A stretch of 64,000 nt of DNA, from positions 1-64,000 of the forward strand of contig JADCRZ010000004.1 of assembly GCA_015069695.1 (NCBI GenBank), read 5' to 3'. This document shows positions 1-64,000 of this stretch, in pieces (positions within the stretch are counted from its first letter, which is position 1; each line of letters starts with the position of its first letter). Below the pieces are notes generated by a model. It was not told where the DNA came from, did not search any database, and worked only from the letters and a program-made list of their open reading frames with translations. Source of the DNA: Williamsia sp. GTDB taxonomy: Bacteria > Bacteroidota > Bacteroidia > Chitinophagales > Chitinophagaceae. Made by a program: the position numbers and the translations under genes.

Positions 1-48
1 CATACTCTACTAGAGATCTGGCCATCAATAGTAATCTATAAACTCAAC

Positions 49-90
49 AAAGCCCCCGGAGTAAGTACTCCGGGGGCTTTGCTTTTTTTT
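49..90 (+). terminator. Intrinsic terminator of a gene left of the window
   Basis: A near-perfect hairpin, with arm AAAGCCCCCGGAGTA and its complement TACTCCGGGGGCTTT, is followed by a run of eight T (83-90). This is a textbook rho-independent terminator. It faces right, so it probably ends a plus-strand gene lying before base 1. No coding sequence is visible in bases 1-48. Confidence 0.85.
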
Positions 91-436
91 GTCTGAACCA
101 GGATTATACGGATCCACGGATTACAGGATTGGTGACTGAAGGTGGATTAGTCAACTTCTTTTTTTGTCATCCTGTAAGGGCGCAGTTCAGTTTGCACTTG
201 CAGGGTGATGCCGCGCCCTTACAGGATCTTTGTAGAGCGTGCAGTTCCTGTTTCGTAAGACACTGGCAAATCATCGCAGCAGCCTGCCCGGCAGAGATTC
301 TGCACGGGGCGCACAAGCATCATGTAAGTGCAACACCAAGCAGCGCCCCGGCAGAATGACAAGAAGAAAATATAGCCTACTACACCTCTACCAAAAAATC
401 CTGTAATCCGTGGATCCATGTAATCCTGGTTCAGAC
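91..436. repeat. Long-armed palindromic element, copy 1
   Basis: The 40-nt left arm (91-130) begins GTCTGAACCAGGATTATACG and is matched, in reverse complement, by 397-436 with about 38 of 40 bases identical. The arms share the core GTCTGAACC...GATTNACAGGATT with the copies at 10357-10541 and 46205-46349. The 266-nt loop is unusually long because it holds a second element with its own terminal inverted repeats (161-365). The palindrome ends 40 nt past the allB stop codon, at the 3' end of the purine operon. Open reading frames crossing it are short and look spurious. Confidence 0.85.
161..365. mobile_element. MITE-like element A, nested in palindrome 1
   Basis: The terminal inverted repeats are imperfect: left 161-183 (TTTTTGTCATCCTG...GGGCGC) against right 343-365, about 18 of 23 matching. 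The interior, roughly 264-330, aligns with the element at 16824-17058: both contain a GCCTGCCC, AGATTC, GGGGCGC, AAGCA, ATGTAAG series in the same order. It encodes no transposase. A separate inner inverted repeat is CCTGTAAGGGCG at 171-182 against its complement at about 214-225. The non-autonomous mobile-element reading is inference from the terminal repeats and second copy; no target-site duplication was identified. Confidence 0.5.
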
Positions 437-476
437 AAAAAGTACCCTTAATCTCTCCCGTCCTGTAAATCAAGCT

Positions 477-1808
477 TCAAACAATCTCTCCCCCATTCAA
501 CTGCAAAAACTGAGGGTGCGCATAGACCGGCTCTCCTTTTAGCCATACTTGCTCTACTGTGCCAAATAGTTTTTCGTTTAGATAGGGCGTTAATTTGTGT
601 TTGTGGTGGATGAGTGAGGGTGTTACTACAAAAGGGGCATCCGGGTTCCAGGCGATTAGGTCGGCGTCGTAGCCTTGTTGTATTTTTCCTTTTCTGTTGC
701 CGAGGCCGGCAAGCAGGGCGGGCTTTTCGCAAAGCCATTCGGCGATTTGCGGAAGGGAGATGTTTCGTGTGCGGGCGGCCGTCCACAAGGCCGGGAGGGC
801 AAACTGGATGGAGGAAATGCCGCCCCAGGCGGTCAGGAAATTGCCGGTTTGCAGCGCTTTCATTTCGGGCGAGGCCGGTGAATGATCGGTTGCAACAAAA
901 TCAATGATGCCCTCCTGCAGGGCTTTCCAGAGCAGCTCCTTGTTTTCCCCATCCCGGATGGGCGGAGCGCATTTAAAAGAGGTTTGTCCGTCTGCGATCT
1001 CTTCAGCTTGAAAATATAGATAGTGCTGGGCCGTTTCTACCGTGAGCGGCAACCCTTTTTCTTTGGCCACCCTGATCCGTTCAATGGAATAAGAAGAAGC
1101 CAGATGAACAATGTGCACCCGGCAGCCCAGTTCTTCACAAAGCCGGATCATGAGTTTGATCGCGTTGTCTTCCCAGCGGTGCGGACGGGAGGAAAGATAA
1201 ACAGGGTAAGAGGCCGGATTGGCACCTGCTGGTATAGTGACCTGATCAGTCAGCTCACAGTGCACCAGCAGCGGCAGGTTCCATTGGGCAAGAAGGGGCA
1301 TGGCACTTCTCAGGTCAGCTTCCGTTGCATTGGGAAACTCCTCGATGCCGGAATGGGTCAGAAAAGCCTTAAAGCCGCACACACCCCCTTTGATCAATCC
1401 TTCAATTTCCCCCTTATTGCCGGGCACAATGCCTCCCCAGAAACCAATATTTACATGCGCCTGCTTTTGGGCGCATGCGATTTTTTGCCCGAGGGCACTA
1501 ACGGTTATAGTGACCGGTACAGCATTCAGCGGCATATCGATCAAAGTGGTTACACCGCCTGCCAGCGCAGCCCTTGTTGCCGTATCAAACCCTTCCCAGT
1601 CCGTGCGCCCAGGTTCATTGATATGCACATGCGGATCAACAACACCTGCCATCAACACGAGCTCGCCGAGGTCTGTTGCTGCTTGGTCAAGTCCCTCAGG
1701 CAGCTCCTGCCAGACTTCTGCTATCACGCCGTCCTTGATGGCGATCCACGCCTCTCCTATCCGTGTTCCGGTAATGACCCGGTTGCTTTTTATAACAGCG
1801 TCGTACAT
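477..1808 (-). CDS. allB: Allantoinase
   Basis: Cyclic-amidohydrolase-family enzyme of 443 residues that opens allantoin to allantoate in the cytoplasm. The metal-binding motif VDPHVHINEPGRT (H60 and H62) lies near the N-terminus, VHIVHLAS supplies further ligand His residues, and VATDHSPA near the C-terminus is the expected Asp motif. The length matches the family norm of about 440-455. The residues around DPHVH...EPGRT favour allantoinase over dihydropyrimidinase or dihydroorotase, and the surrounding purine genes settle it. It is the last gene of the minus-strand operon, 36 nt after uraH. Palindrome 1 follows its stop codon. Confidence 0.96.
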   Translation of the reverse strand: MYDAVIKSNRVITGTRIGEAWIAIKDGVIAEVWQELPEGLDQAATDLGELVLMAGVVDPHVHINEPGRTDWEGFDTATRAALAGGVTTLIDMPLNAVPVTITVSALGQKIACAQKQAHVNIGFWGGIVPGNKGEIEGLIKGGVCGFKAFLTHSGIEEFPNATEADLRSAMPLLAQWNLPLLVHCELTDQVTIPAGANPASYPVYLSSRPHRWEDNAIKLMIRLCEELGCRVHIVHLASSYSIERIRVAKEKGLPLTVETAQHYLYFQAEEIADGQTSFKCAPPIRDGENKELLWKALQEGIIDFVATDHSPASPEMKALQTGNFLTAWGGISSIQFALPALWTAARTRNISLPQIAEWLCEKPALLAGLGNRKGKIQQGYDADLIAWNPDAPFVVTPSLIHHKHKLTPYLNEKLFGTVEQVWLKGEPVYAHPQFLQLNGGEIV

Positions 1809-1844
1809 ACGAAGATTTTTAGAATGAGGCTCGCGGACCGCTGC

Positions 1845-2183
1845 TCAGGAGCCCCGGTAGGTCGTGTACCCGAACGGGCCTAACAACAGCGGTATATGAT
1901 AATGCGCCTGGCTGCTTATCTCAAAAACAATTTCTACATACGGGTAGAAACTGGCAACGGCCAGCTGCTCAAAATACGGCCGGGTAAAAAACTTTATTTT
2001 ATAGAGCCCGGCCGCCAGCAAAATGCCTGTTGGCAGGAGATCAGCGATCCGGCCATCCGCATTGGTGGTACCTTTCGCCATCTCCTGCCAATTGCCGGAT
2101 CCGTCTGCGTACAGGATAACTAAGATGCCTTCTGCAGGTTTGCCCCTGGATGTATCGAGCACATGGGTGGTAAGCTGGCTCAT
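1845..2183 (-). CDS. uraH: 5-hydroxyisourate hydrolase (transthyretin-like)
   Basis: A 112-residue transthyretin-related protein hydrolysing 5-hydroxyisourate, the unstable product of uricase, to OHCU. It carries both family hallmarks: an N-terminal LTTHVLDTSRGKPA with catalytic His7, and the C-terminal tetrapeptide YRGS, which separates HIU hydrolases from true transthyretin. No signal peptide is seen, so it is cytoplasmic. Its ATG overlaps the TGA of uraD by 4 nt (ATGA at 2180-2183), which indicates translational coupling. In this pathway uraH and uraD act in sequence, matching their adjacency. Confidence 0.95.
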   Translation of the reverse strand: MSQLTTHVLDTSRGKPAEGILVILYADGSGNWQEMAKGTTNADGRIADLLPTGILLAAGLYKIKFFTRPYFEQLAVASFYPYVEIVFEISSQAHYHIPLLLGPFGYTTYRGS

Positions 2184-2686
2184 GATGCAAGTAATTTTTG
2201 TAAACGGATTTGAGTGATCTTGTTTTGCTCCTGCATGGCTATCCGGATCTCATCCTCCGCTGTATTGTGCAGCCTGGCCTGCAGCAGGTGCAGCATCTCC
2301 GGGGCCGACTTGCCCGTTGCGCATACGATGAAAATATAGCCAAACTTTTCTGCATAAGCATCATTGCCTTCTTTCAACGCCTGCAGCACGGCATCGGATG
2401 TTTGCCTGGCAGCAGCCTGCTCTTCTCCTGCCCACTGCGCAGTAGCGGCAAATCTTTCTTTCAGGGTCTGCACATCACCGATCCTGGGATGGTGACTGAA
2501 TGCTTCTATCCAATCATTTTCGGAACAATTGTTCCAGATCCTTTCTGCCTCCGGCAGCAGTTCTTTTTCATCCGCCACCGGAAATATTTCTACCATCTGC
2601 TCAATCCATGTAGCAGAACCGCAGCATCTCGCCAATTCAGTTCTGAGCTGAGGGATAGATAAATTATTCAGCTGTTGAAGGGTCAT
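2180..2686 (-). CDS. uraD: OHCU decarboxylase
   Basis: A 168-residue 2-oxo-4-hydroxy-4-carboxy-5-ureidoimidazoline decarboxylase that makes (S)-allantoin stereospecifically. The active-site motif FSHHPRIGD is present, followed by an all-alpha pattern typical of the family. The reading frame runs open to 2770, but the residues before the Met at 2686 (rich in Gly, His and Cys) lack family character. Starting at 2686 also gives a 4-nt ATGA overlap with the upstream allE gene, so this start is preferred. The stop codon in turn overlaps the uraH start. Confidence 0.93.
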   Translation of the reverse strand: MTLQQLNNLSIPQLRTELARCCGSATWIEQMVEIFPVADEKELLPEAERIWNNCSENDWIEAFSHHPRIGDVQTLKERFAATAQWAGEEQAAARQTSDAVLQALKEGNDAYAEKFGYIFIVCATGKSAPEMLHLLQARLHNTAEDEIRIAMQEQNKITQIRLQKLLAS

Positions 2687-3429
2687 GGTTGGATGGGAAA
2701 GCGGTTCACATTCTTGTAATAAATGTACACAGCCGGTTCCTTCCCCATGGCCGTGAACCATTGCTGGCAAAAAGGGGCCATCCAGATAGAATCACCTTTT
2801 TTTACCGGGTACCATTGGTGGTCGAGCATATAGATGCCCTGTCCCTGCAGGTATAAGAGGCCATGCTCCATGATATGCGTTTCCACCAGGGGCAGATTGC
2901 CACCGGGGTCATAGGTAAAGATATTTACGGCCATGTCAAACGAAAGATCATCGGGCAGCAGCACCTGCAGCCGCAAGGCCGGATCACCGAGATAGGCAGG
3001 GCCTTCTATATTGGCAGCGTCTCCAAAGCGATAAGCAGGTACGCCATACCCATCCAACGGCTCATAAACCTTGTGAAAACCCAACAGCCGGGTATTTTCC
3101 TCCCTGCTTTCTACCTGGTATGCATGCTGAACGGGTACATACACAAAATGCCCTTTTTGCAGTTCCCTGGTTTCATCCGCTACGGTAACGCTGCAGCTGC
3201 CTTCCACCACATAAAAAAAGATCTGTGTAGCCGCCGTTCTGCCGCTGAGCTTTCCGGTTGCCTGCAGCGTGATCAGGTTCTGGCAAAGCTTTGCCCCCAT
3301 CGCCTCACTGATGATCACATTCACCGTGCAATGGGTCCAGCCAGGCACGGTGCTGTTGATATATCCGTCCGGACTGATCACGGCATGATTGCCTTTTACC
3401 ACCGAGCGGGTAAGTGCTGAAATTTCCAT
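2683..3429 (-). CDS. allE: (S)-ureidoglycine aminohydrolase
   Basis: Bicupin metalloenzyme (UGlyAH, also called YlbA) releasing ammonia from ureidoglycine to give (S)-ureidoglycolate. The C-terminal cupin shows VETHIMEHGLLYLQGQG and later WMAPFCQQWF, which contain the Glu, two His and Gln expected as Mn ligands. The start at 3429 (MEISALTRSVVKGNH) lines up with the usual N-terminus of the family; an in-frame ATG at 3477 would add 16 residues and cannot be excluded. The preceding 110-nt gap after allC is the largest inside the operon and could hold a weak secondary promoter, though no clear motif is seen. Confidence 0.92.
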   Translation of the reverse strand: MEISALTRSVVKGNHAVISPDGYINSTVPGWTHCTVNVIISEAMGAKLCQNLITLQATGKLSGRTAATQIFFYVVEGSCSVTVADETRELQKGHFVYVPVQHAYQVESREENTRLLGFHKVYEPLDGYGVPAYRFGDAANIEGPAYLGDPALRLQVLLPDDLSFDMAVNIFTYDPGGNLPLVETHIMEHGLLYLQGQGIYMLDHQWYPVKKGDSIWMAPFCQQWFTAMGKEPAVYIYYKNVNRFPIQP

Positions 3430-3539
3430 AGTTGCAAAAATAAGATGCTGCTTTTCAGGAAGCATCGGGTAAAACATGTCAAATTTCCAGTGACAAGAAA
3501 AAGATTTTCTCCGCCTTTAATGGGATACCAGGGTACCGT

Positions 3540-4802
3540 TTACTGATCGTAATTGAATACCATCTGTTTTAAAAACCCTTCCATTACCTGGATGGTTGCT
3601 GCAATATCATCTTCTTCCACGTCTTCAAGGGGATGATGGCTGATCCCTTTGTAACAGCGGACAAACAACATGGCTACCGGACAAATAGCCGATAAGGGCA
3701 CCACATCATGCCCGGCACCGCTTGACAAGGATACGACCTGGTGACCTGCATCCCCGATTGCACGGGATAATAACCGGATCAACCGGGGATCGCAGGAAAC
3801 CGGTGCAGATGATTGTACCATGTTGTACGAAAAGAGAACAGCCCGTTGCCGGCAGATGTCGTTCAGCACCTTTTGAAGCGACTGCCAGGCTGCTGCCAGT
3901 TCTTCCTCATCGGTGCTGCGCAGGTCAAGCGTGCAGTCTACCTTGCCGGGTATAACATTGCTGGCTGCATGCGGGATATCGAGCTTGCCCACAGTGGCTA
4001 CCAGTCCTGCCTGTTGCCTGGCAAAGTCTTCTATGGCCAGTATACAGGCCGCTGCGCAACACAAGGCATCGCGGCGCATGGGCATGGGTACCGTTCCGGC
4101 ATGGCCCGCTTCACCGGTAAAGCTCAGCAGGATCCTTTTCTGTCCGGCAATACCTGTAACAACAGCCACAGGAATGGCGCGCTCATACAATACAGGCCCC
4201 TGCTCAATATGGGCTTCAATGTAACCCAACAGTTCCTTGCCCGCCACAGATGCCTGTGCAAGTCCACCGGGATCGCCACCGATCGCTTGAATAGCCTGCC
4301 GCAGCGCAATGCCTTGTTCATCTCTTTTATCCAGCAATTCCGTTTCAAACAAACCGGCGACGGCCTTGCTGCCCAGGTAAGTGGTATGAAAGCGCACGCC
4401 TTCTTCATCACAAAAAGCCAGCAGTTCTATATGAAAAGGCAGCTGCTGTTGCAGGCCGGTGACCAATTCCAGCAGATCCAATCCGAGCAGGATGCCAAGC
4501 GGTCCGTCGAAAGCGCCGGCATCAACCACCGTATCATAATGCGAACCGATCAGGAGGGTTTTAGCGGCCGGATTGCCACAGTCCCACCTTCCCCGGATAT
4601 TGCCAACCGGATCGATATGAGCTTCCAGTCCAGCTTCCTCCATCCAGGATAAGACCAGGCTGCCGGCTTGCACAAATGCAGGCGTGCCGTATACCCGGTT
4701 GATGATCCCGGGCTCATCGGTGATCAGGGAAAGCTCCCTGATGCGTTGCAGCAGGGCTGCGGCCCTGGTTCCATATTGCTTAGCTGTTTTTGTCTGCTCC
4801 AT
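3540..4802 (-). CDS. allC: Allantoate amidohydrolase (M20 family)
   Basis: Zn/Mn-dependent M20-family amidase of 420 residues converting allantoate to ureidoglycine, CO2 and ammonia. Metal-site motifs are visible: GSHYDTVVDAGAFDG, then CDEEGVRF, IEAHIEQGP, and a C-terminal SSGAGHDVVPLS. These match allantoate amidohydrolases and their relatives N-carbamoyl-amino-acid hydrolases; the location between xdhC and allE decides for allantoate. The start overlaps the xdhC stop region by 23 nt (4780-4802), a strong sign of one transcript. No secretion signal. Confidence 0.93.
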   Translation of the reverse strand: MEQTKTAKQYGTRAAALLQRIRELSLITDEPGIINRVYGTPAFVQAGSLVLSWMEEAGLEAHIDPVGNIRGRWDCGNPAAKTLLIGSHYDTVVDAGAFDGPLGILLGLDLLELVTGLQQQLPFHIELLAFCDEEGVRFHTTYLGSKAVAGLFETELLDKRDEQGIALRQAIQAIGGDPGGLAQASVAGKELLGYIEAHIEQGPVLYERAIPVAVVTGIAGQKRILLSFTGEAGHAGTVPMPMRRDALCCAAACILAIEDFARQQAGLVATVGKLDIPHAASNVIPGKVDCTLDLRSTDEEELAAAWQSLQKVLNDICRQRAVLFSYNMVQSSAPVSCDPRLIRLLSRAIGDAGHQVVSLSSGAGHDVVPLSAICPVAMLFVRCYKGISHHPLEDVEEDDIAATIQVMEGFLKQMVFNYDQ

Positions 4803-5754
4803 TTTTTACGGAAATGATTTGTGCGGCAATGCTTACGGCAATTTCTTCCGGCGTCTGGCTGTTAATGGCCATACCCACGGGCGCGTATATGCGCGCAAGA
4901 AGGGCTTCTTCCATGCCTTCCCTTCTGTACTGCTCAAACAGCTGCTCCAGTTTGTACTTGCTTCCCAACACACCCAGGTAAACAAATCGTTTGTCCATGA
5001 CCGTTCGAAGTACCAGGTCATCGGTTCTGTACCCGATCGTCATCACAACGGCATACTGACTTTCCGGTGGGATCAGGGCCTTCAGCTCGCTGTAGTGACC
5101 TAACAGGGTTTTGCGGTGGGCAAATGGATTTTCTGTAAAGGTATTCAGGTCCGGCCTGTCGTCATACAGGTGGATATAAAAATCCATTTCACGCATGAGC
5201 TTGCAGAGCGCCAGGGCGCAATGCCCCGCGCCGATCACATGAAGGTGATTTTTGTAACCGATCTTTTCCCGGTACAACCAGTCTGTTTCTGATTTCTGCT
5301 CAAAGAAAAAATCAGCTTCTTCCTTGTACGCTGAGAAAAACAGTCCGGCCGGTGATAGCTGCAGCAGGCCATTTTCTTCCTTTTCCAGGCAAGCTATGAT
5401 CTCTTGAACGGGCCCGCAGTCATGCTGTTGCAGCGGGCTCATGAATAGAGTCTGCTCACCGGAACAGATCATGCCGCTTTGGTCCTTTGGTGCTGATTTG
5501 TTGTGATGTTGTTTGCGCAGACCGGAGAGTGATTCATAATGCGCGAGCTGGTCCTTTGCCATCTCCACGAATTTGTATTCCATGATGCCACCGCCAATAG
5601 AACCCTGCATACGGCCTTCTGCGTTTACTGCCATAAAAAATCCCTGCCGGCCCGGACTGCTTCCTTCGCTATGCAGTACATACAGCATCATCACCGGGAT
5701 ACCCTGCTGTAGATTGTGCAGGATAAATTTCCAGGTATGCAGTCCTCTTTCCAT
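4780..5754 (-). CDS. xdhC: XdhC-family molybdenum-cofactor insertion protein
   Basis: Accessory protein that in known systems binds molybdenum cofactor, helps its sulfuration, and delivers it to xanthine dehydrogenase. The N-terminal half has the XdhC signatures GSSPGRQGFFM and GSIGGGIMEYKF; the C-terminal half is a Rossmann-like domain opening HVIGAGHCALALCKLM. At 324 residues it is a complete two-domain member. It starts 2 nt after the xdhB stop codon and overlaps allC by 23 nt. It is not an enzyme subunit itself and should be needed for XdhAB activity. Confidence 0.9.
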   Translation of the reverse strand: MERGLHTWKFILHNLQQGIPVMMLYVLHSEGSSPGRQGFFMAVNAEGRMQGSIGGGIMEYKFVEMAKDQLAHYESLSGLRKQHHNKSAPKDQSGMICSGEQTLFMSPLQQHDCGPVQEIIACLEKEENGLLQLSPAGLFFSAYKEEADFFFEQKSETDWLYREKIGYKNHLHVIGAGHCALALCKLMREMDFYIHLYDDRPDLNTFTENPFAHRKTLLGHYSELKALIPPESQYAVVMTIGYRTDDLVLRTVMDKRFVYLGVLGSKYKLEQLFEQYRREGMEEALLARIYAPVGMAINSQTPEEIAVSIAAQIISVKNGADKNS

Positions 5755-5756
5755 AT

Positions 5757-8057
5757 TTACAAACTTACCTGCGCGCTGGCTTTCAGCTTATCGGCGCCTT
5801 CCTTTTTATTTTTTCCATATAGCGCCATCAGGGTTTTTTCAGGTGTCAGGGGAGCGTCAAAAGGCACCAGGGCTGCGGGATTGAAGGCCCGGATCGCATC
5901 GCGGATGGCAAAGAAAGCGCCGATGCCGTACATCAGGGGTGGCTCTCCTACTGCTTTGGAGCGGAAAATAGCGGCATTGTCAGTATCGGTCTGCAAGGGA
6001 TGGATCAGGATTTCCCTGGGCACCGAATAAATATCAGGCACTTTGTAATTCGACAAGGTATTGGACCGCAGCCGGCCCTGGGCATCATACACAATTTCCT
6101 CCATCGTCATCCAGCCCATGCCCTGTACCAGTCCGCCTTCGATCTGTCCCCGGTCAATAGCCGGGTTCATGCTGGCTCCGAAATCGTGTACGATCTTCAC
6201 CGCATCAAATTCGTAGGTGCCGCGCAGGCAGTCGAGCGTTACCACGGTAACAGATGTGCCATACACATGGTAGGCAAACGGGTGCCCCTTTTCTTTGGTC
6301 TTGTCAAAGAATATCTCCGGGGTAGCATAGTGGGCATGCTCCGATAAATTGACGCGCTTTCCAAATGCAGCGCTCACGAGTTTGTGCCAGTTCCAATCGG
6401 TTCGCTCCCCGTTCACACAAACCACTTCATCCTGCAGCCGGATGTTGCCGGTTGTTGCGCCGAACTGATCGGCGGCCACTTCCCGGAGTCTTTCCAGGAT
6501 GGCAGTACAGGCCATCAGGGTGGCTTTGCCGTTGAGGTCGGCGGTTGCACTGGCAGCAGAGGGAGATGTGTTGGCAATGCGGTGGGTGCTGGTGCTTTGC
6601 ACGCGGATGCGCTGCGGCCTGATCGAGAACACCTGCGCCGCCACCTGTACCATCTTTGTATTGACGCCCTGGCCCATTTCCACCGCGCCGGTGCTGATGC
6701 TCACACTGCCATCGGCATACACGTGCACCAGCGCCCTTGCCTGGTTCATCATGGTATTGGTAAAAGAAATACCAAAGCAGATAGGCATCCAGGCCAGCCC
6801 CTTTTTATACAGGAGGTTGGAGCGGTTAAACGTTTGTACAGCCGCCTGCCAGCTTGCTGTATCATACAAGCGCTCGGTTTTGTTCCAGCAAACCTGTGCT
6901 TCGCTGACAGCTTTTTGTCCGTACGGAAACAGATCGCCTGTTTTGTTGAGGTTGGCTTTTTGAATGATTGTTTTGTCTATCCCCAGTTGCTCTGCTGCCC
7001 AGGCGATGGCCGATTCAATTACAAACATGCCCTGCGGCCCTCCAAAGCCCCGGAACGCCGTATTGGGCGGCAGATGGGTGCGGCAGCTGTATCCGGTTGC
7101 TTTTACGTTTGGAATGTAGTAGGTGTTGGTACAATGAAAAAGGGTTCTTTCCAGCACGGCCGGCGACAGATCGGCGGCGGCGCCTGCATTCTGATAGAAC
7201 ACCACTTCGTATGCAAGGATATTGTACTGCGCATCCAGTCCGATTTTAAAATCAGCCGAATAAGGATGCCGCTTGCCGGTCATGGCCATGTCTTCCATGC
7301 GGTGCAGGCAATATTTTATGGGCTTTTTTAATTGGAAAGCTGCGAGGGCACAGAGGGCTGCCCATGCGTTGGCCTGGTCTTCCTTGCCGCCAAACCCGCC
7401 GCCCAGGCGGGTCACCTCTACCTCTATCTGGTGCATCGGCAGACCGGTTACGCGGCAGGAGGCAGTTTGGGTTGCGCGCGGACTTTGGGTAGAAGAATAA
7501 ATCTTCAATCCCTCGTTCTCCTGCGGGATGGCATAAGCGCCCTGCGTTTCGATGTACAGATGTTCCTGTCCGTTGGTGTCGGCCTTGCCGGAAAAAACAT
7601 GGCTGCATTCGTTCCAGGCTGTAGTGGTATCGCCCAGTACAAACTGGCGTGGAGGAACGATAAGCGCTCCCCGTGCCTGTGCTTCACGCGGGTCAGTGAT
7701 CACGGGCAGGGGGTCGATCTCCACCCGGATCTTTTTCAGGGCGGCCCGGGCAGCGCTATCTGTTTCAGCCACTACAAAGGCGATGGGCATGCCACAGAAA
7801 TCAACGCCATGGCTGGCCAGCAGCGGCTCATCCGGCACAATGCCGCCGATCTGGTTATCACCCGGAATATCTTTCCAGGTAAATATTTTTACAACACCGG
7901 GCATCTGCCCGGCTTCATCCAGGCAGAGGCTGGTAATATGACCGTGAGCAATGGAGGAAGCGAATGCGGCACCAAAAAGGGTACCCTGGAGCAGGGGAAC
8001 ATCATCCAGGTAAACAGATTCGCCGCGGGTGTGGGTAGAAGAGTCTTTGTTGAGCAT
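5757..8057 (-). CDS. xdhB: Xanthine dehydrogenase, molybdopterin-binding large subunit
   Basis: The 766-residue molybdenum subunit that oxidises hypoxanthine and xanthine to urate. Recognisable elements include TRLGGGFGGKED in the middle, AFRGFGGPQGMFV, GAVEMGQGVNTKM, and near the end SKAVGEPPLMYGIGAFFA, whose Glu is the conserved catalytic base. The open frame reaches 8180, but the Met at 8057 (MLNKDSSTHTRGES) matches the normal start and leaves a 10-nt gap after xdhA, so it is chosen. Together with XdhA it forms the split, prokaryotic form of the enzyme. Confidence 0.95.
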   Translation of the reverse strand: MLNKDSSTHTRGESVYLDDVPLLQGTLFGAAFASSIAHGHITSLCLDEAGQMPGVVKIFTWKDIPGDNQIGGIVPDEPLLASHGVDFCGMPIAFVVAETDSAARAALKKIRVEIDPLPVITDPREAQARGALIVPPRQFVLGDTTTAWNECSHVFSGKADTNGQEHLYIETQGAYAIPQENEGLKIYSSTQSPRATQTASCRVTGLPMHQIEVEVTRLGGGFGGKEDQANAWAALCALAAFQLKKPIKYCLHRMEDMAMTGKRHPYSADFKIGLDAQYNILAYEVVFYQNAGAAADLSPAVLERTLFHCTNTYYIPNVKATGYSCRTHLPPNTAFRGFGGPQGMFVIESAIAWAAEQLGIDKTIIQKANLNKTGDLFPYGQKAVSEAQVCWNKTERLYDTASWQAAVQTFNRSNLLYKKGLAWMPICFGISFTNTMMNQARALVHVYADGSVSISTGAVEMGQGVNTKMVQVAAQVFSIRPQRIRVQSTSTHRIANTSPSAASATADLNGKATLMACTAILERLREVAADQFGATTGNIRLQDEVVCVNGERTDWNWHKLVSAAFGKRVNLSEHAHYATPEIFFDKTKEKGHPFAYHVYGTSVTVVTLDCLRGTYEFDAVKIVHDFGASMNPAIDRGQIEGGLVQGMGWMTMEEIVYDAQGRLRSNTLSNYKVPDIYSVPREILIHPLQTDTDNAAIFRSKAVGEPPLMYGIGAFFAIRDAIRAFNPAALVPFDAPLTPEKTLMALYGKNKKEGADKLKASAQVSL

Positions 8058-8067
8058 AGATCCTGTT

Positions 8068-9489
8068 TCAGACAAGGTGTAACAATCTGCTTGCATCCAG
8101 CCGGGGAAACAAGCTGATAAAATGTGCTTTGATGAGCTGGCCCAGTAAAAGGGTTTTGTAGGCTGCCGTTCCCCTGGCATCGCTGACCGGAGAGATTTCT
8201 TCTTTTGCTATCGCAATCGCTTCGCCGATCAGGGTTTCTTCCAGGTGCTTTCCGACCAAAAAATCAGCTGTTTGCTGCAAACAGAGAGGCACAGGCGCAA
8301 CGCCTCCTGCAGCCAGTCCGGCTTCTGCGATCAGGTCACCATTCATGGTGATAAACAAGGCCGAGTTAACACTGGCGATGTCGAGGTGGGTACGCTTGCT
8401 TACCTTTTCAAAGTTGACGCAGGTTTCTTTACCGGGCAGGGTGAATGAGATTTCACGGATATGCTCATGCGCTTTTAAGTCGAGCTGCTTATACCCTTTG
8501 TACAGTTTGCGCAAAGGCAGCCTCCTTGTATGATTGCCATCGCTCAGCAGGAGCTGTGCATCTGCTGCCAGAAAGAAAATAGAAAAATCGCCGATGGGAG
8601 ATGCGTTCACAAAATTTCCGGCAATGGTGGCCCCGTTCCGGATAGGCGTTGAGGAAATGGCTTTTACCTGTTTGCTGAAATGCGGAAAGGCTTCCCGGAT
8701 AACAGCAGATTCCTGCAGATCGGTTGCGGTAACAGCGGGCCCCATGATGCATTGGTTGCCTTGCCTGCGAATAATCCGCAGGGCTGGATCATCGAACATA
8801 AAATGGATGTCATCATGGTCCAGCTCATCATGCCGCTGTACATACAGGTCGGTACCGCCTGCTACGCGGAAGGCTTGTGTGCTCCTGGGTTTCCGCAGTT
8901 CCTTGCTCCGTTCGCGCAGGGCCATCAAGCGTGCTTTCATAAGAGAAAAATAAGCTGGAAGGATGTTATTCCCTACTGCAAACTGCAAGGGATCCTGCTC
9001 CTCTCTGGCAGAGAGCAAACCGGTTATTTCTTCCGCTGCCCTTTCGATTGATTTATACCCTGTGCAGCGGCAGATATTGCCATCCATGGCAGCGATGGCA
9101 TTTTGAACGGTTGCTTCCTTGCCGCTTACACAAAACTGTGCAAGCGATACCACAAAGCCGGGTGTACAAAAACCGCACTGTGTGGCAGAACAACTGCTCA
9201 TGGCTTGTTGCACCGGATTGAGCCCCGTAGCAGGATTCAAGCCTTCGATGGTAACGACGTGCTTGCCCTGCACGTTGCCTAGCGGCGTTAGACAGGAGGT
9301 ATAGGACCGGTAACGCAACTGCTCCTCTATCAGCTCGCCGATTAAAACCGAGCAGGCGCCGCAATCGCCTTCGCGGCAGCCGATCTTTGTGCCGGTCAGT
9401 CTCCTGTTGTAACGCACAAAATCAAGCAGCGTCGTGCCGGCGGGCAGGTCGGTGCTTAGTTCTGTATCATTCAGTATAAACCGGATCAT
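8068..9489 (-). CDS. xdhA: Xanthine dehydrogenase, 2Fe-2S and FAD small subunit
   Basis: A 473-residue electron-transfer subunit. Residues 1-80 form a plant-type ferredoxin with Cys38, Cys43, Cys46 and Cys66 (GCREGDCGAC...TSC). Residues 98-145 carry the second 2Fe-2S domain, with CSATQCGFCTPG and GNICRCTGY. Residues from about 200 form an FAD-binding domain (FRVAGGTDLYVQ, NGATIAGNFVNASPIGDF) and a CO-dehydrogenase-flavoprotein-like C-terminus. Both iron-sulfur clusters appear intact. It lies between uox (1-nt gap) and xdhB (10-nt gap). Confidence 0.95.
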   Translation of the reverse strand: MIRFILNDTELSTDLPAGTTLLDFVRYNRRLTGTKIGCREGDCGACSVLIGELIEEQLRYRSYTSCLTPLGNVQGKHVVTIEGLNPATGLNPVQQAMSSCSATQCGFCTPGFVVSLAQFCVSGKEATVQNAIAAMDGNICRCTGYKSIERAAEEITGLLSAREEQDPLQFAVGNNILPAYFSLMKARLMALRERSKELRKPRSTQAFRVAGGTDLYVQRHDELDHDDIHFMFDDPALRIIRRQGNQCIMGPAVTATDLQESAVIREAFPHFSKQVKAISSTPIRNGATIAGNFVNASPIGDFSIFFLAADAQLLLSDGNHTRRLPLRKLYKGYKQLDLKAHEHIREISFTLPGKETCVNFEKVSKRTHLDIASVNSALFITMNGDLIAEAGLAAGGVAPVPLCLQQTADFLVGKHLEETLIGEAIAIAKEEISPVSDARGTAAYKTLLLGQLIKAHFISLFPRLDASRLLHLV

Positions 9490-9490
9490 G

Positions 9491-10345
9491 TTAAAGGGAT
9501 GGGCTTCTTTTTACCGTACCTGTAATATACCCATAAGGCTGGTCAGTAGCAACAAAAATTTCATTATTATTTTGGATACCAAACTGTTCCAGGTTAAAAG
9601 GGATATGGTGTTTGTTGGGCATCACCAGTTCTATTTCTTCTACTTCCCTGAACTTCTCCAGCACAGCTTCTCCCATGGCATACAGGGTTTGCTGCACCGA
9701 CAAACTTTTGTGATGGGCAAATGTTTCCAGCAGGGTGTTGCGTATATCAACATACAGGGAAGCAAAATCGATCCCGGTTGCATTCCACAACCAGCTTACC
9801 TCACACTCGGTTGCCAGTATCCTGTCGGATGCTTCAGGAAGGGTGGTATACCGGTCGCGCAAGAACCCTTCAAATGCAGAGTCGGTGGTTTTCAGGATCA
9901 GCAGCTGGCTGATCCCCGACCAGATGCTGGTACCTGTTTCTTTGTACACCACTTTCGTCCGGTGCTTTTCATTGCCCTTGCTGATATATGCATGCGGGTG
10001 CAAACTTTCTTTTGGCTGCATCCTGCTCCAGCCATGTTCCGTGATCTCGACCGTGGCCTGCTGAACAGGCGCTTCATGGCTTACAAAATAATTTGCCAGA
10101 TACAATGCAAACTCTTCCACCGAAGCAGTAAAATGGCTTTTTGCCAGGGCATACACCGTATTTTTTTGCGTATCCGTAGTCAGTACGGACCGGTTATCGC
10201 CCTGCAGATACACGCTTTCAAAATCACCTTCCAGTTGCGTATCAACGGTAATCTGTCTGAACTCATGGTAATCAGCATGCCGCGTAATCTTGGATAGATT
10301 GATGGCATGCTTGCCATAAGAATTTTTTTCGAGGAATGTTGCCAT
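9491..10345 (-). CDS. uox: Urate oxidase (uricase), cofactor-free
   Basis: A 284-residue T-fold uricase oxidising urate to 5-hydroxyisourate with O2. Family motifs are visible: SYGKHAINLSKI, where K12 fits the catalytic Lys; SVLTTDTQKNTVYALAK, where T57 fits the catalytic Thr; and MPNKHHIPFNLEQFG near the C-terminus, holding the matching His. Oxygen dependence implies aerobic purine use. It is the first gene of the operon; its ATG lies 12 nt from palindrome copy 2, and xdhA follows after 1 nt. Confidence 0.96.
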   Translation of the reverse strand: MATFLEKNSYGKHAINLSKITRHADYHEFRQITVDTQLEGDFESVYLQGDNRSVLTTDTQKNTVYALAKSHFTASVEEFALYLANYFVSHEAPVQQATVEITEHGWSRMQPKESLHPHAYISKGNEKHRTKVVYKETGTSIWSGISQLLILKTTDSAFEGFLRDRYTTLPEASDRILATECEVSWLWNATGIDFASLYVDIRNTLLETFAHHKSLSVQQTLYAMGEAVLEKFREVEEIELVMPNKHHIPFNLEQFGIQNNNEIFVATDQPYGYITGTVKRSPSL

Positions 10346-10356
10346 GGTGTTTGTCT

Positions 10357-10541
10357 GTCTGAACCTTGATTTACAGGATTTTTGGGATTTGGGGGATTGG
10401 AATGCTGATGGGGCAGGGATGTTTCATCTAACTTAATGGCTAATGATCAAATGATGATGGAGGTATAATTATCAACCATCATACTTATCCACCAGTCCCA
10501 ATCCCCCCAATCCCAAAAATCCTGTAGATCAAGGTTGAGAC
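10357..10541. repeat. Long-armed palindromic element, copy 2 (uox leader)
   Basis: The 44-nt arms, 10357-10400 and 10498-10541, pair with about 41 of 44 bases identical. The left arm opens GTCTGAACCTTGATTTACAG and continues as units of about 9 nt beginning GATT. The 97-nt loop is AT-rich. The arms share the element core with copies 1 and 3, while the rest differs between copies but is matched inside each copy. The element lies 11 nt upstream of the uox start codon. Short open frames across it, which read as LQDF/WDWGDWDWW-like peptides, are judged spurious. Confidence 0.88.
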
Positions 10542-10548
10542 AAAGGTA
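10541..10548 (-). promoter_or_regulatory. Candidate -7 element for the purine operon
   Basis: On the minus strand these bases read TACCTTTG, an exact fit to the Bacteroidota -7 consensus TAnnTTTG. Transcription would begin near 10534, inside the right arm of palindrome 2, giving a uox leader of about 190 nt that contains almost the whole palindrome. No good -33 TTTG is seen 19 nt upstream, so the assignment is tentative. Confidence 0.35.
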
Positions 10549-10962
10549 ACAAACCTCCCAACCCGCCGGCAGATTGGACAATAACCCTTTTTTTCTGATT
10601 AAAATAAAATTTGTTTTCAGGCCGTTCCCTAATTTAGTAGGGGTGGCAAGCATTCTATTTATACATAGACTTGCCGGAGTACTCTCTATTGTTTGACTGG
10701 GATGGTGTGTACAGATTTGATCAACAAAAAATAAACAACTTGGTTACTTGGATGCAGCAACTTGGCTGGCATGGGTGTCCATCAATGTACCTGCCTTGCA
10801 GGCAGAGATAGACCCTTCTTACAACAGTTCAGCCCTCTTCTGCTCCTCGCCCGCTTGGTTATTCTGGGCAGGATCGTGTATCCTGTTCAGCGGATACGTA
10901 TTAAATAGCACACAACAATTTTCTATAACCACAAATGCATCGCCATGAAGTGTAGCCTGCAA
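10549..10962. other. Intergenic region between purine operon and susC
   Basis: About 410 bases between the divergent uox and susC genes. The short frames here lack family features and are not called. The region must hold the susC promoter, but only partial TTTG-type matches (around 10692-10715) can be seen, none convincing. No regulator gene, sigma factor or anti-sigma gene is present beside susC. Confidence 0.5.
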
Positions 10963-13900
10963 ATGAAACATCGATGGGAACGCGCTTTCAACCACTTGTC
11001 CAAACCCTTTTACTTTTTCTTTTACCTTGCGACCGCCTTGCTTTTTACAAACCCGCTGTCGGCACAACAGCAAACAGTCACCGGCACGGTTGTATCCGGC
11101 ACCGACAACAAACCCCTGTCCGGTGCCACAGTAGAAGTAAGAGGATCTGCCAACGGAACCACAACCGACCAGAGCGGCCGCTTTTCTATCAGCGCCAACA
11201 GGGGCGCAACGCTGGTCTTTGGTTATGTTGGATTTGCTTCACAGGAAATCGCTGTAAGAGACAGCACGACAATGAATGTTACCCTGCAGGGTGCCAATGC
11301 ATCGCTCAATGAAGTTGTTGTAATTGGCTACCAGGCCGTGCGCAAAAAAGACCTGACCGGCTCTACGGGCGTTGTTGATATGACGCAGGCCAGCCGGGTA
11401 ACAGCCGGCTCCGTAGGAGAACAGATCCAGGGACTGGTACCAGGCGTTACGGTCAGAAATACAGGCTCACCGGGCGCCAATGCCACCGTTGAGATCAGGG
11501 GTGCCAGCTCATTTGGAAGCACCAATCCCCTGTATGTAATTGACGGCATGCTGGCGGATGCCAACACCACCATCAACCCGGATGATGTAGCTTCTATTCA
11601 AATCCTGAAAGACGCTTCAGCTGCGGCTATTTACGGATCTCGTGCCGGCAATGGCGTGATCATCATCACGACCAAAAAAGGAAGGGAAGGTCCTGCAAAA
11701 ATATCTGTATCCGCCAAAGCAGGCATGCAGCAGATACCCAAGCGCTGGGATGTAATGGATGCTGCTCAGTACCTGCAAACGGTGCAGACCCAATACAAAA
11801 ATTCCAACACAGCCCTGCCTACCGGCATCGCCGCACAGGTTGCCAGCCCCACGCTTCGCACCAACTGGCAGGATGAAATTTACCGCACGGGGCACGACCA
11901 GGATTACAACCTGGGTATCTCCGGGGGCTCGCAAACAGCCAGCTTTTTTGTATCCGGCAACTATTATAAGAACCAGGGCGTGCTGGTCGCCAACAATTTT
12001 GAAAGAGCCAGCTTGCGCATCAACACCGAAGCAAAAAAAGGCCGGTTGACAGTTGGCGAAAACATGGTGTTAAGCAATACATATGGCAGCAGACCGGGCG
12101 GCGGCATCAATGCTTTTTACGAGGCGCCGCTTATGTTGCCCATCATCGGTGTGCAGGGCAACCAGTACAAATCCATTCCTGCCAACCCTGCCGGCTGGGG
12201 CATGGGAACCTCGGATGTTCCTTCTTATTCAAACAACTACCTGGCGGTAGCATCGCTGGACAGGCAAACATACAATTACGCCAAGGTGGTGGGCAATGTA
12301 TATGCTGATTTTAAATTCACCAACTGGCTCAGCTACCGCTTCAATGCAGGCGTGGAAGCCAGCTTTGATTATTACAAAGAACTGCGCGACACAGGCATCT
12401 GGCGCTATGCCAACCAGCCGCCGCAGACCAGCGTGTCTGAAGACAGGGAAAAGTTCACCAATTTCCTGCTGGAGCATACCCTGAATTTCAACAAAACATT
12501 CAGCAAGCATTCTATCAATGGGGTAGTCGGCTTTTCGCGCACCCAGCAAAGAAGAGACATCACCACCGCCAGCCGGCTGAACCTGACAAATGCAGGCGGC
12601 ACCCAATTCACGACCATCAACTCAGCCACCGGCTCTCCTTCTGCCAGCGGCACCACCCCCGTCTTCTGGCGTTCGCACGGGTATCTGGGCAGGATCAATT
12701 ACACCTACAACGACCGGTACTTGCTCACGCTCACCGGCCGCATCGACCAGGACTCCCGATTTGGTCCCAACTACCACACCGGCTATTTTCCTTCTGCTGC
12801 GGCAGGCTGGCGGATCAGCCGGGAAGATTTTTTTAAGGTTGACTGGATCAATGACCTGAAGCTGCGTGGTTCTTATGGCAAGCTGGGCTTTAGCGATGTG
12901 CTGGGCTCCTACGATTACCAGGCAGTTATCAATACTGCACCCAGAGCTATCTATGGTGTAGGCCAGACGCCCCAGAATGGTGCATACCAGGCCATCATCA
13001 TCAATCCCGATCTGCACTGGGAAACAAGGGTCCAGAAAAATGTTGGCTTTGATGCCAGTGTACTTAACAACAGGGTGCTGATCAGCGCAGACGTATACCA
13101 GACCCGGTCGAAAGACGTGCTTGTTACCAACCTGCCTGTGGCTTATTACCTGGGTACCAACGCCACACCTGGTATCAACGCCGCTTCTATCAAAAACAGC
13201 GGCATTGAATTATCTGCCACCTACCGCAACAACGGCAATCCTTTCAAGTGGGATGTGTCGGCTAACCTGACTACGATCCGGAACAGGGTAACAGCAGTTG
13301 GAAATGCCGGCGTAGATGCATCAGGCACCAAGGTTGATTATTTAGAAGTGAACGGCCTCAGCTTTATCCGCGCCCAGGTAGGACATGCCATCGGTGAATG
13401 GTACGTCATCAAAACAGACGGCATCTTTAACAGCCAGGCAGAGATCAATGCGTATACCAACAAGGCCGGCAAGGTGATTCAACCCAATGCAAAACCCGGC
13501 GACATCCGCTATGCAGATGCCAACGGCGACGGGCAGATCAACAACTCAGACCGCCAGTATGCAGGCTCACCCTGGCCTACCTTGCAGGCCGGTGCACAGT
13601 TCAACGCCAGCTACAAACAGTTTACATTTAATGTGCAGCTGGTAGGCGTATTTGGCAGCACGATTTACAACGACATCCGCCGCAGCCTGGATTCATACCA
13701 GCTCACCAATTTCAGAAAGGACGTCAGCCCCTGGACCACATCCAACCAGCACACCAGCGACCCGAGGCTGGCTGTTGACCAACCCAATGATCCGACCGTT
13801 TCTTTTAACAACCAGGCGCAAACCGACCGCTGGCTGGAGAATGGTTCGTACGTGCGCATCAGAAACGTGGAAATCGGCTACAGCTTTTCCAAAAGCTTGC

Positions 13901-14082
13901 TGAACCGGGTGCAGTTTTCCAATGCACGCATTTATGTGAGCGGACAAAACCTGCTGACCTTTACAAAATACACCGGACTGGACCCCGATGTACAAGGCAC
14001 CGGCATTATTTCCCGGGGCTTTGACGCAGGCAACTGGCCTCCCAGCCGGATTATTTCAGCAGGTCTTATGTGTGATTTCTAA
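10963..14082 (+). CDS. susC: SusC/RagA-family TonB-dependent outer-membrane transporter
   Basis: A 1039-residue outer-membrane importer that works with the SusD-like lipoprotein encoded directly after it. Domains in order: signal peptide ending near LSAQQQ; a carboxypeptidase-D-regulatory-like domain (VTGTVVSGTDNKPLSGATVEV); a TonB-box-like NEVVVIGYQAVRKKDLTGS; a plug with VIDGMLADANTTINPDDVASI and KDASAAAIYGSRAGNGVIIITT; then a C-terminal beta barrel ending in an aromatic residue. There is no N-terminal STN domain, so it does not signal directly to an anti-sigma factor. An ATG at 10945 would add six residues. The substrate is probably an arabinose-type glycan, inferred from the GH43 neighbour. 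Confidence 0.94.
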   Translation: MKHRWERAFNHLSKPFYFFFYLATALLFTNPLSAQQQTVTGTVVSGTDNKPLSGATVEVRGSANGTTTDQSGRFSISANRGATLVFGYVGFASQEIAVRDSTTMNVTLQGANASLNEVVVIGYQAVRKKDLTGSTGVVDMTQASRVTAGSVGEQIQGLVPGVTVRNTGSPGANATVEIRGASSFGSTNPLYVIDGMLADANTTINPDDVASIQILKDASAAAIYGSRAGNGVIIITTKKGREGPAKISVSAKAGMQQIPKRWDVMDAAQYLQTVQTQYKNSNTALPTGIAAQVASPTLRTNWQDEIYRTGHDQDYNLGISGGSQTASFFVSGNYYKNQGVLVANNFERASLRINTEAKKGRLTVGENMVLSNTYGSRPGGGINAFYEAPLMLPIIGVQGNQYKSIPANPAGWGMGTSDVPSYSNNYLAVASLDRQTYNYAKVVGNVYADFKFTNWLSYRFNAGVEASFDYYKELRDTGIWRYANQPPQTSVSEDREKFTNFLLEHTLNFNKTFSKHSINGVVGFSRTQQRRDITTASRLNLTNAGGTQFTTINSATGSPSASGTTPVFWRSHGYLGRINYTYNDRYLLTLTGRIDQDSRFGPNYHTGYFPSAAAGWRISREDFFKVDWINDLKLRGSYGKLGFSDVLGSYDYQAVINTAPRAIYGVGQTPQNGAYQAIIINPDLHWETRVQKNVGFDASVLNNRVLISADVYQTRSKDVLVTNLPVAYYLGTNATPGINAASIKNSGIELSATYRNNGNPFKWDVSANLTTIRNRVTAVGNAGVDASGTKVDYLEVNGLSFIRAQVGHAIGEWYVIKTDGIFNSQAEINAYTNKAGKVIQPNAKPGDIRYADANGDGQINNSDRQYAGSPWPTLQAGAQFNASYKQFTFNVQLVGVFGSTIYNDIRRSLDSYQLTNFRKDVSPWTTSNQHTSDPRLAVDQPNDPTVSFNNQAQTDRWLENGSYVRIRNVEIGYSFSKSLLNRVQFSNARIYVSGQNLLTFTKYTGLDPDVQGTGIISRGFDAGNWPPSRIISAGLMCDF

Positions 14083-14103
14083 AAATTAAAACAGATGCTT
14101 CGC

Positions 14104-15666
14104 ATGAAAAACATATTTATCTTTTGCACCGCAGCCTGCCTGTTAGCAGCAGGTTGTAAAAAAGGGGAGCTCAATATCACCAACCCCAATATTCCCACAA
14201 CAGAGCAGTTCTGGAAAACAGGGGATGATGCCCAGAAAGGCATCAATGCCACCTACAGCACTTTTCATCGCGTAGGGCTGGCCCGCAACCAGTTCTTTAT
14301 TACCATCATCCGGTCCGATGAAGGGTTCAGCACCAGTCCGAACCCCACGCTGATCAACAATTTTGACGCGTTTATCATCAACGATTACAACCTGTGGGAA
14401 ACGCGCACGGTATGGCAGGATCTCTATGCAGGCATCAACAGGGCCAACCAGGTACTTGACAATGTACCCGCTATCACCATGGATGATGCGACCAAACAGC
14501 AATTGCTGGGTGAAGCCAAATTCCTGCGCGGCTTTTTCTACTATTACCTGGCTACTTACTGGGGCAATGTTCCGCTTCAGCTGCATACATCGCTGGCCAC
14601 CGACTACCCGCCCACTTCTCCGCAGGCCGATGTATATGCGCAGGCAGAGAAAGATTTCACCGATGCTGCGGCTGTGCTGCCGGCCACCTATAACAGCGCC
14701 AACATCGGGCGTGCTACAAAAGGCGCTGCATACGGCATGCTGGGAAAATGTTACATGCAGCAGAAGGCGTACAGCCAGGCCCAGGCAGCCCTGCAGAATA
14801 TTGTAGAAGGAACCCTGAAATCAAATTATGATCTCGTCACTGATTTCCGCAGCAATTTTATTGAAACAGCGGAAAACAACCGCGAGTCAGTTTTTGAATT
14901 TCAAAACGCCGCCAACCCCACCGATAACCACGACGATGATACCGATCCGCGTGTAGACAACCTCAACTACGGTTCCTCCATCCCTCCTTTCTTTGCGCCG
15001 CGCCCGATTGGCTTTACCGACGGACAAGCACGCCGGTGGACCGTCTGGGAATTCCTGCAGGAAAAAACCACCGATGCCAAAAGAGACCCGCGTCTCGCTG
15101 CCTCCTTTATTTATGATTCGACCGATGAACGCGGCCCGAATTTCACGCAGGTCTATGGGGCTACCTGGATTTCGCGCAACTACTCCAACGTATCAGGCGA
15201 TCCGGTAGGCGTGGCAACAAACCATACCGTTTATTTCAGAAAGCTGCTCAATGATGCTACGATGAACGGAGAAGTGTTTCATTCTGGTAACAATTACCGC
15301 TACCTGCGCTATGCCGATGTGCTCCTGTTGTATGCAGAAGCCCTCAATGCGCAGGGACAAACAGCCACAGCTTACCAGTACGTAGACAGGGTGAGGCAAC
15401 GCGCCGGGCTGGCAAAACTCTCTACCGTAAAACCCGGATTGAACCAGGCAGATTTTCTCAACCAGCTTAAGCACGAACGGCTGACCGAGCTGGTGGGGGA
15501 AGGACATCGCTGGGAAGACCTGTACCGCTGGGGAGACCTGGGCCCGCAACTGGCATCGCGTGATGCAGGCTTTGCCAATTTTGTAAAGGGCAAGCATGAG
15601 TTTCTGCCGATCATCCAGTTTGATCTGGACGTAAATCCCAACTTGAAACAAAATCCGGGATGGTAA
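14104..15666 (+). CDS. susD: SusD/RagB-family nutrient-binding outer-membrane lipoprotein
   Basis: A 520-residue lipoprotein that caps the SusC barrel and binds glycan at the cell surface. The signal peptide ends in the lipobox LLAAGC (Cys18 counted from this start). The TPR-like RagB fold is indicated by LYAGINRANQVLDNVPA, LLGEAKFLRGFFYYYLATYWGNVPL and the C-terminal YLRYADVLLLYAEALN and LKHERLTELVGEGHRWEDLYRWG. It follows susC by 21 nt. An ATG at 14095 would add three residues. A terminator-like hairpin follows. Confidence 0.94.
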   Translation: MKNIFIFCTAACLLAAGCKKGELNITNPNIPTTEQFWKTGDDAQKGINATYSTFHRVGLARNQFFITIIRSDEGFSTSPNPTLINNFDAFIINDYNLWETRTVWQDLYAGINRANQVLDNVPAITMDDATKQQLLGEAKFLRGFFYYYLATYWGNVPLQLHTSLATDYPPTSPQADVYAQAEKDFTDAAAVLPATYNSANIGRATKGAAYGMLGKCYMQQKAYSQAQAALQNIVEGTLKSNYDLVTDFRSNFIETAENNRESVFEFQNAANPTDNHDDDTDPRVDNLNYGSSIPPFFAPRPIGFTDGQARRWTVWEFLQEKTTDAKRDPRLAASFIYDSTDERGPNFTQVYGATWISRNYSNVSGDPVGVATNHTVYFRKLLNDATMNGEVFHSGNNYRYLRYADVLLLYAEALNAQGQTATAYQYVDRVRQRAGLAKLSTVKPGLNQADFLNQLKHERLTELVGEGHRWEDLYRWGDLGPQLASRDAGFANFVKGKHEFLPIIQFDLDVNPNLKQNPGW

Positions 15667-15673
15667 AATAACA

Positions 15674-15704
15674 AAACAGGGAAGGACTTACCTTCCCTGC
15701 TTTT
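15674..15704 (+). terminator. Hairpin after susD
   Basis: Stem CAGGGAAGG / CCTTCCCTG (15677-15685 and 15691-15699) with a 5-nt loop, followed by CTTTT. It starts 11 nt after the susD stop and sits before the GH43 gene. It may reduce read-through and set susCD expression above that of the hydrolase. Confidence 0.6.
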
Positions 15705-15725
15705 AAACAAACTGTACTTACCTGT

Positions 15726-16814
15726 ATGCGCCCCATTTATTTTTCCTGCTGGCTGTTGCTGGCCCTTTCTACAACCCTATCCTGCAAAAGATCAGACAAT
15801 GGCGGTGGCACGGTGAACCCGCCACCTGCAACAAAAGACACCACGTTTACCAACCCGCTTCTTGCAAGTGGTCCGGACCCTTATGTGGTACAAAAAGACA
15901 GTTTTTATTATTATACAAATACCTCCGGCGACCGGGTCAAACTTTGGCGCACAACGGCGATGTCGCAACTGAGCAATGCTTACAGCCAAACTGTCTGGAC
16001 AAAGCCAACAACAGGCGCCAATTCGCAGAACATATGGGCGCCGGAAATGCACCTGCTGGATGGCAAATGGTATATCTATTACACGGCCGGTTCTTCCGTC
16101 ACCGATTTGTCCACACAACGATTGTTTGTGCTGGAAAACAGTTCTGCTGATCCGCTTTCCGGCAGCTGGACAGATAAAGGAAAGCTGGCCGATCCCGCAG
16201 CAGATTTCTTTGCCATTGATGCAAGTGTGTTCGAATATAACGGCAAGCGCTACCTGATCTGGAGCGGACAACCTTCTGCCATCGACAACAACCAGAACAT
16301 CTATATTGCCCCGCTTCAAAATCCCTGGACCCTGGCGGCCGGCCGCACCCTGCTTTCATCACCCGAATACAACTGGGAAACCAATGGCTATGTGCTGGGA
16401 GGAACACCCAAAGTAAATGAAGGACCGGAGATCCTGAAGAATCCGGCTGGAAGGGTCTTTCTTGTCTACTCTGCTTCCGGCTGCTGGACGGATGATTACG
16501 CACTGGGCATGCTCACCCTCAAGGACGGCGGTGATCCGCTCAAGCTTTCTGACTGGACCAAAAACACCACCCCGGTATTTACCAAGAACGCCCAGTCAAA
16601 TGCCTATGGCCCCGGCCACAATGGTTTCTTCGTATCACCTGATGGCAAGGAGAACTGGATCATTTACCACGCCAACCCACAGACGGGCCAGGGTTGCGGA
16701 GACAAGCGGAGCCCCCGCATGCAAAAATTTACGTGGAACACCGATGGCACGCCCAACTTTGGCTCACCCGTGCCGATCAATATTCCTGTAGCCAAACCAT
16801 CAGGGGAAAAGTGA
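15726..16814 (+). CDS. Glycoside hydrolase family 43 lipoprotein
   Basis: A 362-residue five-bladed beta-propeller hydrolase; GH43 enzymes are mainly alpha-L-arabinofuranosidases, endo-arabinanases and beta-xylosidases. A lipobox (STTLSC, Cys20) anchors it to a membrane. GH43 signs are ASGPDPYVV with the catalytic-base Asp51, NIWAPEMHLLDGKWYIYY, FFAIDASVFEYNGKRYLIWSG, and NEGPEILKNPAGR with the likely acid Glu. With susC and susD it makes a minimal three-gene utilisation locus. The exact substrate cannot be read from the sequence; arabinan or arabinoxylan side chains are the likeliest. Confidence 0.88.
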   Translation: MRPIYFSCWLLLALSTTLSCKRSDNGGGTVNPPPATKDTTFTNPLLASGPDPYVVQKDSFYYYTNTSGDRVKLWRTTAMSQLSNAYSQTVWTKPTTGANSQNIWAPEMHLLDGKWYIYYTAGSSVTDLSTQRLFVLENSSADPLSGSWTDKGKLADPAADFFAIDASVFEYNGKRYLIWSGQPSAIDNNQNIYIAPLQNPWTLAAGRTLLSSPEYNWETNGYVLGGTPKVNEGPEILKNPAGRVFLVYSASGCWTDDYALGMLTLKDGGDPLKLSDWTKNTTPVFTKNAQSNAYGPGHNGFFVSPDGKENWIIYHANPQTGQGCGDKRSPRMQKFTWNTDGTPNFGSPVPINIPVAKPSGEK

Positions 16815-16823
16815 TGAACACAT

Positions 16824-17058
16824 TTTTTGCCATTCCGTATGGGCACCGCTGCTTTTGCGCCCAGAGGGGTATTGCGAGCCCATAACGGGATCTCCACGGA
16901 GCCAATACCATACTCCTTCATTCAATTCGGTATAAGAGCTCATGATGAATCAAACCTCTGCCAATCATCAACCAGCCTGCCCCGCATAGATTCCGTCCGG
17001 GGCGCGTAAGCACGCAGTGCATGTAAGCCGCTCAATTGCTCTGGGGGGATGACAAAAA
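16824..17058. mobile_element. MITE-like element B
   Basis: The ends form inverted repeats: TTTTTGCCATTCC at 16824-16836 and GGGGGGATGACAAAAA ending at 17058. The 3' half, from about 16957, is homologous to the element at 161-365, with the same ordered blocks (GCCTGCCC, AGATTC, CGGGGCGC, AAGCA, ATGTAAG). It begins 9 nt after the GH43 stop codon. There is no coding capacity. It is older or more diverged than copy A, since its termini match less well. Mobility is inferred. Confidence 0.45.
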
Positions 17059-17074
17059 GAAAGAGATATGCCGG

Positions 17075-17170
17075 GTGGTTCAATCAGCACGATGAATTAA
17101 AAATTGACCAGGGCCCGGTCCAGGTTGACAACTTCAGCCTGTGGTTCAATCAGCACGATGAATTAAAAAT
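17075..17170. CRISPR. Two-repeat CRISPR-like structure, no cas genes
   Basis: Two identical 30-nt repeats (17075-17104 and 17141-17170) flank a single unrelated 36-nt stretch. Each repeat starts GTGGTTCAATCAGCACGATG and ends AATTAAAAAT. Identity stops exactly at the repeat edges. In the minus-strand sense each ends ...GATTGAACCAC, resembling the ATTGAAAC-type 3' handle of type I and III repeats. No third repeat is found 66 nt to either side, and no cas gene is in the window. It could be an orphan or decayed array, or a simple direct duplication. Confidence 0.35.
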
Positions 17171-17201
17171 GGGATAAAGGAGAAGGATAAAAGTTCAGCG
17201 T

Positions 17202-17228
17202 TGGGCAAGAGAAAGATTCTCTTGCCCA
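17202..17228. other. Perfect hairpin beside the repeat pair
   Basis: An 11-bp perfect stem, TGGGCAAGAGA paired with its complement at 17218-17228, around a 5-nt loop. No T run follows on either strand, so it is not a standard terminator. It begins 31 nt after the second CRISPR-like repeat. Confidence 0.5.
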
Positions 17229-17792
17229 CTGCGTGAATAATAAATGGTATTGATCCGGTACTTTGTAGCAAGTAAGCAGTACCTGGCTTACTTTTCATAG
17301 TTCGCACAATCTAAGGTCTAATGGCCAATGCTGAAAAGAGCGGGGCTGGTTTTTCGTATTATTTTATTCTTTGGCGTAGGATCGCGGATGTCCGGGGTAT
17401 ATCCTGTTTGTTATTTCTTATCAAAGCCTGCTTCAGACCACAATAAATAAAGCCGGTCAGTGCTCCCCCCACATATCCATCCGCTTTTGACTTCCCGGCT
17501 TTTGTATGCGTTCCACGCATGGAGTTCCGGGGCGTCGACCGCCCTGGCTTCCACGCTCCGTTGTAGCAAGAAACACAATCTCATTCCTGTAATGCTCGGT
17601 ATTGCAGTGGTGAGCACAGGCAAATTCTTTTTGTGGTTTCAGTGCATGCAACAGCAAAGATTTGAGCTCACATAAAAATGATTTACTTTAGTAATGGTTA
17701 TGAACAATGAATGACCTGGTTGCGATACATAGAACCAGTCATACCTCTTCTGCACTGCGGCCTAAAATTAGGCTGGAGTGTACAACATAAAC
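17229..17792. other. Gene-free stretch
   Basis: About 560 bases with no credible gene. Minus-strand frames of 66-70 residues between 17411 and 17657 overlap each other in different frames and show no family motif. Base composition changes sharply around 17500-17560, a GC-rich block within AT-rich flanks, which would fit a decayed insertion, but no terminal repeats or transposase remains were recognised. Confidence 0.4.
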
Positions 17793-17812
17793 AATACCCA
17801 CTAGTGGGTATT
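17793..17812. promoter_or_regulatory. Perfect 20-bp palindrome, candidate operator
   Basis: The sequence AATACCCACTAGTGGGTATT is perfectly self-complementary. It ends 28 nt before the start codon of the metallo-beta-lactamase-fold gene. Position and symmetry suit a dimeric repressor or activator site; no cognate regulator is adjacent. Confidence 0.45.
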
Positions 17813-17840
17813 CTGCTTCCAGCCTTCTAAAAACAATACA

Positions 17841-18950
17841 ATGCGTCGAAACAGGTTTAAAAATAAAGCAACAAAATACCTGGCCATAGAAGCAGGCGTA
17901 GCCGGGTTGATCGTGCTGGCAGCCTGGTTACTCAGTCCGAAGAAGTCGAAACTGGCTGCCTATGTTCCGGCCAAGCCGGATAAAAAATACAGGAAACCCG
18001 CAGGCTGGAAGGGTACGCCGGTGGATGCAGAAGGACGGTTTATGAACGCAGAATTTCCTTTTTACCAGAACGGATTGAAGCTGCTGTGGTGGATGCCCAG
18101 CCATCTGATCGCCGCAATCAACAACCGGTTCTTCCGGTTTCCGGTTGTGCACCATACCGGCAGAGAGGCATTAAAGGTCAACAACACACTTATATGGCTG
18201 GGACATGCTTCTTTTTTCCTGCGTATACACCAGACAAACATCCTGATAGATCCGCAGTTCTTCAACACGGCGGTTTATCCCCGGCACAGCCAGAACCCTG
18301 TACCGCCGGATCTTTTTACCCAGATCGATTACATCCTGCTCTCGCACGACCACGCCGATCACTGTGATCCCGGAAGCATGCGGCTCCTGCTTCAAAACAA
18401 TCCCCACGCCACCGTGATTACCGGATTGGGCATGGACAAGCTGGTAAGGTCGTTTACAGCGCAACCTGTTCAAACCGTGGCACTTGACTGGTATGAAGAG
18501 ATCGCCCTGCCCCACTCCCTGCGGATTTATTTTGTACCCTCCCGGCATTACTGTGCCCGCTTGTTCAACCGCTTTAATTCGCGGCTCTGGGGTGGTTTTG
18601 TGATCAAGTATGAAGATCAGGAGCGCAGGGTAAAGACGATCTATTACGGAGGCGACTCGGGATACGGGAGTCATTTCAGCGACATCAAAAAGCTGTTTCA
18701 TCCTGACCTGGCTATCCTTCCCATAGGGGCCTTCCTGCCGCGCTGGTTTATGCGGGCCAACCATATGTCGCCCTGGGAAGCCCTGCAGGCCTTCCGGGAT
18801 TCGGGCGCTAAAAAACTGATTCCCATGCACTATGGTACTTTTTCCCTGTCGAATGAACCGATGAATTTGCCGGACCGCATCCTGCAGCAGGCAGGGGATG
18901 AGGAAGGATTGGAGAGGTTAAAACCAGGACAGGTATATTCCCTTGGATAA
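17841..18950 (+). CDS. Metallo-beta-lactamase-fold hydrolase, NAPE-PLD-like
   Basis: A 369-residue protein with an N-terminal membrane anchor (VAGLIVLAAWLLS, about residues 19-31) followed by an MBL domain. The metal motif is SHDHADHCD (H169, H171, D173, H174), with later motifs YYGGDSGYGSHF and LIPMHYGTFSLSNEP. This arrangement resembles N-acyl-phosphatidylethanolamine phospholipase D and related UlaG-like proteins, which suggests a lipid or phosphodiester substrate; the exact reaction is not known. Its 3' end overlaps the convergent YiiX-like gene by 33 nt. Confidence 0.8.
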   Translation: MRRNRFKNKATKYLAIEAGVAGLIVLAAWLLSPKKSKLAAYVPAKPDKKYRKPAGWKGTPVDAEGRFMNAEFPFYQNGLKLLWWMPSHLIAAINNRFFRFPVVHHTGREALKVNNTLIWLGHASFFLRIHQTNILIDPQFFNTAVYPRHSQNPVPPDLFTQIDYILLSHDHADHCDPGSMRLLLQNNPHATVITGLGMDKLVRSFTAQPVQTVALDWYEEIALPHSLRIYFVPSRHYCARLFNRFNSRLWGGFVIKYEDQERRVKTIYYGGDSGYGSHFSDIKKLFHPDLAILPIGAFLPRWFMRANHMSPWEALQAFRDSGAKKLIPMHYGTFSLSNEPMNLPDRILQQAGDEEGLERLKPGQVYSLG

Positions 18951-20069
18951 GCCATTTATCAGGAAGATCATACATAGAAATAAAAACTCCCAAAGAAACA
19001 TCCTGGCCATAAACCAGGCAAACGAGACCCGGTGCTTATTGGTAAACCGGATCAGCTCCTTCCGGTCCCGGATGTGTTCCAGGCTTGTGTACTTGCATGC
19101 AAAGTATTTGTTCTTTATAAAAACATCGGGTATCAGGCTCAGCACTTCTACCATGTTGAAATAGCGGAAATTGCGGAGCCTGATGATGTGCAGGGGAAAC
19201 AAACACAAATAACATAGCCAAACATACTCAATGCAACAAAGCTTGCTGGGATTGGTAAAGTTGCCTGTTTTATCATACTGGGTTCCTTCCAGCTGCCGGG
19301 CTTTTTGTACAACAGTTGTGCGGTATAGCTCCCAGTCAAGATCTAAGTCCGCCATCTTCCCGCCTGAGCTAACCTCTTCAAACAGAGCAGTATATATATC
19401 CTGCTCTGTTCTGGTAAACTGGCTCTTATATCCTTGTCCGTGTTTCCGGAAGTGGTTGGCTGCTTTTTTAAATTTTTTGCTTTTGGGGAATTGTTCCGGA
19501 CAAAGCCTGAACACAGCCACTTCATCGCAGTTGCAAAATTGTTCCAGCGTGATCCTGTGCACGTTTTCTCCGGCTGTGGCATGCCATACATAATAATCAA
19601 ATTGCTGCTCTTCTTCGTCCCTCCCTGCCCGGGGCACACGCTCACAGATACCTGCATGCGTAAAATAACTGTTCTGCTTAAAGATAAGTCCATCCAGATG
19701 ATCGTTGTAGCGCCTCAACACAATATCGCCATCCTGTAGCTGCTTCTTCATGGAGTCCAGGTCTATCTGCTCACTTCGGGCATGCTGGTGGTCGCGCGTG
19801 AAATGAAAGGGGAACAGGTAGTTCATCCTGCAGTAGGCGATGTTGTTCATGGGCGTGTCTACCGTGCAGTTTCTCAGCAGGTATCCTGAAAAAATAATAA
19901 AGGGAAGGCAGAATATCACCAGCGGAATATAAAACGGAAGGTGAAAAACCTGTAACCCCCAGAACATCAGCAAACAAAGAATCGCACACAGGAATAAGAA
20001 GATCGCCAAAGCAGCTTTCAGTGAATTACCGATAACAGGAGGCTTGTAACGGAGCGTAAACACGTGCAT
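18918..20069 (-). CDS. YiiX/YebB-like permuted papain-fold membrane protein
   Basis: A 383-residue protein with two N-terminal membrane segments (about 18-65) and one C-terminal segment (about 353-375). Between them, LQDGDIVLRR and SYFTHAGICE, followed far downstream by KLCCIEYVWLCY, fit the circularly permuted NlpC/P60-type papain fold of YiiX, where His and the later Cys are catalytic. Such proteins act on acyl, amide or peptidoglycan bonds, but no substrate can be assigned here. It converges on and overlaps the MBL gene, and is divergent from the kinase gene 41 nt away. Confidence 0.65.
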   Translation of the reverse strand: MHVFTLRYKPPVIGNSLKAALAIFLFLCAILCLLMFWGLQVFHLPFYIPLVIFCLPFIIFSGYLLRNCTVDTPMNNIAYCRMNYLFPFHFTRDHQHARSEQIDLDSMKKQLQDGDIVLRRYNDHLDGLIFKQNSYFTHAGICERVPRAGRDEEEQQFDYYVWHATAGENVHRITLEQFCNCDEVAVFRLCPEQFPKSKKFKKAANHFRKHGQGYKSQFTRTEQDIYTALFEEVSSGGKMADLDLDWELYRTTVVQKARQLEGTQYDKTGNFTNPSKLCCIEYVWLCYLCLFPLHIIRLRNFRYFNMVEVLSLIPDVFIKNKYFACKYTSLEHIRDRKELIRFTNKHRVSFAWFMARMFLWEFLFLCMIFLINGLSKGIYLSWF

Positions 20070-20110
20070 ATCGGATTAAAGTATTATTCGTACATTTCAA
20101 TCTACTAAAT

Positions 20111-22045
20111 ATGCAAAAAAGATTATTTTTTACATATTACGTTTGTAGTATTCTATGCTTAATCCGTTGTGTATCAGTTAACGCACAGCAGATACCCGAA
20201 ATAAATCAGACTGCATTTTACACTACACCCAACAAGAACACAACTATATCCGAGATTTTAACAGCATGGGATCGAGGTAAGTTCAAGCAGCTTGCTCCTT
20301 CCATCCTCAATGCTGGTATTCCCCATCAGTATTACTGGCTCCAATTTAGCATTTCCAATCCTGCCAACCAGGCCGATTCCCTGATAATCGAGATAGACAA
20401 CTCAAGGCTCAATCAGGTTGAGCTTTTTGAAGTATGCAACGATCAAGTCAGGTCGCTGGGCCGCATGGGCGATTTTTATCCGTTCAAACAAAGAAATTTT
20501 TTACACAAGAGCTTTATTTATCGAACTGCGCTGCCGCCTGACCGTAAAAAAAATTATTTTCTGTTTGCTGATCAGATCGGCCACGCGTGTATAATTCCGC
20601 TCAAGCTGTATACGGCAAAAAACTTTAACTCGTTCACATTCAGGGATTATCTGTTCGATGGCGTTACTTACGGCATTCTGCTGTTTGTTTCGGTGCTAAG
20701 TCTGTTGTTCTTTCTTACCTCCCGGTATTATCTGTACCTCTACTATAGCCTCTACATTAAAACAGCCCTTGTTTGGTTCATGAGTTATTTCGGGCTCGGC
20801 TACCAGTATCTATGGGGAAGCTACCCCTTTATGAATACCCTGATGGCCCCTTGCATGGCATCGCTCAATATCCTGCTCAACATGCAGATCTGCCAGTTCC
20901 TGCTAAAGCTGAAGAAATCAAGCAAACTGCTCAACAATCTGGTTAACAGCATAAAGGCAGTGCTGCTGGCTACCGCCTTTTTTCCTGTTTTCATCAACCT
21001 CAACAAGTATGGATACACCGTTAACCACCTTTACCTGGTCATATTTTTGTGTACCATACTGCTAGCCATGCTGCTGGTTTCGGTGTTGGTTATACGCTTT
21101 GCACTGAAAGGCAGCCTGGAAGCCAAAGTATACCTGATTGCCAGTCTCGTAAAAGCAGGAGGCATCATCAACCTGGCGCTGCTTGAGCTGGGTCTGTCAC
21201 CGGCAATTTCCCACATGGAAGGGCTGCTGCAAGGAGGTATTTTTGTTGAGATTGCCTTGCTTACCTATGCGCTGGCCAACCGCTACAGCATCTTCAAAGT
21301 AAAGACTTTTGAAAAAGTAATCGAAGCGCATGAGAAAGAACGGGCGCTGATATCAAAAGAAATTCATGACTCTATTTCCAATTCACTTACCGGCATCAAT
21401 TACGGCATTGCTGATATCACACGCAACATAGATTATTTGCCAGAGCAAAAACTGAAATTGAAAAAGATACTTGATGAACTGGGCAAATTACAGGTAGAAG
21501 CCAGGCATATTTCACACAATACCATGCCAGATTACATCAAGAAAAACTCCATTGCCGATATTGTTGAAAAATGGATAACCGATACGCGCGGTAAAACCAA
21601 CTGCCGGGAGCAAAGGAGCGGAGTCCAAATAAATTTTTCCGCAAACCAACAATTGATTAACTTTTCTGAGGCGGTCAAACTAAATATCTTCCGCATCGTA
21701 CAGGAATTAGTCACCAATATCCTTCGGCATTCACGCGCAACACAGGCAGATTTACTTCTTTCATTTGGCAAACGGGAATTAACGATTATTGCGGAAGACA
21801 ACGGTGTGGGGTTTACGCCCCGGGACGGAGACGGCGGGGGCATGGGTATAAAAAACATCCGGTCGAGGGTAGAGCTGCTCGATGGAAATCTATCCATCCA
21901 ATCACCCTTGCACAAACGAAGTGAGAACAACGGAACTGCAGAAGCAGAGAACGGCACCACCGCAAACGGGCATGGCACCCTGATAGAGATCACCATCCCG
22001 TACCGCAATAATTCGTTAAACAACAAGAACGGGTATGACTACTGA
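20111..22045 (+). CDS. 7TMR-DISM sensor histidine kinase (NarL-partner type)
   Basis: A 644-residue membrane sensor. Order: signal peptide (ending near SVNAQQ); a periplasmic 7TMR-DISM extracellular domain to about residue 180; seven membrane segments from about 185 to 395; then a HisKA_3 dimerisation domain with the H-box KEIHDSISNSLTGI (H419); and a HATPase domain with ELVTNILRHSRA, EDNGVGF and GMGIKNI. All kinase motifs look intact. It overlaps the response-regulator gene by 11 nt, so the two form a coupled pair. The extracellular domain suggests carbohydrate or other small-ligand sensing. Confidence 0.92.
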   Translation: MQKRLFFTYYVCSILCLIRCVSVNAQQIPEINQTAFYTTPNKNTTISEILTAWDRGKFKQLAPSILNAGIPHQYYWLQFSISNPANQADSLIIEIDNSRLNQVELFEVCNDQVRSLGRMGDFYPFKQRNFLHKSFIYRTALPPDRKKNYFLFADQIGHACIIPLKLYTAKNFNSFTFRDYLFDGVTYGILLFVSVLSLLFFLTSRYYLYLYYSLYIKTALVWFMSYFGLGYQYLWGSYPFMNTLMAPCMASLNILLNMQICQFLLKLKKSSKLLNNLVNSIKAVLLATAFFPVFINLNKYGYTVNHLYLVIFLCTILLAMLLVSVLVIRFALKGSLEAKVYLIASLVKAGGIINLALLELGLSPAISHMEGLLQGGIFVEIALLTYALANRYSIFKVKTFEKVIEAHEKERALISKEIHDSISNSLTGINYGIADITRNIDYLPEQKLKLKKILDELGKLQVEARHISHNTMPDYIKKNSIADIVEKWITDTRGKTNCREQRSGVQINFSANQQLINFSEAVKLNIFRIVQELVTNILRHSRATQADLLLSFGKRELTIIAEDNGVGFTPRDGDGGGMGIKNIRSRVELLDGNLSIQSPLHKRSENNGTAEAENGTTANGHGTLIEITIPYRNNSLNNKNGYDY

Positions 22046-22676
22046 GCAAACCTATAAGTTCATCATCATCGATGACCACCCCCTTATCAGGGACGGGATC
22101 AGAAGCTATATTGATGCGCACGATGATTTTGAATTTATCGGGGAGTTTCATGATACCCGCTCTGTGCTGAACGCCCATTTCCGGCAGAACCCGGATGTGA
22201 TCATCCTGGACCTGAGCCTGCCCGGCATGGATGGCGAACGGGCCCTTCCCCTGTTAAAAAGAAAATATCCCGGCTGCAAAATAGTTGCGTTTACCCAACA
22301 CGAAGCGCGGGAAAAAGAGCTCAGAAAAATCGGTTTTGATGGCTATGTCACTAAAAACGAACGCGACCAGCTCGTGGTGGCCCTGCATAGCGTGTTAGAG
22401 GGCAAACCTTATTTTACCTCCGGCCAACCAAATGCAGTACAGCCTGCTGCCGATCCTGAAAAGATGGATGCCTACTTAAAGCTCAAGCAATTGACGCCCC
22501 GCGAAACCGAGGTAGCCAAATACATGAAGGAAGATTTTTCTAACCGGGAAATTGCTGAAAAAATATTTATCTCGGAAAGTACCGTTGAAACCCACCGCAA
22601 GCACATCAAAGAAAAACTGGGCGTCAAGAGCAGGCGTGAGCTGGCCGCCCTTCTTAGAAAAATAGATTTTTCCTAG
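22035..22676 (+). CDS. NarL/LuxR-type response regulator
   Basis: A 213-residue cytoplasmic DNA-binding regulator. The receiver domain has IIIDDHP near the start and the phospho-accepting D59 in VIILDLSLPGMDG. The C-terminal LuxR helix-turn-helix is LTPRETEVAKYM...NREIAEKIFISESTVETHRKHIKEKL (each part matching the family). It is translationally coupled to the upstream kinase and is almost certainly its partner. Target genes are not evident. Confidence 0.93.
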   Translation: MTTEQTYKFIIIDDHPLIRDGIRSYIDAHDDFEFIGEFHDTRSVLNAHFRQNPDVIILDLSLPGMDGERALPLLKRKYPGCKIVAFTQHEAREKELRKIGFDGYVTKNERDQLVVALHSVLEGKPYFTSGQPNAVQPAADPEKMDAYLKLKQLTPRETEVAKYMKEDFSNREIAEKIFISESTVETHRKHIKEKLGVKSRRELAALLRKIDFS

Positions 22677-22715
22677 TTGATGGGGCAACGTGCGCTGATC
22701 GATCCATTCCATGCT

Positions 22716-23681
22716 TTACTGCAGCGCCGTAACAGGCAGCTCTGCTTCGGACTTGGCCCAGATTGCCGGCGCATGGATATAAACACCGATGAGCAGGTTC
22801 AGGCAGGCAGCTGCCACCAGCCAGGGGCTTTCGGCATAAAACTTACCTGCAAAAAGCCAGGTAAAAAAGAACAGGTGAAACCAGACAGGAACAAGCCAGG
22901 AAACAGCCGGAAGCTGCAGGGTCTGAACGCCTTTTATCCGGTAATACCGGGCTGCCACAAGCAGCAGCAACACGACCATGAATGCAACAAAGCGGTGAAG
23001 GGATGTAATGCCTAAATACGTGTACAGGAACTGGTCTACATATACCAGCATCACATACAAAGCGGCCTGGGAAAGAATAACTGCCAGCAGGGGCGCTGCA
23101 GCTGCTTTCCAGGCTGTTTGTTGCGGCCACACACCAAAGGCCCGCTCCAGCAAACGTGAAAAACTGGAATAAAAAAAGACGACCATCAGCCAGCCAAAGA
23201 AATTGCCAAACGGTATTCCAAACCACTCGGCAGTGAGCGGGTTCAGTCCCGTACCCGCCCAGTTCCAATGCCACATATGCAACCGGTAAGCAACTGTATC
23301 CATGCTCAGGTCGATGCTGATGGCAAGCAGGGTATCCAGGGCAGCACTTGTCCAAAGGGGCAAACGGAATGCATCTGTAAACAACCGGGAACTGTACATA
23401 ATAACGGACCAGCCTACACCGATACACAGCGGAATGTTGAGGGGGGCTTTGCCAAACATTACTAAAAACTGTCCATACACATAACCCATGTTCGACACCA
23501 CATTCACGTACTCCAGGATCAGGCCGAACAACAATCCTCCCAGCAAGTAAAACACATGACTCCAACCTTTCCTGAATGCATGCACCAGGCAAAAGACAAA
23601 CAGGGCATACAGGGAAAATTCAAACAAGGGGAAACAATAAGCAGACGCAGGGCCATATGGCATGTCATGGTAGGGAGGCAT
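22716..23681 (-). CDS. Carotenoid biosynthesis protein, CruF/DUF422-like
   Basis: A 321-residue polytopic membrane protein with about eight hydrophobic segments. The stretch IDLSMDTVAYRLHMWHWNW and then EWFGIPFGNFFGWL matches the DUF422 pattern of Asp-rich helix, aromatic cluster and G(I/V)P..NF.GW, found in 1',2'-hydratases of acyclic carotenoids. The frame opens at a TTG at 23732, but the ATG at 23681 is preferred. No other carotenoid genes are adjacent, so the function is assigned by pattern only. Confidence 0.6.
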   Translation of the reverse strand: MPPYHDMPYGPASAYCFPLFEFSLYALFVFCLVHAFRKGWSHVFYLLGGLLFGLILEYVNVVSNMGYVYGQFLVMFGKAPLNIPLCIGVGWSVIMYSSRLFTDAFRLPLWTSAALDTLLAISIDLSMDTVAYRLHMWHWNWAGTGLNPLTAEWFGIPFGNFFGWLMVVFFYSSFSRLLERAFGVWPQQTAWKAAAAPLLAVILSQAALYVMLVYVDQFLYTYLGITSLHRFVAFMVVLLLLVAARYYRIKGVQTLQLPAVSWLVPVWFHLFFFTWLFAGKFYAESPWLVAAACLNLLIGVYIHAPAIWAKSEAELPVTALQ

Positions 23682-23860
23682 AAGCAAAGTGTTACCTGTT
23701 AAATGTATGAATAAATCTTTACATACCTGCAACCGTCCCTAAAAGAAAACAAATGCTTGCACATGGCCAGGATAATTTGTCCATGTACAAGCATTTGGGT
23801 ACTGCATCTATACAGCAGCAACAAAGAAAATCACACTTGCTTAATTTTTACCGGGGCCGC

Positions 23861-24460
23861 TTACTTCGACATTTTAGCCAGCTGGTTGGGCGCGATCGGC
23901 TCAGGTACAACATTGTCAACCGGCTTGGTGGATTTCAGATAGGCAAAAACTGCTTTCAGGTCCTCGTCTGATGCCTGGGCAATTTCCTGCCAGGGCATGG
24001 GGGGCAGCAGCATCCGGTTTCCATCCATTCCTTTCGACTTGCCTTCGCGGATGGCTTTAAAGAACCGCTCTTCTGTCCAGCTTCCTGCACCGGAGGCGGA
24101 AGAAGTTAGGTTGGCAGAAAAGCTTACACCCCAGGGGCCAACTGTGGCAGTCAGATCCGGACTAAACAGCACCCATGCTTTCAGCGAATTGGTATCAACC
24201 GGACCAATGGGTATCTGAGCCGGATGGCCTGATAACAATCTGCTGGTATCAAGTTCCGGGCCATGAGGCCCCATCACTTTCGGGGAATGACAATCCTGGC
24301 ATCCCATCACATTCACCAGGTATTTACCCCGTTTTACCAGACTATCCTGTGAAACTGATTTTGAACCGGCGACCATTCCGGTGCTGTTGTTACAGCTGGT
24401 CGCAAAAAGAGCAATAATAAGGGGACATGCCGCGCAAACAAATAGTAGAGCCTTTCTCAT
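23861..24460 (-). CDS. c-type cytochrome lipoprotein
   Basis: A 199-residue secreted haem protein. A lipobox near FATSC follows the signal peptide; CQDCH is the single CXXCH haem site; MPPMPWQEIA... supplies a likely axial Met, with C-terminal AVFAYLKSTKP typical of class I cytochromes. Start taken at the ATG at 24460 (MRKALLFVCA), since the earlier part of the frame has no signal character. It probably carries electrons at the periplasmic face; the partner is unknown. Confidence 0.85.
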   Translation of the reverse strand: MRKALLFVCAACPLIIALFATSCNNSTGMVAGSKSVSQDSLVKRGKYLVNVMGCQDCHSPKVMGPHGPELDTSRLLSGHPAQIPIGPVDTNSLKAWVLFSPDLTATVGPWGVSFSANLTSSASGAGSWTEERFFKAIREGKSKGMDGNRMLLPPMPWQEIAQASDEDLKAVFAYLKSTKPVDNVVPEPIAPNQLAKMSK

Positions 24461-24682
24461 AACGGTGTTTTGTTCAGGGGTTAAAGAAGGTTTAGGTTGT
24501 TTAATTGATAAATGATAAAATGACACTTGTTAAATGAGGTACAGGGTTTTTTCTTTTTGAGAGACAGAGTGGTTATGCGTTGAGAGCTCAAATCTAGAAA
24601 AGATCTATCAATACGCAAATGAGGCAGTGAAATAGCTGTATGAATTGTAGATAATCCCGGATCAACCGTACAAAACTGCCCG

Positions 24683-27073
24683 CTATTTTGTTTCAAACTG
24701 GAGCGGTACATTTATTTTGAATACCACATTGCGCCCTGTATTGAACACACCCTGCCGCCCCGTAACCGGATTTACATCTGTGTATTTAAGCCGGCTGAGG
24801 TGGTTCTGGTATGCTACATCCGTGAGGTTGTTACCAATCAGGTACATGCTGAACAGGGTTTTGTTCCCACTGCGGATATTGGTTGTAATCCCCGCATTGA
24901 GAAGGGTATACCCTTTTGTAGCGGTTTCTGTTGCATAAGCCGTAAAGGGTTTGTTCTGGCTAAAGGTATTGTCTGCCTCCACATAAAGCGAAAGGTTCCG
25001 CATCTTCTTACCTTGCGGCAGCAGCTCAGCCCGCAGTTCAGTGATCCAGCGCGTTGCAGGAATAAAGGGCACATTCCGGGTTCCTTCAATCGATTGTCCA
25101 AACCGGCCGTTTACATACGAGAGGGTGTTTTGCCAGTGAAGCCAGTCGAATGGATGCGGATGCAAATCCACCAGCATTTCAAATCCTGCCAACCGGGCAC
25201 TCTGCTGGCTGAACTGGTAAGCCGGAATCAGGTTGCCGTCTGCCATCACCAGCGAATCGCCTCCCCTGCTTCCTTCCAGCTTGCGGTAAAAGATAAAGTT
25301 GTGGATAGAATTGTAAAAGACACTTGCGTTCACGAGAAAATGATCGGAGTTGATCTCCATGCCCAGATCGCCCTGCCAGGATGTTTCTGATTGCAGGTTG
25401 CGGTCGCCGTATTCATAGCGGTTGGTTCCTTCATGCGCCCCGTTGGATGCCAGTTCCGGAATGCTGGGGGAGCGGAAGCCGCGTGCGAGATTGGCTTTGA
25501 AGATCAGGTTCTGTGCGGCGGCATAACTCATCCCCGCACTGCCCGATACATTGGAGAAGTTTTTTGTGAAAGCGACAAACTTGGGGGTGTTGTTTTCCAG
25601 GAGCTCCTTTGAATCGAGCGAACGGTGATCGTACCGGATACCACCGCTGAATGTTGCTTTGCCCTTTGTTTTTTGCGTGTATACAAAACTGCCGATGTCG
25701 AACAGGTTGTATTCCGGTATCAGCACTTCAACCCCTTTGTTCCGGCTGTTCTGTGCCATGCCGCCGATGCCGATAGACGTAGTCCAGCCATTGCTGTCGT
25801 GGAAATGGTAGGCCGTGTTGTAATTAAATGTATGGAGGTCAAAATAAAGACTTTGCTCGGCGGGATCGTCTGCATTGCCAAACTCCTGGCGTTGGTTGCG
25901 TTGCCAGCCCAGGTTGAGCGAGAGGCGGCCGGTGCCCACGCGGAAGCTGTTGTCGGCAATCACTTTAAAATGACGGATGGACTGAAAAGGAACCGACGGT
26001 GTGATGCTGTTAAAGTCGGCCTGGACAGGTTGCCCGTCGATGCCGCCCGGCAGGGCTTTTACAAAGCTGCCATCGGGGTTCCGCTCTCCTTCAACAACTC
26101 CCAGTTTCTGGTTGAAATTGCTGACGATGATATGGCTGAATCCCCAGGCCCCGTTGTAACCCACATAACCTCCGGCATTGCGTTCGTTGAATTTAGAATT
26201 CCAGACACGGCCATCGTATTTGTTTTTGTAATCAGCGGCCCCTACGTAATCGCCCCAGGCGTTCCAGTTAAACCCATGCTGGTTGCCGCCGATGCTACCA
26301 AAAAAGGATCGTTGCCGGTTATTGGTTCCGTAGCTTCCCAGCAAGTTAGCCCTGATGGTATTTTGCGGAGCAGGGGTTGTTGTAATGATATTTACCACAC
26401 CGGCCATGGCATCACTGCCATATATAAGCGAAGCGGGCCCTTTTACAATCTCGATCCTGCTTACGCTGTTCTCATCGATTTCAATGCCGTGCTCATCGCC
26501 CCACTGTTGCCCTTCCTGGCGCACACCATCGTTGATCACAACCAGGCGGTTGTATCCCAATCCGCGGATAATGGGTTTTGAAACTGCTGGTCCGGTAGTC
26601 AGCTGGCTTACACCGGGTTGCCGGCTGATGGCATCAATGATATTGGTAGAGGCAACAGACAGGAGTTCGGTTTTATTCATCCGGGTAACCGGAATAGGGG
26701 CTTTGCGGATAGAAGTGGCTGCCCCCACGGCCGTTACCATAACGGCCTCGTTCTCCACTACTGAAGAGACCAGCACAAAATTCTTGGTATTGGTGCCTGC
26801 CACTACATCTATATGCTCTACAATGGTTTTGTACCCCTCAAAAGAAGCTTCCACGATCGTATGTCCAAAGGGAATGTTCCGGAGGGTGTAGTTGCCGCTG
26901 CTGTCGGTAGTGGTGCCCTGTTTGGAATCTGCCAGGGTGACGGAAGCACCTGCCAGGGGCTGTCCTGATTTTTGGTCTGTGATAACGCCGGATAACAAGG
27001 TACGGGTACGCTGCTGCCCGCATACAAGCAGGGAAAGGCATGCCAGTATGGAAAAAAGCAATAACTTCTTCAT
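24683..27073 (-). CDS. TonB-dependent receptor, probable metal or metallophore importer
   Basis: A 796-residue outer-membrane receptor: signal peptide, CarboxypepD_reg-like domain (LSGVITDQKSGQPLAGASV), plug (SRQPGVSQLTTGPAVSKP, VINDGVRQEGQQWGDEHG, IVKGPASLIYGSDAMAGVVNI) and a beta barrel. The QQWGDEHG plug motif recalls receptors that neighbour heavy-metal uptake genes; this is suggestive only. It is not SusC-like and has no SusD partner. The start at 27073 (MKKLLLFSILACL) gives a clean signal peptide. A small Cys/His-rich protein is encoded just upstream. Confidence 0.88.
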   Translation of the reverse strand: MKKLLLFSILACLSLLVCGQQRTRTLLSGVITDQKSGQPLAGASVTLADSKQGTTTDSSGNYTLRNIPFGHTIVEASFEGYKTIVEHIDVVAGTNTKNFVLVSSVVENEAVMVTAVGAATSIRKAPIPVTRMNKTELLSVASTNIIDAISRQPGVSQLTTGPAVSKPIIRGLGYNRLVVINDGVRQEGQQWGDEHGIEIDENSVSRIEIVKGPASLIYGSDAMAGVVNIITTTPAPQNTIRANLLGSYGTNNRQRSFFGSIGGNQHGFNWNAWGDYVGAADYKNKYDGRVWNSKFNERNAGGYVGYNGAWGFSHIIVSNFNQKLGVVEGERNPDGSFVKALPGGIDGQPVQADFNSITPSVPFQSIRHFKVIADNSFRVGTGRLSLNLGWQRNQRQEFGNADDPAEQSLYFDLHTFNYNTAYHFHDSNGWTTSIGIGGMAQNSRNKGVEVLIPEYNLFDIGSFVYTQKTKGKATFSGGIRYDHRSLDSKELLENNTPKFVAFTKNFSNVSGSAGMSYAAAQNLIFKANLARGFRSPSIPELASNGAHEGTNRYEYGDRNLQSETSWQGDLGMEINSDHFLVNASVFYNSIHNFIFYRKLEGSRGGDSLVMADGNLIPAYQFSQQSARLAGFEMLVDLHPHPFDWLHWQNTLSYVNGRFGQSIEGTRNVPFIPATRWITELRAELLPQGKKMRNLSLYVEADNTFSQNKPFTAYATETATKGYTLLNAGITTNIRSGNKTLFSMYLIGNNLTDVAYQNHLSRLKYTDVNPVTGRQGVFNTGRNVVFKINVPLQFETK

Positions 27074-27132
27074 GATATATTTTGGATAGATGAATGATAG
27101 AAAAGAAAACAGGCAATGCAATCGGCAAAAAC

Positions 27133-27477
27133 TTACGCGTAGCAGGGCGGGCCCCGGCTTTCTTTTACATCATGGCGCAGGAAGAGATAAAAAGAAGCAG
27201 CAAAATAATCCAGCGTACGGAAGTGCTGCTGAAGAGGAGAAATAACAGGGCCGGCCTTGAACAGGTAAAAAGCGGTTATAACCAACAGATCAACATGACA
27301 GTTGACGGGGCTTTTGTGCAGGCAAGGCAGATCGGGAAAAGCATGCGTACAAACAGTTACGCCATCCTTGTGATTGGCCAGCACGTCATGGAAATAGGCC
27401 TTTGGTGCTGTGGCCACAAAAAACAGCAACAGCAAAAAAAATGAGATCCCCTTCTGTATGGTCGGTTTGTATTTCAA
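27133..27477 (-). CDS. Small Cys/His-rich exported protein preceding the TonB receptor
   Basis: A 114-residue protein with a hydrophobic signal segment (GISFFLLLLFFVATAP) and then a cluster of possible metal ligands: FHDVLANHKDG, VCTHAF, CLHKSPVNCHVD. The only usable start is a TTG at 27477, because a stop codon precedes it and no internal Met lies near the beginning. It shares strand and likely transcript with the receptor, 59 nt away. Family name not recognised; the ligand pattern supports a metal-related role. Low complexity is absent, which argues that it is real. Confidence 0.55.
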   Translation of the reverse strand: MKYKPTIQKGISFFLLLLFFVATAPKAYFHDVLANHKDGVTVCTHAFPDLPCLHKSPVNCHVDLLVITAFYLFKAGPVISPLQQHFRTLDYFAASFYLFLRHDVKESRGPPCYA

Positions 27478-27557
27478 CTAGCAGCACTTACAATAAAACG
27501 GCAGGCTTTCTATTACAAATATAAAGATTGCAACTTTGTTGCAAAGAGAATTCTTGA

Positions 27558-27586
27558 CTATGGTTCAAGACAATCATGGTTCAGAC
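27558..27586. repeat. Remnant arm of the GTCTGAACC palindrome family
   Basis: On the minus strand this reads GTCTGAACCATGATT directly followed by GTCTTGAACCATAG, that is, two partial copies of the arm start found in the three full palindromes. The opposite arm is missing. The first copy supplies the last codons of the GH92 gene (S-E-P-stop), so the element end has become part of the coding sequence. Confidence 0.55.
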
Positions 27587-29862
27587 GTCAGTGAAGAAGG
27601 CTGGTCTTCTACCCGGCCTGCCCAGTTTTTGTTGGGTGTATTGCTGACATTTATTATGATCTCCCCTCCCTTCAGCAGGTCTTCGTGCCGCAGGTAATTC
27701 TTCGTGTAGGCGTGGCCGTTCCAGGAAATGGATTGGATGTAATTGGATAAAGAATCTTTTTTGTTTACCCGGATGATTAGTTTTTTACCGTTGGGGAGTG
27801 AGAGGGTCATGCGGGAAAAGAGCGGCGTGGTGAGGAGGTACTCGCCGCTGACCGGATCGGCGGGATACAGGCCGATGGCAGCAAACACGTACCAGGCGCT
27901 CATTTGCCCCGCATCGTCGTTGCCGCTGAGTCCGCCCGGTCCGTTGCTGTACTCATCCCGCAGGATGGCAGCAACCCTTTCCCCCGTTTTGTAGGGCGAA
28001 GCCGTGTAGTTGTACAGAAATGGTATATGATGGCCGGGTTCGTTGCCATGCCAGTACTCATTTTTCAGAAACAGGCTGTCCAGTGATTGCTCCAGCATGG
28101 CCCGGCCGCCCATCAGGCCGGCCAGTCCCCGTATGTCCTGCGGCACATAAAAGCTGTATTGCCGCGGTGTACCTTCGGTGATGAACGGCAGTTTTTTATC
28201 TGCCTGGAAAGGCTTGTAGAAGCTGCCATCACGCCATCTTCCATTCATCAGTCTGGCACTGCTGTCAAACACCTGGCGGTAATTCTGCGAACGTCCGAGC
28301 AGCTCATTGCAATCTGCCTGCTTGTTCAACTTGCGGGCCACCGTAGACAAGGCATAATCATCAAAAGCATATTCCAGCGTGCGTGAAACCTGTTCCCGCT
28401 TGTGAAAAGCTTCCCACACAGAATCTTCCAGCGGTATATATCCGTATTGCAGGTAGGTGCTGAGCGCCCTTCTCCCCTTTCCATTGAGGTAGTCCGGTCG
28501 GGGAGCTACCTGAAAAGCATTTTGCCGCATCAGGCGGTAAGCTGCTTCTACATCATAAGAACGGATGCCCCTGTTAAAGGCAGATGCAATAAAAGCACTT
28601 GCATGGTCGCCGATCATCGCAGCCGTGTAGCTGTTCCAGCAGGGAAATACAGGCAGCCAGCCACCCTGCTGGCCTTTTAAGATCAGCGAACGGACACAAT
28701 TGTTGATCAGATCCGGGTCCAGTATCTCAAGAAGCGGCAGCTGTGCCCGGTAAATATCCCACATAGAAAAATCATCGTAATAATTCCCGGCTGCCAGGTG
28801 TTCGTTCCGGTAATTTCCGGCAAAGCGCGGATAGCTTCCATCCACATCGCTCATCAGCCGGGGATGCTGCATGGCATGGTAAAGCGAAGTATAAAAAATT
28901 GTTTTATCCTGCTCCTGTTGGGTTTCTACCTGGATCTTTGCCAGCGCTTTGTTCCAGCTTGCCTGGGCTTGGCTGGCTATTTCATCAAAATCTGTTTCGC
29001 CTATTTCCGCTGCCAGGTTTTTCCGGGCTCCTTCCAGGCTGGTAAAGGACGTGCCGATGCGCAGGGTTGCGGTGGTTCCCCCTTCTACTTTCATCCCAAC
29101 AAAGCCGCCCCCATCGGGTGCATTTCGTACTGTGGCACTATCAAATAACCGGTTGTTGCTAAAAGTGCCGGATTTTAGAAAAGGCGTATCGAACCGGATC
29201 ACAAAATAGCCGCTAAAGCCTGCAGGTTCGCCGCTTCCCTGGTAGATCCGGTAAACCGGGTTGTACCCTGTAATTTCCCTTTTAGCCATGTCAATGTGCA
29301 CATATCCCTTGTTCTTGTCGCTGTTGGGAATGATGAGAAAATAAAGGCTGTCGCTCCGCGCTGCCTTGCACTGCAGCATGGCACAACGCAGGGTTGCTGT
29401 GATCCTTGTTTGGAGTCCGTATCTGGTAAGATAATTTTTGTAGAGATGGGGCCGGCTGATTTCTGTTGCATGATCATAGGGCGAAGCATAACGGGCCGGT
29501 TCCGTGACCAGGTTGCCGGTTAAGGGCATGATGGTTACAGAACCATAGTCCTGTGTACAGGAGCCGCTCAGCCAGTGGGATATCCGGTAGCCGGTTGTTA
29601 CATCGTCTTTGTAGTAATAGGGGGCCAGGCATTTTTTCTCTGTGGTCCGGGTTTGCGGTGTGGCCTGGATCATGCCAAATGGCCTGCCAACGGCCGGGAT
29701 CACGTTGGCCAGTTGTTCGGTGCCCTCGCCGTGTTTTTGTGCGCTGCGGGTGGTGCTGGCTGCGGTACCCATCAGGGGATTTACATAAGAAACCAGGTCT
29801 CCTGTTTGTGCCAGCACAGGAAGGGTGACCAGAAAAAATAAAAAAAGCAAACTTGTTTTCAT
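27574..29862 (-). CDS. GH92 family glycosidase (probable alpha-mannosidase)
   Basis: A 762-residue secreted Ca-dependent exo-mannosidase of the family that trims alpha-mannosides of N-glycans and yeast mannans. A signal peptide ends near VLAQTG. The N-terminal motif SYVNPLMGTAA and IPAVGRPFGMIQATPQT, the central YHAMQHPRLMSDVDG and YYDDFSMWDIYRAQLPL, and the late GNDDAGQMSAWYVFAAIGLYP are GH92 hallmarks. It stands alone rather than in a SusCD locus. Its last codons fall in a repeat remnant. Confidence 0.92.
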   Translation of the reverse strand: MKTSLLFLFFLVTLPVLAQTGDLVSYVNPLMGTAASTTRSAQKHGEGTEQLANVIPAVGRPFGMIQATPQTRTTEKKCLAPYYYKDDVTTGYRISHWLSGSCTQDYGSVTIMPLTGNLVTEPARYASPYDHATEISRPHLYKNYLTRYGLQTRITATLRCAMLQCKAARSDSLYFLIIPNSDKNKGYVHIDMAKREITGYNPVYRIYQGSGEPAGFSGYFVIRFDTPFLKSGTFSNNRLFDSATVRNAPDGGGFVGMKVEGGTTATLRIGTSFTSLEGARKNLAAEIGETDFDEIASQAQASWNKALAKIQVETQQEQDKTIFYTSLYHAMQHPRLMSDVDGSYPRFAGNYRNEHLAAGNYYDDFSMWDIYRAQLPLLEILDPDLINNCVRSLILKGQQGGWLPVFPCWNSYTAAMIGDHASAFIASAFNRGIRSYDVEAAYRLMRQNAFQVAPRPDYLNGKGRRALSTYLQYGYIPLEDSVWEAFHKREQVSRTLEYAFDDYALSTVARKLNKQADCNELLGRSQNYRQVFDSSARLMNGRWRDGSFYKPFQADKKLPFITEGTPRQYSFYVPQDIRGLAGLMGGRAMLEQSLDSLFLKNEYWHGNEPGHHIPFLYNYTASPYKTGERVAAILRDEYSNGPGGLSGNDDAGQMSAWYVFAAIGLYPADPVSGEYLLTTPLFSRMTLSLPNGKKLIIRVNKKDSLSNYIQSISWNGHAYTKNYLRHEDLLKGGEIIINVSNTPNKNWAGRVEDQPSSLTSEP

Positions 29863-29945
29863 AAAGAAGCGCTGCGTGGGCTATGAATGTAGGAATTACT
29901 CCCTTTTTCCGGGACAATTGGTCTGGTTTTTATTTTATGTATGGC

Positions 29946-30818
29946 ATGGAGAAGAGTGAACGGGAAGGCGTGAAAAGCCCTTTTCATGCGTACCTGATGG
30001 AGGCTATAGGGTTGGGTGGTTTTGTGATTGTAGCAGGAATTCTTCTGATCTTCCTGGAACACCCGTCCCTGCCTGTGATGCGAAGCAGCTTGTCGCAGCA
30101 CCTGGCACTCAGGCGATTGATACTGGGTATCGGGATGGGATCCTATATAACGGGGGCATCTTTTCTACTGAGCAAGCGCTCCGGGGGCCATATGAATCCT
30201 TCTGTAACCCTGGCCTTTCTGAGCCTGAAAAAGATGCAACCCGGCGTGGCTTTGTTGTATATTCTTGCACAGCTTACGGGTGCCGGCTGCGCGGCGCTGC
30301 TGCTCAGCAAGCTGGCGGGTGGACTGTTTTCACATCCGCTTGTTGATTACAACATGCACAAGCCCCGGCCTCCACATGGTGAGGCCACAGCTTTTGTGGC
30401 AGAAGCCATTATTTCTTTTATCACAATGTTTCTGGTACTGGCCACAACAAGTTCAAAGCGTTATAACAAGTACGGTCCTTTAGTAACAGGCAGCTGCGTT
30501 GCCCTGTTCATCACCGCAGAGCTTCCCTTTTCAGGCATGAGCATGAACCCCGCCCGTTCATTTGCGGCTGCACTGGCTGCCAACGATTGGCGGTATTTGT
30601 GGATTTATTGTACTGCGCCCGTCCTGTTTATGTTGCTGGCAGCAGAAGTATATGCGTGGTGGAAAGAAAAACGTTCGCTGATCTGGGGTGATAAAAAAAA
30701 GAAGGTGCCGGAAACGGACAAGGATTACCGGGAAATACCCACGTATCCGGTTAAGAAAGTTAGTCGAGCCATTGGTTATTTTTCCACCAGCGATAACCGA
30801 TTACGCCGGCGATCATGA
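29946..30818 (+). CDS. MIP-family (aquaporin) channel
   Basis: A polytopic channel of about 290 residues with two half-membrane loops: GGHMNPSVTLAF and GMSMNPARSFA. The second loop is the usual NPA, but the first is NPS instead of NPA. Six hydrophobic segments surround the loops. Likely passes water, glycerol or a small neutral solute. The frame opens at an ATG at 29883; the Met at 29946 (MEKSEREGVKSPFH) is preferred because the earlier residues resemble no aquaporin N-terminus. Its 3' end overlaps the opposing small membrane protein by 59 nt. Confidence 0.82.
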   Translation: MEKSEREGVKSPFHAYLMEAIGLGGFVIVAGILLIFLEHPSLPVMRSSLSQHLALRRLILGIGMGSYITGASFLLSKRSGGHMNPSVTLAFLSLKKMQPGVALLYILAQLTGAGCAALLLSKLAGGLFSHPLVDYNMHKPRPPHGEATAFVAEAIISFITMFLVLATTSSKRYNKYGPLVTGSCVALFITAELPFSGMSMNPARSFAAALAANDWRYLWIYCTAPVLFMLLAAEVYAWWKEKRSLIWGDKKKKVPETDKDYREIPTYPVKKVSRAIGYFSTSDNRLRRRS

Positions 30819-30972
30819 TCGGGGCGGCCGCCAGGTAGAGAATGCCGGTATTAAGGGCTTTGGCGGGCCGCTCTCCCAACTGCTGGGCTGTGCGTGTGCA
30901 GATAGAACATTGTGCATCCGCATGGATATAGCTAAAGAAAACCAGGACCAAGCCCGCAATGAGTCGCTTCAT
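30760..30972 (-). CDS. Small two-segment membrane protein
   Basis: A 70-residue protein with an N-terminal signal segment (LIAGLVLVFFSYIHADA), then CSICTRTAQQLGERPAKALNTG, and a C-terminal membrane helix followed by YRWWKNNQWLD. The CxxC pair after the signal site suggests metal or disulfide chemistry, but no function can be assigned. It has an ATG start and appropriate charge distribution. It converges with and overlaps the channel gene. Its compact design resembles conserved small proteins of Bacteroidota. Confidence 0.6.
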   Translation of the reverse strand: MKRLIAGLVLVFFSYIHADAQCSICTRTAQQLGERPAKALNTGILYLAAAPIMIAGVIGYRWWKNNQWLD

Positions 30973-31026
30973 AAAAAAAGCATTTACGCAAAGGTATAAC
31001 GAAAAAGGGTGGCAAATGTTCCGGTG

Positions 31027-31620
31027 TTAATTCTTCCTGAGCCCTTCTACCAGGATGGTGACCATGTTTTCTTCGAGCAGGTCGGCCGTGATTTTTTGGG
31101 TGCTGCGGTGCCATGACTCGATGCCGCTGACGGCATGCAGGATAATGAGCACGGCGGTGGAAGCGTTAATAGAATTGATCTCCTGCCGTTCTACCCCTTG
31201 CTCAATCAGGGCAGCAAACCGTTTGCGGTAATTGCGCCTCAGCTCCCTGTACTCAGATAAAAAAGGTTCGGCCAGGTGTTTCCACTCACGGTCGCTTACA
31301 TAAACATCTTCGTATTTATAGATCATCTTGCGGATATGGAAGCGCAGCAGTTCTTCCACTTTTTGGATGGCAGGTTGCTCGGCAGCTTCTACCTGTTCTA
31401 TGTTGGCGATAAATTCTTCCGCCACTTTCATGCAGATGTCTTTTAAGATCTGGGCCTTTGAATGGATATGGTTGTACAGGCTCGCAGCCTCTACGCCCAG
31501 GCGCTCGGCCAGGTCGCGCATAGAAGCAGCGTTAAACCCCTTTTTATAAAACAGCCGGGCTGCTTCCTCCAGGATGGTCTCTTTTTTTGTACTGTTTTCA
31601 CTGCTTTTTATCTTGGCCAT
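31027..31620 (-). CDS. TetR/AcrR-family transcriptional regulator
   Basis: A 197-residue regulator with the N-terminal HTH: ETILEEAARLFYKKGFNAASMRDLAERLGVEAAS followed by LYNHIHSKAQIL, the standard TetR pattern (in parts). The C-terminal ligand domain is helical with no assignable ligand. It is divergent from the PfkB kinase gene, so the 183-nt intergenic region is a plausible target. Autoregulation is likely for the family. Confidence 0.9.
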   Translation of the reverse strand: MAKIKSSENSTKKETILEEAARLFYKKGFNAASMRDLAERLGVEAASLYNHIHSKAQILKDICMKVAEEFIANIEQVEAAEQPAIQKVEELLRFHIRKMIYKYEDVYVSDREWKHLAEPFLSEYRELRRNYRKRFAALIEQGVERQEINSINASTAVLIILHAVSGIESWHRSTQKITADLLEENMVTILVEGLRKN

Positions 31621-31710
31621 ACCAGTTCAAATATAGCAAAAGGCCCCTACAGGGAAAAGCAATCCGGTGCAAAATTGCAGCCAGAAAACGGAGCGACATT
31701 AAAATTGCAG

Positions 31711-31718
31711 TAGGTTTG
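31711..31718 (+). promoter_or_regulatory. Candidate -7 element for the PfkB kinase gene
   Basis: TAGGTTTG is an exact TAnnTTTG match, 85 nt upstream of the start codon at 31804. No exact -33 TTTG lies 19 nt upstream. The implied leader contains small GC hairpins, including CCCCGAGGGGG near 31773. Confidence 0.35.
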
Positions 31719-31803
31719 CAGCTTTGGTGCCCTACCCTCTTAGGGCAATTATAAACAAAAAAAGAGATGATTCCCCGAGGGGGCCGGGATCAAACTACCT
31801 GCT

Positions 31804-32727
31804 ATGTCTTTAATTGTTGTTGGCTCGATGGCCTTTGATGCGATAGAAACACCTTTTGGAAAAAGCGACCGGATTATTGGCGGAGCAGCCACTTATATCG
31901 CCTGGAGCGCTTCCAACTTTACGAAACCTATTTATCAGATCTCCGTAGTTGGAGGCGATTTTCCGCAATCAGAACTGGATGCACTCACAGCCCGCGGCGT
32001 TCGCCTGGAAGGCGTTCAGATCAAGAAAGATGAAAAATCATTTTTCTGGAGCGGCAAATACCACCTCGACATGAACAGCCGCGATACGCTCGACACACAA
32101 CTCAATGTGCTGGCTGATTTCACGCCGGTTGTGCCAGACAGCTACCAGGATGCCGAATTCCTGATGCTGGGCAACCTGCTTCCCAGCGTGCAGCTCAGCG
32201 TGATCGAACAGATCAAACGCCGGCCCAAGCTGGTGGTGATGGATACCATGAATTTCTGGATGGACACCGCCATGGACGATCTGAAGAAAGTTTTGCAAAA
32301 AGTAGATGTGCTGCTTGTAAACGACAGCGAAGCCCGGCAGTTGAGCGGACAACACTCGCTTGTAAAAGCTGCCAAGGAAATTATAAAAATGGGACCGAAA
32401 TTCCTGATCATCAAAAAAGGAGAACACGGCGCCCTTTTATTCAATGGCAACGAGGTTTTCTTTGCGCCTGCCCTGCCGCTGGAAGATGTATTTGACCCCA
32501 CCGGTGCAGGTGATACGTTCGCGGGCGGCTTTATCGGACACATTGCCAAGACCCGCGACATCTCTTTTCAGAATATGAAAACGGCCATCATCGTAGGCTC
32601 TGCCATGGCCAGCTACTGCGTGGAAAAATTTGGCACAGGGCGGCTGGTAGAAATTACCAAACAAGACATCGACGAACGGATCAGGCAGTTTGTTGAGCTG
32701 GTAAATTTTGATATAACACTTACCTGA
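31804..32727 (+). CDS. PfkB-family sugar or nucleoside kinase
   Basis: A 307-residue ribokinase-fold kinase. Signature 2, DPTGAGDTFAGGFIG, is intact with the catalytic Asp in GAGD; the N-terminal region has IIGGAATYIAWSAS in place of the usual GG(A)..N motif. LLVNDSEARQLSG precedes the ATP site. Substrate (ribose, adenosine, another sugar or nucleoside) cannot be decided. It converges with the M1 peptidase gene, overlapping by 8 nt. Confidence 0.88.
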   Translation: MSLIVVGSMAFDAIETPFGKSDRIIGGAATYIAWSASNFTKPIYQISVVGGDFPQSELDALTARGVRLEGVQIKKDEKSFFWSGKYHLDMNSRDTLDTQLNVLADFTPVVPDSYQDAEFLMLGNLLPSVQLSVIEQIKRRPKLVVMDTMNFWMDTAMDDLKKVLQKVDVLLVNDSEARQLSGQHSLVKAAKEIIKMGPKFLIIKKGEHGALLFNGNEVFFAPALPLEDVFDPTGAGDTFAGGFIGHIAKTRDISFQNMKTAIIVGSAMASYCVEKFGTGRLVEITKQDIDERIRQFVELVNFDITLT

Positions 32728-34720
32728 TCTCCCTTTTATTATTATCCCGGTTGATATCGGCCAGCCTTTGGGTCGGGTCGATTTCAACCAGGGCCAGGTC
32801 GTCCAGTTTTTTGGGAAGCTCTACAATATAGGTAGGATGCGTCCATTTCCAGGCATCGTGTACCGTGCGGGTCGGGGCGCCGCTTTCCGCCGGTTTTTCT
32901 CCAAACATAAAGTACTGGGGAATATAGTGCAGTTCCTTGGAGCCGTCTTTATAAGTAACTTGCAGGTCGATGGGCATGGGCAGATCACCCCTGTTGAGCA
33001 AACGCACTTTTGTCTTTCCGCCTTCTTCCCAGATGCTGTCTACAGCGTATTCGATCAGCTTGGTTGTATTGACCCAGTATTCGCGGTACCAGTCGAGCTT
33101 CATGCCGCTCACCTTTTCCGCCACCTGGATAAAGTCGTTTACATTGGGGTGCTTGAAATGCCATTGCCGATAGTACTCGAGCAGAATTTTATCCCTTACC
33201 TGCGCCCCCGTTATATAGCCTAGCTGTTCCATAAAAACAGCTCCTTTTGAGTAAGCTGCCTGGGAGTACGCATAGTTGGTGTTGTAATGATCAGAATGCG
33301 TGGTCAGCGGTTCTTCGAGGCCACTTTTTGCCAGGTTGAAATAACCGTTGTAGGATGCTCCATGTGGTGTAACGCCGGCAACGGGACGGCGGCGCGGCGC
33401 TTCATCCTCATCGTCTGCCGCAGCAGCCTGGTTGGTTTTTTGCCGGTAATACTGCATCACGAGGGTAGATGCATAGGAGGTGAAGCCCTCGTCCATCCAG
33501 GGATACAGGCTTTCATTGGTTCCCATCATCATCTGGTACCAGCTGTGCATCCATTCATGAAAAGCCGTTCCCAGGCTGGCGCCGGAGATCAGCGTGGCCA
33601 TCGGGTATTCCATTCCGCCATCGCCTCCATGTACAAAGGAGTATTGTTTGTAGGGGTAGGGGCCAAACGTTTTTTCTATAAAAGGCAATACGATCACGGC
33701 TGCATCGGCGATCTGTGTCCAGGAAGCATCGTAGGCAGTTTGGTAGGTTTGAAAATCATTTTTGTAGCTTGCCTTCAAGCGGGCACCCATCGTGTCAAAT
33801 CTTTGCCGGAGTGTTTTTTCGCCGGCATCATAGATCACATGGATGGTCGTACCGTTGGGTGCTGTGCGTACAATGTGTTTGTACTCCGGGTCAGCGGCCC
33901 ACATAAAATCGTGTACATTGGGCGCCAGGAAATGCCAGGTCAGTTTGTCGCCAGCAGGCCGGGCAACCTGGCTGCCGGTGGTTTCATAGCCGTAACCGAT
34001 CTGCTGCGGGTTCTGGAGGTAGCCGGTGCCGCCCAGCAAATAATTTTTGTCGATGGTGATCTTTACATCATAATCGCCCCATACGCCATAAAACTCACGG
34101 GCTATATAGGGTGTAGGATGCCAGCCTTCATAATCATATTCACACATTTTGGGATACCACTGGCTCATAGAGTACCGCACGCCGGTACCGGGGTTGTCGC
34201 GCCCGCTGCGCCTGATCTGCAGCGGTACCTGGGCTTCAAAATCCATGTCGAAGGTTACGCTGGCATGGGGCAAGATGGGCTTGGTAAGATTTACCTGGAG
34301 AATGGTTTCCTTTACTTCAAAGGGCTGGGCGGTGCCGTTCATCTTTAGGGAAACGATCCGCTGGAACCCGATCTCATCCGGCTTGAGGTTGTAGATGCGG
34401 TCTCTTACCCTGGGATCCCAGTCGCGCTGTTCGTTGCCGCGGCGGTCTCTGCCCAGCACGATCTTGCCCAGCTCGCGGCTCCGGACATCCATCATGCTGT
34501 TGGGCTGAAAAGCATTGAAGTATAAATGGTAAAACGCTTTGTAAAGTGTATCGGGAGAATTGTTTGTGTATACCAGTTTTTGCTTGCCTGTTAAGCGGTT
34601 GGTCTGCACATTCATGTCTACATCCATCGTATAATTCACCTTTTGCTGCCAGCGGTCGGGCTGGGCAAACGCACAAATACCAGGTATCAGCAAGGACACC
34701 AAGAAAACAGTCAGCTTCAT
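32720..34720 (-). CDS. M1-family (gluzincin) aminopeptidase, secreted
   Basis: A 666-residue zinc metallopeptidase. A signal peptide ends near CAFAQ. The zinc site HEWMH (H388, E389, H392) is followed after 18 residues by the Glu of DEGF, exactly the HExxH-18-E spacing of M1 enzymes. The N-terminal domain has the M1 saddle pattern. No clear GxMEN exopeptidase motif is seen, but HGGDGGMEYPMATLI occupies its place with the motif GGMEY, a common variant. Likely degrades peptides in the periplasm or at the surface. Confidence 0.88.
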   Translation of the reverse strand: MKLTVFLVSLLIPGICAFAQPDRWQQKVNYTMDVDMNVQTNRLTGKQKLVYTNNSPDTLYKAFYHLYFNAFQPNSMMDVRSRELGKIVLGRDRRGNEQRDWDPRVRDRIYNLKPDEIGFQRIVSLKMNGTAQPFEVKETILQVNLTKPILPHASVTFDMDFEAQVPLQIRRSGRDNPGTGVRYSMSQWYPKMCEYDYEGWHPTPYIAREFYGVWGDYDVKITIDKNYLLGGTGYLQNPQQIGYGYETTGSQVARPAGDKLTWHFLAPNVHDFMWAADPEYKHIVRTAPNGTTIHVIYDAGEKTLRQRFDTMGARLKASYKNDFQTYQTAYDASWTQIADAAVIVLPFIEKTFGPYPYKQYSFVHGGDGGMEYPMATLISGASLGTAFHEWMHSWYQMMMGTNESLYPWMDEGFTSYASTLVMQYYRQKTNQAAAADDEDEAPRRRPVAGVTPHGASYNGYFNLAKSGLEEPLTTHSDHYNTNYAYSQAAYSKGAVFMEQLGYITGAQVRDKILLEYYRQWHFKHPNVNDFIQVAEKVSGMKLDWYREYWVNTTKLIEYAVDSIWEEGGKTKVRLLNRGDLPMPIDLQVTYKDGSKELHYIPQYFMFGEKPAESGAPTRTVHDAWKWTHPTYIVELPKKLDDLALVEIDPTQRLADINRDNNKREIR

Positions 34721-34811
34721 ATAGAACTAAATTGGATAGGAACGAAAATACAAAGAATCGCGATAGAGGGGCCTGCAAGGCTGATCTTTATCCCTCAACA
34801 GAAACACATCC

Positions 34812-35975
34812 TTATTTTTTAGGGAACAAATTGTTGATCACATCGTTGCGGACAATGGTTTTATCGGAAAAGATCACCAGTCTTTCCACCACATTGCGCA
34901 GCTCGCGGATATTACCCGTCCAGTTATGTGCCTTGAGCTCTTCCAGTGCATCGGGCTCAATCCCCTTTTTGGCAATGCCATAGTCGGTGCAGATGTCTTC
35001 CAGGAATTTATCGGTCAACAGGTCAATGTCATCCCTTCTTTCGTTGAGGGAAGGCACGTGTATCAGGATCACACTCAGGCGGTGGTAGAGGTCGAGCCTG
35101 AAATGCTTCATCTCTACTTCGTGCAGGAGGTCTTTGTTGGTAGCCGCGATCACGCGCACATCAACGTTGATATCTTTATCAGCTCCCACACGGGTGATCT
35201 TTCCTTCCTGCAGGGCGCGCAGCACCTTGGCCTGTGCGCTCAAGCTCATATCACCTACTTCATCCAGAAAAAGGGTTCCGCCGTTTGCCTGTTCAAATTT
35301 ACCGATGCGTTGTTTGAAGGCAGACGTAAATGATCCTTTTTCATGGCCAAACAGTTCGCTTTCTATCAGCTCGCTTGGGATGGCGGCGCAGTTGACTTCT
35401 ACCAGCTGGCTTTCGACCCGGCTGCTTTTTTCGTGAAGCCAGCGGGCAACCAGTTCCTTGCCTACCCCGTTTTCACCGGTGATCAGCACCCGGGCGTCTG
35501 TGGGCGCCACTTTTTCAATGCTTTCCTTGATGCGCCTGATGGCAGGCGATTCACCAATCATGTCCTGCACCTTGCTCACCCTTTTTTTCAGCACCTTGGC
35601 TTCTGTAACCAGGGAGTTTCTGTCGATGGCATTGCGGATGGTAATCAGCAGGCGGTTTAAATCAGGGGGTTTGGAAATATAGTCAAACGCGCCTTTCTTG
35701 ACGGCTTCTACCGCGGTTTCTATTGTGCCATGTCCTGAGATCATGATGATGGGCACATCGGCATTTGACTCCCTGGATTTTTCCAGGAAATCGATCCCAT
35801 CCATCTTGGGCATCTTGATGTCAGTCAATACAACATCATAGGTCTTTTCTTTAAACTTTCTCAATCCTTCTTCACCATCGATCGCTTCGTCAATCTTATA
35901 TCCTTCATAGGATAAGATTTCTCCCAGCGTTTTGCGGATTGATTTCTCGTCATCAATAATTAGAATGTTTGACAT
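34812..35975 (-). CDS. NtrC-type AAA+ response regulator lacking a DNA-binding domain
   Basis: A 387-residue protein: receiver domain with D52 (VVLTDIKMPKMDG) at 1-120; AAA+ sigma-54-activator domain from about 138 with Walker A GENGVGKE (167-174) and Walker B LFLDEVGD (235-242). The loop that normally reads GAFTGA and touches sigma-54 reads GSFTSA (214-219). The chain ends at NNLFPKK just after the AAA+ lid, so the Fis-type HTH of NtrC is missing. It must therefore act without its own DNA contact or through a partner. No kinase gene is adjacent. A good promoter candidate lies at 36058-36088. Confidence 0.9.
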   Translation of the reverse strand: MSNILIIDDEKSIRKTLGEILSYEGYKIDEAIDGEEGLRKFKEKTYDVVLTDIKMPKMDGIDFLEKSRESNADVPIIMISGHGTIETAVEAVKKGAFDYISKPPDLNRLLITIRNAIDRNSLVTEAKVLKKRVSKVQDMIGESPAIRRIKESIEKVAPTDARVLITGENGVGKELVARWLHEKSSRVESQLVEVNCAAIPSELIESELFGHEKGSFTSAFKQRIGKFEQANGGTLFLDEVGDMSLSAQAKVLRALQEGKITRVGADKDINVDVRVIAATNKDLLHEVEMKHFRLDLYHRLSVILIHVPSLNERRDDIDLLTDKFLEDICTDYGIAKKGIEPDALEELKAHNWTGNIRELRNVVERLVIFSDKTIVRNDVINNLFPKK

Positions 35976-36057
35976 ATTGCGCTCAGTTCTCCAGGGTACT
36001 TAATAGCTTCTCATGTAAGAATACAGCAGGTTGCTGTTTAGTTAACTTCCGAACAGC

Positions 36058-36088
36058 CAAAAGTACAACTAATAATAGAATTACACAA
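36058..36088 (-). promoter_or_regulatory. Candidate Bacteroidota promoter of the NtrC-type gene
   Basis: On the minus strand TTGT (36088-36085) is followed after 19 nt by TACTTTTG (36065-36058). The -7 part is an exact TAnnTTTG and the spacing is canonical; the -33 part is one base off TTTG. The predicted leader is about 75 nt. Confidence 0.5.
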
Positions 36089-36159
36089 TCTACGGAGGGA
36101 ATAGGTAAAATTACGCAGTGTGTGATCCGGCAACCAGACAGTACAATAACCACTTCTAT

Positions 36160-36200
36160 AACAGCCCTTGCATCCATAAGAAATGGATGCAAGGGCTGTT
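36160..36200. terminator. 18-bp perfect hairpin after the beta-helix gene
   Basis: AACAGCCCTTGCATCCAT pairs without mismatch with 36183-36200 around a 5-nt loop. It starts 9 nt past the stop of the minus-strand beta-helix gene. Neither strand has a T run next to it, so it may be a hairpin that stops transcription weakly or protects the 3' end of the mRNA. Confidence 0.55.
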
Positions 36201-36209
36201 GAATCTGCA

Positions 36210-38000
36210 TCAAGGCCGCCTGAAGAGGGAAACAGATTGCGCGATCCCTTCTCCTTTAAAGCTGATATAAAGCATGCCAACTGGTAAAGCAGCAGGTGGC
36301 TGATAAGTGATGTAGTTCATGCCTTCAGCAAGGGATTTGGAAACCTGGATGAGTTGCCGGCCGGTTGCATCAGCAACCAGGATCTGCATTGTTTGCGGCT
36401 TTGCGCTCCTGACCTCTAAATGCCAGGGTTCGCCGGCTGCAGAGAGGGTTGGATACAATTTTACAATGCCGGTTTTTATCCCCTTTCCATCTCTTATGGT
36501 CATAACAGGTGAATAAGAAAACGCTCCATCGGCATCCTGTATTTTTAACCGGTACAAAACAGGCTGGTCGGTCAGGGTTCTGCTGCTGTCTGTAAATCCA
36601 TAGATCTGAGAAGCTGATGAGCCTCCTCTTGCGGCAACTGTACCAATTGGCAGGAATTGGCCGTGCTCATTTCTTTCAACCTGGAACAGCCGGGTGTCTC
36701 TCTCCTGGGAAGTTTCCCAGCTAAGCACAACCACCCCGTTGCGGGAGGCAGCGGCAAAAGAAGCCAGCCGGAGCGGCAGCAGAATATTGAGATAGTTAAC
36801 AAATCCCAGCGCCCGGTTATCAGGCTGGTGAAAAATCTTTGTTTCTACAATGCCCACATCGTTTGTTCCCCAGTAATTGTTTTGGGCGAAAATAGGATCT
36901 GCGGTATTGTTGTACAGGTCTATGTTTGGCGTGGTGGCGTTCGTATTGTCGATAAAGCGGTTCTTGCCATCATCGCTGGTATCTGCGTTGGACAGATTGC
37001 CCAGGTCGGGCTTTGCCCTTCCCTGGATGGTGATGCCCCACAGGTTCCAGCGGATCAGGTTGCCGGTAACAATGGTATTCTGCTGGCTGGTTGCAGTTCC
37101 CCCTGTAAAGCTGATGCCGCTTCCGCCCAGGTTGGGATCGTTTTGCGTATTGTTGCTGTCGATCTGATTGTAGCTGATCATGGCATTGATGTTTGCGCCG
37201 CCATTGAGCGTAATGCCATAGCGGTTGTTCCTGATCACATTTCCCGTAATGAGCGCATACACATTGCCGATAGGGAGAAAACCAATGCCGCCGGAATTGG
37301 TGGAGGCGCGCAGGATCCGGTTGCCGATGATCTTGACCGTGTCTGTACCCTCACTGGTAGCACCCAGGTTGATCTGGGGCACGTTTGTATTCAGCGTATT
37401 GTTGCCCTGAAAAAGACAGTTGACGATCTTGGGCGCGTTGTTCACATTGGCACCGCCCTGTATGGCAGCCCGCTGGTTGTTCAGGAACTGGCAGTTGGTA
37501 ATAACAGGATTGGACCTGAACAGCGCGATGGCTCCGTTTCCAAACGTGGTAGTAGGTGAATTGTAGCGGAATATGCAGCTGTCAATGGGGATACTGCAAT
37601 CACTTAACCGAAGGGAAACGGCGTACTCAAACGTAAGCTTTCTCAGCACAGTGGTATTGCTCGAATCGATCCGCATGCCGTAAAAGCCACTGGCAGGATC
37701 TTGCGCCGTAAAGGTAACCCCCGTGGGCGGGTTGATAATAAGTGTACCGTTGACATCCAAATAAGTATTCGCAGCAAATTTCACGACCGCATTTGTCGCC
37801 ATAAAGAGTGTGTCGTTCAGACTGACAAATACGGTGTCATTTACATTGTACACGCCCGCAGCAAAGGTTACATCACCTCCTGCATTGGCAACCAGGGCAT
37901 CCAGATCCCATTTTACACCGGTACCCGGTGTGGCGTAATTGTTTGCGGCAACAACAAAGAAATGGAGCAGAAAGAGACCGATAAGGTAAACCTGTTTCAT
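36210..38000 (-). CDS. Secreted right-handed beta-helix protein with type IX sorting domain
   Basis: A 596-residue protein with a signal peptide (MKQVYLIGLFLLHFFVVAA). Residues about 20-400 show parallel beta-helix periodicity: repeated hydrophobic-Asn turns such as ITNCQFLNNQRAAI, KIVNCLFQGNN and ITGNVIRNNRYGITL. A Fn3-like or Ig-like segment (LASFAAASRNGVVVLSWETSQERD) follows, and the end (VKLYPTLSAAGEPW...GMLYISFKG) is a type IX secretion C-terminal domain. Probably surface-exposed or released, binding or cleaving a polysaccharide; no catalytic site was recognised. The start at 38000 is chosen for the signal peptide. Confidence 0.82.
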   Translation of the reverse strand: MKQVYLIGLFLLHFFVVAANNYATPGTGVKWDLDALVANAGGDVTFAAGVYNVNDTVFVSLNDTLFMATNAVVKFAANTYLDVNGTLIINPPTGVTFTAQDPASGFYGMRIDSSNTTVLRKLTFEYAVSLRLSDCSIPIDSCIFRYNSPTTTFGNGAIALFRSNPVITNCQFLNNQRAAIQGGANVNNAPKIVNCLFQGNNTLNTNVPQINLGATSEGTDTVKIIGNRILRASTNSGGIGFLPIGNVYALITGNVIRNNRYGITLNGGANINAMISYNQIDSNNTQNDPNLGGSGISFTGGTATSQQNTIVTGNLIRWNLWGITIQGRAKPDLGNLSNADTSDDGKNRFIDNTNATTPNIDLYNNTADPIFAQNNYWGTNDVGIVETKIFHQPDNRALGFVNYLNILLPLRLASFAAASRNGVVVLSWETSQERDTRLFQVERNEHGQFLPIGTVAARGGSSASQIYGFTDSSRTLTDQPVLYRLKIQDADGAFSYSPVMTIRDGKGIKTGIVKLYPTLSAAGEPWHLEVRSAKPQTMQILVADATGRQLIQVSKSLAEGMNYITYQPPAALPVGMLYISFKGEGIAQSVSLFRRP

Positions 38001-38174
38001 ATGTAGTCGATTTAGTTTTGGTAAAGACCCTGTTGGGCAGCCTGCTACATTACCTGCGCGCGCAAGCAGGCCATAGCCAGACAAAAACAATCGGGAAACG
38101 CGTGGTTACCAGAGGAAAATAGCATGAAAGCGAAAATAAAATATTTTTTTGACCAGCTTGTTGTGCTGCTCCAA

Positions 38175-38182
38175 TACATTTG
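38175..38182 (+). promoter_or_regulatory. Candidate -7 element for the Dabb gene
   Basis: TACATTTG is an exact match, ending 12 nt before the ATG at 38195. A TTTG lies at 38148-38151, but the 23-nt spacing is longer than the usual 19. Confidence 0.4.
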
Positions 38183-38194
38183 CAAAAACCTTTT

Positions 38195-38515
38195 ATGCTT
38201 TCACAAAACCTGTTTCTGCACCACGTGTATTTCTGGCTGAAAAACCCTGACAGCCCGGAAGACTACCAGCAGCTGCTGGAGGGATTGCGCTCCCTCACGC
38301 CCATCCGCTCGATCCTTTCCCATCACATCGGCAAGCCTGCTGATACCAACCGGGGCGTCATCGACACATCTTACTCCCTTTCATGGCTGCTGGTGTTTAA
38401 TTCAAAAGAAGAACAGGAAGAGTACCAGCATGATCCGATACACCTGAAATTTGTGGAGAACTGCAGCCACCTGTGGAACAGGGTTGTTGTATACGATTCG
38501 GTAAGCGCTTACTGA
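38195..38515 (+). CDS. Dabb-family (stress-responsive alpha/beta barrel) protein
   Basis: A 106-residue dimeric alpha/beta-barrel domain protein. LFLHHVYFWLKNPDSPEDYQQLLEGL, RGVIDTSYSLSWLLVF and YQHDPIHLKFVENC...WNRVVVYDS (read as parts) match the Dabb pattern, including the internal His. Such proteins often have no known reaction; some act as small mono-oxygenases or isomerases. The start at 38195 is the first ATG; a TTG at 38180 lies inside the likely promoter. Confidence 0.85.
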   Translation: MLSQNLFLHHVYFWLKNPDSPEDYQQLLEGLRSLTPIRSILSHHIGKPADTNRGVIDTSYSLSWLLVFNSKEEQEEYQHDPIHLKFVENCSHLWNRVVVYDSVSAY

Positions 38516-38568
38516 TGGCGCTTTGCAATAGCAGTACCCGGTTGAAACCCAAGGGCAAAATAAATCTT

Positions 38569-38597
38569 TTTGGCAAGTTTGCTTTTTCTGTATTTTG
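38569..38597 (+). promoter_or_regulatory. Candidate promoter of the 39-residue peptide gene
   Basis: TTTG (38569-38572) is followed after 18 nt by TATTTTG (38591-38597), a one-base-shorter version of TAnnTTTG. The start codon is 17 nt downstream. Confidence 0.4.
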
Positions 38598-38614
38598 CCT
38601 GTTAAATACGTACC

Positions 38615-38734
38615 ATGAATAATTTATTAAGAGGATTGATCGCGGGCTATGGCGCAAAAAAATTAGGTGGTGGTTGCTTCAGCACAATCTTGATTTTTCT
38701 GGTTATCTGGTATGCCTTGGGTCATTGTAACTGA
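38615..38734 (+). CDS. 39-residue membrane peptide
   Basis: An ATG-to-TGA frame encoding MNNLLRGLIAGYGAKKLGGG followed by a Cys and a hydrophobic helix (STILIFLVIWYALGHCN). A short basic and Gly-rich N-terminus before one membrane segment suggests a single-pass inner-membrane peptide. I recall very similar short proteins in other Bacteroidota, but this was not checked. A promoter-like motif precedes it and a terminator-like hairpin follows, which makes it a self-contained gene. No function known. Confidence 0.65.
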   Translation: MNNLLRGLIAGYGAKKLGGGCFSTILIFLVIWYALGHCN

Positions 38735-38765
38735 TACCTGTTGCACATCCACCGGCTTCTCTTCC

Positions 38766-38792
38766 GGCCTTTGCTGAAAAGGCCTTTATTTC
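38766..38792 (+). terminator. Terminator-like hairpin after the 39-residue peptide
   Basis: GGCCTTT (38766-38772) pairs with AAAGGCC (38778-38784) around a 5-nt loop, and is followed by TTTATTTCC. It lies 32 nt after the stop codon. Confidence 0.5.
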
Positions 38793-39169
38793 CCTCTTTC
38801 TCGCCATTACAGGGCAGTTAATACAAACTTAACCTTGCCGGTTCCCGGCATAGAGTAACTTCATTTCAGAAAACTTAACAGCTGTTCCACAAATTGGGAT
38901 TTTTTTCTTCAGAATGGAAAAGCAGGCCGGAACGAAACCATAATGCTTTTTTAGATATGATAGGAAATCAATGATCTAGAAAGTAAGATTTTCCAGATAT
39001 GAATTCAATCGGCGTGTGGCACGATTCTTTAAGATACTTAAACAAATTGCCCTTGTTAACGACAAATGTTTAAGGAGTGGCAAATATAGGAACTGTATAA
39101 CAGAAGCAAAATAAATCTGGCAGAATCAGTAGAACATTTTTGGTTTCTACATGTTTAAACTTATTTGTT
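38793..39169. other. AT-rich non-coding stretch
   Basis: No gene is visible. A small GC hairpin, GCCGG/CCGGC, lies near 38840-38852. The AT-rich part from 38880 on is likely promoter territory for the following short frame, but no clean TTTG plus TAnnTTTG pair was found. Confidence 0.4.
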
Positions 39170-39388
39170 ATGAACGTTTCATCTACAGACGCAACACAAA
39201 GGGAAGAATTCTTCAAAAAATCGTTTCGCGGCACCTTCTCTTATAATATGAAAGTTTCATCTGTAAATTCATTTCTTCGCTCCATGACACAAGGCAACGG
39301 ACAACCATCCTCCGCTGAAGACAGTACAGCAAACGGAGACAAGCTGGGTCATAACAACAACTCTCAAAAAGACTCTTCCATTCATTAA
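39170..39388 (+). CDS. Unrecognised 72-residue hydrophilic protein
   Basis: A frame starting MNVSSTDATQREEFFKKSF and ending in a Ser/Asn-rich tail (SAEDSTANGDKLGH, then NNNSQKDSSIH). It has no signal peptide, membrane segment or Cys. The first codons ATGAACGTTTCATCT recur, with one base changed, at 39248-39262 in the same frame, so M-N/K-V-S-S is repeated. Codon choice looks like that of the neighbours. It stands alone 272 nt before a glycosyltransferase gene. It may be a small protein or peptide precursor, or not expressed at all. Confidence 0.35.
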   Translation: MNVSSTDATQREEFFKKSFRGTFSYNMKVSSVNSFLRSMTQGNGQPSSAEDSTANGDKLGHNNNSQKDSSIH

Positions 39389-39660
39389 TCGATTTCTCCG
39401 TCCTGTTTCTTGTTTCATCCTGTTTTGTTTTTCTTCCGCTTCGGCCGTTTGGATCCGCACAGCTCATTTTCACTGTAAATTTTCTCCCGCCCGGGCAGCA
39501 GCGCTCCTTCACAGGTATTCTGTTTCGCTGTTTTCCTGCTCATGACCTGATTTATCCAGTTGGCCCCATGTAAATACCAGCCCATACAGGAGTGGATTGT
39601 GCCTCGTGCTGCAGCAGCTTAATATTGCCTCATCAATTTATTTTCTAAACAAAAATTTAC

Positions 39661-41013
39661 ATGAACAGCAATATCACCACCACGCGCAAACCGGTTCTCA
39701 ACGGAGAGCGCAAGAAATTTTTATTCGCCACGTTTGCAGCCGATGGTCACTTCCATCCCCTCACAAACCTGGCCACCTACCTGGCTTCGCTCGGCCATGA
39801 TGTTCGCTGGTATACATCCAACCTGTATGCCCCCAAGCTGAAAAAATTACAGATCCCGCATTATCCTTTTGTAAAAGCCCTGGATATAAACGGCACCAAC
39901 CTGGAAAGCTTGTTCCCGGAGCGCAAAGCCATCAAAGGCAAAATAGACAAACTGACCTTCGACATCATCAATGTTTTTATCCTCCGCGGCCCGGAGTACT
40001 ACGATGACATCCTGAACATCCAAAAAGAATTCAAGTTCGACCTGATGGTGTGCGACTGCGCTTTCACCGGCCTGCCCTTTGTGACCGACCTGATGAAAAT
40101 ACCCGTTGTGTCCATTGGCGTATTTCCCCTCACAGAATCATCCAAAGACCTGGCACCGAATGGCTTTGGCATGACACCTTCTTATACATTCGGCGGCAAG
40201 ATCAAACAAAACCTGCTGCGCTTTATGTCAGACAAGATCGTGTTCCGCAAACCGAACCAGGCATTGGCCAAACTCATGAAAGAATATGGCATCTCTTACA
40301 ACAACGAAACTGTTTTTGACTTCCTGGTAAAAAAATCAACCCTGCTTTTACAAAGCGGTACGCCCAACTTTGAATACAAAAGGAGCGATATGGGCGCCAA
40401 TATCCGCTTCATCGGCGCGCTGCTGCCACATACGGCCCTGTCTAACCAGCAACCCTGGTTTGATGAGCGGCTGAACCGGTACGAGAAGATCGTCCTGATC
40501 ACACAAGGAACCGTTGAAAAAGATGTAGAAAAACTGGTGGTGCCCACCCTGGAAGCCTTCAAGGGCACAGACACCCTGGTGGTAGCCACAACCGGTGGTT
40601 CACAAACAGGAGAACTGCGGGAAAGATTTCCGCAGTCGAATATCATCATCGAAGACTTTATTCCTTTTGCCGATGTAATGCCTTATGCCGATGTATACAT
40701 TACCAATGGCGGCTATGGTGGTGTTATGCTGAGCATCCAGAACGGACTGCCCATGGTGGTAGCCGGGGTACACGAAGGAAAGAACGAGATCAACGCGCGG
40801 ATCGGTTATTTCAAGCTGGGCGTGAACCTGAAAACCGAACTGCCTGCACCCCAGCAGATCAGGGCCGGCGTAGAAGAAGTGATCCGCAACGGGATTTACA
40901 GGGAGCAGGTGGCCCTTTTGGCGGAAGATTTCAGCAACTACGACCCTGCCTCTCTCGCAGCCCATCACATTGAAGAAACCCTTAAACAGAAGGCCATTTT
41001 ACAGATTAATTGA
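39661..41013 (+). CDS. GT1-type glycosyltransferase (MGT-like)
   Basis: A 450-residue GT-B glycosyltransferase that moves a sugar from a nucleotide donor to a small hydrophobic or phenolic acceptor. The N-terminal LFATFAADGHFHPLTNLATYL carries the likely base His of the G.H..P motif. The C-terminal donor domain has VLITQGTVEKDVEKLVVPTL, VEDFIPFADVMPYADVYITNGGYGG and NGLPMVVAGVHEGKNEINARI, matching the macrolide/UDP-glycosyltransferase signature (each shown in parts). Acceptor unknown; no terpene or polyketide genes are adjacent. Confidence 0.88.
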   Translation: MNSNITTTRKPVLNGERKKFLFATFAADGHFHPLTNLATYLASLGHDVRWYTSNLYAPKLKKLQIPHYPFVKALDINGTNLESLFPERKAIKGKIDKLTFDIINVFILRGPEYYDDILNIQKEFKFDLMVCDCAFTGLPFVTDLMKIPVVSIGVFPLTESSKDLAPNGFGMTPSYTFGGKIKQNLLRFMSDKIVFRKPNQALAKLMKEYGISYNNETVFDFLVKKSTLLLQSGTPNFEYKRSDMGANIRFIGALLPHTALSNQQPWFDERLNRYEKIVLITQGTVEKDVEKLVVPTLEAFKGTDTLVVATTGGSQTGELRERFPQSNIIIEDFIPFADVMPYADVYITNGGYGGVMLSIQNGLPMVVAGVHEGKNEINARIGYFKLGVNLKTELPAPQQIRAGVEEVIRNGIYREQVALLAEDFSNYDPASLAAHHIEETLKQKAILQIN

Positions 41014-41045
41014 TCCCCGGCCGTCTAAATGAGGCGACTGATCTC

Positions 41046-41053
41046 TATATTTG
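41046..41053 (+). promoter_or_regulatory. Candidate -7 element for the propeller kinase gene
   Basis: TATATTTG is an exact TAnnTTTG match, 24 nt before the TTG start codon at 41077 and 33 nt after the glycosyltransferase stop codon. It suggests that the two genes are transcribed separately. Confidence 0.4.
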
Positions 41054-41076
41054 GGTAATTCAAACCCAGAAACAGA

Positions 41077-44000
41077 TTGGCGGGACGCTGTTTATTTTTA
41101 CTGTTGTGGTGCATATTACCGGTTTACTTTGTTTGTGCCCAGCAAACAAAACAGTATTCATTCAGGCATTTCAGCACCATGGAAGGGCTGGCTGCCAATG
41201 ATGTACGGTGCACCATACAGGATGGGGAGGGATTTATCTGGGTTGCTACCTCCGATGGTTTACAACGCTTTGACGGAACCCGTTTTATCACTTTCCGCCA
41301 CAGCAGCCTGAATCCCTCGTCCCTGCCTTCCAACGACATATTACAACTGCTGCTCGACAATCAAAAAAGATTGTGGGTGCTGTTGAGCAGCGGCCGGATC
41401 GGAATTTTTGATACGCACGGGTTTTCTTTTAAAGAAGCACGCGTGTCTGTCTCGGATAAAAAATACCTCGGAGCTGACAAGGAACTGTTTCGCGGACTCA
41501 ATGGCTCCCCCATTTACATGCTGAAGGGAATAACCGCCCTGCTTTACAATGAGCGCATCCATCAATTTATCCCGGCTGGTCAGGTCTTGCCTGCACCACC
41601 AGGCTGGAAAGTATATGTGATCACCCCGGACCGGCTGACAAAAAAATACTGGATAGGCGGCGACTCAGGAATCGCCGTTTTTAACCCTGCCAACAGGACG
41701 CTCAGCTATGCAGGCCATAACAGCCAGCATGAACCGCTGATTGAACAATATGGTACACAGTCAAATGTGTACCATATTTTTATTGATAGCCAGCGCCGGT
41801 TCTGGTTTGAAAAATGGCCCTCCAACTATGGCAATGCCCTGCTGACCTGTTTCAACCTGCAAACCAGGCAAACCATCCTGCATGATTATACCCTCAATGC
41901 CAAGCTCAACCAGTATCACGAGCTGCGCAACCTGCTCGAACAAAAAGATGGTTCTGTCTGGATCAGAGGGGCGCAGGTTTTTGGTCAGTTCAATGAAGCA
42001 AAAAAGGATTTTATCCTGGTCAACAACGGATTTGTAAACGACCAGAGCATTGCCTATGAAGTGGTGAACAACCTCCTGGAAGACCGGGAGCAAAATCTCT
42101 GGGTATCAACCAGCAACAACGGACTGTTCTTGTTCAATCCTTCCCACCAGCTTTTTACCGTGGTAAAACACATGGACTGGGTAAGGAACACAACCGGCAA
42201 CGGGGCCGTTATGTCTTTTGCCCATGCCAACAACGGCGATATGCTGACCGGCGCCTGGAGCAACGGCCTGTTCCGGTACGACAGCCTGTTTGACCCCGTT
42301 CCGCTCCGGATCAACGGCATCGCAGAAAAAAATTTTTATTCTGTCTGGAGCATGTGCCGCTCCGGAGACAACCGGACGATCTGGCTTTCTATGCAACCGG
42401 GCATAGGGAAATGGGACCAGCTCACCAACCAGCTGACCCTCTACAACCCGCCCTTATTTGAAAACCGGACCATACGCCAGATCCTGGAAGACCGGCGCGG
42501 CAACCTGTGGGTAGGCTTGCAGAACAGGGGTGTATACAGATGGGACAAAACCAAGGCAGCAGGCAACGTTGAACAGGGATTTATAAAAATCCCCCATGTT
42601 CCCAATACAAATATCAACAAGCTGATCGAAGACAAAAACGGTTTTATATGGGTATGCACCCACATAGACGGCATTTACAAGATAGATCCGCTCACCGACA
42701 GCATCGTTGATCATATCCGCGATACAGGCCTCGTATCCAAGCGCCTGCTCGACAATATGTGCATCTCCGTGCTTGAATACAACGACACCCTGATGCTGAT
42801 CGGGGCAGGAGGCCTCAACATCTACAATACAAAAACCCATGTAATAGATCACCTGACCGTGGAAGAAGGACTTCCTTCAGACATTATCAGCAGCATCGAA
42901 AAAGACAACCGGGGCATTGTCTGGATGGGCATGGCGAACGGAATATGCCGTTATGATCTTTGGCGAAAAAAATTGACCTATTACAACAGAAGGGATGGAT
43001 TTATGAACGACAACTTTGTAGTGGCATCTTCTTACCACATGCCCGACGGAAGATTGTTGTTTGGCACCGGTGAGGATGTGGTTGTATTTGACCCGCTCAA
43101 AGTAAGCGCCTCCACTCCCCCTCCGGACGCCCGGATCACGGATATAAAACTCGTAGACCAATCGCTTCCGCTGGATTCCGTGTTCAGGCTAAAACGGATC
43201 GAACTGCCTTACGATCAAAACTCGCTGGTTATCCAGTTTGCCGGACTGACCTACCAGAACAAGAACAAGATCAGCTATTATTACATGCTGGAAGGACTTG
43301 ACAAGGAATGGAAAAAAGCGGATGGACTGAACCAGGCTTCTTACAGCTATTTACCGGCGCGGAATTACCTGTTCAAAGTAAAGATAGAAACAGGCGAAGG
43401 CGTGGAGAGCCAGCACGTGACCACCGTAAAAATAAGGATCAAGCCGCCTTTCTGGCGTACCTGGTGGTTTGTAAGCCTGCTTGCCCTTGCAGCCCTGGGC
43501 TTGTTCCTTTACATGGACTGGCTGCGCCTGCAACGCATAAAGACCACCATACGGATGCGCAATAAAATTGCTTCCAATTTTACCAAAGACATGGGCTCCA
43601 CGCTGGGAACCATCAATGTGCTGAGCGAGATGGCCAAGGTAAAAGCTGATACAGATCCTGCCCGAACCAAAGAATACGTATCGCAGATCAGCGACAACAG
43701 CAGCCGCATGATGGAGGTCATGGACGACATGATCTGGAGCATCAAACCGGAAAACGACAGCCTGGAACACGTAATAGAAAAAATGAACCATTTTGCAGCG
43801 GAGCTCCATTCGAAATATGACGTTGAAATTCATTTCAAGTTGGGCGAGAACGTGCAGGAAATCAAGCTGCGCATGGACCAGCGGCACGAGCTGTATGCCC
43901 TCTTTAAAGAAGCCATCACCAATGCAGCCAAGCATTCACAAACACGGTATATAGATGTGGGTATAGATTGTCACAAGTCCAGACTCCGGTTGCGCGTGCA

Positions 44001-44154
44001 GGATGAAGGCAAAGGCTTCGATATGGAAGCGGTCAGCTTTGGCAGGGGACTGAACGATATGCAGAAAAAAGCCTCTTCCCTGCAGGCAAAGCTGCGTATC
44101 CAGTCGGAGATCAATACGGGCACCATTGTTCAGATCGAAATGCCGTTGGGCTAG
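41077..44154 (+). CDS. Two-component-propeller kinase with the H-box His replaced by Thr
   Basis: A 1025-residue sensor: signal peptide (LLLWCILPVYFVCA), about fourteen propeller repeats such as GEGFIWVATSDGLQRFDG and RRGNLWVGLQNRGVYRWD to about residue 680, a Y_Y_Y domain, one membrane helix (about 792-810), then a kinase module. The usual LHDDIGS reads FTKDMGS: residue 836 is Thr (ACC, 43582-43584), not His. The ATPase part is intact (FKEAITNAAKH, QDEGKGFD). The start is a TTG: a stop codon lies 18 nt upstream, and the first ATG would delete the signal peptide. It may be a pseudokinase that works through the facing LytS/LytTR pair, which is inference. Confidence 0.9.
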   Translation: MAGRCLFLLLWCILPVYFVCAQQTKQYSFRHFSTMEGLAANDVRCTIQDGEGFIWVATSDGLQRFDGTRFITFRHSSLNPSSLPSNDILQLLLDNQKRLWVLLSSGRIGIFDTHGFSFKEARVSVSDKKYLGADKELFRGLNGSPIYMLKGITALLYNERIHQFIPAGQVLPAPPGWKVYVITPDRLTKKYWIGGDSGIAVFNPANRTLSYAGHNSQHEPLIEQYGTQSNVYHIFIDSQRRFWFEKWPSNYGNALLTCFNLQTRQTILHDYTLNAKLNQYHELRNLLEQKDGSVWIRGAQVFGQFNEAKKDFILVNNGFVNDQSIAYEVVNNLLEDREQNLWVSTSNNGLFLFNPSHQLFTVVKHMDWVRNTTGNGAVMSFAHANNGDMLTGAWSNGLFRYDSLFDPVPLRINGIAEKNFYSVWSMCRSGDNRTIWLSMQPGIGKWDQLTNQLTLYNPPLFENRTIRQILEDRRGNLWVGLQNRGVYRWDKTKAAGNVEQGFIKIPHVPNTNINKLIEDKNGFIWVCTHIDGIYKIDPLTDSIVDHIRDTGLVSKRLLDNMCISVLEYNDTLMLIGAGGLNIYNTKTHVIDHLTVEEGLPSDIISSIEKDNRGIVWMGMANGICRYDLWRKKLTYYNRRDGFMNDNFVVASSYHMPDGRLLFGTGEDVVVFDPLKVSASTPPPDARITDIKLVDQSLPLDSVFRLKRIELPYDQNSLVIQFAGLTYQNKNKISYYYMLEGLDKEWKKADGLNQASYSYLPARNYLFKVKIETGEGVESQHVTTVKIRIKPPFWRTWWFVSLLALAALGLFLYMDWLRLQRIKTTIRMRNKIASNFTKDMGSTLGTINVLSEMAKVKADTDPARTKEYVSQISDNSSRMMEVMDDMIWSIKPENDSLEHVIEKMNHFAAELHSKYDVEIHFKLGENVQEIKLRMDQRHELYALFKEAITNAAKHSQTRYIDVGIDCHKSRLRLRVQDEGKGFDMEAVSFGRGLNDMQKKASSLQAKLRIQSEINTGTIVQIEMPLG

Positions 44155-44169
44155 TTGATTGCCCCTCCC

Positions 44170-44949
44170 CTATTTGCCCATCCACTTTTTAAAATCCGTC
44201 ACTTTTTCCCGGCTTACCAGGGCTTCCTTGTCTACGGCAGGTTTCACCTGCAGCAGCAGGCGGTTGCCAAAATATTCATGGATCTGGTCAACACTTTCTA
44301 TTGAAACATAAAAGGCCCGGCTGATGCGGAAATACTTGGCAGGATCGAGCATTTCTTCCAGCTCGTCCATGGTATAATCCACAATAAATTTCCGGTTGTC
44401 GGTTGTTTTGAAAAAGTTGAGCCGTCCATCGCTGTAGAAATACGCGATCTCGTCAACCTCAATGCTGATCAGCTTTTGCGCGTGCTTTACAAGAAAGCGC
44501 TTGCGGTATTCTTTGGGCTGCAGCTTCTGACGCAACTCCTTTACCAGGCTGTCCACGTTCATAGCCGAAGAGCTTTCTTTGTTGCCGTACATGGACTGCA
44601 TGCTCTTGTACTTCTGCAGGGCAGCCCGCAGGTCTTCACTCTGGATGGGTTTCAGCAGGTAGTCGATGCTGTTGACCTTGAAGGCTTTCAGGGCAAATTC
44701 ATCGTAGGAGGTGGTGAAGATGACCGAGCTTTTTACTTCGGTCTTTTCAAAAATCTCAAAGCTCTGGCCATCGGCCAGCTCAATGTCCATCAGGATCAGA
44801 TCAGGTGTAGGATTGCTTTGGAGCCAGCTGACCGATGAGCGTATGCTGTCTGTAACACCCACCACGTCGGCCGAAGGATCGACGCCTTCCAGGGTTTTGC
44901 GCAGCTTTTTTACTGCCAGCTCTTCATCTTCCACAATAAGAACTTTCAT
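44170..44949 (-). CDS. LytTR-family response regulator
   Basis: A 259-residue regulator with a receiver domain (VLIVEDEELAVKKL, phospho-accepting D55 in LILMDIELADG) and a C-terminal LytTR DNA-binding domain (KRFLVKHAQKLISIEVDEIAYF and FRISRAFYVSIESVDQI in parts). The start at 44949 (MKVLIVEDEE) is chosen over a longer frame from 44979. It is downstream of the LytS-type kinase in one operon, 88 nt apart, and ends 15 nt from the facing propeller kinase gene. Confidence 0.92.
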   Translation of the reverse strand: MKVLIVEDEELAVKKLRKTLEGVDPSADVVGVTDSIRSSVSWLQSNPTPDLILMDIELADGQSFEIFEKTEVKSSVIFTTSYDEFALKAFKVNSIDYLLKPIQSEDLRAALQKYKSMQSMYGNKESSSAMNVDSLVKELRQKLQPKEYRKRFLVKHAQKLISIEVDEIAYFYSDGRLNFFKTTDNRKFIVDYTMDELEEMLDPAKYFRISRAFYVSIESVDQIHEYFGNRLLLQVKPAVDKEALVSREKVTDFKKWMGK

Positions 44950-45037
44950 AATCAGTTGTTGTTGTTTTAGTATAAACAAGCCATAAACAGCAAATGCAAA
45001 TTAAGGCATGAAGCCTTACCGTACTGCATACTGCTGA

Positions 45038-46120
45038 TCAGGTTACCGGTTGGGAGGTGATTTCTTTTGCGGGCAGCAGCGGTATCACAACGAGAAACTC
45101 ACGTCCGTCATCGTTTACCATAATTTCTTCCTGGTTCATGAGGCGGTATTTATTGATGATATTGCTCAGCCCGACTTTGTTGCTGGATACATTGCGCACC
45201 TTGCGCTGCAGGTTGTTGCATACGATCAGTTTCCGGCTGTTGGTGGTCATGATCATGATCTTGAGCGGACTTTCCTTGAGCATCATATTGTGCTTCACGG
45301 CATTTTCTATCAGCATTTGCAGCGTGAGGGGCGGCAGCTGGCACAGCATATAATGCGGGTCTATATTGGTTTCCAGCTGCAAGCTTTCGCCATAGCGGGT
45401 TTTGAGCAAGTGAAAATAAGAACTGACAAACTGCATCTCTGCTTCCAGGGTTACCAGTCCGTCTTCGTTGTTGCGCAGCAGGTAGCGGTATACCTTGCTC
45501 ATCTCATCCACAAACTTTTCGGCCCGTTCCGGCTCATCTGAAATCAGGGAAGAAAGAGAATTGAGGCTGTTAAAAAGAAAGTGTGGGTTTACTTGTCCCT
45601 TTAATCCTTCCAGCTGGCTTTGCAGGTTTACTTTTTTGAGCTGCTCCGCTTCATCGGCCAGCTCGCGCCATTTTTCGTAAAAGGCAGCCCCTTCATTGGC
45701 ACTGGTTGCCAGCAAAAGGAGGATCACACTAACGGCCATTACCAGCGAGTAATCTTTCAGGTTGATCTCGTAATTAAGATAGTTGGCGTAATCATAGCCC
45801 CAGAATAGCAGGGTAATACCGGCAATGGTGATGAGGATATAGGAAAGCACGCTCAAGCCGATCCTGCGGAATGTGTTCCTGTATTTGGGAAACCGGTTTA
45901 AAAAGATAGAAGCCATCATGCCGCACAACAGGTAAACAGTAAAAAGCAGGATGAGAACAGGAAGGGTAGCCTGCAGAAAAAACACAAAGCTGCCGAAGTA
46001 CCGTATACCAAACATGACATAGCTGATCCACACGGCAAAAGGCGGAATGATCATCATCATGATGATCCACTCCTTTTTTGTGTAATCAAACGGCTTGATA
46101 TGTCCGGCTATACTGATCAT
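45038..46120 (-). CDS. LytS-type sensor histidine kinase
   Basis: A 360-residue membrane kinase. Four or five hydrophobic segments fill residues 20-160. A coiled linker (KWRELADEAEQLKKVNLQSQL) precedes the His_kinase domain LKGQVNPHFLFNSLNSLSSLI, where the His is phosphorylated, and the HATPase (LTLQMLIENAVKHNM, KVGLSNI). The Met at 46120 (MISIAGHIKPFDYTKKEW) is preferred to the frame start at 46165. With the following LytTR gene it forms a complete two-component system. Confidence 0.9.
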   Translation of the reverse strand: MISIAGHIKPFDYTKKEWIIMMMIIPPFAVWISYVMFGIRYFGSFVFFLQATLPVLILLFTVYLLCGMMASIFLNRFPKYRNTFRRIGLSVLSYILITIAGITLLFWGYDYANYLNYEINLKDYSLVMAVSVILLLLATSANEGAAFYEKWRELADEAEQLKKVNLQSQLEGLKGQVNPHFLFNSLNSLSSLISDEPERAEKFVDEMSKVYRYLLRNNEDGLVTLEAEMQFVSSYFHLLKTRYGESLQLETNIDPHYMLCQLPPLTLQMLIENAVKHNMMLKESPLKIMIMTTNSRKLIVCNNLQRKVRNVSSNKVGLSNIINKYRLMNQEEIMVNDDGREFLVVIPLLPAKEITSQPVT

Positions 46121-46204
46121 CTTAAACCGCCAAAGTAATATAATATATAGCATGGTTGGTAGCAAAACCGGGATGAACTGTAGTTAAGAGTGAATGAAGT
46201 GTCC

Positions 46205-46349
46205 GTCTTGAACCATGATTTACAGGATTTGGGGGATTCGCAGGATTGAAGTGTATCTTACATTGTACTGTTGAAGACCTTGCCGGTTAACTGAATAGTC
46301 CATAACAATCCTGCGAATCCCCTAAATCCTGTAAATCATGGTTCCGGAC
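46205..46349. repeat. Long-armed palindromic element, copy 3
   Basis: The left arm (46205-46248) begins GTCTTGAACCATGATTTACA; the right arm (46306-46349) is its near-perfect reverse complement, with about four differences. The arm reads as GATTTACAG, GATTTGGGG, GATTCGCAG, GATTG, a clear 9-nt period. The loop is 57 nt. It fills the divergent region between the LytS gene and the ABC transporter gene and stops 18 nt before the latter's start codon. Confidence 0.87.
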
Positions 46350-46367
46350 ATTCCTTAAATTGCACAG

Positions 46368-48221
46368 ATGGAATACAGGCCCAGGGGTAGAAAAAGAGAC
46401 GAACCGGCGGAAAAAGAGCAGCTTAGTTTTAAACAGCGCGTAGCGGCACTTACCAATCTTCCGCGGTTTTTCCGGCTGATCTGGCAAACCAGTCCCCTGC
46501 TCACCTGCACCAATATCGGACTGCGCATCGTGCGTTCTGCCCTGCCCTTGTCGATCCTGTATGTCGGCAAGCTGATCATCGACCAGGTCGTTCATCTCAG
46601 CCGCAGCCATGAAGACCTTACAAACCACCGCATCTGGATGCTGGTGGCTGCTGAGTTTGGGCTGGCGATCATTGCAGATATCCTGGGAAGGGCCACGACC
46701 CTTGTCGACAGCCTGCTGGGTGATTTGTTTGCCAACAATACATCCGTAAGGCTGATGAAACATGCGGCCCTGCTCGACCTGGACCAGTTTGAAGACGCAG
46801 TGTTTTACGACAAGCTTGAAAGGGCCCGGCAGCAAACAGTCGGGCGCACCATCCTCCTGTCGCAGGTGCTGAGCCAGGCACAGGACCTGATCACCATGGG
46901 CTTTCTTGCGGTCGGCTTGATGACCTTCAATCCCTGGCTGATCCTCCTGTTGCTGGTGGCGGTCATTCCTGCCTTCCTGGGTGAAAGTCATTTCAACGAC
47001 CGGAGCTATGCCCTCAACCGGCAGCGAACGCCGCAGCGCCGCGAGCTGGACTACCTGCGCTACATCGCCGCCAGTGATGAAACTGCCAAAGAAATCAAGG
47101 TGTTTGGCTTGTCTGATTTTTTAACCGACCGGTTCCGCGAACTGTCTACCGAGTTTTACAACAGCAACCGGAGCCTGGCCATCCGGCGCTCCTCCTGGGG
47201 CTCACTGCTTTCCATGATCGGCACGGCCGGCTACTATGGCGCCTACGTAATGATCATTTACCGGACGATCACAGGCCATCTTTCTATCGGCGATCTTACC
47301 TTCCTGGCCGGTTCATTCCGGCAGCTGCGCAGCCTGCTGGAAAATATCCTGGGCAGGTTTACCAGTGTATCCCAAGGTGCAATCTATCTGCAGGACTTGT
47401 TTGAGTTTTTTGAGATCCGGCCACGCATCACCGTACCATCGAATGCCCGGCCTTTCCCCCATCCCATCCAGCATGGGTTTCAGTTTGAGAATGTAGGATT
47501 CCGCTATACCAACTCTGATAAATGGGTCAACCGGCACCTGAACTTTACCCTGCGGGCCAAAGAAAAGCTGGCCCTGGTAGGAGAAAACGGCGCAGGCAAA
47601 ACCACCCTCGTCAAATTGCTTGTCAGGCTTTACGACCCTACCGAAGGCCGGATCCTGCTGGATGGCTATGACCTGCGTGAATATGACCTGAATGACCTGC
47701 GCAAAAACACCGGCATTATCTTCCAGGATTATCTGCGTTACCAGATGACGGCCGGACAAAATATCGCTGCCGGAAACATCGGGCAAAAAGAAAACAGCCC
47801 GCTCATTGAAGCATCTGCGCGCCAAAGTCTAGCTGATGCGGTAGTTGAGCGTTTCCCGGACAGGTACAACCAGATGCTGGGCCGCCGCTTCAGCAATGGC
47901 GTGGACCTTTCCGGTGGTGAATGGCAGAAAGTAGCCCTGGCAAGGGCTTACATGCGTGATGCCCAATTGCTTGTGCTGGATGAGCCCACATCTGCCCTGG
48001 ATGCAAGGGCCGAGTATGAAGTGTTTCAGCGTTTTTCCGAACTGACCAGCGGCCGTTCAGCCGTGCTGATCTCACACCGGTTTTCTACCGTGCGCATGGC
48101 CGACAGGATCCTGGTGCTTGAAAAAGGCAGGCTGGTGGAAATCGGCAGCCATGAAGAGCTGCTGCAAAAAAGCGGACGGTATGCAGAGCTGTTTAACCTG
48201 CAGGCCAGAGGCTATAAATAA
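46368..48221 (+). CDS. ABC exporter, fused membrane and ATPase domains
   Basis: A 617-residue half-transporter of the MsbA/lipid-drug exporter type. Residues about 30-345 hold six membrane segments; the ATPase follows with Walker A GENGAGKTTL (about 403-412), Q-loop IFQDYLRYQMT, signature LSGGEWQKVALARAYM (about 514), Walker B LLVLDEPTSALD and the H-loop His in VLISHRFSTV. All catalytic motifs are intact; it would act as a homodimer. The substrate is unknown. It stands alone, behind palindrome 3. Confidence 0.9.
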   Translation: MEYRPRGRKRDEPAEKEQLSFKQRVAALTNLPRFFRLIWQTSPLLTCTNIGLRIVRSALPLSILYVGKLIIDQVVHLSRSHEDLTNHRIWMLVAAEFGLAIIADILGRATTLVDSLLGDLFANNTSVRLMKHAALLDLDQFEDAVFYDKLERARQQTVGRTILLSQVLSQAQDLITMGFLAVGLMTFNPWLILLLLVAVIPAFLGESHFNDRSYALNRQRTPQRRELDYLRYIAASDETAKEIKVFGLSDFLTDRFRELSTEFYNSNRSLAIRRSSWGSLLSMIGTAGYYGAYVMIIYRTITGHLSIGDLTFLAGSFRQLRSLLENILGRFTSVSQGAIYLQDLFEFFEIRPRITVPSNARPFPHPIQHGFQFENVGFRYTNSDKWVNRHLNFTLRAKEKLALVGENGAGKTTLVKLLVRLYDPTEGRILLDGYDLREYDLNDLRKNTGIIFQDYLRYQMTAGQNIAAGNIGQKENSPLIEASARQSLADAVVERFPDRYNQMLGRRFSNGVDLSGGEWQKVALARAYMRDAQLLVLDEPTSALDARAEYEVFQRFSELTSGRSAVLISHRFSTVRMADRILVLEKGRLVEIGSHEELLQKSGRYAELFNLQARGYK

Positions 48222-48329
48222 ACTTTTTTACTTTTTGTTTTCGGGATCTGTTTAAGAGAGTTGTTGCTATTTATCTTATCTTCATTGCCTTCCTCCTGCC
48301 CTACTTCCAGGATCACAACCAAAACTTTT

Positions 48330-51300
48330 ATGCAACCAAACTCTACTTGTGTGAGAACAACGCTCCTATTTCTTTGCCTGGTAATTTCCAGTGTCCCTCT
48401 TTTCAGTCAAACTACCCCGGATCAGTGGAAGGCGCGCATTGTAAAAACACCAGGTGCCCTTGGCATAACTGCCGCCGATGCGCAGGAATGCACCATCAGC
48501 AGCAGCTATACAGACGCTTCCAGCGGAATTGAATATGCGTACCTGCAGCAAACCTACCAGCAGCTGCGTGTGTTTAACAATATCATCACCGTTGCTTACA
48601 AAGATGGCAAGCTGGTTCACAGTTCAGGCCGCTTTATCAACCACATCCGGGAACTAAATCTGTCGGCCGCTCCTGCTGTTGAAGCCAACGCTGCCCTGGC
48701 CACTTCTGCACGGCACCTGAACTTAAGAGCACCTGTTCCGCAGCAGCCCAAGCAGAACCGGTTTCAGGCCGAGCACAAGCTGGTTTTTGCACCTGCAGGC
48801 ATTGCCAAAAGAGACATTGAAACAGAGCTGCTCTGGGTACAGGATGATGCAGGAAGCGTACACCTCGCCTGGAATGTAAACATAGATGTGGCAGGATCAG
48901 AAGAGTGGTGGAACGTGCGGGTAGATGCGCGCAGCGGGGAGGTGGTCAACAAAGACAGCTGGACGGTTCATGAAGCTGCCTACGACCCGGCCTGCCGGGA
49001 AGAGAACAGCCGGATCGAGCGGCAGGTGATGCAGGCCAATCCGTTTGCCGGTCAGGCATTCAGCCAGTCGCTGCGCAATTCGGCTACTTTGTGGAGCCCG
49101 CCCAACGTAGAAAATGCAAGCTATCTGGTAGTGCCGTTCCCCTACGAAAGCAGGAATTTCGGGCCTGTTGCTGTGGACAACAATCCCTGGCTGAAAACAG
49201 GTGCCAACAATCCGGCCACATCATACGGCTGGCATTTTGATGGCACTACGAATTACCTGATCACAAGGGGTAATAATGTTTATGCATACGACGACACTGC
49301 AATGAGAAACGTGCCCGGAAAATCGGCTACTTCAACAACCCTGGCACCCAATCTTACGTTTGCGTATTCACCAGATTTCTCAAAACAGCCGGTTGATTCC
49401 ATTAACCAGGGTTTCAACCTGACCAATCTTTTCTACTGGAACAATATTGTACACGATGTTACTTACCAGTACGGATTTAACGAAAGTGCCGGAAATTTTC
49501 AAACCAACAACCTGGGACGAGGCGGTTCGGGCAATGATCATGTGCTGGCGGAGGCGCAGGATGGTTCCGGTTACGACAATGCAAACTTCAGTACATCGCC
49601 CGATGGCTCGAGCGGAAGAATGCAGATGTATTTGTGGGCTAAGGAAGTGCCCTTAAAGGTAACAGCTCCCTCTTCTATAACCGGCTCATATACTGCAGTA
49701 GAAAGCAATGTCAGCCTCAACAACAAGCTTTGGAAGAAAGGGTCCCTTACAGGGCAGGTTGTCATCTATAATGATTCTACCGGTACGCAACTGGGATGTG
49801 ATTCATCAAAACTTCCAGTGAATTCCGTGGCGGGTAAAATCGCCCTGATGTATAGGGGTGGAACCAACTGTAACTTCAGCACCAAATTTCGCACGGCCCA
49901 GAAAGCAGGCGCCATCGGATTGATTGTAGTAAACAACGTTTCGGGTGCTCCTATAACCATGGGGGCAACTCCAGCAGACAATGCGATTGTAATTCCAGGT
50001 TTTATGATTTCTCAGGAAGATGGTGCAAAGATAGTAGCAGAGATTTCTAACGGCGTAAATATTAGCATAAACCCGGATATATTGCTCGACGGAGATATTG
50101 ACAATGGCGTGATCACGCATGAGTACGGTCATGGCGTATCCAACCGGCTGACCGGCGGCAGGCTCAACGCCAGCTGCCTGGGCAATGCCGAACAAGGCGG
50201 TGAAGGCTGGAGCGATTACCTCGCCCTGATGATCACCACCGACTGGTCCAATGCAAAGCTCACCGATGGACCTAAACCCCGTCCGATGGCAACCTATGCT
50301 AACGGACAAAATGCCACTGGCGGCGGATTGCGGCGTTTTCCTTACAGCACTGATCTGCTGATAGATACCCTCACCTATGCCAATGTAGCCAGCAACACCG
50401 AAGTGCATGCGATCGGAGAAGTATGGTGTTCTGCGCTGTGGGACATGACCTGGAACATCATCCAGCATGAAGGAAGTATTACACCCGATATCTACACCAG
50501 TACAGGCAATGGCGGCAATATCATTTCATTGAAACTGGTGATGGAAGGCATGAAGCTGCAACCCTGCCGCCCCGGTTTTCTGGATGCGCGCAATGCCATC
50601 CTGGCCGCTGATTCTATTCTGTACAACAACCGGCACAAATGTGATATCTGGAACGCATTTGCCCGCAGGGGCATGGGCTTCAGCGCCCTGCAAGGCCTGT
50701 CGACCAGTGCAAGCGATCAAACGCCTGCATTTGATGTACCTTCCGGTATCCTGCTCACCAAGTCAGCGGCTCCTTCTTCTGTATCGCTCAACCAGCAAAT
50801 CACGACGAACCTGACGCTTACATGCCAGTGTGCTGTACCCGCAAACGGCTTTACGGTGAGTGACACCATTCCGGCCGGCTTTCGTTATGTCAGCAGCACA
50901 CAAGGCGCTGTAGAAGGCAATGTAGTCAAGTTCTCTCCCATCAGTTTCAACAACCCGCTTGAGTCACGCACACTGGGCGTAACCCTGGTTGCTAACGGTG
51001 CCGCCTGCCCGATGGTAAAATCTGTCAACGACAACCGCGACACAGATTCAACAGGCGGCTTTGCAAACGCCCGCATCAGTGGAAACAGCAACTGGGTTTC
51101 TTCTACCAACCGTACTTACAGCGGTGCACGCGCCTGGTACGCAGCGGATGCTTCTGCAGCCTCCAACTTCACCTTAACGTCCGCTCCATTTGCCGTCTCC
51201 TCCCTGTCTGTGCTTTCTTTCTGGCATTACTTTGTAACAGAGAACGGACTTGATGGCGGCAAAGTAGAAATCTCATCCAACAATGGCGCCACCTGGACGG

Positions 51301-52193
51301 ATGCAAGACCTCTTTTCCTGCAAAATGGCTACAACACCCAGCTCAATACCGGTGCGCCGGAGCCAAATACGTTTGCGTTCAGCGGCACCAGCTATGCTAC
51401 AAGCAGCAGCAATGGCGGTCAGTTCATCCAATCGCTCGTGAACCTGTCGGGCTATAACGGACAAACCATCCAGGTTCGGTTGCGCTTTTTGACAAACGCA
51501 AACAATGCCAGTGGTCAGTCATATGATGGCTGGTATGTTGATGACATCTCGGTTACCAACGGCTGTGGCGGCATCAGCAAAATAGCCCTTAACAATACCA
51601 CCAACCGGACTGATTCTCTCTACCTGCCTGTATTTATTACACCCGTGCAGGCACCGCTTCCGCTTACCCTGGTAAGTTTCCTTGCGCGGCAGACAGGCAG
51701 CGAAGTAGCGCTGCAATGGCAAACCAGCACCGAGCTCAATGTACAGGACTATACCATCGAACGCAGTGCTGACGGCCGCAACTGGGCCCCCCTGGGTTCT
51801 GTACGGGCCACGAACAACAACACAGCCTTTTATAGCTATACCGATCAGCAACCGCTGCCGGGCAAGACCAACTACTACCGCATCCGCATGACAGACAAAG
51901 ACGGACAGTATACCTATACCATCATCCGCGTGATCACCCTTGCTGAAAGCGGTATAGCATCCATGAGCCCCAATCCGGCACGTGAGGGAACCACGGTCTA
52001 TTTCGCCGGCAAGGTAATCGGTGCAGAGCTTCTGCTTACCGATCTCACCGGCAGGGTCCTCCAACGCCATATAGTAGCCGACAACGCAGTTTCTTACAGG
52101 CTGCCAACAGCAGGTTTACCTGCAGGCACTTACCTCGTGAAAATGCAATTGAGTACAGGTATGGTAACAAAGAAGTTAGTGGTGGGGCAATAA
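48330..52193 (+). CDS. M36 (fungalysin) metalloprotease with type IX sorting domain
   Basis: A 1287-residue secreted protease. Order: signal peptide (TTLLFLCLVISSVPLFSQ); FTP-type propeptide; M36 catalytic domain split by a protease-associated domain (VAGKIALMYRGGTNCNF...GAIGLIVVNN); zinc site HEYGH (H597, E598, H601) with the later Glu in QGGEGWSDYLAL; a DUF11-like region (SLNQQITTNLTLTCQCAV); a jelly-roll domain; and a type IX C-terminal domain beginning MSPNPAREG. The frame extends to 48261, but the Met at 48330 gives the signal peptide. Likely digests extracellular protein. Confidence 0.9.
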   Translation: MQPNSTCVRTTLLFLCLVISSVPLFSQTTPDQWKARIVKTPGALGITAADAQECTISSSYTDASSGIEYAYLQQTYQQLRVFNNIITVAYKDGKLVHSSGRFINHIRELNLSAAPAVEANAALATSARHLNLRAPVPQQPKQNRFQAEHKLVFAPAGIAKRDIETELLWVQDDAGSVHLAWNVNIDVAGSEEWWNVRVDARSGEVVNKDSWTVHEAAYDPACREENSRIERQVMQANPFAGQAFSQSLRNSATLWSPPNVENASYLVVPFPYESRNFGPVAVDNNPWLKTGANNPATSYGWHFDGTTNYLITRGNNVYAYDDTAMRNVPGKSATSTTLAPNLTFAYSPDFSKQPVDSINQGFNLTNLFYWNNIVHDVTYQYGFNESAGNFQTNNLGRGGSGNDHVLAEAQDGSGYDNANFSTSPDGSSGRMQMYLWAKEVPLKVTAPSSITGSYTAVESNVSLNNKLWKKGSLTGQVVIYNDSTGTQLGCDSSKLPVNSVAGKIALMYRGGTNCNFSTKFRTAQKAGAIGLIVVNNVSGAPITMGATPADNAIVIPGFMISQEDGAKIVAEISNGVNISINPDILLDGDIDNGVITHEYGHGVSNRLTGGRLNASCLGNAEQGGEGWSDYLALMITTDWSNAKLTDGPKPRPMATYANGQNATGGGLRRFPYSTDLLIDTLTYANVASNTEVHAIGEVWCSALWDMTWNIIQHEGSITPDIYTSTGNGGNIISLKLVMEGMKLQPCRPGFLDARNAILAADSILYNNRHKCDIWNAFARRGMGFSALQGLSTSASDQTPAFDVPSGILLTKSAAPSSVSLNQQITTNLTLTCQCAVPANGFTVSDTIPAGFRYVSSTQGAVEGNVVKFSPISFNNPLESRTLGVTLVANGAACPMVKSVNDNRDTDSTGGFANARISGNSNWVSSTNRTYSGARAWYAADASAASNFTLTSAPFAVSSLSVLSFWHYFVTENGLDGGKVEISSNNGATWTDARPLFLQNGYNTQLNTGAPEPNTFAFSGTSYATSSSNGGQFIQSLVNLSGYNGQTIQVRLRFLTNANNASGQSYDGWYVDDISVTNGCGGISKIALNNTTNRTDSLYLPVFITPVQAPLPLTLVSFLARQTGSEVALQWQTSTELNVQDYTIERSADGRNWAPLGSVRATNNNTAFYSYTDQQPLPGKTNYYRIRMTDKDGQYTYTIIRVITLAESGIASMSPNPAREGTTVYFAGKVIGAELLLTDLTGRVLQRHIVADNAVSYRLPTAGLPAGTYLVKMQLSTGMVTKKLVVGQ

Positions 52194-52219
52194 AGCAAAC
52201 TATGTAAAGCCTTGTTCAC

Positions 52220-52272
52220 AAAGAGCGCCCTCTTCTAAACCGAAAGGAATAGAAGAGGGCGCTCTCTTTTTT
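52220..52272. terminator. Bidirectional terminator
   Basis: AAGAGCGCCCTCTTCTA pairs with TAGAAGAGGGCGCTCT (52250-52265) and is followed by a T run to 52272. It serves the M36 protease gene on the plus strand and lies just past the end of the convergent TIGR02757 gene. Confidence 0.85.
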
Positions 52273-53044
52273 AAAACCGTTCTTCTGCGCCCAGTCCGAA
52301 CAAGGCATAATCATACTTTACCGGGTCATCGGGATCAAGCTCGCGCAGGCTGGCGGTAAGTTCGAGGGCTGCCTGCCAGTCGAGCTGCTTGCGGGTAAGC
52401 AGGCCAAAGCGGGCGGCTACCCGGGCAACATGTACATCAATGGGACATACAAGCTGGGCAGGAGAAATCTCTTTCCATATTCCGAAGTCCACGCCCCGGT
52501 CATCCTTGCGCACCATCCAGCGCAGAAACATATTCAGCCGTTTACAGGTTGAACCCTTGGCCGGAGAAGCAATGTGTTTGCGGGTATGGGCGGGTGCATG
52601 CTCAAGTTGAAAAACAGTTTGGTAAAAACCATTCAATGCAGGTTCGGTTGACAGATCATGCTCCTGCATACCTGTTGTAAAAGCGGTTTGGAGCGACTCA
52701 TGCTGGCTGTAATGGTGATGAAGAAATTCAACGAGGTACAGGATGTCTGTTGCATTAAATGTGCGGTGTTTAAAGTGTAGCAGCCGCAACAGATCGGCCG
52801 GCCGATGGCTGAGTACAAAATCATGCGGAGCCTCTTGCATCAGCGCCATCAGTTCCCTGGATTTGAGCAGGATGGTGGTCCGGTTGCCCCACGCAAACAA
52901 TGCCGCAAAAAACCCGGCTATTTCTATGTCCTGCTTTTTTGTAAACCGGTGCGGGATAGATACAGGATCGTCCGCTATAAAAGCAGGCCGGTTAAATTCA
53001 TCTGCCTTTTTGTTTAAGAAATCGATCAGGTGCTGGTTGGCCAT
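52271..53044 (-). CDS. TIGR02757-family protein
   Basis: A 257-residue cytoplasmic protein. The N-terminal DDPVSIPHRFTKKQDIEIAGF and FAALFAWGNRTTIL, and C-terminal RMNMFLRWMVRKD-type and CPIDVHVARVAARFGLL segments match the family, whose pattern (helix-hairpin-like C-terminus with LDVH or VDVH) recalls DNA glycosylases of the HhH-GPD type. No catalytic assignment is certain. It is conserved in Bacteroidota and other groups. Its neighbours offer no functional hint. Confidence 0.8.
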   Translation of the reverse strand: MANQHLIDFLNKKADEFNRPAFIADDPVSIPHRFTKKQDIEIAGFFAALFAWGNRTTILLKSRELMALMQEAPHDFVLSHRPADLLRLLHFKHRTFNATDILYLVEFLHHHYSQHESLQTAFTTGMQEHDLSTEPALNGFYQTVFQLEHAPAHTRKHIASPAKGSTCKRLNMFLRWMVRKDDRGVDFGIWKEISPAQLVCPIDVHVARVAARFGLLTRKQLDWQAALELTASLRELDPDDPVKYDYALFGLGAEERF

Positions 53045-53089
53045 TTGAGGGGAACCGTTTTATGCTGTGCAGCGGCATCGATCATGCTT

Positions 53090-53386
53090 TTATTCTGTTT
53101 CGTACAACCTGAGCCGGTTTTTCAGCAGGCGGATTTCAGCCTGCATGTTTTGCACCCGGTCGAGCAGGTGCAGGATAGCATCCATGCCCTCCAGGTTGAT
53201 GTCAAGATCAAAATGCATGCGCACCAGCTGTTCCAGCCTGAGCAGCTGCACAGCAGGAATAAAAGGATGATCTTCTACCATGGTCACCTCAATCAATCCA
53301 ACCGATTGAAGCGAGTCGATAAAGCCTCCTTCGATCTGGTGAATGGCGCAAAACTCAGCGACCGGTATCATTTCAGGTGTTTCCAT
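53090..53386 (-). CDS. cbpM: CbpM-like chaperone modulator
   Basis: A 98-residue MerR-like helical protein. PEMIPVAEFCAIHQIEGGF followed by LIEVTMVEDHPFIPAVQL and a C-terminal coiled coil (LLDRVQNMQAEIRLLKNRL) fits CbpM, which binds the J-domain of CbpA and lowers its activity. The position directly after cbpA (12-nt gap) supports this. The start is the ATG at 53386; a TTG two codons earlier is less likely. Confidence 0.8.
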   Translation of the reverse strand: METPEMIPVAEFCAIHQIEGGFIDSLQSVGLIEVTMVEDHPFIPAVQLLRLEQLVRMHFDLDINLEGMDAILHLLDRVQNMQAEIRLLKNRLRLYETE

Positions 53387-53398
53387 ATACAAGGCATT

Positions 53399-54292
53399 TT
53401 AAGAAGCAGCCAGTTCCTGGAACAAAGCCCGCTGCTTGTCAGTAAGGTTGGTAGGAATCTTTACAGTATAGGTTACAAATAAATCGCCAAACTCGCCTTC
53501 CTTCTTATACACGGGAAAGCCTTTTCCCTTGAGGCGTATTTTTGATCCGTTCTGCGTTTCAGGTTTTACCTTGAGCTTGATCTTGCCGCCGAGCGTATCA
53601 AGGGTAATTTCTCCACCCAGCACGGCCGTGTACAAATCCAGTTCTGTTGTTGTGTACAGGTCATTGCCCTCTCTTTTAAGCGGAGGCTGGTCTTCTATTA
53701 CGAATGTAATATACAGGTCGCCATTGGGTCCGCCATTGGCACCGGGTGCCCCATGGCCTTTGAGCTTGATCACTTGTCCGTTTTCTACCCCGGCCTGCAC
53801 GGTGATCCGGATGCTTTTACCCCCGATTGTAAAGGTCTGCTGATGGGTATGGTAAGCATCTGCCAACGTGAGCTTCAGCTCGGCATTGTAATCCTGTCCG
53901 CGGAAAGCACCTCTTCTTCCCCGGGGCTCACCGCCGCTCCGGCCAAAAAGAGATTCAAAAAAAGAAGAGAAATCGCCGCTGCCGCCGTCGCCGGAACCGG
54001 AGAAATCAAATGAGCCAAAATCTTGTTGGTTTCCTTGAGAAGCGCGCGCTTTTTCAAATTCTTCGGCATGCTTCCAGTCTTTGCCGTACTGGTCGTATTT
54101 TTTGCGCTTCTCCGGATCGCTGAGCACTTCATTGGCCTCGTTGATCTGCTGAAATTTTTTATTGGCTTCCTTGTCGTTGGGATTGAGATCGGGATGATAC
54201 TTTCTCGCTAGCTTGCGGTAAGCATTTTTAATGTCGGCCTCGCCGGCCCCTTTCTCTATACCCAGCACTTTGTAGTAATCGATGTATTCCAT
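53399..54292 (-). CDS. cbpA: CbpA-type DnaJ co-chaperone
   Basis: A 297-residue J-protein that stimulates DnaK ATPase. The J-domain is at 1-70, with the essential HPD at 33-35. A Gly/Phe-rich linker ([18 protein letters not shown]) follows, then two beta-sandwich C-terminal domains ([34 protein letters not shown]). There is no CXXCXGXG zinc-finger, which distinguishes CbpA from DnaJ. Forms an operon with cbpM. Confidence 0.93.
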
Positions 54293-54436
54293 GAATCAGG
54301 CTTTAAAAACCAGCAATCAGAAGCTTGTTCCATAAACCGGCAAAGGCATGAAACAAGATGCAGCTGCAAGTTATGTACAAGTATAATTATTTTGCAGTAT
54401 TGAGTATTTTATAAATCTTTAAAGAAAATTGCTGCC

Positions 54437-55033
54437 ATGGAAGCAACCACCACTAACATTGCCATCAAAGACACAACTGCCAACCCTGCTCCCCTGGGTC
54501 TCCTTGGGTTTGGCATGACCACCATTCTTCTTAACATCCACAATGCAGGTTTTTTTGAGCTTGATTCCATGATCATGGGAATGGGCATATTCATGGGAGG
54601 CATCGCACAGATTTTTGCCGGCCTGCAGGAATGGAAAAAGAACAACACATTCGGAGCGACCGCTTTCACGGCATATGGTTCTTTCTGGCTTTCCCTGGTA
54701 GCCTTGTGGCTGATACCCAAAACAAGCTTTGGGGCCGAGTACAAATCAAGCGAAATAGCTGTTGGGTTTTATCTGCTGATGTGGGGACTGTTTACCCTGT
54801 TTATGTTTATCGGCACACTCAAAATCAACATTACGCTTCAGATCATCTTTTTCTCCCTAACTGTCCTGTTCTTCCTGCTGGCGGCCAGCGATTTCACCGG
54901 CAACAAATCTATCCGCGTATTCGGAGGATGGGTGGGCATCTTCTGTGGCTTGTCTGCTTTTTACGGCTGCGTGGCGCAGGTGCTCAATGAAGTGTACGGC
55001 CGAACAGTGCTGCCTATCCGGCGCAGCGCATAA
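54437..55033 (+). CDS. satP: SatP/GPR1-FUN34-YaaH family acetate transporter
   Basis: A 198-residue membrane protein with six predicted segments. The family motif NPAPLGLLGFGMTTILL is present near the N-terminus, and GMGIFMGGIAQIFAGLQEWKK follows segment two, as in bacterial acetate/succinate permeases. No partner genes for acetate use are adjacent. Confidence 0.9.
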   Translation: MEATTTNIAIKDTTANPAPLGLLGFGMTTILLNIHNAGFFELDSMIMGMGIFMGGIAQIFAGLQEWKKNNTFGATAFTAYGSFWLSLVALWLIPKTSFGAEYKSSEIAVGFYLLMWGLFTLFMFIGTLKINITLQIIFFSLTVLFFLLAASDFTGNKSIRVFGGWVGIFCGLSAFYGCVAQVLNEVYGRTVLPIRRSA

Positions 55034-55053
55034 GCCATTTTAGAGGTACAAGG

Positions 55054-55281
55054 CTAGTGAAAAAGCCTGTTGGCAATTCTCAGCACCAGGGTCAGCAGAA
55101 CGCTTACCAGGATCATGGTTGTAAAGGGAAAATAAAAGCGGAAGTTTTCTCTTTCTATTCTAACGTCGCCGGGTAAACGCCCGATCCAGTGGAGCTTGCC
55201 GTGGAAAAAATAAACAAGGGTACCCCCTATCACCAGCAGGATGCCGGTTACGATCATCACTTTTGCCACTGTAGACCCCAT
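55054..55281 (-). CDS. DUF2905-family small membrane protein
   Basis: A 75-residue protein with two membrane helices around the motif GKLHWIGRLPGDVRIERENFRFYFP, characteristic of DUF2905. Function unknown. It is convergent with the acetate-transporter gene (20-nt gap). Confidence 0.85.
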   Translation of the reverse strand: MGSTVAKVMIVTGILLVIGGTLVYFFHGKLHWIGRLPGDVRIERENFRFYFPFTTMILVSVLLTLVLRIANRLFH

Positions 55282-55353
55282 AGTTTTTGCAGTCTGCTAT
55301 GCCCGGACTGTGCCCGCAAAGATACCGATTGCCATGGCTGGTTAAAAAAAATA

Positions 55354-55361
55354 TACATTTG
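55354..55361 (+). promoter_or_regulatory. Candidate -7 element for the fatty-acid hydroxylase gene
   Basis: TACATTTG matches TAnnTTTG exactly, 21 nt before the ATG at 55382. An ATTG at 55328-55331 is the nearest -33 candidate, at 22-nt spacing. Confidence 0.4.
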
Positions 55362-55381
55362 CTGCGTGAAATACCCCCTCT

Positions 55382-56041
55382 ATGCATTTTGACAAAATTC
55401 ATAATAAAGGACAGGCGCAGATTTTCGGGAACCGTTATCTGGAGATGCTGACAAAAACCCATCCGCTGGTGATTTGGGGTATGTACCTGCCTATCATCGG
55501 CTTCATGCTGTATTACTGTTATACAACCTTGCAATTCTCCCTGCTTTCCATCCTGCTGGTCTTTTGCGGCGGCATGTTGTTCTGGACCTTTTTTGAATAC
55601 CTGATGCACCGCTATGTCTTTCATTTTGTTTCGGAGAACGCCCGCACCAGAAGATTTATTTACGTGCTGCACGGCAATCACCACGAGTATCCCCGGGATA
55701 AGGAACGGCTGTTCATGCCCCCCGTACCCAGCCTGATCATTTCTTCCGTTATTTTTTCGCTGATGTACCTGGCCGCGAACACCGGTGCGTTTGCATTTTT
55801 CCCCGGCTTTATCATTGGTTACCTGATGTATGGCACCATGCATTTTGCCATCCATGCCTGGAACCCGCCCTATAAATGGATGAAACCTCTCTGGCGCAAC
55901 CATCACCTCCACCATTACAAAGATGGCCACCGCGGCTTTGGTGTCAGCACCACCTTATGGGATCATATATTCGGCACCATGTTCGACCTGAAAAGGGAAA
56001 AAGAAGACAAAGAAAAAGTAAAAGAGCTGATGCACAGATAG
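55382..56041 (+). CDS. Fatty-acid 2-hydroxylase-like membrane oxygenase
   Basis: A 219-residue member of the sterol-desaturase/fatty-acid-hydroxylase superfamily. The di-iron His clusters are HRYVFH, HGNHHEYP, HFAIHAW and NHHLHHYKDGHRGFG, in the order seen in Scs7/FA2H proteins. Four membrane helices. It probably hydroxylates the acyl chain of sphingolipids or other membrane lipids, an inference from the family; sphingolipid genes are not in view. Confidence 0.85.
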   Translation: MHFDKIHNKGQAQIFGNRYLEMLTKTHPLVIWGMYLPIIGFMLYYCYTTLQFSLLSILLVFCGGMLFWTFFEYLMHRYVFHFVSENARTRRFIYVLHGNHHEYPRDKERLFMPPVPSLIISSVIFSLMYLAANTGAFAFFPGFIIGYLMYGTMHFAIHAWNPPYKWMKPLWRNHHLHHYKDGHRGFGVSTTLWDHIFGTMFDLKREKEDKEKVKELMHR

Positions 56042-56047
56042 GCTGCA

Positions 56048-57118
56048 TCAATCTATCAGGATGTTGAACAGGTTCATATACTTTTTGATGGTCCGGGTTG
56101 TTTTAAAGCGTTTGGCAAACATGATCCGGACATTGCCGGTGGTTACCCCATAGTTATAATCAACTCCTTTAAAAGCGATCCGGTTGTTAAACACGTACGC
56201 ACTGATACTGTAATCGCCGTTGTCGTATCCCAGGGCAAGGCGGTACAGGAGGTTTGTGTTCAAACCGGTTTTAAACGTGCTGGATCCCAGGCCCGCTTCC
56301 CGCACCAGGCTGATGTTCAGGTTGGCCGTGAGGTAAGCAGTTACAAAAAAATTGTGCGGCAACACCCTTGTATACGCATAGCCACCCCCCGGCCCCACCT
56401 GCAGCATGCTGATATGGGAGATCGATTTACTCCCGGTGGAATCAATCAGCCGGGGCACCATGGAACTGTCGGACCGCACGTTGATCCAAAACCATTCAGC
56501 CCCTGCCAGGAACGAACCGCCTGATCTTCTTTGCCTTACATCCTGTACAAATGCCGGGCGCAGGGAAAACCCTTTGCCGTTGAACATGCGGTAAACCGAA
56601 GCGCCAAACAACTTGATGTTCATATCTCGGCGGGTATAATAATCGGATGATTTTGTGCCAGCCTCGATGCCCATGCTTTTGGGCGTGAGATAAAACCCTG
56701 TGTAGGTTTTTGCATAACAATCGACTGCAAGCCTGCTGGCATAAAAACGCGTTTGAAAATCCAGGGCGCTTGTTTTTCCTTTTTCCTTGCTGTTAAACAA
56801 AAATCCAAAACCATAGCCCAGATTCAGGGTGAGCGCACGGTAAGTAACCCCGATCCCCAGCCCGTTGTACGTATTAGGCCGGTATTTAAAATCAGGCGTA
56901 TGGTCGCCGGAGTGCATGTTAAAGGTGGTATACTTTCTCGCCGAATACACCCGGCCGATCAGGTTCTGAAAATAAGTGCGGTAGGTGCGCGTATCCTGCT
57001 TCATCTGCAGCGTATCCTGTGCATAGGCAGAATGGCAAGCAAAAAGTGCGCAAACAATTACGAGGCTAAGCGGACCCATCTGTTTTATCAAAATGGCTGA
57101 TTTTTTCTCACTGTTCAT
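56048..57118 (-). CDS. DUF4421-family outer-membrane-like protein
   Basis: A 356-residue protein with a signal peptide ending near HSAYAQ. The stretch RKYTTFNMHSGDHTPDFKYRPNT followed by LGIGVTYRALTLNLGYGFGF (parts) and alternating hydrophobic strands to an aromatic-poor C-terminus match DUF4421, likely a beta barrel. The ORF's first codon is TTG; the ATG at 57118 is used here. Function unknown. It converges with the hydroxylase gene (6-nt gap). Confidence 0.8.
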   Translation of the reverse strand: MNSEKKSAILIKQMGPLSLVIVCALFACHSAYAQDTLQMKQDTRTYRTYFQNLIGRVYSARKYTTFNMHSGDHTPDFKYRPNTYNGLGIGVTYRALTLNLGYGFGFLFNSKEKGKTSALDFQTRFYASRLAVDCYAKTYTGFYLTPKSMGIEAGTKSSDYYTRRDMNIKLFGASVYRMFNGKGFSLRPAFVQDVRQRRSGGSFLAGAEWFWINVRSDSSMVPRLIDSTGSKSISHISMLQVGPGGGYAYTRVLPHNFFVTAYLTANLNISLVREAGLGSSTFKTGLNTNLLYRLALGYDNGDYSISAYVFNNRIAFKGVDYNYGVTTGNVRIMFAKRFKTTRTIKKYMNLFNILID

Positions 57119-57200
57119 CAATGAAGATATAACGAAAAAGAATGATAAGACAAGATAGTCAATTGAACCCGTACAGCTTTACCTTAGAGAAAATCTTTTC

Positions 57201-58010
57201 ATGATCCGGTTGCCTGAGCTTACCGAGCCGATCGGCTTCTTGTTTTTCTGTGTGTTGTTTTTTGTGATCATTACAGGAAGGTACTTGGTGATTGCAGGTC
57301 TTTTCTACGCCATCTTTTACCTCTGGTACCCCGAAAGATGGCAGAAAAAGAAGCTGAGCAAGCGGGCCTATCCGCCCCGGCAGCTCAAAAAAGAGCTGGG
57401 CTGGAGCATGATCACCTCCCTCCTTTTCTCTGTAATGGCCACGCTTACCTTGCTGCTATGGCAAAAGGGCTACACCAGGGTATATACCGGCCTGCATGCC
57501 TCCGATTGGTACTATATGCCGCTGAGCTTGGTTTTATCGCTGGCCTTGCAGGAAACCTACTACTATTGGCTGCACCGCTGGATGCATTTGCCTGCTGTTT
57601 TCAAACGGGTGCACAAAGTGCACCACCAGAGCAACCTCACTTCCACCTTTACAGCATTTTCTTTTCATCCGCTGGAAGGCTTTTTACAGGCCCTGATGCT
57701 GCCACTGACGCTGCTGCTGGTTCCCCTGCATCCGGTCGTTATCCTGGTACAACTCATGATCATGAGCTTCAGCAGCGTGATCAATCACCTTAACATTGAA
57801 ATCTATCCGCGCTATTTCCACCACAACCGGCTGGGCAAATGGATCGTTGGAGCCACCCATCATTCCTTGCACCATATCCAGTTCAGGTACAATTACGGCT
57901 TGTACTTTACTTTATGGGACAAATGGAAAAAGACAGAAAGTCCGGCCTACCCTGAACTGCTCAACAAGACTTTTGCTGAGGACGCACCATCCCCCGAAAA
58001 GAAAAATTAA
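57201..58010 (+). CDS. Sterol desaturase/fatty-acid hydroxylase family protein
   Basis: A 269-residue membrane oxygenase with the histidine clusters HRWMH, HKVHHQS, and HHSLHHIQFRYNYG. Five or six membrane segments. It belongs to a different branch from the hydroxylase at 55382, being closer to ERG3/C-4-oxidase-like bacterial members. The substrate may be a lipid or carotenoid. It overlaps the DUF2141 gene by 4 nt at the 3' ends. Confidence 0.85.
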   Translation: MIRLPELTEPIGFLFFCVLFFVIITGRYLVIAGLFYAIFYLWYPERWQKKKLSKRAYPPRQLKKELGWSMITSLLFSVMATLTLLLWQKGYTRVYTGLHASDWYYMPLSLVLSLALQETYYYWLHRWMHLPAVFKRVHKVHHQSNLTSTFTAFSFHPLEGFLQALMLPLTLLLVPLHPVVILVQLMIMSFSSVINHLNIEIYPRYFHHNRLGKWIVGATHHSLHHIQFRYNYGLYFTLWDKWKKTESPAYPELLNKTFAEDAPSPEKKN

Positions 58011-58450
58011 TATTTGATGGCGATCCGGATCAGCTGTGTGGCGTTGTGCTGAAAACTGGCGTTTTTAAAACTGGGCGGACCAAACACAAGGGTAGGGTCT
58101 TGCGAAAAGCCATAGCCTTCCTTGGGCAATCCCAGAAACTTTGTATCCATCTTTAAGTTCTCGTTCTCATCGTGCAATACAGCGATGGCATAAGTACCGG
58201 CAGGAAGCGATTTGAATTCAAAAAAGGCTTTGCCGTCTTTAATAGAGGTCCTGTCGTTTGCATATGCTTTGTCTGGGTGGGAAGGAAAACCTTCTTTCTG
58301 GCTAAACAAGCTTAGCAGCACATACCCTTTGTTATTGTGCAAGCCGGTAATTTCTACCGTCAGCTTACCACCTTGTTGCAAGGATTGGGGCGGGTGAGCA
58401 GGGGCTACCGAGATAAAAAAGAAAAGAATGTTACAAAGAAAACTGTTCAT
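58007..58450 (-). CDS. DUF2141-domain secreted protein
   Basis: A 147-residue protein with a signal peptide, then LTVEITGLHNNKGYVLLSLF, SLPAGTYAIAVLHDENENLKMDTKFLGLPKEGYGFS (parts) and FGPPSFKNASF, which define DUF2141. A small periplasmic beta-sandwich of unknown function; in other genomes it is often near carotenoid or lipid genes, which fits the neighbouring hydroxylase. Confidence 0.88.
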   Translation of the reverse strand: MNSFLCNILFFFISVAPAHPPQSLQQGGKLTVEITGLHNNKGYVLLSLFSQKEGFPSHPDKAYANDRTSIKDGKAFFEFKSLPAGTYAIAVLHDENENLKMDTKFLGLPKEGYGFSQDPTLVFGPPSFKNASFQHNATQLIRIAIKY

Positions 58451-58659
58451 CTGGCATTAGATTAATGATCGGCAGACTGGTTCGGTAAACCGGGCGTTGT
58501 ATGCATTGCACCTATTAGCAAAAATTTTGTACAGAATGGGCACAAACGCATAAAATTCAACCTGTTTTATCTTGTATGAAATATTTGTGCCTGCGCGATC
58601 TTCCCTGTACAGGGTCGCATAAGCATTTTCCCTATTTTTATCACTGGTAAATTGATAAT

Positions 58660-60315
58660 ATGAAAAAATGGATACTGCTTATGGGAATGGCTTGTGCGCA
58701 CGCGTTGAATTTGCAGGCACAACAGCCCGGGGTTGATACAGCCCTGATTACGGCCGCGTCGAAGCTAATCGATATTTCGCTTACGCCCGCAGAAAAAGAT
58801 TCTATGAAGGGAAACCTTCGTGCACGCCAGGCCAATTATGAACGCATGCACCGCCTCCCGCTCGACAACAGCCAGCCCTACCCTTTCAGTTTTAATCCGG
58901 CCCCGGCGGGTTTTGTTCTGCCCACCAAACAGGAGAAAATAAAATGGGACCTGCCACAGAACGTGGCATTGCCGGCTGATAAAAATGCACTTGCATTTTA
59001 TTCTATTCTGCAGCTTGCCTCCCTGATCAAAAACAAAAAGATCAGCTCTGTAGAGCTGACGCAATTTTTTATAGACAGGCTCAAAAAATGGGGCGACACC
59101 CTGCATTGCATCATCAACCTGACGGAAGACATTGCCCTGCAACAAGCCAGGCAGGCAGATGATGAGCTCAAAAAAGGAATTTATCACGGCCCCTTGCACG
59201 GGATCCCCTACGGACTCAAAGACTTGTTTGCCGTAAAGGGAACAAAGACCACCTGGGGCGGAACACCGTTCAGGGACCAGGTGGTGGATGAAGATGCGTT
59301 TGTTTACCAGCAGCTCAAAAAGGCCGGTGCCGTTTTGTGCGTAAAGCTGAGCCTGGGAGCCCTGGCCATGGGCGATCTATGGTATGGAGGGCGCACCCGG
59401 AATCCCTGGAACCTGCGCGGTGGCTCCAGTGGGTCATCGGCCGGTTCTGCTGCTGCTACAGCGGCCGGACTCTTGCCCTTTGCCATCGGCACAGAAACCC
59501 AGGGTTCTATCGTATCGCCTTCCAATGTATGCGGCGCCACCGGGCTGCGGCCCAGCTTTGGCTCAGTAAGCCGGAGCGGTGCTATGGTACTAAGCTGGAG
59601 CATGGACAAGATCGGGCCCATCTGCCGCAGTGCGGAAGATGCCGCGCTGGTATTTAGCTTTATCAAGGGAACAGATGGGAAAGACGGCAGTGCGGTAGAT
59701 CATGCCTTTAATTACACCGGCAAACCGGATTGGAAAAAAATGCGCATTGCCTATGCTTCCAATTATTTCAAGAATATTCCCGCAGGCTCACCGCAATGGC
59801 AGGTGATTGAGCAGCTGAAAAAATTAGGCGCCCAGGTGCAGGAAACCGTTTTTCCGGATTCGGTGATGTATCCTTTCAACATAGCAGACATTGTCCTTAA
59901 TTCAGAGTCGGGCGCCGCCTTCGATGCATTTTCACGCAGCCGGCTGGATGATGAGCTCACCGGACAAAACCGGAACGATTGGCCCAACAGCTTCCGGGCA
60001 GCCCGCTTTATACCGGCTGTAGAATACATCAATGCCAACAGGCACCGTTATACGCTGATCAACTCCATGTACAGTTTCATGAAAAACTATGACGTGCTGA
60101 TTGTTCCCACATTCGCAGGTAGCCAGCTGTCGATCACCAACCTCACCGGCAACCCGGTCGTATGCTTACCGGTAGGCTTCACGCAGAACGGACTGCCTGT
60201 GAGCATCTGTTTTTTGGGAAACCTGTATGATGAAGCAAGTCCGCTCACCCTGGCAAAAGCATACCAGGACGCCACTGAATTTAATAAAAAGCACCCCGAG
60301 AAATTTTTGCAATGA
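58660..60315 (+). CDS. Amidase-signature-family hydrolase, exported
   Basis: A 551-residue amidase with an N-terminal signal peptide (ILLMGMACAHALNLQAQ). The Ser-Ser-Lys triad is visible: Lys in YGLKDLFAVKGTKTTWGG, and the Ser residues in GGSSGSSAGSAAATAAG with GTETQGSIVSPSNVCG. All three catalytic positions seem intact. Substrate unknown; the family covers glutamyl-tRNA amidotransferase-like, aryl and peptide amidases, and export suggests a scavenging role. Its stop codon overlaps the ATG of the next gene, so the two are co-translated. Confidence 0.9.
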   Translation: MKKWILLMGMACAHALNLQAQQPGVDTALITAASKLIDISLTPAEKDSMKGNLRARQANYERMHRLPLDNSQPYPFSFNPAPAGFVLPTKQEKIKWDLPQNVALPADKNALAFYSILQLASLIKNKKISSVELTQFFIDRLKKWGDTLHCIINLTEDIALQQARQADDELKKGIYHGPLHGIPYGLKDLFAVKGTKTTWGGTPFRDQVVDEDAFVYQQLKKAGAVLCVKLSLGALAMGDLWYGGRTRNPWNLRGGSSGSSAGSAAATAAGLLPFAIGTETQGSIVSPSNVCGATGLRPSFGSVSRSGAMVLSWSMDKIGPICRSAEDAALVFSFIKGTDGKDGSAVDHAFNYTGKPDWKKMRIAYASNYFKNIPAGSPQWQVIEQLKKLGAQVQETVFPDSVMYPFNIADIVLNSESGAAFDAFSRSRLDDELTGQNRNDWPNSFRAARFIPAVEYINANRHRYTLINSMYSFMKNYDVLIVPTFAGSQLSITNLTGNPVVCLPVGFTQNGLPVSICFLGNLYDEASPLTLAKAYQDATEFNKKHPEKFLQ

Positions 60316-61940
60316 GACCCTTATACCTGCTCCTGTTTGCACTTTCTCTTTTTTCCTGTTCTTCCAAAGAAAAGGTTGACCTGCTTGTTTACAATGCAGT
60401 TGTATACACGGTCGACAGCGCTTTTACGGTTGCGCAAGCCCTGGCCGTGAAAGAGGGAAAGATTGTAGCTACCGGCTCTACCGACTCACTGAAAAACCTG
60501 TTTCAGGCCGGCAAAGAAATCGATGCAAAAGGCGGGGCGGTATACCCCGGTTTTATTGATGCACACACCCATTTTTACCGGTATGCTTTAGGGCTTTATT
60601 CTGTTAATCTTGTTGGCACGAACAGCTGGCAGGAGATCCTCGATAAATTAAAAGCCTTTGCACCCGGGCATCCGCAAGGCTGGCTGATGGGCCGGGGCTG
60701 GGACCAGAACGATTGGCCCGTCAAAGAATTTCCCACCAGAGAAACATTGGATGAGCTGTTCCCGGACCGCCCCGTTATGCTTACGCGCATCGACGGCCAT
60801 GCAGCCATTGTAAATGGGAAGGCTTTGGAGTTGGCAGGTGTAAGAGCAGGCACCCTGATAAGTGGCGGTGTGGTTGAAACAAAAGGGGGCCAGCTTACCG
60901 GCATCCTGGTCGACAATGCCGTTGGATTGGTAAGCCGGAAAATTCCGGCACCTTCCGGTAAAGACATCCGGGAAGCGCTTTTAAAGGCTCAAACAAACTG
61001 CTTTGCCGTTGGCCTCACCACAGTGGATGACTGCGGACTTGACTACCCGCAGGCCTTGTTTATGGACAGTCTGCAAAAGAGGGGGGAGTTGAAAATGCGG
61101 GTATATGCTATGTTAAGCGATGCACGGGCAAACTACGAATACCTGTTTGCAAAAGGCCCCTTGAAAACAGACAGAATGAACGTCCGTTCTTTCAAGGTAT
61201 ATGCCGACGGAGCCCTGGGCTCGCGGGGTGCCTGCCTGCTGGAGCCTTACAGCGACCGGCCCGGCCAGCAGGGATTTCTGCTTAGCAGTCCCGCCCATTT
61301 TGACTCGGTAGCGGGGATTATATCGCAGAAAGGCTTTCAGATGTGTACGCATGCCATCGGCGACTCCGGCAACAGAACAATCCTGCACATTTACGCAAAA
61401 TACCTCAGGGGCAAAAACGACCTGCGCTGGCGCATTGAACATGCACAGGTGATCAACGAAGGGGATTTTTCCCTGTTCGGCACCAACACCATTGTTCCCT
61501 CGGTGCAGCCCACCCACGCTACTTCCGATATGTACTGGGCAGCCGACCGGCTGGGTGCTCACCGTGTAAAAGGGGCCTATGCGTACAAACAGTTGCTCGA
61601 ACAAAACGGCTGGATCCCGCTGGGAACAGATTTTCCGGTAGAAGACATCAGTCCGCTCAAAACCTTTTATGCAGCGACCATTCGCAAAGACGCAAAGGGG
61701 TGGCCGGCGGGCGGTTACCAGATGGAAAACGCGCTCAGCAGGCAGGAAGCCCTGCGGGGCATGACCATCTGGGCCGCCCGGTCCAATTTTGAAGAGGGAG
61801 AAAAAGGCAGTCTGGAACGGGGAAAATGGGCTGACTTTATCCTGCTCGACCGTGACCTGATGAAAGCGGAGCCTTCCGCCATCCTGCAAACCAACGTAAC
61901 AGCAACGTATATAAACGGAGCGCTGGTGCACCAGCAATAA
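60312..61940 (+). CDS. YtcJ-like amidohydrolase, lipoprotein
   Basis: A 542-residue metal-dependent hydrolase (amidohydrolase superfamily, D-aminoacylase/YtcJ branch). A lipobox ends at Cys16 (SLFSC). Metal motif GFIDAHTHFYRYAL, then a middle Lys region SFKVYADGALGSRGACL, CTHAIGDSGNRTIL, and LGTDFPVED supply the expected ligands. It is translationally coupled to the amidase by a 4-nt overlap; both are exported. Together they could break down an amide such as a peptide or acylated compound. Exact substrate not known. Confidence 0.88.
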   Translation: MRPLYLLLFALSLFSCSSKEKVDLLVYNAVVYTVDSAFTVAQALAVKEGKIVATGSTDSLKNLFQAGKEIDAKGGAVYPGFIDAHTHFYRYALGLYSVNLVGTNSWQEILDKLKAFAPGHPQGWLMGRGWDQNDWPVKEFPTRETLDELFPDRPVMLTRIDGHAAIVNGKALELAGVRAGTLISGGVVETKGGQLTGILVDNAVGLVSRKIPAPSGKDIREALLKAQTNCFAVGLTTVDDCGLDYPQALFMDSLQKRGELKMRVYAMLSDARANYEYLFAKGPLKTDRMNVRSFKVYADGALGSRGACLLEPYSDRPGQQGFLLSSPAHFDSVAGIISQKGFQMCTHAIGDSGNRTILHIYAKYLRGKNDLRWRIEHAQVINEGDFSLFGTNTIVPSVQPTHATSDMYWAADRLGAHRVKGAYAYKQLLEQNGWIPLGTDFPVEDISPLKTFYAATIRKDAKGWPAGGYQMENALSRQEALRGMTIWAARSNFEEGEKGSLERGKWADFILLDRDLMKAEPSAILQTNVTATYINGALVHQQ

Positions 61941-62062
61941 TGGATTGGTTAGTTATAAAAAAAAGTGTAAAAAATACACGAATTCAATGCATCCACAGGC
62001 GGATGCCTGAGTTGGTGCATGCGCAGCAGGCCGTGCAGCTTTCCTTTTTCTGATAAATCAGT

Positions 62063-62070
62063 TAATTTTG
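62063..62070 (+). promoter_or_regulatory. Candidate -7 element directly before an ATG
   Basis: TAATTTTG matches TAnnTTTG exactly and ends 6 nt before the ATG at 62076. If used, transcription would begin at or within a few bases of the start codon, giving a leaderless message. No -33 TTTG is evident. Confidence 0.4.
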
Positions 62071-62075
62071 CGCCT

Positions 62076-62888
62076 ATGAACGACAAAAGGTTACGTGTTG
62101 CGCTGCTGGATTTGAACGCCGGCCAGCCCAACCAGGGAATGCGCTGTTTGCGGGAAATTCTTTCTATTTACAACAGCAAGCAAGGAGTAAAGGTAGACTG
62201 GGATGAGTATGATGTGCGTGTAAACAATGAAGTGCCGGATTTATCTTACGATGTATATCTGTCGAGCGGCGGACCGGGCAGTCCGCTCGAAAGTGAAGGA
62301 AGCGAATGGGAGAATAAATATTTTGACTGGATCAAACAGGTAGAGGAATGGAATGCGGATGAAGCCAACCTGCAAAAAAAGTATGTGTTTTTTATCTGTC
62401 ATTCTTTTCAGCTGGCCTGCCGTTATTTCAAGATTGCTACGGTATGCAAACGAAATTCTACTTCGTTCGGCATCTTTCCGATCCACATGATTTCATCCAG
62501 CCAGGAAGTTGTGTTTCAGGGATTGAATGATCCGTTTTATTCTGTCGATAGCCGCGATTTCCAGGTAGTAAAACCCAATCACAATTTGGTACGTGAAATG
62601 GGTGGCGCTATCCTGGCGCTGGAAAAAGAACGTCCGCACGTACCTTACGAGCGGGCCGTAATGGCCATCCGGTTCAATGATTATATGATCGGCACCCAGT
62701 TCCATCCGGAAGCCGATGCAGTAGGCATGAGCATGTACCTGCAGCGCGAAGACAAAAAGCAGGCAGTGATCCACGAGCACGGAGAAGAAAAATGGAACAG
62801 CATGATCAAACACCTCAACGATCCGGATAAGATCTCACTTACCTATTCGCATATCATTCCGAATTTTTTGAGCGCGGCGATTGCGTAG
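62076..62888 (+). CDS. Class I glutamine-amidotransferase-like protein
   Basis: A 270-residue protein with a GATase-1 fold. Nucleophile region YVFFICHSFQLACRYF (Cys108), and the catalytic His-Glu pair in GTQFHPEADAVG (H210, E212). The elbow reads I-C-H-S instead of the usual G-x-C-x-G, while the following Gln is kept. There is no synthetase domain and no partner gene, so the ammonia acceptor, if any, is unknown. SSGGPGSPLESEG is the typical oxyanion-loop region. The frame opens at 62019, but the Met at 62076 is chosen. Confidence 0.78.
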   Translation: MNDKRLRVALLDLNAGQPNQGMRCLREILSIYNSKQGVKVDWDEYDVRVNNEVPDLSYDVYLSSGGPGSPLESEGSEWENKYFDWIKQVEEWNADEANLQKKYVFFICHSFQLACRYFKIATVCKRNSTSFGIFPIHMISSSQEVVFQGLNDPFYSVDSRDFQVVKPNHNLVREMGGAILALEKERPHVPYERAVMAIRFNDYMIGTQFHPEADAVGMSMYLQREDKKQAVIHEHGEEKWNSMIKHLNDPDKISLTYSHIIPNFLSAAIA

Positions 62889-62921
62889 GGGGGTAGTGTG
62901 TTACATGATTTTGCACAAAAT

Positions 62922-62960
62922 AAAAAGCAGCACAGAAGTAAAGAACTGTGCTGCTTTTTT
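62922..62960. terminator. Terminator between amidotransferase-like gene and tRNA
   Basis: AAAAAGCAGCACAG pairs perfectly with CTGTGCTGCTTTTT (62946-62959) around a 10-nt loop. A/T runs on both sides let it work in both directions: it ends the gene at 62888 and the minus-strand tRNA. Confidence 0.85.
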
Positions 62961-62964
62961 AATG

Positions 62965-63038
62965 TAGCGAGGAGCAGACTTGAACTGCCGACCTTCGGGT
63001 TATGAATCCGATGCTCTAACCAGCTGAGCTACCTCGCC
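62965..63038 (-). tRNA. tRNA-Met (anticodon CAT), elongator type
   Basis: A 74-nt cloverleaf. Acceptor GGCGAGG pairs with CCTCGCT; D-arm GCTC...GAGC; anticodon loop TTCATAA gives CAT; T-arm GGCAG TTCAAGT CTGCT. The CCA end is not encoded. The paired first base (G-U at the acceptor end) and D-loop fit elongator rather than initiator tRNA-Met; a CAU anticodon could also be lysidine-modified tRNA-Ile, which sequence alone cannot fully exclude. Confidence 0.93.
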
Positions 63039-63082
63039 GTTTTTGCAAATGGAAAAGGAAAGGCTTATTTGCAAACGGGTGG

Positions 63083-63090
63083 CAAAAATA
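63083..63090 (-). promoter_or_regulatory. Candidate -7 element for tRNA-Met
   Basis: On the minus strand TATTTTTG fits TAnnTTTG exactly, 45 nt upstream of the tRNA 5' end. Confidence 0.35.
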
Positions 63091-63195
63091 GGCGTTTTTA
63101 ACCAAAACTACCTTAAAAATTAAGCGGCTTTTTGAATATTCTTGCGGCGGATAAAAACGTGAAAATGGTATAAGTAGAATCCTGTGAGGCTGTGG

Positions 63196-63807
63196 TTATT
63201 TTATTTCCAGTTGAAACATGCTTTCTCCTTCCAGAAATCCTTCGAGTTCATCTCCTACCACGCATTCACCCACACCTGCCGGTGTGCCGGTAAAAACAAG
63301 GTCACCGATGTTGACCGAGAAATAATTGGAGATATGTGATACAAGGCTGTCAAAGGGATTGATCATAAGGCTAGAAGCGCCTTTCTGCACTTCTTCCTTG
63401 TTTTTCTGGAAGCTGAAGCCGATGTCTTTCCGGTTTTTGACATTGGTGAACGGCACCCATTTACCGATGACGGCTGAGTTATCCCATGCTTTGGCCTTTT
63501 CCCAGGGCAGCCCCTTTTCCTTTAACTCGTTTTGAATATCACGGGCGGTAAAATCGATGCCAACAGTTACAGCATCATAATACTTGCTGGCGTGGCGTTC
63601 ATGTATATATTTTCCGTTTTTTGAGATGCGGAGCACCAGTTCACATTCGTAATGCAGCTCGTTTGTAAATTCAGGATAGTAAAAAGGTGTATGTGCCTGT
63701 AGAAGGGCACTTTTTGGTTTCATAAAAATAATGGGTTCATCCGGCACTTCATTACCCAATTCATGTGCATGGGCCACATAGTTACGTCCTACACAAAAAA
63801 TTTTCAT
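63196..63807 (-). CDS. Fumarylacetoacetate-hydrolase-family protein (acylpyruvase-like)
   Basis: A 203-residue FAH-fold enzyme. KIFCVGRNYVAHAHELGNEVP at the start, PIIFMKPKSALL, YECELVLRI with metal ligands Glu-x-Glu, the later Asp in VGIDFTARDIQ, and GDLVFTGTPAGVGE are classic for acylpyruvate hydrolase or oxaloacetate decarboxylase-type members (FAHD1). The start is the ATG at 63807; two codons upstream lies only a TTG. The family has also been called ureidoglycolate lyase in annotations, but nothing here ties it to the distant purine operon. Confidence 0.87.
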   Translation of the reverse strand: MKIFCVGRNYVAHAHELGNEVPDEPIIFMKPKSALLQAHTPFYYPEFTNELHYECELVLRISKNGKYIHERHASKYYDAVTVGIDFTARDIQNELKEKGLPWEKAKAWDNSAVIGKWVPFTNVKNRKDIGFSFQKNKEEVQKGASSLMINPFDSLVSHISNYFSVNIGDLVFTGTPAGVGECVVGDELEGFLEGESMFQLEIK

Positions 63808-64000
63808 ATTCAAACGAGTTATTTGATGAACAATATCACAGGTGTCGATTGTACACTTCAGACGGTACGGATTGTTAACAACAATAATGCAAGTGAATAT
63901 TAAACCTTGTAAACTGCATAACGGAAACTCTAAAATAAAGATTCATACCCACATCTAGCCACCGAAAGTTAAATTATTGCATTTGTTCATCGCTGCGCTC

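Follow-up and report, generated by a model that had tools for sequence, protein, structure and literature searches.

The window, a 64,000-nt stretch of DNA, encodes a large sensor protein whose transmitter has Thr in place of the phosphoacceptor His and lies tail to tail with the genes of a LytS/LytTR pair. Is this Thr an accident of one sequence, or does it mark a protein that works through the neighbouring two-component system? The features concerned are as follows; codon 836 is numbered from the listed TTG start, and "Thr type" denotes the window protein and its Thr-carrying homologues.

41077-44154, + strand: propeller sensor protein, 1025 aa (open reading frame listing, TTG start as listed)
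43534-44151, + strand: cytoplasmic transmitter module, residues 820-1025 (trees, identity scan, fold model)
43549-43620, + strand: H-box segment IRMRNKIASNFTKDMGSTLGTINV, residues 825-848 (sequence)
43582-43584, + strand: codon 836, ACC, Thr at the phosphoacceptor position (sequence, alignments)
43906-43938, + strand: N-box KEAITNAAKHS, residues 944-954; E945, N949 and H953 invariant in the Thr type (alignment)
44002-44022, + strand: G1 box DEGKGFD, residues 976-982; D976, G978 and G980 invariant in the Thr type (alignment)
44041-44052, + strand: G2 box GRGL, residues 989-992; R990 and G991 invariant in the Thr type (alignment)
44170-44979, - strand: LytTR response regulator, convergent with the propeller gene; receiver residues intact by eye, likely start ATG 44949
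45038-46165, - strand: LytS-type sensor kinase (PF06580), His of NPHFLFN present; upstream of LytTR on the same strand

The propeller protein and its homologues

The protein consists, in order, of Reg_prop repeats, a Y_Y_Y domain, a single transmembrane segment, HisKA_3-like helices and HATPase_c. Pfam matches above cut-off were obtained for Reg_prop (six stretches), Y_Y_Y (residues 726-789) and HATPase_c (residues 937-1024). The protein has the layout of a Bacteroidota propeller sensor, i.e., Reg_prop and Y_Y_Y before one transmembrane segment; this segment (approximately residues 798-820) and the periplasmic side were read by eye from the sequence. The H-box around Thr836 reads KIASNFTKDMGS. 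In a phmmer alignment with PDB sequences, T836 fell on the mutated phosphoacceptor residue 188 of DesK (chain 3gie, H188E). The HisKA_3 profile scored 13.9 bits with the whole protein and 17.7 bits with the transmitter alone, both below the cut-off of 24, and its best stretch in the Pfam search began at residue 839, beyond the H-box. The AlphaFold2 model of residues 820-1025 (mean pLDDT 88.9) was DesK/VraS-like, with T836 (model residue 17) inside the first helix (model residues 2-37). The PDB structure that matched the model best was that of DesK in its H188V form, bound to an ATP analogue (TM 0.54); the VraS ATP domain matched the model with TM 0.84 by target length and 1.9 Å. Of the features that define a HisKA_3 kinase of the DesK/NarX class, DHp helices and HATPase_c with N, G1 and G2 boxes were present; a phosphoacceptor His in the H-box was not, and Thr took its place in 26/26 proteins of the type.

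We searched 394 genomes from 101 genera of the bacterial family, which we take to be Chitinophagaceae judging from named relatives, at E≤1e-55 with at most six candidates scored per genome; 97 genomes gave a match. The loci were retrieved in 120 stretches, to which 80 loci of named genomes were added, and the resulting 212 hits were reduced to 201 distinct C-termini. Besides the window protein, these 201 homologues had His at column 836 in 175 cases, Thr in 25 and Tyr in one. Thr carriers were found in 24 of the 394 family genomes and 9 of the 101 genera; Terrimonas pollutisoli (L031, a named genome) also carries the Thr type and is counted in addition to this sample. An order-level sample of 298 genomes searched at E≤1e-40 gave a single match outside the family (G497, locus L316), with an ordinary DLHDD His box. 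The window's own genome contains three paralogues with 32-36% identity in the transmitter region, all with His.

A private mutation or sequencing error at codon 836 was ruled out: because Thr is present in 25 further homologues, which form one Thr clade in the transmitter tree (below), the residue reflects neither chance nor error. T836, D838, E945, N949, H953, D976, G978, G980, R990 and G991 were each conserved in 25/25 Thr rows of the tree alignment. The residue following Thr varied among these rows (E in 17, D in 4, K in 3, R in 1); the four rows with K or R are the window protein, L140 and both copies in L141. In all, 44 of 235 transmitter columns were invariant in the Thr set. We looked for a substitute conserved His in the DHp segment of the Thr-row consensus, and found none common to all Thr rows; the sole His that they share is His953 of the N-box. 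Ordinary His autophosphorylation therefore looks impossible, and the Thr-type protein has most likely lost this reaction while keeping the residues of its ATP site, although its lack of kinase activity is inferred from sequence. It fits the description of a transmitter fold without an essential catalytic residue, conserved in orthologues, i.e., the DivL/RocA kind. The ATP domain showed only weak similarity to SpoIIAB/RsbW profiles (E 0.0005-0.002, far below cut-offs).

The original prediction, made from the window alone, had claimed Thr encoded by ACC at codon 836 in place of the H-box His, intact ATP-binding motifs, and 15 nt between the facing gene ends. All three claims held: the first was confirmed by the sequence, the PDB alignment and the 201 homologues; the N, G1 and G2 boxes are complete; and the propeller gene ends at 44154 and the LytTR gene at 44170, tail to tail. 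The finding named in advance as fatal, that orthologues mostly have His and the Thr is private, did not materialize, as Thr occurs in 26/26 proteins of the orthologous transmitter type. The claim that the protein cannot autophosphorylate normally is supported by the absence of a shared DHp His, with inactivity itself still an inference.

Transmitter types and the ancestry of the two protein halves

Six positions (836, N949, D976, G978, G980 and G991) were read by pairwise alignment in the 211 distinct homologues, of 217, that cover all of them. His with a complete ATP site was found in 131, His with a broken site in 54, Thr with a complete site in 26, and Thr with a broken site in none. Three transmitter types are relevant here. 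The Thr type combined Thr836 with a complete ATP site in 26/26 distinct homologues. Its sister, the NLH type, had His in 33 of 34 rows and Tyr in one (L047), retained N949 in only 5/34 rows, and had broken G1/G2 boxes in most rows; among NLH propellers nearest a LytTR gene, the ATP site was broken in 42, complete in none and unreadable in 4. The DLHDDMG type, comprising ordinary relatives, had both His and ATP site complete in 56/56. Since the site is broken in the NLH type and the His is lost in the Thr type, the two LytTR-linked types have lost opposite halves of the autokinase reaction. This mirror-image loss is shown as a set of sequence features. The row with Tyr (L047 7001-7642, Pollutibacter soli) resembles DivL at the phosphoacceptor position and lies inside the NLH clade; no LytTR gene was present in its fetched stretch.

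Quick trees were calculated (LG+G4, SH-aLRT supports only). His rows were included only at ≥190 bits, open reading frames <700 aa, such as L148, were omitted, as was every other DLHDDMG row, and 11 long-branch or outgroup rows were taken out of the sensor and transmitter trees. In the transmitter tree, from which the H-box columns (residues 826-846) were left out, the Thr rows formed one clade (support 92), the NLH/Y rows were its sister (98), and both lay within a 59-row clade (100). In the sensor-half tree the Thr and NLH/Y rows were interleaved: the Thr label required 8 changes, 7 of them forced by starred branches, vs 1 change on the transmitter tree, 1 on the LytS tree, and 2 (1 forced) on the LytTR tree. 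A full-length tree scattered the Thr rows, and the split between sensor and transmitter explained the scatter.

Identity scans located the boundary. For 80-residue windows up to residue 780, pairs of the same type barely differed from mixed pairs (AUC 0.43-0.69); from residue 781 on, same-type pairs were much more alike (AUC 0.85-1.00); and the stretch 741-820 was intermediate (AUC 0.64-0.72). Ancestry thus switches between the two halves at the transmembrane segment, at approximately residues 780-820. The interleaved sensor tree and the AUC step at the membrane together indicate that sensors and transmitters have repeatedly recombined. Tandem propeller copies are present in L141, L215, L219, L221 and L241, and recombination may often have taken place among such copies. 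In L141 the transmitters of the two Thr copies are sisters but their sensors are distant, and the tandem copies in L219 show the same pattern; this suggests gene conversion of the transmitter. The tandem copies in L215 and L221 each pair with their counterpart in the other genome.

The LytS/LytTR neighbours

A convergent LytTR gene accompanied by LytS was present at 25/25 Thr loci. At 24 of these it lay within 300 nt, with 14-288 nt between open frames; at the remaining locus (L272) it was 11 kb off. When fetched stretches were screened for a convergent LytTR of ≥60% identity, one was found for 24/25 Thr rows and 32/42 NLH/Y rows, and for 0/56 DLHDDMG rows and 0/48 other ordinary His rows. This count skips rows <150 bits, and L066, L067 and L083 (ordinary DQIG/DEFG boxes) were excluded from the 42 NLH/Y rows. 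The 25th Thr row, without LytTR in its stretch, is L179, from the same genome as L272. The ten NLH/Y rows without one are L212, L231, L215 (twice), L221 (twice), L228, L258, L259 and L047; several lie on short contigs. Some DLHDDMG stretches are short downstream (e.g., L182, L192, L207), and one DLHDDMG row, L192, has a LytTR of 29% identity upstream.

Searching from the regulator side, we collected LytTR loci at ≥65% identity over 200 aa; 95 loci were reduced to 88 after identical ones were dropped. The LytTR proteins were 66-83% identical to that of the window throughout. A LytTR orthologue was found in 52/52 genomes with a Thr- or NLH-type propeller at the E≤1e-55 cut, vs 33 of the 342 remaining genomes; in 19 of those 33, an NLH propeller that had escaped the first search does lie at the operon (8 + 11). 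The Fisher test of co-occurrence (p 4e-51) includes the first 8 missed propellers; the 52/52 figure includes none.

The number and clade of LytS followed the transmitter type. The Thr type occurred with a single LytS of one clade at 25/25 loci (60-70% identical to the window LytS), and the NLH type with two LytS paralogues at 44/44 complete loci; 2 further loci were cut or broken. The LytS tree has three clades (Thr-LytS, 24 sequences; S1, 28; S2, 28) with supports of 98-100. No mismatch between transmitter type and LytS type was found in 69 complete loci. The match holds where the operon is distant, i.e., ~130 kb (G141) and ~150 kb (G059) from an NLH propeller gene with two LytS, and 11 kb (G376) from a Thr propeller gene with one. 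Both systems are present in genomes G084 and G160, where each has a LytTR and a LytS set of its own. At six NLH loci (L329, L330, L331, L333, L266, L276) the propeller gene is upstream of, and on the same strand as, LytS2-LytS1-LytTR, and in three of them (L329, L330 and L331) the open frame of the propeller gene overlaps that of LytS2.

The operon also occurs without a propeller gene in view, at 17 of the 88 distinct loci, of which 16 have two LytS genes and 1 has a single one. Two of the 17 (L262, L317) end at a contig end on the propeller's side, and L273-L275 come from genomes with a propeller gene elsewhere; at up to 12 loci, it is conceivable that LytS does without a propeller protein. 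A crude regular-expression screen for NarL/LuxR regulators near the propeller gene gave no hit in 25 Thr or 34 NLH/Y rows, 2 hits in 53 DLHDDMG rows and 4 in 11 other rows, and proves little.

The window's own genome has a second LytTR gene (G000:C201:99459-101861; 61% identical) with two LytS genes upstream. On the other side of the propeller gene, a UDPGT/EryCIII-like glycosyltransferase gene (39661-41013, + strand) adjoins its 5' end on the same strand. A glycosyltransferase gene is found on the opposite strand at L142, L144, L166, L168, L171, L173, L179, L031 (Thr-type) and L238; it may possibly belong to the regulon.

The LytS His was conserved in all three clades (24/24 Thr-LytS, 28/28 S1, 28/28 S2). 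At the canonical G1 Asp position the LytS rows have Asn, with His, Tyr or Ser in some S2 rows, and PF02518 gave no match to the window LytS. The Thr-type LytS retained the N-box (24/24) and the GL-N motif (23/23 readable). The view of LytS2 as merely a dead protein was softened: the His is present in 28/28 and the N-box E and N in 27/28 and 26/28, but the N-box K-H is lost. A second idea, that a G1 reading NNLQ leaves the window LytS without a functional ATP site, was weakened, as other short LytS proteins of the genome are similar. Of 26 PF06580 loci in that genome (L280-L305), 18 were parsable, L291 and L301 seemingly being one frame shown twice. Read by eye, all ten parsable short LytS proteins were without the canonical Asp-x-Gly G1 box, most short ones keep the G-L/I-x-N G2 motif, and seven longer PF06580 proteins have DNG or DDG. 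One protein of this genome (L300 1189-3171, - strand) joins a Reg_prop/Y_Y_Y sensor directly to a PF06580 transmitter that shares the NNLQ motif of the window LytS.

A putative third component, its rivals and known relatives

Three things are shown: Thr836 and the residues of the ATP site do not vary within the clade; it is the transmitter rather than the sensor half whose inheritance follows one LytS clade; and the gene set is syntenic and co-occurs. On balance, we favour the view that the adjoining LytS/LytTR system has in the propeller protein a dedicated third component, a reading that we consider more likely than not. In this view the propeller and Y_Y_Y domains would sense something outside the cytoplasm, and the His-less transmitter would bind ATP and touch LytS in a mixed dimer or higher complex, setting the amount of phosphate that LytS puts on LytTR. 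Because Thr replaces the phosphoacceptor His, the transmitter probably cannot itself feed phosphate to the regulator. Coupling to LytS/LytTR is shown by genomic evidence only, without interaction data; the contact between transmitter and LytS, the direction of signalling, and a role of bound ATP other than phosphate transfer are inferred. For the use of ATP, our confidence falls from an allosteric clamp, through phosphorylation of LytS in trans, to autophosphorylation of Thr. By analogy with FasB/FasC, the opposite decay in the sister type would fit a mixed complex in which one partner supplies the half that the other has lost.

The original prediction had pointed to the LytS/LytTR operon as the likely partner and had proposed a check of the co-occurrence of the three genes. 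The partner claim is strongly supported by synteny, co-occurrence and exact transmitter-LytS co-inheritance (LytTR in 52/52 carrier genomes, LytTR with LytS at 25/25 Thr loci), without contact data. Its term pseudokinase is still a hypothesis: the transmitter lacks the phosphoacceptor, but contact, kinase inactivity and the sign of regulation are unproven. As the ATP site is under selection, kinase action in trans or on Thr is still conceivable.

The rival that survives best, and remains possible, is a split histidine kinase, in which the ATP domain of the propeller protein would phosphorylate the NPH His of LytS in trans, and LytS would relay the phosphoryl group to LytTR. The same reading reverses the roles in the sister type, with the propeller protein giving the His and LytS1 the ATP site. 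It is supported by the mirror-image decay (Thr type, complete ATP site without His in 26/26; sister type, His with broken site in 42/42 readable), by the LytS His being invariant in three clades, with Asn at the G1 Asp position (replaced by His, Tyr or Ser in part of the S2 rows) and no PF02518 match to the window LytS, and by the published proposal that two kinases, FasB and FasC, share ATP site and His. However, all ten parsable short LytS proteins of the genome lack the canonical G1, and the lack is therefore not specific to this system; the Thr-type LytS retains its N-box and GL-N motif; and the HisKA_3 and PF06580 dimerization domains belong to different families. To our knowledge, no mixed dimer of these two domains has been described.

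A second rival, which we consider unlikely, is that the propeller protein signals elsewhere or is decaying, and that the neighbourhood reflects linked inheritance only. The Thr type has a single origin, the genes adjoin, and LytTR operons without a propeller in view exist. Because there was a single origin of the Thr transmitter and a single one of its LytS, the 25 matching loci represent one evolutionary event followed by inheritance; and because the genes adjoin, linkage alone could keep the pairs together. Against this, ATP-site residues are fixed across nine genera, and the types match even where the operon is far from the propeller gene; the loosely linked G141, G059 and G376 argue against linkage alone. 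The strongest counter is that sensor halves recombine relative to the transmitter, with at least 7 type changes forced on the sensor tree, while transmitter and LytS, at a similar distance, were mismatched in 0/69 complete loci.

The weakest rival makes Thr836 itself the phosphoacceptor of a GHKL autophosphorylation, with phospho-Thr as the signal; the N-box Glu serves as the base in the GHKL Ser kinases SpoIIAB/RsbW, and Glu945 and Asp838 (25/25 each) and an invariant Thr (26/26, when a position that had simply lost its His would have been free to drift to any residue) speak for it, but we consider it very unlikely, as one invariant residue is unremarkable among 44 of 235 invariant columns, the acid after the phosphoacceptor position is replaced by K/R in 4/25 rows, and no route from phospho-Thr to a receiver Asp is known to us.

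Under the third-component reading, the old, conserved design suggests, as an inference we lean towards without being sure of it, that two sensors work as one machine. Half-broken sensor kinases have so far been known singly, e.g., in Caulobacter and streptococci; here two sister lineages have lost opposite halves, and across dozens of genomes each lineage keeps to partner kinases of its own. This offers many ready comparisons for how a stand-alone two-component system acquires a third component, and predicts a partner for a class of large sensor proteins in the family that would otherwise be orphans. If the split kinase were true instead, LytTR would be switched on only when both sensors agree, and two opposite breakages of one ancestral kinase would form a natural experiment on obligate partnership.

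Proteins of this kind are already known, as DivL, RocA and FasC show. In DivL of Caulobacter, Tyr550 replaces the phosphoacceptor His, and the protein is thought to act through CckA. Like the Thr type, DivL has a histidine kinase-like transmitter with another residue at the phosphoacceptor position, and it regulates another kinase. However, crystals show the ATP site of DivL closed, and its binding of an ATP analogue is weak, whereas the ATP-site residues of the Thr type are fully conserved; and DivL has PAS sensor domains, whereas the window protein has a propeller and a HisKA_3-like transmitter beside a LytS/LytTR pair. RocA of Streptococcus, a pseudokinase, is a kinase-like membrane protein that interacts with CovS, a two-component sensor kinase, and needs CovS activities. 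It keeps a dispensable His246 and is without residues of the ATP domain, and thus resembles the sister type with His and no ATP site rather than the Thr type. In the streptococcal FasB/FasC-FasA system, two kinase-like proteins are proposed to form a heterodimer that shares His and ATP site and serves one regulator, with FasC as a proposed pseudokinase. FasA is a LytTR regulator, a term absent from the paper on this system. FasB and FasC have the same layout (six transmembrane segments, DHp, HATPase), whereas the window system joins a HisKA_3-like propeller protein to a PF06580 LytS. The closest ordinary relatives are the DLHDDMG propeller kinases (e.g., paralogue L002 of the window's own genome), which have the same domain order as far as seen; their His and ATP site are intact (56/56), and none has a convergent LytTR (0/56). 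In the part of the open-access literature that was searched, no title or abstract described the Thr type or its coupling to LytS. To that extent, four points are new: the ATP site is conserved although Thr stands at the phosphoacceptor position; a HisKA_3-like transmitter is combined with a propeller; the protein is paired with a LytS that belongs to a different kinase family; and a sister lineage, whose number of LytS proteins differs, has decayed in the opposite way.
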